Origin: a virus
IMG/VR virus record: IMGVR_UViG_3300022746_000472
Span: 1-23,217 of that record
DNA: 23,217 nucleotides
Reading direction: 5' to 3' (one strand)
Under the pieces are notes generated by a model. It saw nothing but the letters and a program-made list of their open reading frames with translations, did not search any database and had not been told where the DNA came from. Both the position numbers and the translations under genes were made by a program. This document shows, one piece after another, positions 1-23,217 of this stretch (position 1 is the first letter of the stretch; each line of letters begins with the position of its first letter).

Positions 1-75
1 GGGGTTGGTGCGGCACTTTTGCAGCGTCCCCTTGATCTTCTTGACTGCAACGGGAAGGGGTTTACGACCGGCCAT
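1..75 (-). CDS. Phage terminase small subunit (P27-like), N-terminal fragment cut by window edge
   Basis: Only the first 25 codons are inside the window. They read leftwards from an ATG at 75 and stay open to base 1. The peptide begins MAGRKPLPVAVKKIKGTL, which matches the typical start of P27-family terminase small subunits (MAGRKPxPxxxKxxxGxx). That family recognises phage DNA and brings the large subunit to it for packaging. There is no strong Shine-Dalgarno sequence; an A/T-rich run lies just upstream. The gene follows an HNH nuclease on the same strand with a gap of about 90 bases, the usual order at the packaging end of HK97-like phages. The large terminase, portal and head genes should continue to the left. 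The call rests on a short peptide and its context. Confidence 0.72.
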   Translation of the reverse strand, partial: MAGRKPLPVAVKKIKGTLQKCRTNP

Positions 76-166
76 GTGGACTAAAAAAAAGAATTTCAAT
101 TTGCACGCGCAAAAAATTGCGCAAGCGCACGCATCTTTGGGTACCAAACGTAGAGATTCAGACCCC

Positions 167-541
167 CTACCCCCCTGCACTGCGCCGCGAAGTCTCCGCA
201 GCCGTCTTGCGGTTATGGCAAGGCACACACAGTGCTTGCAGATTGGCTGCATCCAGGCGCGCACCACCGTCTTTGATCGGTACAACGTGGTCAACCACCG
301 TTGCAGCGACCGTTAGCCCTTGGTCAGCACACGCCCGGCAAAGGGGGTGCAGGCGCAGGAGACTGGCACGCAAGCGCCGCCAATTTGCCGATTGATAGAA
401 CCCGACCTCGGTATCAAAACTACGCCTTGCGCGCCCGTAATCCCGATGAACAAGCGCACGGTGGGCGGCGCAGTAGCCAGGCGTTGAGAGCACAGCCATA
501 CATCCCGGGTATCTGCAAGGAGTAGGCGCACTTCTTGGCAT
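167..541 (-). CDS. HNH endonuclease (packaging-associated)
   Basis: A 124-residue HNH nuclease. The nuclease fold is visible in the C-terminal half: zinc-ligand pairs C68-x2-C71 and C105-x2-C108 bracket the catalytic core D84-H85, N100 and H109. A further C9/C14/C24/H27 group at the N-terminus could bind a second zinc. HNH proteins next to terminase are a known part of phage packaging machines and stimulate terminase cutting at cos sites, so this is the likely role here. I chose the ATG at 541. A TTG at 550 in the same frame would add three residues, and neither has a convincing ribosome-binding site. The gene lies directly upstream of the terminase small subunit on the same strand and is divergent from the small plus-strand operon starting at 647. 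Confidence 0.85.
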   Translation of the reverse strand: MPRSAPTPCRYPGCMAVLSTPGYCAAHRALVHRDYGRARRSFDTEVGFYQSANWRRLRASLLRLHPLCRACADQGLTVAATVVDHVVPIKDGGARLDAANLQALCVPCHNRKTAAETSRRSAGG

Positions 542-564
542 CTCAATCAACTTTCAAGGAATAA

Positions 565-576
565 GCGACACGTCGC
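565..576. promoter_or_regulatory. Small dyad between divergent HNH and small-gene operons
   Basis: GCGAC-AC-GTCGC forms a perfect 5+5 bp inverted repeat in the 105-base region between the HNH gene (start 541) and the plus-strand operon (start 647). It could be an operator, but the arms are short and I see no convincing promoter hexamers beside it on either strand. Confidence 0.2.
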
Positions 577-646
577 GAAATCAACTTGGCTTCTTCTTGA
601 ATCAGAGCGTCAATGCTCTACATCGCAACGCACACAGGAGATTGCA

Positions 647-847
647 ATGACCACCGAAGCCGCCACCACCTTCACCCTCGACGAGCTTGGATTCATCCAG
701 CTCGCCCTGAACAAGGTCCTGGTCGCAGTCGCCAACGGCGAGCTTGACCTCAACAACCTTGCCCGCAAGGAACTCGCCAACCGGGGCCTGGACAAGCAAG
801 GCCAGTGGGTTGGTTTTGACAAAGCCAATCAGATCCACAACGCATGA
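647..847 (+). CDS. Small hypothetical phage protein (66 aa)
   Basis: A 66-residue protein of unknown function. It starts at an ATG with a good ribosome-binding site (ACAGGAG, 6 bases upstream). The N-terminal segment is hydrophilic and Thr/Glu-rich, followed by amphipathic, probably helical stretches (LDELGFIQLALNKVLVAVA). There is no signal peptide, membrane segment or catalytic motif that I recognise. It is the first gene of a compact rightward operon: its stop overlaps the next gene's upstream ATG by the ATGA arrangement, which suggests translational coupling. It is divergent from the packaging HNH gene. Its reality is supported by the ribosome-binding site and the coupling, not by a recognised family. 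Confidence 0.7.
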   Translation: MTTEAATTFTLDELGFIQLALNKVLVAVANGELDLNNLARKELANRGLDKQGQWVGFDKANQIHNA

Positions 848-858
848 GGACCCGAACC

Positions 859-1062
859 ATGAAACAACCCGACAAACAAAAAGTCATCGAGAAGATCGCG
901 CTCGACCATCTGTTCATCGAAACGCTGGAGACCCAGCACCGCGATCGGCTGGACTTTCATGACGTCTCGGTCTGGGCGGTCAAGAGCGCCCTTGAAGCCG
1001 CCTACGCCGCAGGGATCGCAGCAGCACAAAACACATCAACAACATCGAAAGGCAAGAAATGA
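859..1062 (+). CDS. DUF6900 family small protein
   Basis: A 67-residue protein whose core (IALDHLFIETLETQHRD, then LDFHDVSVW and ALEAAYAAG) fits my memory of the DUF6900 family, small proteins of unknown function in phages and plasmids. I chose the ATG at 859 because GAGGA lies 8 bases upstream. An ATG at 844, overlapping the previous stop as ATGA, is in the same frame and would add MRTRT. The C-terminus is Ser/Thr/Lys-rich and probably disordered. The gene is second in a four-gene rightward operon, and its stop overlaps the start of the DUF3489 gene by ATGA. No biochemical role is known to me. Confidence 0.72.
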   Translation: MKQPDKQKVIEKIALDHLFIETLETQHRDRLDFHDVSVWAVKSALEAAYAAGIAAAQNTSTTSKGKK

Positions 1063-1511
1063 AACTCACGGACACCCAGCGCAGCCTGCTCGAAGCAGCG
1101 GCCAAGCATCCTCAAAAACTGTTGACCGACTTCCCGGCCAACCTCAAAGGCGGCGCACTCATCAAGGTGCTCACCGCCCTGGGCAACGCAGGACTGATTG
1201 CCCCACACAACAAGACTCCCGAGGGCAACACGCAGTTCGTGATTTCCACCGCAGGCCTGGAATCGATTGGCTTGACCCCTCAGCAACCACCCAAGCAGCG
1301 CGAGGGCACCAAACAGGCCACCCTGATCGAGTTGCTCAAACGCCCAGAGGGCGTAAGCCTGGCCGAGATGGTTCAGGCCACCGGCTGGCAGCAGCACACC
1401 GTGCGAGGTGCCATGGCAGGCGCCCTGAAAAAGAAACTGGGCCTGAACATCGTGTCAGACAAGACCGATGGGCAGGACCGCAAGTACCACATCACCACCG
1501 AAACCGTTTGA
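1059..1511 (+). CDS. DUF3489 domain protein (tandem winged-helix-like)
   Basis: A 150-residue protein. The C-terminal part (about residues 84-147, with ATLIELLKRPEGVSLAEM, TGWQQHTVRGAMAGALKKKL and a final KYHI) is a good match to the DUF3489 pattern, a helical DNA-binding-like domain. The N-terminal part (about 1-72) looks like a separate winged-helix unit ending in VISTAGLESIGL. A Pro/Gln/Lys linker joins the two. The start overlaps the previous stop as ATGA, so it is probably translationally coupled. DUF3489 genes often travel with DUF2924 and large serine recombinases. In this window those partners are present but about 14 kb away (13713-15595), so the usual neighbourhood is split. A DNA-binding role is inference. 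Confidence 0.82.
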   Translation: MKLTDTQRSLLEAAAKHPQKLLTDFPANLKGGALIKVLTALGNAGLIAPHNKTPEGNTQFVISTAGLESIGLTPQQPPKQREGTKQATLIELLKRPEGVSLAEMVQATGWQQHTVRGAMAGALKKKLGLNIVSDKTDGQDRKYHITTETV

Positions 1512-1518
1512 GCCGCCT

Positions 1519-1878
1519 ATGAAAACATTGACGATCACCATCGAGCGAAAGCCAATCACCGTGAATTTCGACGGCAAGAGCATCGAAGTAGATGAACTGG
1601 GCATCCGACTACCCTTTGGCAGAAAACCCGCTGACATCACAGAAATCGCCGCTTACGGTGACTACACGGTCTATGTCTCCGACACCCGCGAGATGACTGC
1701 TGAGGAATTCGACGGCTTTGCGATGAACCTATTGATGTCACGCGACTGGCTCAAGGGCAAAGGCGGCTACATCGGCAACGGCAGACTGTGCGTAATGGTC
1801 CACGCCCCAGGTCGTCCTTACCTCTTCATAGACCCATCCGGCGGGGATTACGCCCGGTACGTCGCTCGCTTGGGCTGA
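1519..1878 (+). CDS. Hypothetical phage protein (119 aa)
   Basis: A 119-residue soluble protein that I do not recognise. It opens with MKTLTITIERKPITVNFDG, an alternating pattern that suggests a beta-sheet N-terminus. It continues with a DELGIRLPFGRKPADITEIA segment and ends in FIDPSGGDYARYVARLG. The open frame extends further upstream, but that part overlaps the DUF3489 gene. The ATG at 1519, seven bases after the DUF3489 stop, gives normal operon spacing although its ribosome-binding site is weak. It is the last gene of the rightward operon and converges on the methyltransferase gene, whose stop lies about 30 bases away. No catalytic motif is apparent. Confidence 0.68.
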   Translation: MKTLTITIERKPITVNFDGKSIEVDELGIRLPFGRKPADITEIAAYGDYTVYVSDTREMTAEEFDGFAMNLLMSRDWLKGKGGYIGNGRLCVMVHAPGRPYLFIDPSGGDYARYVARLG

Positions 1879-1908
1879 TCTGCACCCGAATTTCCCGGGC
1901 AATTAAGA

Positions 1909-3186
1909 TCAGGAGCCCTGCCCCGCAGGGGTCTCTTGCACCGGTGCATCGCCAGCACTGGTGGTCAGCTCGGCAAACTTCACGCCATCCTCCGAGCGCA
2001 CCGCCTGCTGACCGGTGTACTCCTCCCAGCGCTTGACGATCACATCCACGAACTTTGGATCGAGTTCCATGAGCCGTGCCTGACGCCCGGTCTTCTCACA
2101 GGCAATCAGGGTGGTGCCCGAGCCACCGAAGAGGTCCAGCACGATGTCCCGGCTCTTGGACGAATTCTTGATGGCCCGCTCGACCAGCTCGACCGGTTTC
2201 ATGGTCGGGTGCAAGTCATTGACCCGAGGCTTGTTGTAATTCCAGATATCCGACTGATCGCGGTCACCACACCAGAAGTGATCAACGCCTTGTTTCCATC
2301 CGTACAGGATAGGTTCGTACTGACGTTGATAGTCCGATCGGCCAAGGGTGAAAGTGTTCTTGGCCCAGATGATGAAAGTAGACCATTTGCCGCCTGCATC
2401 AATCCATGCTTTTTGTAGCGTGTGCAGTTCTGAGGAGCTCATGCAGACGTAGCAGGCTCCTTTGGTCACCACCAGCAAGTTAAGGCAGGCGTCGTACAGA
2501 AATTGGTAGAAGCCGTCGCCCAAGGCGTCGTTGAGGATACGTCGATCTTTGCCCCGCATCTTGTCCTTGGCGCTGTTGCCATAGTCCACGTTGTAGGGCG
2601 GATCGGTGAATGCCATGTCCGCGAGTTGCCCACCCATGAGGCGTTCCACATCTGACAAGACCGTTGAGTCGCCACACAGGAGGCGGTGGTTGCCGAGAAT
2701 CCACAAGTCCCCAGTTCTGGATACGGGATCTACTGGTGCTTCTGGGATTGCATCATCTTCGGTCAAACCACCGCCTACTTGATCACCATTTAGCAGGCGC
2801 TCAATCTCATCGTCCCCAAAGCCGAGCAAGTCGAGATCAAAATCCACGCCTTGAAGCTCTTGCAATTCGAGCTTGAGTAACTCTTCATCCCAACCCGAGT
2901 TCAACGCGATTCGGTTGTCGGCCAGGATGTAGGCCTTCTTTTGTTCAGGACTCAGATGGCCCAGCTCAATGACGGGCACCTCTGCTAATTCAAGTTTTCT
3001 GGCAGCAGCCAAACGGCCGTGGCCAGCGATCACGCCCTTGTCGCCGTCAGTCAAGATTGGATTGGTCCAACCGAACTCACGAATGCTGGCAGCGATCTGG
3101 GCGATTTGTTCTTCACTGTGGGTGCGGGCATTTCGCGCATACGGGATGAGCGAATCGACCGGGACCATTTGGATCTCGGGTTTCAT
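1909..3186 (-). CDS. ParB-like nuclease domain / beta-class DNA methyltransferase fusion
   Basis: A 425-residue two-domain protein. Residues about 5-130 are a ParB/sulfiredoxin-like domain with the signature GVIAGHGRLAAARKL at 51-65. Residues about 160-395 are a SAM-dependent amino-methyltransferase: catalytic motif IV DPPY at 195-198 comes before the SAM-binding motif FGGSGT at 353-358, and HPTMKP is at 326-331. That order is the beta class, so the product is N6-methyladenine or N4-methylcytosine. No restriction gene is adjacent, so it is a solitary phage methylase, likely for protecting phage DNA or for regulation. An in-frame start at 3285 would run through a hairpin terminator, so I chose the ATG at 3186, which gives the family's usual N-terminus. 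The target sequence cannot be read from the protein. Confidence 0.9.
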   Translation of the reverse strand: MKPEIQMVPVDSLIPYARNARTHSEEQIAQIAASIREFGWTNPILTDGDKGVIAGHGRLAAARKLELAEVPVIELGHLSPEQKKAYILADNRIALNSGWDEELLKLELQELQGVDFDLDLLGFGDDEIERLLNGDQVGGGLTEDDAIPEAPVDPVSRTGDLWILGNHRLLCGDSTVLSDVERLMGGQLADMAFTDPPYNVDYGNSAKDKMRGKDRRILNDALGDGFYQFLYDACLNLLVVTKGACYVCMSSSELHTLQKAWIDAGGKWSTFIIWAKNTFTLGRSDYQRQYEPILYGWKQGVDHFWCGDRDQSDIWNYNKPRVNDLHPTMKPVELVERAIKNSSKSRDIVLDLFGGSGTTLIACEKTGRQARLMELDPKFVDVIVKRWEEYTGQQAVRSEDGVKFAELTTSAGDAPVQETPAGQGS

Positions 3187-3250
3187 GAGCAAATCAGGGG
3201 AGTAGTGCTGCCCTTGATCGCAGTGAATGCGCCAACAGGAAGCAGAAATG

Positions 3251-3285
3251 AAAAGTGGAAAGGAATGTCTTGCACTCCTTTCCAC
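3251..3285 (-). terminator. Rho-independent-type terminator after the early operon
   Basis: GTGGAAAGGA (3255-3264) and TCCTTTCCAC (3276-3285) form a perfect 10-bp stem with an 11-base loop. Read on the minus strand the hairpin is followed by TTTTCATTT. It lies between the DUF6362 stop (3366) and the methyltransferase start (3186), so it would end the long leftward early transcript or limit read-through into the methyltransferase. The stem is only half GC, so it may be partial. Confidence 0.6.
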
Positions 3286-3365
3286 ACCGTAGCTGAAAAT
3301 GTACGCTCAAATGGGATGATTTGTTGCAAGGGCTAAATTCGCTCACCCACCACCTCACGCCCGCA

Positions 3366-3797
3366 CTACATATCAACCTCTCCAATTCCCTCTAATTTCC
3401 TCTGTGAAATACCCAAGGCGTTGAGTTGATCTGCCACCGTCTGCAACGCTCGTTGCCAACGTCGCCAAGCAGTGGTCCTGTCACACGCAAATCGACGACC
3501 GATCTGATGCCAGCCATATCTCTTGGCACGCATCCAGACTAAATGCCTCTGGTCTATCTCAAGCCATTGGACCCACTTCATGGTCTCCAGCATTCTTTCA
3601 ATTGCCTCAGGGCTTGGGCTCATTGGCCTGTACACCCGCTCGGTATCTGGGTAACGAGAGGGTGTTTGCATGGCCAGTGACATCCATGGATTGTTGTAAC
3701 CCTGAACGCGGACGGGTGGAAGTCGGTAGGCCGTATGAGCGGCGTCAAGAAACCGGGCTTCCACATCATCCATGCCCCATATAGGTTTTCTATCCAT
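3366..3797 (-). CDS. DUF6362 family HTH protein
   Basis: A 143-residue protein. The C-terminal half carries a helix-turn-helix (residues about 94-114, YGWHQIGRRFACDRTTAWRRW) typical of the phage DUF6362 family. The family is thought to be DNA-binding, but its role is not established. I chose the ATG at 3797 because AGGAGG lies 6 bases upstream; the longer open frame has no such site. The N-terminal half (MDRKPIWGMDDVEARFLDAA, then a Pro/Tyr-rich stretch) is not recognisable. It overlaps the preceding 68-residue gene by 8 bases and is the last gene of the leftward early operon, just before a hairpin terminator. By position it could be a late-gene regulator or act next to the terminase, but that is a guess. 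Confidence 0.8.
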   Translation of the reverse strand: MDRKPIWGMDDVEARFLDAAHTAYRLPPVRVQGYNNPWMSLAMQTPSRYPDTERVYRPMSPSPEAIERMLETMKWVQWLEIDQRHLVWMRAKRYGWHQIGRRFACDRTTAWRRWQRALQTVADQLNALGISQRKLEGIGEVDM

Positions 3798-3996
3798 GCT
3801 TACCTCCTGAACCATAGAGGCGCTCGCCAATACGACGAATGAACTCCCGCTCAAGGAAGTCCAGCCGTTCGTCTTGATCTGAGACAACCAGGATGTGTTG
3901 CTCACGCCAACCTGAACGCTTGACAGCATCCAGATCTGTCACGACAGGCTGCACTTTGCCAAGAGCGCAGCGATACGGTTGTGCTGGGACTTTCAT
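3790..3996 (-). CDS. Small hypothetical phage protein (68 aa)
   Basis: A 68-residue basic protein, MKVPAQPYRCALGKVQPV at the start and RIGERLYGSGGKHG at the end, with an acidic patch between (SDQDERLDFLEREF). I do not recognise a domain. The start at 3996 is decided by AGGAGG six bases upstream. It begins one base after the RuvC-like gene stops and overlaps the DUF6362 gene by 8 bases, so it is clearly embedded in the early operon. The in-frame extension upstream to 4086 overlaps the RuvC-like gene and is unlikely to be translated. No function can be assigned. Confidence 0.72.
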   Translation of the reverse strand: MKVPAQPYRCALGKVQPVVTDLDAVKRSGWREQHILVVSDQDERLDFLEREFIRRIGERLYGSGGKHG

Positions 3997-3997
3997 C

Positions 3998-4471
3998 TCA
4001 CGCCTCCTGTGTCGTCTGACGATCGCGTGCCAGATAGGCCAATGCAATTGCGTCTGCTTCGTTGTCGTCTGCAGGTTGGTGACCACGTGCTTGAACGCTT
4101 GCGATCATTTCTTCCTTACCTGCATTGCCCTTGCCGGTTGCATGCTTCTTGATCGTGCCGACCGGTATGCCTTCGTAGGGGATCTGATGGTGCTCACACC
4201 AGGCTGTCAGTTGGCCCATGAAGCCACCGTATGCATGGGCGGCATCCACACCCACATGCCTGCGTACTTCTTCAAACACGACCAGGTCAACGCCTGTGGT
4301 GCATTGCTTCACGTCCGTGAGCCAGCGTTTGAATTTGAGGAATCGCATGCCACCACCTTCGAAGCGTTGGGGCTTAAAGGATTGACTTCCACTTGTGATC
4401 TGACCGTCTGCATCCATCAAGGCCCATCCAGTCGTTGTGCCCAAGTCCAAGGCAAGAATCGTCATGTTCAT
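3998..4471 (-). CDS. RuvC-like Holliday junction resolvase (RNase H fold)
   Basis: A 157-residue RuvC/RNase H-fold nuclease. The first strand carries the catalytic aspartate in ILALDLGTTTGWA (D9). A glutamate follows in VVFEEV (E67), and the C-terminal acidic pair is in PADDNEADAIALA (D136/D140). Phage enzymes of this type resolve branched DNA formed in replication and recombination before packaging. Two starts are credible: the ATG at 4471 with GGAG 5 bases upstream, used here, and an in-frame GTG at 4516 with AGAGGAG, which adds 15 residues (MKPVQPVTRSNSGDE). The second has the stronger ribosome-binding site, so the longer form cannot be excluded. It lies in the early operon between the primase-helicase and a 68-residue unknown. 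Confidence 0.85.
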   Translation of the reverse strand: MNMTILALDLGTTTGWALMDADGQITSGSQSFKPQRFEGGGMRFLKFKRWLTDVKQCTTGVDLVVFEEVRRHVGVDAAHAYGGFMGQLTAWCEHHQIPYEGIPVGTIKKHATGKGNAGKEEMIASVQARGHQPADDNEADAIALAYLARDRQTTQEA

Positions 4472-4530
4472 TTCATCTCCAGAATTTGATCGGGTGACGG
4501 GTTGGACAGGTTTCACGGTTACTCCTCTAT

Positions 4531-4552
4531 CGTGTGTGTGCGCGCACGCGTG
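4531..4552. other. 22-bp alternating purine-pyrimidine tract (Z-DNA-prone)
   Basis: Bases 4531-4552 alternate pyrimidine and purine without a break (CGTGTGTGTGCGCGCACGCG then TG), with the self-complementary core GTGCGCGCAC. It lies in the 126-base non-coding stretch between the primase-helicase stop and the RuvC-like start, the largest gap inside the early operon. Such tracts can adopt Z-DNA or cruciform structure under negative supercoiling. A role in replication or mRNA processing is only a possibility. Confidence 0.5.
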
Positions 4553-4597
4553 AGGGGTTAATCAGTAAGACTGTCAAATCCGTCACCATGGTTTGGT

Positions 4598-6868
4598 TCA
4601 ATCGTCTCGGTATGGGTAGCCACTGCCGCTATGAGGCTTAGGTCGTAGACTGATTCCCGCGATTGCGCGCGCACCGCCATGCAGTCGGCATTTCTCGAAC
4701 TTGCGGGTCGACATCAGCTCCGAGAACCGCTTTATCGAGCCCACGTACTCGCCAGCACGCTCGGCCCACTCACGCCAATCAGTGAAAAGGTTCGATACGC
4801 CTTCGCGATGGGTCTTGCTCAAAATGCAGCGCTCTTCGATCCACTGACCCAGGGCGTCTTCCGCTTCGAAATACTCTTCGGTTGCCGATACCACGCACTC
4901 GGGTGGACGCAGGCCATCGCGTTGCCACGCGAGGCACCCTTCGACCGCCCAGGCCAAAATACCGTCACGCTCTGCGTACAGTTTCTCGGTCAGCTTGCCG
5001 TCACGCCTCTCGGGCGGGATCGTCACCGTGAAGGGGATCAAGTGCAGACGCCGCTTCATCGCCTCATCCACATTGCGAATCGATGGCTTGTGGTTGCCTG
5101 CGATCAGCAGCTTGAACTGCGGGATGTACTCGAAGAAGTCCTGACGCATGAAGCGAGCAGACACCTTGTCACCACCCGTGATGGCCTTGACCTTGGACTC
5201 ATTCCAGCGCCTGCCTTGCTCGGTTTCCACTGACGCGACAAAGCGTGCGCCGCGCAGACCTGCCAGGTCGGTCGGGTGACGATCGCCCCGGGCATCCATG
5301 AAGGTGTCCATGGGTGCGCTCGTGGCGTAGTCGCCCAAGATGCTGGCTAAGGTATTCACGAACACCGACTTGCCGTTCGCGCCGGTCCCGTACAGGAAGA
5401 ACAATGCATGGGCACTGGTTGCACCGGTCAGGCAGTAGCCCGCCATGCGCTGCAAGTACTCCTGCAAAAGCAGGTCGCCGCCGGTCACGTCGTTCAAGAA
5501 CGCCTTCCACTGGGGACAGTCACCCTTTGGCGTGGCCGTCGCAATCTTGGTCATGCGGTCTGCACGGTCATGCGGACGCGTGACGCCCAACTTGAGGTTC
5601 ACTACGCCACCAGGGGTGTTGAGCAAGAACAGGTCTGCGTCCCACTCCTCAGTGGTGGATGCATGACGGCGATCCGACCTGGCCATACGATCGACACCAC
5701 CCACGGTGCTACTGGCGAGCAACTTGGCTGCCAGGCGATGCGAGTCCACCTTGAGCGCGGCCTCACGGCAGATGGCGCGAATGAGGTGATGAGACATCAA
5801 TGTCTCATCGGGTTGCCAGCGGCAACCGGTCCACACCAGCCACTTGCCCCAAGCCGCGCAATAGCGCCACTCGTCTGCATAGCGGGAGGTGAACGCCAAC
5901 GTCAATGCATCGTCGGTTGCCCACACCGTGGCGTCCTGAGACGTCATGGCCTTGGTGGTCTTCACGCACATACGCGGCCCAGAGGCAATGAACGTGGTCA
6001 CATCAAAGCCCTCGTCCATTGCATCGGCAGCGTCCCAGCCATCAGCCTTGTCATCGGGCGGCAAGAGAACATCGCAGGAATGCGCGCCCGCATCCAGGAC
6101 AGCTTGCGCCGCCGTCATGGCGTACTCCCAGCCTGGCTTGTCTCGGTCGGGCCAGATCAAAATGGCCTTGCCTGTAAGTGGTGACCAGTCGGTTTTGTCC
6201 ACAGGGGCATTGGCCCCGTGCATGGCAGTCGTGGCTGTGATTCCAGCTGCGATCAATGCCTGGGCACACTTCTCACCCTCGACCAAGATCACTCGTTCGG
6301 CAGCGAGCATCCCCGGCTGGTTGTACAGCGGGCGAGGATCGGGTGGAGCCATCTTGCGACGCTTGGCATCCCAAGGCCGGAACTCCTTCTTGCCCCCTGG
6401 CGGGTCATAGCGATAGACCACTGCAATCAGATGACCGGTGGGGTCAAAGTAATCCCACTTGGCCGTGGCTGGTCCCAACTCGTCGACCGGAGCATTTTTC
6501 TTGGCTTTACGGGATTGGGTCGGTACTGCCTGGCCAACCAGATCCGCCGCGTAGTCCAACACCCGAGGAAAGTCGGTCTGCACATCGACGCCCAGGTAGG
6601 CTGCGATCAGACCAAAGATGTCACCGCCATCACCGGTAGCGCGATCGGTCCACAGACCTGCTTTCTCTGCGTCGAGCACCACCTCAAGGCTGTCGCCGGG
6701 GCTGCCCAGCACATCTCCCATCAGAAATTTTCCACGACGTTTTTTGCCTGCGGGAAACAGTGTGCAGAGCACCGACTCCAGACGAGCTATCAGCGCCGCA
6801 CGCAACTGCTCGCGGGTGGTTTCGGTGTCCTTGTGCTCGGGTGAGTCGTTGTCGTTGAAATCAAGCAT
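4598..6868 (-). CDS. P4-type phage primase-helicase (TOPRIM + D5/SF3 helicase)
   Basis: A 756-residue replication protein. The N-terminal part (about 25-115) resembles primase-associated domains, with GLWTDRATGDGGDIFGL. A TOPRIM domain follows with VEGEK at 196-200 and DRD at 241-243, the acidic metal-binding pair. The C-terminal superfamily 3 helicase has Walker A GTGANGKS at 494-501, a Walker B-like acidic motif around ETEQ at 548-551 and the sensor motif LLIAGNHKP near 588-595. The D5_N region lies before the Walker A. The enzyme should prime and unwind DNA at the phage origin. I chose the ATG at 6868, which overlaps the preceding HTH gene by 8 bases; an ATG at 6889 in the same frame is possible. 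The frame is intact over its full length. Confidence 0.92.
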   Translation of the reverse strand: MLDFNDNDSPEHKDTETTREQLRAALIARLESVLCTLFPAGKKRRGKFLMGDVLGSPGDSLEVVLDAEKAGLWTDRATGDGGDIFGLIAAYLGVDVQTDFPRVLDYAADLVGQAVPTQSRKAKKNAPVDELGPATAKWDYFDPTGHLIAVVYRYDPPGGKKEFRPWDAKRRKMAPPDPRPLYNQPGMLAAERVILVEGEKCAQALIAAGITATTAMHGANAPVDKTDWSPLTGKAILIWPDRDKPGWEYAMTAAQAVLDAGAHSCDVLLPPDDKADGWDAADAMDEGFDVTTFIASGPRMCVKTTKAMTSQDATVWATDDALTLAFTSRYADEWRYCAAWGKWLVWTGCRWQPDETLMSHHLIRAICREAALKVDSHRLAAKLLASSTVGGVDRMARSDRRHASTTEEWDADLFLLNTPGGVVNLKLGVTRPHDRADRMTKIATATPKGDCPQWKAFLNDVTGGDLLLQEYLQRMAGYCLTGATSAHALFFLYGTGANGKSVFVNTLASILGDYATSAPMDTFMDARGDRHPTDLAGLRGARFVASVETEQGRRWNESKVKAITGGDKVSARFMRQDFFEYIPQFKLLIAGNHKPSIRNVDEAMKRRLHLIPFTVTIPPERRDGKLTEKLYAERDGILAWAVEGCLAWQRDGLRPPECVVSATEEYFEAEDALGQWIEERCILSKTHREGVSNLFTDWREWAERAGEYVGSIKRFSELMSTRKFEKCRLHGGARAIAGISLRPKPHSGSGYPYRDD

Positions 6869-7100
6869 CCGACGACTCTCCCTGCGCATTTGCTTCGGCT
6901 TCTGCTTGCGCTTGCGCGTGCATCCAAGCCATCAGCTCGCTCACCTTGAAGCGGACCATCTTGCCGACGCGGTAATGCGGCAGGCCAAGACGCTGGCGAT
7001 CTTTGGGGTTCGTGAGCAAGTACATCGGCAGCTTCAGGCAGAACGCTGCCTCTCGTGCATCGACCAGTCGCTCGGTAAGAATTTGATTAACGTCCGTCAT
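6861..7100 (-). CDS. Excisionase-like helix-turn-helix protein
   Basis: A 79-residue protein of the MerR/excisionase-like HTH type. LVDAREAAFCLKLP forms the first helices and the turn, then YRVGKMVRFKVSELMAWM is the characteristic beta-hairpin and closing helix of HTH_17 proteins. The C-terminus is an Ala/Gln/Glu-rich helix. I chose the ATG at 7100 (GGAG eight bases upstream). The gene overlaps the nuclease gene before it by 14 bases and the primase gene after it by 8 bases. Proteins of this kind just before a P4-type primase are common in prophages and may act as excisionase, replication accessory or regulator. Which applies here is not shown by the sequence. Confidence 0.8.
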   Translation of the reverse strand: MTDVNQILTERLVDAREAAFCLKLPMYLLTNPKDRQRLGLPHYRVGKMVRFKVSELMAWMHAQAQAEAEANAQGESSDA

Positions 7101-7833
7101 TGTTTTGTCTCCAGCATCGGTCCTGCCATGCGCACATCCGGCATTCAAAATGAGTGGGGTCTTGATAGGCGCGAACGAGAAGCTCGCCCGCCTCGGTTGC
7201 AGAGATCACCTTGAGCGCACGGTCAGACATGCGCTGCGCAAGCGCCGCATCAAAAGGCACCAGCTCTGTGTAGATCTCCATGGTGTCGGCGTTCACCGCC
7301 GTGAAAACCGCAGGGTTTTCGTGCAGCTCCAGGTAAGCCTGATACAGCACCACTTGGGCGTGATAGATCGGCTTAGAGATGGCCAGCTTGTTCTTCTCGA
7401 GGTCACGCCACGACTTGGAACCGAGGCACTTGTTCTCCCACAAAGCGGGGTACTTAAAGCCATCGGGACCGCCGACGATCACGCCATCAATGTGTCCGGC
7501 CAAGCGGCCATCAAGCGCAGCAAAGCCAAACTGCTCACCATTGGCTTTGGTCGTGCGCAGGTCAAACCCTGCATCACGCAGCCACTGGATCATGCTGTCC
7601 TCAGAACGATGGCCACGCTCAAAGATGCGCAGCAAGCGACCAGGATGCTCACGCCCAGGATCCACGGGAGCCTTGGCGAACTCGTACTGCAAGGCACGCT
7701 CACACGAGACGCCCAAACGTGAGGCGCCGAGGTAACTTCTCGGGCGTTGCTTGGCATGCACACGCTGCATTCCGGCATCAATCAGCGCGCTGACCTGGCC
7801 AGCGATGCTGGAGGTGGAGTTGAAATCCATCAT
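7087..7833 (-). CDS. PD-(D/E)XK exonuclease with Fe-S cysteines (Cas4/RecB-like)
   Basis: A 248-residue nuclease. The PD-(D/E)XK core is readable: D116 in GHIDGVIV, E133-x-K135 in WENKC and the QxxxY motif at Q160-Y164. Four cysteines are placed as in Cas4/AddB/Dna2 iron-sulfur nucleases: C44 before the core and C231-x2-C234-x5-C240 after it. Such phage enzymes resect double-stranded ends to give single strands for annealing. The start is the ATG at 7833 with GGAG seven bases upstream; the next codon is also ATG. It overlaps the DUF6511 gene by 4 bases and lies in the same operon as a Sak4-like ATPase and a DUF669-like protein, which supports a recombination role. No cas1/cas2 or CRISPR array is present, so it is not a CRISPR gene. 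Confidence 0.85.
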   Translation of the reverse strand: MMDFNSTSSIAGQVSALIDAGMQRVHAKQRPRSYLGASRLGVSCERALQYEFAKAPVDPGREHPGRLLRIFERGHRSEDSMIQWLRDAGFDLRTTKANGEQFGFAALDGRLAGHIDGVIVGGPDGFKYPALWENKCLGSKSWRDLEKNKLAISKPIYHAQVVLYQAYLELHENPAVFTAVNADTMEIYTELVPFDAALAQRMSDRALKVISATEAGELLVRAYQDPTHFECRMCAWQDRCWRQNNDGR

Positions 7834-8315
7834 TTCTTGTCTCCCTCCACCACCCAGGGCAAGTCATCCTCCAGATCCGCGAACGGATGGGCCAGAGGAT
7901 CAGGCGTTGGTGGCAGTCCACGCACGGGTGGGAATTTCGTCTGCTCGTGATGCGCCAGCATCGCGTCGGTCCAGCATGTCACGATGGCATCGATGACGCG
8001 CAGGGCTTCCGCTTCTGAATACTCGCCCAGTGGTTTGTCGAATCCAATCTCGCCAGCCGACTCTCCGAATGCCTTAAGGCATTTCTTCATTGAGGCCAGT
8101 TCAATGTCAGAGGGATCGATCATGGGTACCTCCTTCAGATCGATTCGCCCATCGAGCGCGCGCTGCCAGTTCCCGTACATCGCATGGAACGTGTCCTGAC
8201 ATTTTTTCGAGCAGAAAACCCAGTCGATTGGGTAGCGCCGGGGATTGCCCACACCGTGACGGTTGTCGGTGTGGCCGAAACCCCGGGCCTGTCTGTTGCA
8301 GACCCAACATTTCAT
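7830..8315 (-). CDS. DUF6511-like zinc-binding phage protein
   Basis: A 161-residue protein. The N-terminal 50 residues look like a small zinc finger: C3-x2-C6, followed by C35-x3-C39 in WVFCSKKCQDTFHAMYGNW. This matches what I recall of the DUF6511 family from phage early regions. The middle is helical (ELASMKKCLKAFGESAGEIG, then EAEALRVIDAIV) and the C-terminus is Pro/Asp-rich (PTPDPLAHPFADLEDD). It starts at 8315 behind a G-rich run that could act as a ribosome-binding site, and ends overlapping the Cas4-like nuclease start by 4 bases. The position between the DUF669-like gene and the nuclease suggests a part in recombination or replication, but no activity is known to me. Confidence 0.75.
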   Translation of the reverse strand: MKCWVCNRQARGFGHTDNRHGVGNPRRYPIDWVFCSKKCQDTFHAMYGNWQRALDGRIDLKEVPMIDPSDIELASMKKCLKAFGESAGEIGFDKPLGEYSEAEALRVIDAIVTCWTDAMLAHHEQTKFPPVRGLPPTPDPLAHPFADLEDDLPWVVEGDKK

Positions 8316-8324
8316 TACCCCCCC

Positions 8325-8945
8325 TTACTGAGCCCAACTCGGTTTGCCCGAGACAGGTGCGCGATGCGTCTGTGTATGTGCCTGAGCGTGAGCGCTACCA
8401 GCAGGAGATGCTTGATAGGCTGCGGCAGGACGTTGTGCAGCAGATGTGGCCCCACGGGAGTAATCTGGCTGATCCGGCTCCACCGCCATCTTCACGACGT
8501 TGCGCAACTCACCGCGACCATCTTTTTCCACATCGATGCGCGCCACAAACTCAATGCCATCGAGCTCATTGAAGCCTTGGATGCGACGGGCGGCAGCGGC
8601 CTGCGGTGAGTTGTCCTGCGGCTGGATGTTGCGCGAGGAGTTGAGCACCGCACGGATGAAGGTGCGGCCCATGTTTCCCCAAGCGGGACCCTTTGAGCTG
8701 TGCAGACCTACGTTCGACCACATCTTGCGACGGGCATATTCACCATCCAGGATCACGAACTCACAGGCCAAGAAGATGCTGCCCGTCTCAAAGCTCTGGG
8801 TTGCATAGCCGCCCGTCCAGCCTTGTGCTGCATCGTCATGACCACCGGGCTTGATCGTCATGCGCACCGGTGCCACCGTGCCCTTGGGGATCAGGTCAAA
8901 AGATTGTTGTTGTTCAGCGTCGTTGAAATCGTTCCAGGCGGACAT
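8325..8945 (-). CDS. DUF669-like candidate ssDNA-binding protein
   Basis: A 206-residue protein. An acidic, Gln-rich N-terminus leads to FDLIPKGTVAPVRMTI, then FLACEFVILDGEYARRKMW, and a later ELDGIEFVARIDVEKDGRG. This spacing and wording resemble DUF669, a phage family that usually sits next to a RecA-fold ATPase and is thought to bind single-stranded DNA. The last 50 residues are Ala/Gln/Ser/His-rich and probably disordered, as in many SSB-like proteins. The start at 8945 has AAGGAG six bases upstream. It begins three bases after the Sak4-like gene stops. The family call is from memory of the pattern; the ssDNA-binding role is inference. A generic conserved phage protein is the alternative. 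Confidence 0.65.
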   Translation of the reverse strand: MSAWNDFNDAEQQQSFDLIPKGTVAPVRMTIKPGGHDDAAQGWTGGYATQSFETGSIFLACEFVILDGEYARRKMWSNVGLHSSKGPAWGNMGRTFIRAVLNSSRNIQPQDNSPQAAAARRIQGFNELDGIEFVARIDVEKDGRGELRNVVKMAVEPDQPDYSRGATSAAQRPAAAYQASPAGSAHAQAHTQTHRAPVSGKPSWAQ

Positions 8946-8948
8946 GGT

Positions 8949-9767
8949 TTACTCCTTGATGTTTTGAGGTTGGGTTGCGGCTGCGCACTTTTCGATGAGC
9001 GCGAGCAGGTTTGGGGGTTCGAGCATTCCGAGCTGGCCTGAACGGTCTTTGGCTGGAAAGCCATAGGGGTTGAGCGTGTGCGTGACGAACGCGCGATACG
9101 GCTCGCCTTCATCGCTCTTGATCTCAGCGAGCGTCACGACCTCATCGACGATGCCGGGCAGTTCGGCTGCAGTCTTTGAGCCATCAATTTGCGGGACAAA
9201 AATCTTGCGATTGAAGTCGTCCAGTCGCTCGTCCAAGATGGCCACAAAAACAACGTGCTTGCCGCGCGCGTGTTGCAGGTGCATGAGCGCACCCAGCATT
9301 TCCGAACCCAGCAAACCATAGGCACCACGGGTGTCAGGTTTTCCAGTACGGTCGGAAACCGCCTGGGGTTGTGTCTTGGCCCAAATCAATGCCAGGCGCG
9401 CCAGCACTGTGATGCTGTCGACGAAGTAGCAGTCGTACTTGGCCAACTGAGCAGGATCACCATATTGTTCGCAGACATGTGCATAGTGGGCCTTTGAATA
9501 TGGCGACTCCGGAGGCAGTGCAGGGTTGGGGCCAGCCAAGAACACAACCAGGTCACGGAATTCAGGCCAGGTGGTCGGGCGCACGCAGTCACCGCGCCAA
9601 TCTTTAACAGCCAGGTCTCCGGCCTCGAGGTCGACGAACAATGTCTTGTCTTCAGGCAGGGTCTTGAGCTGGGTGGTCTTGCCGATGCCGCTCTTGCCGA
9701 GCAGAACCAACTTGACGCCTTTTTTCTCGCGCAGGCGCTGATCAGCGGTAATGATTGGAAGTCCCAT
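8949..9767 (-). CDS. RecA-fold ATPase, Sak4-like phage recombinase
   Basis: A 272-residue single-domain P-loop ATPase. Walker A is GKSGIGKTT at 24-32, after the strand KLVLLG. A Walker B strand ends at D117 in YDCYFVDSIT. FVDLEAGDLAV (44-54) follows the first strand, as in phage AAA/RecA-like recombination proteins. The size, lack of extra domains and neighbours (DUF669-like protein, Cas4-like exonuclease) fit the Sak4 group, RecA-core proteins that promote single-strand annealing. The start at 9767 has GAGG seven bases upstream; a GTG at 9770 would add one Met. It overlaps the stop of the BRO gene. A generic phage AAA ATPase is the fallback annotation. Confidence 0.8.
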   Translation of the reverse strand: MGLPIITADQRLREKKGVKLVLLGKSGIGKTTQLKTLPEDKTLFVDLEAGDLAVKDWRGDCVRPTTWPEFRDLVVFLAGPNPALPPESPYSKAHYAHVCEQYGDPAQLAKYDCYFVDSITVLARLALIWAKTQPQAVSDRTGKPDTRGAYGLLGSEMLGALMHLQHARGKHVVFVAILDERLDDFNRKIFVPQIDGSKTAAELPGIVDEVVTLAEIKSDEGEPYRAFVTHTLNPYGFPAKDRSGQLGMLEPPNLLALIEKCAAATQPQNIKE

Positions 9768-10516
9768 CACGCCACCTCACGCAGTTCTTGAGCGACGCTC
9801 GGATTCCAGAGGATCTGGTAACCACTGTGGCCATTGCGCGAGTACGGCATCGCTTCTGCCCATGCCTCACCCGGTTCGGTCAGCTCCCACTCATCACGCT
9901 CGTTGCGCACCTGCAGACCCAGGTTGGCCAGGCGCAGGTTGGTGGTCTTGGCCGAGAGGCCGACCAGATTTCCCAGTTGCGTGGCATTGAGAGAGCAGAT
10001 CGGCTCGTTGGCTGCGGGCAGCGCACGGCGCAATGTCTCGATGGCCAGGCCGGTGTTTTCATGAATGCAGGTCAGCGTGGCCGCCATGGCGATGCCCACC
10101 TTGACGCCAGGCACCTTGGCCACAGCTTCCCCAATCAGGAGCAGCGAAGTGACGCGGTCCTGGGTAGGTGCAGGCAACGCGGCAATGGCGGACACGGCAT
10201 AGGAGCCTGTCTTGCGGATGGCAGGCAACACCTCGTGGGTGACCCAACGCTTGAAGCGTTTGGCTTCGGCCTTACGGCTGCCGAGCACCAAGGCATACAG
10301 CCCGGGCTCGTTCACCGTGGTCATTTCTTGGGTTCCACCAGGGGTGTGAATTGAATTCACCCCCTTTTCGTCGTCGTCCAGACGCTCGAGCGCCTTGCGA
10401 TCAAGGCTGATAGTCGACAGCACGTCAGCTGCCACGAACCATGGTTCGCCTTGTGCGTCGGTGACCACACGGACCTGGCTGCCCTCAAAATCAAATGGGA
10501 CAAGTTGCTGTTTCAT
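9767..10516 (-). CDS. BRO family antirepressor
   Basis: A 249-residue protein. The N-terminal 110 residues are a BRO-N domain: VPFDFEGSQVRVVTDAQGEP, WFVAADVLSTI, then VNEPGLYALVLGSRKAEAKR and FKRWVTHEVLPAIRKTGSYA, all hallmark blocks. The C-terminal part has an HTH-like stretch (ATQLGNLVGLSAKTTNLRLA) and a YQILWNPS ending, as in phage antirepressor C-terminal domains. Such proteins bind DNA or repressors and favour lytic development. The ribosome-binding site is GGAGGT just upstream of the ATG. It follows an unknown gene by two bases and overlaps the Sak4-like gene, so it is in the early operon. The target repressor is not identified. Confidence 0.9.
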   Translation of the reverse strand: MKQQLVPFDFEGSQVRVVTDAQGEPWFVAADVLSTISLDRKALERLDDDEKGVNSIHTPGGTQEMTTVNEPGLYALVLGSRKAEAKRFKRWVTHEVLPAIRKTGSYAVSAIAALPAPTQDRVTSLLLIGEAVAKVPGVKVGIAMAATLTCIHENTGLAIETLRRALPAANEPICSLNATQLGNLVGLSAKTTNLRLANLGLQVRNERDEWELTEPGEAWAEAMPYSRNGHSGYQILWNPSVAQELREVA

Positions 10517-10518
10517 GA

Positions 10519-10998
10519 TCAGACCTCCGAGTCATGGGAAATGTGGAAAGAGGGCTTGCCTGCCTCGACCGTGCGGGCATCGGCGAATTGCTGCTGCAAT
10601 GCGGGGGGCCAGTTCGTGTACCGAGATTCAGGCACCGACAACTTGACGTCGAGGTAGCTCTCAACGGCTTCGCCAGAGGCGACGATGCGCTCGGCGATGG
10701 TCTTGAGCTTCTTCTGATCCCAGGAGACTTTCTTGGGCAGATCGAACTTCACGTGTAAGCCATCGGCTTTGACGTGTGCGGTTCCGAAATCACGCCCAGA
10801 GGCGTTGAGGCTCTCGCGACCTTGTGCACCGAAGCGTTGGTCTAGAGCACCATCCAGTTTTGTGCGAGCCGCTTTGAGCCAGGCAATGGCCTGATCCAAA
10901 TTGGTATCGACCTCCGCCAGTTGCTGCGCAGGTAGGTTGGCCAGCTGGGAAACAGACATCTCAGCAATGTCGGCAGGGAAAATGGACAAGTCATTCAT
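10519..10998 (-). CDS. Hypothetical phage early protein (159 aa)
   Basis: A 159-residue protein I do not recognise. The N-terminal half is helical and could form a coiled coil (AQQLAEVDTNLDQAIAWLKA, then ARTKLDGALDQRF). The middle has a beta-like GTAHVKADGLHVKFDLPKKV segment, followed by a helical KKLKTIAERIVASGEAVESY. It resembles proteins often found upstream of BRO or recombination genes in prophages, but I cannot name a family. AGGACAG lies just upstream of the ATG at 10998. It sits 13 bases after the HTH gene and 2 bases before the BRO gene, so it is part of the early operon. Confidence 0.72.
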   Translation of the reverse strand: MNDLSIFPADIAEMSVSQLANLPAQQLAEVDTNLDQAIAWLKAARTKLDGALDQRFGAQGRESLNASGRDFGTAHVKADGLHVKFDLPKKVSWDQKKLKTIAERIVASGEAVESYLDVKLSVPESRYTNWPPALQQQFADARTVEAGKPSFHISHDSEV

Positions 10999-11011
10999 CT
11001 CTGTCCTGCCG

Positions 11012-11275
11012 TCAGGCCGTCACACGCTCGGACGTCGAAACGTGCAGAGCGTTTTTCTCAAAATCCAAAATCATCTCGAGCGCATAGCTCACGCGCTTGG
11101 ACAATTTCAGATACTTGGGACCACGACCTTCGCAGCGCCAGCGCTGAAGTGTTTTGGGGCTGATGCCCCAGCGCTGGGCCAGTTCGTTCTCGTTGAGCAC
11201 CCGGCGATCTCCGGGTGACAGGGTGTTGATCGCTTCTTGAGTCGATCGGGTAAGTGAGGTTGCCGTTGCTGGCAT
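11012..11275 (-). CDS. Helix-turn-helix protein (AlpA/MerR-like), first gene of early operon
   Basis: An 87-residue DNA-binding protein. The core NENELAQRWGISPKTLQRWR is a clear helix-turn-helix, followed by EGRGPKYLKLSKRVSYALEM, the wing seen in HTH_17/AlpA-like proteins. The ribosome-binding site AAAGGAG lies six bases upstream of the ATG. It is the first gene of the long leftward early operon and faces the OLD-family gene across a 205-base control region that holds TGGCGAAC repeats. It may regulate that region or act as a replication or excision accessory. The sequence does not tell which. Confidence 0.82.
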   Translation of the reverse strand: MPATATSLTRSTQEAINTLSPGDRRVLNENELAQRWGISPKTLQRWRCEGRGPKYLKLSKRVSYALEMILDFEKNALHVSTSERVTA

Positions 11276-11326
11276 GGATTACTCCTTTGACGTTGTTGAG
11301 GAACAGGTGTCATTGGAGATTTCGGG

Positions 11327-11381
11327 TGGCGAACATACGAGGGACCGATTGGCGAACCACGCGGAAACTTCTGGTTCGCCA
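11327..11381. promoter_or_regulatory. Operator-like cluster: three TGGCGAAC elements, two as a perfect dyad
   Basis: TGGCGAAC occurs at 11327-11334. TGGCGAACCA is at 11350-11359, and its exact reverse complement TGGTTCGCCA is at 11372-11381, leaving a 12-base centre. The two direct copies start 23 bases apart, about two helical turns. The cluster lies between the divergent early operon and the OLD gene, and an extended -10-like element follows directly, so a repressor site is likely. The binding protein is unknown. Confidence 0.5.
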
Positions 11382-11382
11382 G

Positions 11383-11391
11383 TGCCATACT
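11383..11391 (+). promoter_or_regulatory. Possible extended -10 element for the OLD-family gene
   Basis: TGC-CATACT fits an extended -10 (TGn plus a hexamer with four of six matches to TATAAT). It starts two bases after the operator dyad. No good -35 is seen at 17 bases, which extended -10 promoters can tolerate. The distance to the start codon is about 90 bases. Confidence 0.28.
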
Positions 11392-11422
11392 GCAAAATGC
11401 ATACTGGGCACTCGAGCGATAT

Positions 11423-11437
11423 CGAATCAGCGATTCG
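11423..11437. promoter_or_regulatory. Dyad CGAATC-AGC-GATTCG upstream of the OLD-family gene
   Basis: A perfect 6+6 bp inverted repeat with a 3-base centre, 44 bases before the OLD start codon. It differs from the TGGCGAAC elements, so it may be a site for a second regulator or a small hairpin in the leader of the OLD mRNA. Confidence 0.3.
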
Positions 11438-11480
11438 TGCCTAACAAAAAAGTGAATCTGCGCTAAGCGAGGAATACCAA

Positions 11481-13199
11481 ATGCCGCTCAAATTTGTTTC
11501 TGCCGTCAACCATAGCGACGAGACAGTCACCTTCGGATCTATGACCGTGCTCGTTGGACCGAACAACAGCGGCAAATCTCAAACTTTGCGGGACCTTCGA
11601 GACTTTGCATTAGGAGTACCAGAGAGCGCCCTCACTCTTTTCAAGAGCATCGACGTAACGATGCCATCAAAGGCAGACTTTCAAAAGCACTTCCATGTCT
11701 TGCCGTCAAAGGACTCTCCGACGAACGAGAACATCTTCGGCATAGGCGAAAGTCTCGTCAAAATTCACAACATGAGCGGTCATCTCGGCTGGTCAAATTC
11801 GCTGATCGAAGGCCCCAGCCAGCAACAGCGCCAGTCGCTAGGAAGGTATCTGATAAGTCATCTCCATGCGGGCACACGATTTGAACTGACCGCTCCACAA
11901 GAGGCCTACGATCTTGAGACAGAGGGTCCTTCACACGCGTTGCAAGAGTTCTTCCGCAGACGCCTTGAGGTGCAACCACTTGTACGACAAGCATTCACGG
12001 AGGCTTTCGGACGTGATATCGCGCTTGATTGGACGGCCATGAAGCGCTGGTACTTCAAAGTCGGCAACGCATTTGGCGATCTTTCTGATTCTTTGGATGA
12101 ACTGAAAAAACAGCTTAGTGTTGGCCGGTTGCTTAAAGAACAAGGTGACGGCTACCAGTCTTTTACAGGGATCGTCATTGCGGCGATTGCCTTTCCAGAT
12201 CGTCCTCTCCTGTTAGATGAACCTGAGGCATTTCTTCATCCCAAGCAGGCCCGTGTACTAGGCCGATTGTTAGGGCGACTGAGCATTGTTCGTTCCGCTC
12301 AGATTATTGTTTCTACACACAGTTCGGCGTTCATGTGGGGCGTTGTAAGCGAAAACGACAATGCAAACATCTTGCGGCTAAATCGCAAGGCCGATACGAC
12401 ACGCTACACCCAAGTGCCAGCTTCAACGGTAACAGCCCTTACGCACACCCCGCTACTCTCAAGTCAGCCCATCCTCGACTCGCTCTTCCATCAAGGCGTG
12501 GTTGTCTGCGAAGGTGATCCCGACCGAGCGATTTATCAATTTGTTGCACACCGGGTGCTTGCTAGCAAGGGAGGGGAAGATCTGCTTTTCATCCATACGA
12601 ACGGTAAAGGTGCTGCGGATAAACCTGTCGAGTTGCTGAAAGGCGCTGGTGCTCCGGTGGCCGCCATTGTTGACATCGACATCCTCAACTCGAGTTCCCC
12701 TTTAGACAAAATTGTCAAAGCGTTGACCGGCGTAGAGATTCAGACAGATCTTGAGGACCGACGTGCACAGATTGGAAAATGGGTGCTCGAAATGCCCGAG
12801 GACCAGTTTCTGAAAAAACTGCTTGATGGCGTCAACACATGGATCACATCTCCCCATAGTGATGCCCGATCTTCCCGCAAGCGGCTCGAAAGCATACTGA
12901 AGGGGACTACATCCAAGTGGGAAGTAGTCAAAGAGTCAGGAATTTCTTATTTCACTGATGACCGGCTGATCGCCGTCAAGAGTCTGATTAAAGACCTAGC
13001 CACGATCGGTGTATTCGTTGTTCCCTGTGGAGAGCTCGAGCAATGGATTGATACTGGCGCGAGCAAGGGTAAGGAATGGAATCGGAAAGCACTTGAGCAA
13101 CTTCAGACTGGCGGATGTTCGAAGGAACTCGAAGCTTTCATCCAGCAAGTAATCGACTTTTTATCGGATCCTGCTGCTATCGCTGCAAGAACGGCCTGA
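11481..13199 (+). CDS. OLD-family nuclease (ABC-type ATPase + TOPRIM), candidate phage defence gene
   Basis: A 572-residue protein with an N-terminal ABC/SMC-like ATPase and a C-terminal TOPRIM nuclease. Walker A is GPNNSGKS at 26-33, Walker B LLLDEPEAFLHP with D246/E247, and the H-loop is STHS at 278-281. The TOPRIM acidic residues are E344 in VVCEGDPDRAIYQF and D398/D400 in VDIDIL. This is the OLD architecture, which includes P2 Old and GajA and is tied to exclusion of other phages. No UvrD-like helicase (GajB) follows, so this is a stand-alone OLD, not a Gabija operon. The ribosome-binding site is an AGGA eight bases upstream. It is read opposite to both neighbouring operons and is less GC-rich than they are (31 of 60 in one sampled line against 40 of 60 in the downstream gene), fitting acquired cargo. 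Confidence 0.85.
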   Translation: MPLKFVSAVNHSDETVTFGSMTVLVGPNNSGKSQTLRDLRDFALGVPESALTLFKSIDVTMPSKADFQKHFHVLPSKDSPTNENIFGIGESLVKIHNMSGHLGWSNSLIEGPSQQQRQSLGRYLISHLHAGTRFELTAPQEAYDLETEGPSHALQEFFRRRLEVQPLVRQAFTEAFGRDIALDWTAMKRWYFKVGNAFGDLSDSLDELKKQLSVGRLLKEQGDGYQSFTGIVIAAIAFPDRPLLLDEPEAFLHPKQARVLGRLLGRLSIVRSAQIIVSTHSSAFMWGVVSENDNANILRLNRKADTTRYTQVPASTVTALTHTPLLSSQPILDSLFHQGVVVCEGDPDRAIYQFVAHRVLASKGGEDLLFIHTNGKGAADKPVELLKGAGAPVAAIVDIDILNSSSPLDKIVKALTGVEIQTDLEDRRAQIGKWVLEMPEDQFLKKLLDGVNTWITSPHSDARSSRKRLESILKGTTSKWEVVKESGISYFTDDRLIAVKSLIKDLATIGVFVVPCGELEQWIDTGASKGKEWNRKALEQLQTGGCSKELEAFIQQVIDFLSDPAAIAARTA

Positions 13200-13245
13200 T
13201 GATCTCCTTCAAACCTCGCGAATTCCGACACATCGTTTAAGTAAT

Positions 13246-13716
13246 TCAAATAAAGGCAAGCAGCCTTTTTTGCTCCTCCCAGTCGCGTGGCAGTGGCTCA
13301 TGACGCCCACGGATCGTCTGCAGGTTCAGGTGCCTTGGTTGGGACCCGTCCAGAATGGATTCAATGATGTCGGGTGCCAGATGCGCCATACGCATGACCT
13401 CCGCGACCCAGCCCGGCTCCAGCTTGAACGCACGCGCTAGATCTGTCGCAGTGGCGTACTTGCCCTCGTCGAGCAAGCGCTGCCAGTAAAACGCCTTGCC
13501 CAGCGTTTTGATCATCGGAATGTCCATGCCACCGGACATGACGTTGGCCCCAGTGCCTGGCGGTGGAGTCAGCAGCTTGCGGTTTTGTTTGCGACGGATC
13601 GTCAGCGGGACCACGGTCACACGCTGAGTGCCGTCCATGATTTGCCGCGCCGCTCCCCTCACCTCAATGCGCACATTGCGCAACCTTGGGTTGCCTTGAT
13701 ATGCCTCGCTCGTCAT
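13246..13716 (-). CDS. Recombinase-linked HTH protein
   Basis: A 156-residue protein that follows the large serine recombinase with a 4-base overlap. The C-terminal half has a helix-turn-helix-like segment (about 87-110, ATATDLARAFKLEPGWVAEV) resembling ParB/KorB-type HTH units, then HLAPDIIESILDGSQPRHL. The N-terminal part is basic (IRRKQNRKLL). Genes of this sort are regularly found right after DUF2924-linked recombinases, so it may help choose the direction or site of recombination. That role is inference from position. The ribosome-binding site GAGGTGG is upstream of the ATG at 13716. It converges on the OLD gene with about 45 bases between the stops. Confidence 0.75.
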   Translation of the reverse strand: MTSEAYQGNPRLRNVRIEVRGAARQIMDGTQRVTVVPLTIRRKQNRKLLTPPPGTGANVMSGGMDIPMIKTLGKAFYWQRLLDEGKYATATDLARAFKLEPGWVAEVMRMAHLAPDIIESILDGSQPRHLNLQTIRGRHEPLPRDWEEQKRLLAFI

Positions 13717-15131
13717 GCCACCACCTCATCTGCATACTCTTTGGCCTCTTCCACATATGGGTGCGCCACGATGCTAGGGTCAAGTCCGATCCAACCATCC
13801 TCGCGCCAATGGATGTCCAAACTGCCGTCCTTGAAGTCCACGCGTTCAATGAGCAACTGAGCAATGCGCTGTTGCTCCGCCGGGAACAACTGTTTCCAGA
13901 CATCAGCAATTCGCCGCATCGACACCACCACCTTGTCCTCTTGAAGATCTGCTCCGGCACTGTGCTGCAGGCATGATCGCCACACACCAATCAATGCCTC
14001 CGGCTCCATCAGCGCCAGCTCGATTTCATTCAAAACCGCAGCCTCGACTTCAGCTGCCGGGAGCGCACCGATGCTTTGAGCGCTTCCATCTTGGGTTGCG
14101 CCTGCGCTGCGTCGTTTCTCCAAGTACGGCACGTAATACCGGTACATGCGACCATTTTTTTTCTTGGTGTAGTGATGGATCATGCGCTGCCCATCGGGTG
14201 CAAACAACAAGCCGCCCAACAGCGCTGGGTACTCGTCTTTGCGCTCTCTTGGGCCTTGCTTTCGCTTGTTGACGAACGCTTGCACGCCTTCCCACAACTC
14301 CTGCGAAATGATGCTGGCGTGCTGCGCAGGGAAGTACTCGCCCTTATGGCTGATCTCACCGAGGTAAATGCGATTGCGAAGCAGACAAAAAAGGTACTGC
14401 TGATCGATGGGGCGACCCGCACGGTGCTGTCCAGATTGTGTGATCCAGGACTTGGTGCTGTGACCTTCGATGTCCAACTCACGTACCAAGCGTGCTGCCG
14501 AACCGTGCTCTGCGTACCGACGGAAAATGTCTTGCACCAGACTTGCCTCCCGCTCGTTGACCAGCAGTTTGCGATCAACCACGTCATAGCCCAGCGGGGG
14601 CGTACCACCCATCCACATGCCCTTGGCCTTGCTGGCTGCGATCTTGTCTCGGATGCGTTCGCCCGTGACCTCACGTTCAAACTGTGCGAAGGACAGCAGG
14701 ATGTTGAGCGTCAGCCGCCCCATTGATGTGGTCGTGTTGAATTGTTGGGTGACCGAGACAAACGAGACGTTGTTGCGATCGAAAACCTCAACCAGCTTGG
14801 CAAAGTCGGGCAGGCTGCGCGTGAGGCGATCGATCTTGTAGACCACCACCACATCAATTTTTCTGGCCTCAATGTCTGCCATCAGGCGTTTGAGTCCAGG
14901 ACGATCAATATTGCCGCCGGAGAATCCGCCGTCGTCGTAGGTGTCATCCAGCGCCAGCCAACCTTCATGGCGTTGGCTGCTCACGAATGAGAGACCAGCA
15001 TCGCGTTGTGCTTCCAGGCTGTTGTACTCCTGGTCCAATCCTTCATCGGTCGACTTGCGCGTGTAGATGGCGCATCGCTTTTTGGGAATGAACGAGGGCG
15101 CGCTTGCCACTGAGGTGCGGGAGGTTCTCAT
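13713..15131 (-). CDS. Large serine recombinase
   Basis: A 472-residue serine recombinase. The N-terminal resolvase domain has the catalytic serine in IYTRKSTDEGLDQEYNS (S27), then YDDGGFSGGNIDRPGLKRL and VVVVYKIDRLTRSLPDF, the conserved arginine motifs. A Recombinase domain follows (about 165-270, PPLGYDV and later LLRNRIYLGEISHKGEYFPA). The zinc-ribbon region reads GGLLFAPDGQRMIHHYTKKK and lacks the usual CxxC pair. Such enzymes integrate or excise elements between short att sites. The start at 15131 has AAGGAGG a few bases upstream and overlaps the DUF2924 stop as ATGA; a longer frame to 15188 lies inside DUF2924. Here it sits inside the element, far from the tyrosine recombinase, so which enzyme moves what is unclear. 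Confidence 0.92.
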   Translation of the reverse strand: MRTSRTSVASAPSFIPKKRCAIYTRKSTDEGLDQEYNSLEAQRDAGLSFVSSQRHEGWLALDDTYDDGGFSGGNIDRPGLKRLMADIEARKIDVVVVYKIDRLTRSLPDFAKLVEVFDRNNVSFVSVTQQFNTTTSMGRLTLNILLSFAQFEREVTGERIRDKIAASKAKGMWMGGTPPLGYDVVDRKLLVNEREASLVQDIFRRYAEHGSAARLVRELDIEGHSTKSWITQSGQHRAGRPIDQQYLFCLLRNRIYLGEISHKGEYFPAQHASIISQELWEGVQAFVNKRKQGPRERKDEYPALLGGLLFAPDGQRMIHHYTKKKNGRMYRYYVPYLEKRRSAGATQDGSAQSIGALPAAEVEAAVLNEIELALMEPEALIGVWRSCLQHSAGADLQEDKVVVSMRRIADVWKQLFPAEQQRIAQLLIERVDFKDGSLDIHWREDGWIGLDPSIVAHPYVEEAKEYADEVVA

Positions 15132-15595
15132 GCGACCTCCTTCTTGGTGGACTTCAACCCAAAAAAGGCAGGCCCCGACCATGGGCAACCAGCGATCAAC
15201 CGTGCGATCGCCGACAAGCTCTTGAATCGCTGGCCACGGTACTCAAAGTCGCGCACGCCGCGCACGACCACCTTGTGCTCTTGGTCGTCAAAGTAGCGGC
15301 TGAGCATGGTGCCAGGCAGCAAGCGATCCGCATCACCTTGCAAGCGCTTGGGAAGCACCCCTGTTTCTCCGATTTCCTCCAGCTTCTTACGCGTAGTCGG
15401 CTTGAGAGAGCCGAAGGCCTTTTCCTGAATCTTGTAGGCCAGTCGAGACTCCAGCCAGGTGCGATGGTGGTGCTTTGGTCGTTCATCAAAATGCGCGTCC
15501 CACATGGCCCATATGTTCTGCATGGGCAGGTGTGGAAGCTGCGCGACTTGCGCCGCGATGGATACCGTTTTTGATTGTTGTGCGTGTGTCGTCAT
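15128..15595 (-). CDS. DUF2924 family protein
   Basis: A 155-residue DUF2924 protein. Typical blocks are present: IAAQVAQLPHLPMQNIWAMW near the N-terminus, HRTWLESRLAYKIQEKAFG, LLPGTMLSRYFDDQEHKVVV, and the C-terminal YRGQRFKSLSAIARLIAG. The family nearly always lies directly upstream of a large serine recombinase, as here (4-base ATGA overlap), and is thought to assist it, but the mechanism is not known to me. I chose the ATG at 15595, with AAGGAG seven bases upstream; a TTG two codons earlier is in the same frame. DUF3489, another frequent partner, is at 1059-1511, unusually far away. Confidence 0.9.
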   Translation of the reverse strand: MTTHAQQSKTVSIAAQVAQLPHLPMQNIWAMWDAHFDERPKHHHRTWLESRLAYKIQEKAFGSLKPTTRKKLEEIGETGVLPKRLQGDADRLLPGTMLSRYFDDQEHKVVVRGVRDFEYRGQRFKSLSAIARLIAGCPWSGPAFFGLKSTKKEVA

Positions 15596-15609
15596 GTGCA
15601 AACTCCTTC

Positions 15610-15819
15610 TTAGTGATCGGTGTTTGCATTCACGCTCTTCTGGCCAGCGAAGCCAAGTGAAACCTTCCTACTGTCGCGAATAGGTGAAGGTTTCTGCGCA
15701 GATGATTCAGCTTCGCGCAGTCGCAGCAGAGCCACTGCGATTAGATCGACGACTTCTTGTTGCGGGTGTCGAGGGCCTGCGCTAGCCCTGAGATTAGAGA
15801 TTTGTTCGTTGTTGTGCAT
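15610..15819 (-). CDS. Small hypothetical protein, first gene of recombinase operon
   Basis: A 69-residue protein with a central amphipathic helix (HPQQEVVDLIAVALLRLREA) between polar, probably disordered ends. It stops 14 bases before the DUF2924 start and reads the same way. I recall similar short proteins upstream of DUF2924 in other prophages, but I cannot name a family. The ribosome-binding site is poor (GGAAC, eight bases from the ATG). No function can be given. Confidence 0.55.
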   Translation of the reverse strand: MHNNEQISNLRASAGPRHPQQEVVDLIAVALLRLREAESSAQKPSPIRDSRKVSLGFAGQKSVNANTDH

Positions 15820-15928
15820 GGTCAGCGTTCCAGTAGAAAACGCTTGTCATGCTATGGGTCAAGGCCACTTCGCGTAACATGATTTAGCGGAAGTGCGTGG
15901 GTATGAGTGCTCTTGCCCGGTCAGAAAA

Positions 15929-16753
15929 TCAGGGCTTGCGAATCGCCTCAATGATCGACTGGATCTTCACGGCAAGAATTGCCTTCGACGCAGAATGATG
16001 CTCGATCAAAATTCCGGCGAGCCTGGGTGTGAACTGAGCTGTCGGTGAAAACGATTGTGGATCAATTCGCCCAAGGTCAATCAATACCCCACCGCTAGCT
16101 CCGTGGGGAGTGATTGAAGCCGTTGTCTCACCAGTGAAGGTTTTCGATTTTTTTGCAAACTTCAACAGCAAGTGCGTGTCTTGAGACGCTCCGACGACGT
16201 TGAAGACTTTCTCGTCCGTGTAAGTGGTGGAGCTGTATGCCCATGCCTTTCCATGCACATGAGTTCCGGTGACTGAAATCGGCTTCGGCTTATTGCGTGA
16301 TGCGGGATATCCCAAGGCCATGAAGCATCTTCCATCCAGAGCTACCCTATTTTGGGAGATTTCGTTGGCATCTATGAATGCATCGACGCCGAGACGATTG
16401 GAAAAATCATTGGATACCTCCATGAACGCGAAGTCAAATTTGTCATCGGCTCTGCCTGATGCTGGGGCCTTAGTTATTCCTGCTATTCCCTCGATCGGTT
16501 CCAGCGCATTGCTGCCTGCTACATACAGGGTGGCTTGCTGATTCAAGTCGAGAACGTGAGCGGCAGTTACAAAATACCGTTTGCCATCGACGCGAAGCAA
16601 GAACGCGCTGCCAATTGCTTCAGCAGTTCCTGAAGGCGTAGCCCAGTAGACAGGACGAACTGATGGCAAGAAGCTAGACTGCGCTTGGCTGGTTCTTTCA
16701 TTGATCCAAACTCGTACTGCTTTCTCTTGAGAAATGATCAATCCTGTCACCAT
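15929..16753 (-). CDS. Trypsin-like serine protease in XRE-ImmA operon
   Basis: A 274-residue chymotrypsin-fold serine protease. The catalytic triad is readable: H66 in YFVTAAHVL, D107 in KFDFAFMEV and S220 in PHGASGGVL (GASGG in place of the common GNSGG). GSAFLLRVDGKRYFVTAAHV is the typical start of the fold. There is no signal peptide or transmembrane segment near the N-terminus, so it is likely cytoplasmic, unusual for this fold in bacteria. I chose the ATG at 16753, 22 bases after the ImmA stop. A start at 16879 (316 residues) would overlap immA by about 100 bases, and neither start has a strong ribosome-binding site. It is third in the XRE-ImmA-protease operon. A role as a toxic or signalling effector is inference. 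It appears less GC-rich than the phage core genes. Confidence 0.82.
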   Translation of the reverse strand: MVTGLIISQEKAVRVWINERTSQAQSSFLPSVRPVYWATPSGTAEAIGSAFLLRVDGKRYFVTAAHVLDLNQQATLYVAGSNALEPIEGIAGITKAPASGRADDKFDFAFMEVSNDFSNRLGVDAFIDANEISQNRVALDGRCFMALGYPASRNKPKPISVTGTHVHGKAWAYSSTTYTDEKVFNVVGASQDTHLLLKFAKKSKTFTGETTASITPHGASGGVLIDLGRIDPQSFSPTAQFTPRLAGILIEHHSASKAILAVKIQSIIEAIRKP

Positions 16754-16775
16754 CAGTCTTTCAAGGCCCGCCTCA

Positions 16776-17702
16776 TCAGCGAGCTGGCGATTGTCCGTTA
16801 GAAGTGAACTGATCGAAGCTGTCGAAGCTCTCCTGATCCTGCCAAGAGTTATCCCACCTGCGCGGTTCAGCATCTTCAAGGATCAACAACGTCAGCACGC
16901 GATCTCGCCCGCCGTAGCTGTGTTTGAATTCCTGCAGCTTCATGTAGGGCTGTTCACCGACGCACCACACTGCTGCGGACATATCGATCCCGTTCCACTC
17001 CTGCGCGATGGACTCATCTGCTGCAACGGTATCGCGCAGAGGCTCTGCAGGATCATTCAGCCTTCGAATACGGGTGTTGCTCAGCACAGCACTGCGGCTT
17101 CTCCATTCGTACTTTAGAAAACCGTTGTCCCAGTGCAGCAAGATCGCACGCTTCTCCGTGAACTTGATGAAGCGGATGCACAGGGCCTCGAACGACACGC
17201 CGAATGTTTTGGCCAGGCCACTGAGTAAGTACAGGTCAATGTTCTGACTGGTGATGCGATCACGCAGGACATCGCCAGGCATCAACAGGTTGCTGGCGAA
17301 TTCATCCGCTTCGCGTTCAATGTTGGCTGCAGTGTCTTGGCTGAAATGAACCGCGGCTTTGTCGCAGTTGAAGGTGCGTCGCTTTGACCTGTGCAAAACG
17401 AAGTGGCCCAGTTCGTGAGCGATGGTGAATCGTTGACGCTCAGGACTGGCGTCCGGGTTGTAGAAGATCCCCCACTCGGCAGGATCATTCGGGTTACAAA
17501 CCAACATCCCCTCAACACTACTTACGGTTGATGCCATGGGGGGCTTGATGATTTTGACCCCCTTGCCGTAGGGCGTAGTTGGCAGCCCCTCACGAACCAT
17601 GTCGAGATCGATGTACGCAGCCTTCTCCTCAGCGGCGACACGCATCCAACGCAGGATCATGTTCGCCGCTTTGCTTGGGGTCAGGTCTGCGCTGGCGCTC
17701 AA
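16776..17702 (-). CDS. ImmA/IrrE family metallopeptidase
   Basis: A 308-residue ImmA/IrrE-type zinc protease. The zinc motif HELGH is at 96-100 in FTIAHELGHFVLHR, and the third ligand lies in NIEREADEFASNLLMP (E131). The family cleaves XRE-type repressors, as ImmA does to ImmR and IrrE/PprI to DdrO, to switch on mobile-element or stress genes. The C-terminal half (about 180-308) is an extra region that may sense a signal, with no motif I recognise. The start appears to be a TTG at 17702, overlapping the stop of the XRE gene as TTGA, with GAGGA about ten bases upstream. It is therefore translationally coupled to its probable substrate. The trypsin-like protease gene follows 22 bases after its stop. 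Confidence 0.9.
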   Translation of the reverse strand: MSASADLTPSKAANMILRWMRVAAEEKAAYIDLDMVREGLPTTPYGKGVKIIKPPMASTVSSVEGMLVCNPNDPAEWGIFYNPDASPERQRFTIAHELGHFVLHRSKRRTFNCDKAAVHFSQDTAANIEREADEFASNLLMPGDVLRDRITSQNIDLYLLSGLAKTFGVSFEALCIRFIKFTEKRAILLHWDNGFLKYEWRSRSAVLSNTRIRRLNDPAEPLRDTVAADESIAQEWNGIDMSAAVWCVGEQPYMKLQEFKHSYGGRDRVLTLLILEDAEPRRWDNSWQDQESFDSFDQFTSNGQSPAR

Positions 17703-18046
17703 CGCTTGGGTTCCTCTTGTGCAGTGCCGGGGAACATCAGCTTCATCATGTCTTGAACGCGATTTTTCTCATCATCCGACATGGTGGCGTACTGGCGAAA
17801 GAACGCCACATCTTCAACTGTGGCCTCGGGGACCTGTTCGTTGGTCTCGTTCATGAGGTCTTCCATCGTGACCCCCAGAACCTTGGCTAGCAGATGAACC
17901 CGCTCGGCGGAAGGGCGCTGGCCCTCTTTCATTTCCAGTTCCCAGATGTATGCCTTGGTGCAGCCAACTGCGTCGGCCACTTGCTGCAATGTCAGCTTCT
18001 TGGCCTCCCGCAGACGTCGCAATCGCGCTCCTAAGGTCGATGCCAT
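17699..18046 (-). CDS. XRE family repressor (ImmR-like)
   Basis: A 115-residue regulator. An N-terminal HTH_3 domain covers residues about 6-66, with LRRLREAKKLTLQQVADAVG and CTKAYIWELEMKEGQRPS as the recognition region, followed by LLAKVLGVTMEDL. The C-terminal 50 residues are acidic and helical (EDVAFFRQYATMSDDEKNRV) and may hold the cleavage site for the ImmA-like protease encoded next. The ATG at 18046 has AGGAG eight bases upstream. An extended -10 lies 35-43 bases upstream. It is divergent from the 414-residue gene, and a dyad and direct repeats lie between them, so it probably represses both promoters. That is inference from arrangement. Confidence 0.9.
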   Translation of the reverse strand: MASTLGARLRRLREAKKLTLQQVADAVGCTKAYIWELEMKEGQRPSAERVHLLAKVLGVTMEDLMNETNEQVPEATVEDVAFFRQYATMSDDEKNRVQDMMKLMFPGTAQEEPKR

Positions 18047-18080
18047 GGCACAGCTCCTGTCTGAATCAAAACAGCCAAAA

Positions 18081-18089
18081 AGTATAGCA
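18081..18089 (-). promoter_or_regulatory. Extended -10 promoter element for XRE-ImmA-protease operon
   Basis: On the minus strand TGC-TATACT is an extended -10 with five of six matches to TATAAT, 35 bases before the XRE start codon. The -35 region at 17 bases is poor, as is common for extended -10 promoters. The start codon has a clear ribosome-binding site downstream. Confidence 0.5.
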
Positions 18090-18108
18090 CCAAGATACAC
18101 CATCCACC

Positions 18109-18125
18109 ACCATGTTCTACGTGGT
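18109..18125. promoter_or_regulatory. Candidate XRE operator dyad
   Basis: ACCATGTTCTACGTGGT is a 17-bp imperfect palindrome centred on base 18117: ACCA/TGGT and GT/AC pair, with mismatches only next to the centre and at one flanking position. It directly abuts the -35 of the rightward promoter and lies about 20 bases upstream of the leftward -10. Size and location fit an XRE repressor site controlling both directions. Confidence 0.45.
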
Positions 18126-18154
18126 TTGACAAGCGGAAATAAGCGGGACACAAT
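18126..18154 (+). promoter_or_regulatory. Sigma70-type promoter for the 414-aa gene operon, with direct repeats in the spacer
   Basis: TTGACA (18126-18131) is a perfect -35. A 17-base spacer leads to CACAAT (18149-18154), a four-of-six -10. The spacer contains two AAGCGG copies, at 18131 and 18141, exactly 10 bases apart (one helical turn), which could place a regulator on the promoter face. The start codon at 18264 is about 105 bases further on, leaving a long leader. Confidence 0.5.
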
Positions 18155-18263
18155 TAAGCTGTATCTCGCCACTTTACTTTGACGGGGTATCTGTTTACCA
18201 CCTGTCGGCCAGCGCCAGCATCCCCTGCACGCAGAACACCGACATTTCACAAGGACCAAGATA

Positions 18264-19508
18264 ATGAAAAAAACCTTTGTCGATGTGCTGCTTGAGCTGC
18301 CCGTAGACACCACTTTGCAGAGCTTCCTGGCGACCAACGGGCTGCCTCTGCCGGACGATCTGTCCTGGTCGGATAGCCAAGAGGTCACCCAGACCGTGAT
18401 CGAGGCCATCCGGTCTTGGCCCGACGGAATTGCCCGTGACGAACTCATTGCCAAACTCATGGCAAGCGTTGGACTGGGGGATGCGGCGGGCAAACAGGCG
18501 ATGTTTCAGGTGGCCCAAAAGGACGGTGCCGCATTGATGGGGCTGGTCGCCAGCCAAAGTGACATCCATCGCTCGTTCTGGCTGTACGTGAACCACCCCG
18601 AGCTGTTTGATCTCGCCGGAGATGTGGACTTCTTCGAGCGCCATGGCACCCAAGCGCAACAGAACGATCTGGGCGTCAAACGCAAGCCCAACACCTCCGA
18701 AGCCTCAATGCTCGGCATGCGCCAATCCATCTCGGCGTTCTATCAGCGGGAGCTGCAATGCGGCGACGGCAGCGTGGCATACGTGCTGGAGCGTTCCCCC
18801 GATGTCTATCTGCTGACGGTCCACGTCAAGGATCTGGCAATGCTGCGTCTGGAGTTCGAAGGCTCGAACCTGACCCGTCGCGTCGGCAATCCCAATATTC
18901 ACATGGTGTTGGAGTATTCGGCCAAGACCGGTGTGGCGCGCACGCTAGTCAAGGGAGGGGTCAAGTACCACACAATGCTGCTGGAGGCATTCGCAGAGCA
19001 TCTGCTGGGCACGAAGGTCGATGCACACCGCATCAAGCCACCCACTCTGGACCTGTCTGCGTTGCGGCTGGGTTTTGATGTGCCCCAGGCGCTGACCATC
19101 GATGGGTTCATGGCGGTGCAGGTCAAAACCCTTTCACTGCTCAGCCCCCATGGTGACCTGAAGGTTGAATGCACTGCAACCGCCTCAAGCGACCAGCAAT
19201 GCGTGACCGAACTGATCGCTGAGTCTTTCCCCAACGAGAACCCGCTCAAGCGCAACTGGCAGATCAACTCGGCGCACATCAATCTGTACTACCCACCCGA
19301 GCCCGGCAAGATGCGAGCGAAGGTCATCACCATTGAGGTCACCCGCAAAGGCCGACTGAACCTTCACAAGTTCGACGCCAAGATGCAAGCCCAGCTCGAA
19401 GGCTACTTGGTTTCCCTCGGCATTCTGGGGGCCGACCAAACGCTGAACGCCAATGAGCAGCAGCCCGGTGAAGACGCCTTCCAGTCCGAACCTGCGTACC
19501 AGGAGTAA
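18264..19508 (+). CDS. Hypothetical protein (414 aa), first gene of cassette operon
   Basis: A 414-residue soluble protein I do not recognise. No signal peptide, membrane segment, nucleotide-binding loop or nuclease motif is evident. Residues about 1-125 are helical and end in FWLYVNHPELFDLAGDVDFF. The middle (about 150-235) is beta-rich (VAYVLERSPDVYLLTVHVKD, MLRLEFEGSNLTRRVG). The remainder includes VKYHTMLLEAFAEHLLGTKV and KMRAKVITIEVTRKGRLNLH. The last 30 residues are polar and probably disordered. AAGGA lies eight bases before the ATG. It is followed two bases later by a zinc-ribbon/winged-helix gene, and is divergent from the XRE-ImmA-protease operon. The shared control region suggests it is part of one functional unit, but its activity is unknown. 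Confidence 0.85.
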   Translation: MKKTFVDVLLELPVDTTLQSFLATNGLPLPDDLSWSDSQEVTQTVIEAIRSWPDGIARDELIAKLMASVGLGDAAGKQAMFQVAQKDGAALMGLVASQSDIHRSFWLYVNHPELFDLAGDVDFFERHGTQAQQNDLGVKRKPNTSEASMLGMRQSISAFYQRELQCGDGSVAYVLERSPDVYLLTVHVKDLAMLRLEFEGSNLTRRVGNPNIHMVLEYSAKTGVARTLVKGGVKYHTMLLEAFAEHLLGTKVDAHRIKPPTLDLSALRLGFDVPQALTIDGFMAVQVKTLSLLSPHGDLKVECTATASSDQQCVTELIAESFPNENPLKRNWQINSAHINLYYPPEPGKMRAKVITIEVTRKGRLNLHKFDAKMQAQLEGYLVSLGILGADQTLNANEQQPGEDAFQSEPAYQE

Positions 19509-19510
19509 GC

Positions 19511-20452
19511 GTGAACTCACATCATGCTTGGTCATTGGTCTGCCGCTTGTTCGCTGAGGGGACGCACGTCCATCGCTGGGCGCTGTCCCCTCACGAGCTG
19601 GCTGCATGCACCTTGCTCGGCTCCGCCATAAAGGCTGCGCCCGTCAATCAGCAATACGTACTTTGCCCACATTGCAACCTGCACCGTGGGCAAGTCGTCG
19701 GTGATGGCCAGGGCGGCAGGCTTTGCCATTGCCCCGAATGCGGCCCCGTCCACATCGAACCACAGGATCTGGCTGCGGTCATGCTCAACGAGGATTGGCT
19801 GCGCCAGAAGTTGCGCTTGGCACTGGAGATCAACAGCCGCGACGGCATTGATCAGGTTGGCCCTGGCATTTGGCGGTTGGGGGACGCTAGGCAAGGGCCG
19901 GTCATTCTGGCTCGTGGCCTGTCCACCCTTGTCCGCGCGCCTGCGATCTTGGATGGCTTCCGGGTCAAGGGTTCAAGCCTGCGGGTCATCACACCCAAGC
20001 CCATCGACCAGACTGCGCACCCATTCGCTGCCGACATTGAGTGGCTGCCACTTCAGGAGCGGTTCGCCTTCTACGGCGACGGCATCTCCTTTATTGCCCC
20101 ACAGGGCCACCGCCTGGGAGAAACGCCACGTGAGGCCGTTAAACCGGTTTACGGCCCCTTCGCGGACGACTTCCGCACGGTGCTGCTGCCAGAGCATGGC
20201 CACATCAACCTCACTGGAGCGCAGGCTTCGGTTTTCAAGTCGCTTTGGTCGTTCAAGGGTGAACCGACTCGTGGCGAACGGATCATGGCCAAGGCCGGAC
20301 TTGAAAGCGAGAAGCCTATCGATGTGTTCAAGGTGAAGGCGCGCGACAAAGGAAAACCGGGAGCCGATCGCCCGTTGTTGGCGTACCGAGAGCTGGTAGT
20401 CACCCAACCGCGTCAAGGACTTTATGCGCTGCCCTGCGCTTCAGGGCAATAA
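19511..20452 (+). CDS. Zinc-ribbon and winged-helix protein (313 aa)
   Basis: A 313-residue protein I cannot place in a named family. A zinc-ribbon-like cluster is clear near the N-terminus: C52-x2-C55 then C72-x-C74-x2-C77 (LCPHCNLHRGQ and LCHCPECGPV). The C-terminal region (about 235-305) reads like a winged helix: LTGAQASVFKSLWSFKGEPT, RGERIMAKAG, then PIDVFKVKARDKG and YRELVVTQPRQGLYALP. The central part has short beta stretches (GPVILARGLSTLV). It starts at a GTG with AGGAG a few bases upstream, two bases after the 414-residue gene stops, so it is tightly coupled. DNA recognition for the partner protein or the HNH nuclease downstream is a reasonable inference, not shown. Confidence 0.83.
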   Translation: MNSHHAWSLVCRLFAEGTHVHRWALSPHELAACTLLGSAIKAAPVNQQYVLCPHCNLHRGQVVGDGQGGRLCHCPECGPVHIEPQDLAAVMLNEDWLRQKLRLALEINSRDGIDQVGPGIWRLGDARQGPVILARGLSTLVRAPAILDGFRVKGSSLRVITPKPIDQTAHPFAADIEWLPLQERFAFYGDGISFIAPQGHRLGETPREAVKPVYGPFADDFRTVLLPEHGHINLTGAQASVFKSLWSFKGEPTRGERIMAKAGLESEKPIDVFKVKARDKGKPGADRPLLAYRELVVTQPRQGLYALPCASGQ

Positions 20453-20469
20453 CCTCAAGGAAGAAAGCT

Positions 20470-20739
20470 ATGGCAACGAAAGATCAGATCAACAAAGCTT
20501 GGGATAACGCAGACAAAATACGCGGCAAAGATCCGGACCTCTACCGCAAGGACCCCTACGGGAATCCGATGTACCGCCACTCGCACGGAAAGAGCTCAGA
20601 AATGGGATGGGATGTTGATCACATCACCCCGAAATCACGGGGCGGCTCTGATTCAACGAAGAACCTGCAGGCGCTGAACTCTTCAGTGAATCGCGGCAAG
20701 GGTGACTCACTGATCAAGAAGAGTCGCCACTCGGGTTGA
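20470..20739 (+). CDS. Small HNH endonuclease (89 aa)
   Basis: An 89-residue HNH protein without zinc-binding cysteines. The core is GWDVDHITPKSRGGSDSTKN then LQALNSSVNRGKGD: D50-H51, N65 and N74 match the HNH pattern of metal-dependent nucleases. A Lys/Asp-rich helical N-terminus and DPYGNPMYRHS precede it. The ribosome-binding site is AAGGAAG just before the ATG. It lies 17 bases after the zinc-ribbon gene and is the last gene of the rightward operon. As the only recognisable enzyme of that operon it could be the DNA-cutting effector of the cassette. A homing nuclease or a free-standing phage HNH are alternatives. Confidence 0.87.
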   Translation: MATKDQINKAWDNADKIRGKDPDLYRKDPYGNPMYRHSHGKSSEMGWDVDHITPKSRGGSDSTKNLQALNSSVNRGKGDSLIKKSRHSG

Positions 20740-20764
20740 GGCATGCGACTGAAGGTCAGGCGAT

Positions 20765-21208
20765 CTACTGATCTGATGGTTCGTTCAGTTTCGCCGAGAC
20801 CTCGCGCTTGCCCATCTTGCGCACAGCAGAAATGGCCGCCAACTGGCTTGCGCGGGGCTTGGTTTTGCCCGTTTCCCAGTGGTAGACGCTCTGTGCCGAG
20901 ACTCCCAACAGCTTACCCATTTCGGCAGCGCTGATTCCCAGCTTTTTGCGCAAAGCAGCAAAGCCTGCGACGCGGAAGCGCAATCCAGCCCCTGAATCGT
21001 CCTGTGTCGCTTCAACTGCTTTTGAACGGCTCACCCCCTTGGACATTTTCTTAACCAGCGCTTCTAGCTCAGCGAGCCTTCGCTTCAGGGAAGCGATTTC
21101 ACCACGGTATGCAGCAGACGCCTTTTTCAGCGCTTGGGTCTCAGCTTTGACTTCTTTTTTGGCTAGCCGACTGACCTCGCCCTTAAATTGATTCGCAAAT
21201 GTTGGCAT
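20765..21208 (-). CDS. Coiled-coil HTH transcriptional regulator
   Basis: A 147-residue regulator of a type common in betaproteobacteria. The N-terminus (MPTFANQFKGEVSRLAKKEV, to about residue 55) is a long coiled-coil helix rich in Lys, Glu and Ala. The C-terminus holds an XRE-like HTH (about 82-128: ALRKKLGISAAEMGKLLG, then VSAQSVYHWETGKTKPRASQ). I chose the ATG at 21208, since related proteins begin MPTF; a longer frame runs to 21250. A TATGAT -10-like element lies 29 bases upstream. It converges on the HNH gene, with about 25 bases between the stops. Its targets are unknown. It may be host or element DNA, as it lies near the tRNA gene. Confidence 0.82.
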   Translation of the reverse strand: MPTFANQFKGEVSRLAKKEVKAETQALKKASAAYRGEIASLKRRLAELEALVKKMSKGVSRSKAVEATQDDSGAGLRFRVAGFAALRKKLGISAAEMGKLLGVSAQSVYHWETGKTKPRASQLAAISAVRKMGKREVSAKLNEPSDQ

Positions 21209-21236
21209 TGCAGTTCCAGGAGAAGGTTGCCTGAGC

Positions 21237-21242
21237 ATCATA
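21237..21242 (-). promoter_or_regulatory. Possible -10 element for the coiled-coil HTH gene
   Basis: TATGAT on the minus strand matches TATAAT at five of six positions and lies 29 bases before the start codon. No clear -35 is seen at 16-18 bases; a GACTTT-like hexamer is the nearest. Confidence 0.35.
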
Positions 21243-21250
21243 TCGAGCAC

Positions 21251-21620
21251 CGTCGATTAAAAAGTCAGTGCACGCGAACATTGAAACCTTGAGGACGAGC
21301 TTGCCCGTCGCTTTGGACATTAATTTGGAGTGTCCGACCCATACTTTTCAGATGATTTCTCAACGCGTTGTGTCCGTCAACACACAAACCTCATGGTTTG
21401 CCTCAGCAAGTCGATAGCAAAACCTTCGTATCCGACACACGCGCAAGTTGTTGCCCTGAAAGGCGTTCTGCGTGTGCCACAGCGTGAGGGTTTGCAGAAG
21501 TTTTGTGAGAAGAGAAGGCGGAATATGAGATTTGGGGGGCAGTCCCGCCCCGAGTACCGGATGGGATTGGCACACGTGGAATGCCGCTGCACCCCGCGTG
21601 CTCTGGGGATGGCGCAAATG
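21251..21620. other. Intergenic stretch with no supported gene
   Basis: About 370 bases between the coiled-coil HTH gene and the tRNA terminator. Open frames in it (for example 21330-21635 on the plus strand) have no ribosome-binding site and give peptides I do not recognise. A short inverted pair GGACA...TGTCC around 21315-21335 is the only structure seen. It may hold an attachment junction or promoter sequences of an absent neighbour, but nothing can be asserted. Confidence 0.4.
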
Positions 21621-21649
21621 AAAACGCCCAACTGAGAACAGTTGGGCGT
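21621..21649 (-). terminator. Rho-independent terminator of tRNA-Phe
   Basis: ACGCCCAACTG (21624-21634) and CAGTTGGGCGT (21639-21649) form a perfect 11-bp stem with an AGAA loop. Read on the minus strand the hairpin is followed by TTTT. It begins 8 bases past the tRNA 3' end, so it should end the tRNA-Phe transcript. Confidence 0.8.
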
Positions 21650-21656
21650 CTTGTAT

Positions 21657-21732
21657 TGGTGGCCTGGGGCGGAATCGAACCACCGACACGCGGATTTTCA
21701 ATCCGCTGCTCTACCAACTGAGCTACCGGGCC
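21657..21732 (-). tRNA. tRNA-Phe (GAA)
   Basis: The minus strand gives a full 76-base cloverleaf with encoded CCA. The D arm contains GCTCAGTTGGTAGAGC. The anticodon stem GCGGA/TCCGC encloses the loop TTGAAAA (anticodon GAA, Phe), and the T arm is GGTGG-TTCGATT-CCGCC. The acceptor stem is GGCCCGG against CCAGGCC, which leaves one C-A mismatch at pair 5-68; a G in place of that A would give a perfect stem. The gene has its own extended -10 promoter upstream and a terminator 8 bases downstream. tRNA genes are classic integration targets, and a tyrosine recombinase gene begins about 195 bases upstream of its 5' end. Confidence 0.95.
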
Positions 21733-21744
21733 ATAAGAGTGCTG

Positions 21745-21753
21745 ATTGTAGCA
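21745..21753 (-). promoter_or_regulatory. Extended -10 promoter element of tRNA-Phe
   Basis: On the minus strand TGC-TACAAT is an extended -10 with five of six matches to TATAAT. It ends 12 bases before the tRNA 5' end, suitable for a short leader removed by RNase P. The -35 region is weak. Confidence 0.55.
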
Positions 21754-21927
21754 GGGATTTTGCCGGAAAGTTCCGAGCTACCCGTCCAGTGTGGCTCCTA
21801 CCTTAAAAAATGCTGCAGACCCTGCCCGCCACCACGCTCAACCACAGGACAGAAGCCCGACAGATTTTTGGGTTGGTTGCCCAGTACGCAGGCGTGAAAT
21901 TACGCTGCTGTTTTTCTAGCAACTTGC

Positions 21928-23217
21928 GTGAAAAGCACCCAACTCGCCTACCCTACAGCCCAGCAGCTTGTGCAGCAGGGCATCCTCCCTCCACCCCTTC
22001 CAAAGCTGACGAAACTGGCCCTCGCAGAGCAGCAACGCAGTGAGAAAGTACACCACTTGCGTGATGGCGCAGTGGTTCTGTATAAGCGCAAAGAGAGCAG
22101 TGTTTGGCAGGTGCGCTTCCGTTTGTTTGAGCGCAAGGACTGGCTGAGCTTTTCTACCAAGCAACGTGACTTGGGTTTTGCCAAGCGTGTTGCAGGGGAC
22201 ATGTATGACCGAGCCCGTTTTAAGGAAGAACTGGGCATACCGCAGAGCGTCAAACGTTTCAGCAATGCAGCGGATGCTTGCATGAAGCAGTTGGACCGTG
22301 AGATTGAACAGGGTCTCAAGCCACGCACCAACCTGGACTACAAGCGGGTCATTCGTCTGTACCTCATCCCGTTCTTTGGCAAGTACAACCTGACCAGCAT
22401 TGACGGCACATTGGTCCGGGAGTTTGAACTGTGGCGCAACGAGAAGATTGGCCGTATGCCTATGGCCAGCACACTGATGACCCATGCGTCTGCGTATAAC
22501 CGGGTCATTGAAACTGCCATTGAGAACGGGTGGCTCAGCAAACACCAGAACACGCCCACATTGAGCCGCCGTGGTGAAAAGACCAAAGCTCGTCCGGGCT
22601 TCACTGTTGAGGAAGTCGATCAGCTGTTGGCGTTCATGCCTGATTGGGTGGCCGCTGGTGGACACAGAAACACTGGCCGCCAAATCAAGATGCTCTTGCG
22701 TGATTACGTGGAGATCTTGCTGGCTACTGGGATGCGGGCTGGACGCGAGAGTCTCAACATGCTCTGGCAGCACTTGGAGTGGCACACCGTCAATGAAGTC
22801 CGCTACCTGCGTATCTGGGTCAGTGGCAAAACAGGTGGTCGCTGGCTTATTGCCAAGCATCGCTCATGGGCTGCATTTGAACGACTGGCACTACGTCAAG
22901 CTGCTGTTGGAATGACATTGGATGAAGCCATCAAGGCCAAGTTGCCTCACAAGGTCTTTGTCTATGAAGATGGCAGTCAGCCCTATGGACTGCAAGGCAC
23001 GTTCAGTCGCCTGTTGCAAGCAGCGGGGCTCAGCAAAGACAAGAGCAGTGGGCAGCAACGCACCATGTATTCATTGCGGCACACATACGCCACGATGGAG
23101 TTGATGGCTGGCACTGAAATTCACACCCTCGCCCGCCAGATGGGAACGTCTGTACTGATGCTGGAGAAGCACTATTCCAAGTTGACTGCCACGATGGCCG
23201 CTGAGCAGCTGGCATAA
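21928..23217 (+). CDS. Tyrosine recombinase / phage integrase
   Basis: A 429-residue tyrosine recombinase that ends at the last base of the window. The N-terminal region includes an arm-type/SAM-like core-binding domain (about 110-205). The catalytic domain has R270 in LLATGMRAGRES, a lysine in VSGKTGGRW (K301), R384-H385 in YSLRHTYATMELMAG, and the nucleophile Y416 in LEKHYSKLT. The first box-II His is Tyr (Y381), and the usual LGH motif reads QMGTS, both normal for this subgroup. The start is a GTG at 21928 without a strong ribosome-binding site; a stop lies in frame shortly upstream. It reads away from the tRNA-Phe gene. It could be the integrase of the prophage on the left or of another element to the right. 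Confidence 0.92.
   Translation: MKSTQLAYPTAQQLVQQGILPPPLPKLTKLALAEQQRSEKVHHLRDGAVVLYKRKESSVWQVRFRLFERKDWLSFSTKQRDLGFAKRVAGDMYDRARFKEELGIPQSVKRFSNAADACMKQLDREIEQGLKPRTNLDYKRVIRLYLIPFFGKYNLTSIDGTLVREFELWRNEKIGRMPMASTLMTHASAYNRVIETAIENGWLSKHQNTPTLSRRGEKTKARPGFTVEEVDQLLAFMPDWVAAGGHRNTGRQIKMLLRDYVEILLATGMRAGRESLNMLWQHLEWHTVNEVRYLRIWVSGKTGGRWLIAKHRSWAAFERLALRQAAVGMTLDEAIKAKLPHKVFVYEDGSQPYGLQGTFSRLLQAAGLSKDKSSGQQRTMYSLRHTYATMELMAGTEIHTLARQMGTSVLMLEKHYSKLTATMAAEQLA

Follow-up and report, generated by a model that had tools for sequence, protein, structure and literature searches.

Why does a phage record carry a gene for a single-protein OLD nuclease, and whom does that gene serve? We asked this of a virus record in IMG/VR, whose 23,217 bases make up the whole window analyzed here; the gene lies at positions 11,481 to 13,199 on the plus strand. 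A first-pass annotation had read it as a stand-alone OLD-family nuclease borne by a prophage as defense cargo, possibly for superinfection exclusion. OLD defense genes are already known; what is new here is a putative exclusion-type OLD gene as prophage cargo, from a clade near P2 Old.

The gene encodes a stand-alone OLD-family protein

The reading frame starts with ATG, is free of internal stops and encodes a protein of 572 amino acids (P0001), an OLD-family member with an N-terminal ABC ATPase and a C-terminal OLD-type TOPRIM domain. Pfam returned the AAA_21/AAA_15 pair (PF13304/PF13175; 7.6e-15 for AAA_21 and 1.1e-14 for AAA_15) and OLD-like_TOPRIM (PF20469, 4e-7, residues 335-400, positions 12,483 to 12,680), all above the curated cut-offs, and the top PADLOC model was Old (1.4e-25), which also matches 31 of the 31 clade members of alignment A2. 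The ATPase and TOPRIM motifs, first annotated as intact, are indeed so: across 31 aligned sequences there is no variation at G26, N28, N29, G31, K32, and S33 of Walker A (GPNNSGKS, residues 26-33, positions 11,556 to 11,579), in the D246-E249 part of the Walker B region (residues 243-249, positions 12,207 to 12,227; D246, E247, and E249), at H280, at the TOPRIM residues E344, D348, D398, and D400, and at G517, E518, and E520 of a third acidic motif (GELE, residues 517-520, positions 13,029 to 13,040). This third motif sits after a predicted strand (511-514) and aligns with GDIE of P2 Old. Thermus scotoductus (Ts) OLD (6P74, Class 1) is the best match in the PDB by sequence (4.2e-6 when the sequence was searched alone, 2.4e-14 when a 31-sequence profile was used), and its metal A/B acidic residues E377/D381/D431/D433, as numbered in the structural report (PMC7049728), align with E344/D348/D398/D400 of the window protein. 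The two proteins differ in that Ts OLD has, as its second metal-B pair, S-x-E (S478, E480; S/T-x-E as a pattern) where the window OLD has E-x-E, and about 45 residues from D433 to S478 (PMC7049728) where the window OLD has 117. K529 and K531 are candidate counterparts of R487, the basic residue (R/K) close to that pair in Ts OLD.

An AlphaFold2 model of P0001 built on the 31-sequence alignment reached a mean pLDDT of 86.8 and a pTM of 0.84. Foldseek against the PDB also placed Ts OLD (6p74) first (E 2.4e-9), followed by entries that include an SMC head, retron Eco8, and GajA; VIA-align of the full-length model put SMC/Rad50 heads first, and a viral structure library put giant-virus ATP-dependent endonucleases first. 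When the C-terminal half was modeled alone (pLDDT 87.7), it matched Xcc OLD (Z 11.1, 3.6 Å, 154 aligned residues), Bp OLD (Z 10.4, 3.1 Å, 151), Ts OLD (Z 9.7, 3.6 Å, 150), and GajA (Z 8.6, 4.8 Å, 194) as well as retron TOPRIMs; among the matches listed, the top 18 entries were all OLD, GajA, or retron TOPRIM (Z 11.1 to 6.4), and the first unrelated one came at Z 6.0. The nuclease half is therefore an OLD TOPRIM, and the fold makes no choice between the OLD classes.

The OLD gene runs on the plus strand against minus-strand phage genes. To its left lie, on the minus strand, genes for a primase, a Cas4-like exonuclease, a Sak4-like protein, Ant, a RuvC-like protein, and a DNA methyltransferase, and the nearest is an HTH (HTH_17) gene (11,012 to 11,275, minus strand). 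Downstream, all convergent with it, come a small gene of the recombinase operon lacking a Pfam match (13,246 to 13,716, minus strand), a large serine recombinase/integrase (13,713 to 15,188, minus strand; phrog_95 integrase, 6e-104), and a gene that we take to be DUF2924-like. The inversion and the lower GC content of the gene had both been noted before and both stand (GC 0.511 vs 0.568 in the remainder of the window); its GC3 of 0.527 is the second lowest among the 25 window genes, after a protease-like gene (15,929 to 16,879, 0.521) of a second variable site described below.

As first annotated, no GajB-like helicase follows the gene. Gabija was rejected since no UvrD/PcrA/Rep-like helicase lies downstream, and a retron effector of Class 3, whose genes adjoin a reverse transcriptase and an ncRNA, was rejected since no reverse transcriptase was found among the window neighbors or in the 32 viral relatives. 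In the records of these relatives, UvrD_C and RVT_1 were each found in 0 of 32 cases, and the controls gave signal. GajA and other Class 2 proteins, such as Xcc and Bp OLD, share the two-domain plan and the OLD TOPRIM fold with the window OLD, but a UvrD-like helicase is absent beside the latter and in its 32 viral relatives. The neighbors, together with the Pfam, PADLOC, and fold matches, make it a stand-alone OLD-family protein; as a single gene with neither helicase nor reverse transcriptase partner, it agrees with Class 1 on this point.

The gene is a cassette at a general cargo site

By blastn, the OLD cassette (11,393 to 13,223, plus strand) is an insert in the phage backbone and comprises the gene, a leader of about 88 bp, and a trailer of about 24 bp. 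Its limits come from two comparisons: two Paraburkholderia chromosomes (L002, L003), whose surroundings at these loci are unrelated, match from 11,393 to 13,213 or 13,223 at 77% identity, and DNA homology to related phages ends at 11,401 or before (11,377 to 11,401 in most rows) and restarts at 13,243 or later. At a Variovorax locus, the match begins at 11,481 (79%). That Variovorax OLD gene (L001) is enclosed by 68-nt inverted repeats that are 84% complementary (6879-6946 and 10,045-10,112 of the locus).

Abutting the leader is a conserved phage intergenic flank (11,276 to 11,392; 81-97% identity in most related phages), which lies upstream of the HTH gene and contains three TGGCGAAC/GTTCGCCA copies within 55 bp (11,327 to 11,381, starting at 11,327, 11,350, and 11,374). 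In the whole window, TGGCGAAC occurs five times vs 1.32 expected, a count reached in 3 of 100 shuffles. By eye, the corresponding site of one relative (L065) contains a similar repeat in a larger number of copies. In many relatives a terminator-like hairpin, also judged by eye, stands just outside the conserved flank; it is degenerate in the window. A promoter scan found no promoter-like site; a terminator scan gave a single terminator-like site, which lies on the minus strand and falls below the mean of shuffled sequences.

What occupies this position in other phages was followed through IMG/VR loci related to either flanking module (the best 80 of 145 in one scan and the best 80 of 176 in the other), with the HTH gene and the small recombinase-operon gene as anchors. 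Both border genes were present in 108 loci; after identical intervals were merged and L081 was dropped (anchors on opposite strands), 75 distinct intervals were left. Among these best relatives, 52 of the 75 intervals are empty (157-228 bp) and 23 are loaded (585-3478 bp), and OLD is found in one, which is the window itself. Elsewhere the site holds AbiEii (L089), AbiL (L088), HipA (L107, with L057 alike by sequence), a candidate defense protein with FRG domain/PDC-S15 (L010), an HNH_2 restriction-like protein (L132), HNH (L085), DUF6731 (L043, L050 alike), a C92 peptidase (L119), a KatG-like peroxidase with a ferritin-like protein (L013, 3742-6509; L014 alike), MerT with a heavy-metal-associated HMA protein (L012, 7290-7952; L011 alike), MerT (L056, 2719-3090), a hydrolase with GGDEF (L054), or ORFs lacking a Pfam match (L083, 2204-3881; L076, 3829-4329; L016, 6869-7336; L053, 4651-5061); the loaded intervals of L061 and L065 lack a convincing ORF. 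PADLOC matched 8 of 10 tested cargo proteins (E ≤ 1e-3), including AbiEii (9e-104), PDC-S15 (2.5e-98), and AbiLi (7e-77), vs 3 of 10 backbone proteins, one of them, the methyltransferase, strongly. The loads of the 22 other intervals and the PADLOC counts therefore describe a general lysogenic-cargo site that is rich in defense-like genes and not reserved for defense.

The window gene is thus cargo, a mobile cassette with a short leader of its own at a site that is loaded otherwise in relatives, and the prophage-borne cargo of the first-pass annotation is borne out by its single occurrence in the 75 intervals, its cassette ends, and its sporadic presence. The same data weigh on whether the gene could be native to the early module of this phage, as an OLD-like gene associated with replication or recombination. 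Its position, with the replication/recombination module on one side and the integrase operon on the other, would suit such a role, but that single occurrence, the opposite strand, the differing composition, and the separate cassette ends all speak the other way, and we regard it as very improbable; a core replication gene was rejected on the occurrence count.

Please bear in mind that location alone is no proof of defense, because KatG/ferritin, MerT/HMA, and GGDEF/hydrolase genes share the site. Class 5 OLD proteins (Cran1) form clade U11 and are vertically inherited in Sulfolobales. Some OLD proteins are non-defensive, Cran1 acting in the archaeal cell cycle (PMC12796447), and the peroxidase and mercury-transport loads would likewise agree with a cargo that raises host fitness, i.e., a nuclease for DNA repair, stress, or cell-cycle tasks in place of phage exclusion. 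We consider such a role unlikely, as the company at the site includes Abi, toxin-antitoxin, and restriction endonuclease genes, and OLD itself is sporadic in distribution and tied to prophages and to the P2-type old position.

The phage backbone and a second variable site

The window record contains none of phrog_2, TerL_nuclease, or Phage_portal, three packaging families found in 3, 2, and 2, respectively, of 20 related phage records; two near relatives of the backbone, G799 and G800, carry TerL and portal genes. A search for a near phage record gave none, the matches being limited to the tRNA region, and no att-marking repeats were found across the window. Within positions 21,657 to 23,217 a tRNA-Phe gene (minus strand) is followed by a second, presumably integrase-like gene (21,928 to 23,217, plus strand).

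Farther right, an M78 (IrrE/ImmA-like) peptidase gene (16,776 to 18,493, minus strand) matches PADLOC capP (1.7e-49), and an HTH gene comes next. The two are probably the phage's own repressor-protease switch, because homologues occur in many related phage loci; a CapH/CapP defense pair specific to this prophage was rejected, since most related loci of sufficient length also have homologues. Between the M78 peptidase and the presumed DUF2924-like gene lies the second variable site, occupied in the window by the protease-like gene (minus strand), whose Trypsin_2 match (5.9e-6) is just below the Pfam cut-off; relatives have 41 distinct intervals there (306-4402 bp) with varied ORFs, and by eye a similar peroxidase and ferritin-like pair is seen in that of L055. 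The two lowest GC3 values of the window thus belong to the OLD gene and to the protease-like gene of this site.

Relatives are scattered over chromosomes, phages, and plasmids

Orthologues with 82% identity were found in Variovorax sp. 679, P. fynbosensis, and P. fungorum. In a same-order sample of 399 genomes, the close matches were limited to the already-known source genome and one at 32%, while 62 further genomes matched weakly, mainly in the ATPase portion; in a phylum sample, 3 of 398 genomes had a match at E ≤ 1e-20. Neither tblastn of phage records nor a pattern search of viral contigs gave relatives of P0001, and a search of IMG/VR with alignment A1 found 32 loci encoding relatives (55% to 24% identity), two of which, L262 and L263, fall outside the clade. 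The phage context of these loci partly reflects the choice of collection, because they were drawn from a viral one. The GC content of the OLD gene is more than 2 points below that of its flanks in 28 of the 32 loci and above it in two. A P2-type portal gene adjoins OLD in at least three clade members (L232, L241, and L256), an integrase gene does so in L238 and L265, and L254 resembles L241 by the first residues of the neighboring gene; no tRNAs were found next to OLD in the six relatives checked.

Plasmids carry relatives too, in eight records at 23-32% identity. On the Paracoccus plasmid pTAV3, the OLD relative (L201, 3141-4819) is split into two ORFs. The plasmid occurrences, and the reported killing of recBC cells by P2 Old (PMC10568477), are compatible with a plasmid- or prophage-maintenance (addiction) or anti-plasmid gene that would kill or disable cells losing a host function or taking up foreign DNA, with no specific anti-phage value; an antitoxin-like partner was not recognized beside OLD, however, and we hold this role to be quite improbable.

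Phylogeny separates the window clade from P2 Old and from helicase-linked OLDs

A quick tree of 68 rows set apart a window clade of 36 rows (SH-aLRT 100) from the helicase-linked OLDs, a label read by eye from the Walker motif of the next ORF, and did not place P2 Old beside this clade. In a careful tree of 37 rows, the window clade received 100/100, the helicase-linked rows formed another group together with YbjD (100/98), and P2 Old with L167 and L169 was the best sister of the window clade at a weak 88/78. Truncated, split, or near-duplicate sequences (L200, L201, L243, L245, L254, and L255) were left out. A tree made to unite the window clade with the helicase-linked group is not rejected (p-AU 0.218, at a cost of 4.2 log units); one that joins the window, L001, L003, and L232 with the P2 rows is rejected (p-AU 1.6e-51). 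The protein falls outside the helicase-linked rows in both trees, and P2 Old is its best sister in the careful one. The first-pass reading is supported with two corrections: given the rejected joining, the window OLD is not a P2 Old orthologue, and the slot that it occupies is not for defense alone. A published OLD tree (PMC12796447) contains eleven uncharacterized clades, with Class 2 nested within Class 1.

Lengths and spacers were also compared. The 572 residues of the window OLD stand against 522-797 in the helicase-linked rows, Class 1 proteins being said to be about 50 residues shorter than Class 2 on average. In an L-INS-i alignment, the residues between DxD and motif 3 number 117 in the window OLD, 77-124 in the clade, and 85 in P2 Old; Insert 3 is absent from the Ts OLD TOPRIM, and spacer length does not settle the class, because P2 Old, the class archetype, has these 85 residues. 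An insert unique to the window clade, suggested by the Ts and Bp residue numbers, was dropped for the same reason. The 85-residue spacer, together with GDIE under GELE, agrees with the placement of P2 Old as sister.

P2 Old (NP_046798.1) is further alike in being a single-gene ATPase-TOPRIM protein and an accessory gene of a prophage, and in its portal adjacency, shared by some relatives of the window OLD. It differs in that phmmer links the two at only 1.2e-6, in having Glu in place of D348, and in belonging to another phage group and another cargo site. Escherichia coli YbjD (OldB) is likewise a single-gene OLD with an anti-phage effect when induced, as reported (PMC13261556), but it clusters with the helicase-linked rows. 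IbfA of the HEC-04 type is a single-protein ATPase-TOPRIM anti-phage factor (PMC12111858), but the candidate R64 IbfA, whose gene identity is inferred, reaches 34 bits against the clade profile, through ATPase motifs only.

A probable role in excluding competing phages

Taken together, these analyses point to a lysogenic-cargo gene for a single-protein OLD nuclease that probably excludes competing phages, by superinfection exclusion or abortive infection; it probably helps the host cell to shut out competing viruses. P2 old, which lies between gpA and gpQ in a known P2 defense hotspot (PMC9122126), excludes lambda (PMC10568477), and according to a 2023 review no other Class 1 protein had by then been demonstrated to block a phage (PMC10568477). 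From kinship and location, we infer a similar action here, with an ATPase-gated nuclease, an infection cue, and an end to phage production.

In this scheme, OLD would be transcribed in the lysogen from its own leader, against the lytic operon, and the protein would dimerize through an element inserted in the ATPase, as Ts OLD does. The ATPase may hold it quiet until a sign of infection appears, possibly unprotected DNA ends or a loss of RecBCD function of the kind to which P2 Old responds. The latter reportedly detects that RecBC is inhibited and cleaves a host tRNA (cited in PMC13261556; also PMC13096335); for Gabija, the proposal is that it acts on DNA without RecBCD (PMC12407980). The TOPRIM domain would then cut nucleic acid by the two-metal chemistry described for Class 1 and Class 2 OLDs (PMC7049728, PMC6755086), with E344, D398, and D400 plus D348 and E518/E520 as the predicted residues, and this nuclease action would stop phage production, possibly by cleaving tRNA, the activity reported of P2 Old. 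The phage carries an exonuclease and an annealing protein of its own, so that a cue of the RecBCD type would oblige the phage to get past its own guard upon induction, which it could do if OLD were expressed in lysogeny alone. It is also possible, although we hold this with considerable doubt, that the 36-row clade (GExE, single gene, common in prophages) constitutes a separate exclusion system whose trigger and target differ from those of P2 Old and Gabija, with phages and plasmids as its carriers across a range that extends from Gram-negative bacteria to Streptomyces and Lactococcus; in this phage, it would be wired to lysogeny via the abutting TGGCGAAC region.

The two cargo sites mapped here, whose loads include Abi, toxin-antitoxin, and candidate defense genes as well as genes of no known family, are a practical hunting ground for new ones, and the cargo ORFs lacking a Pfam match (L083, L076, L016, and L053) are candidates for new functions. 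Within the OLD family, least is understood about the single-gene proteins; the window gene and its clade offer a compact, prophage-linked set in which to ask whether exclusion of the P2 Old kind is a general phage strategy.
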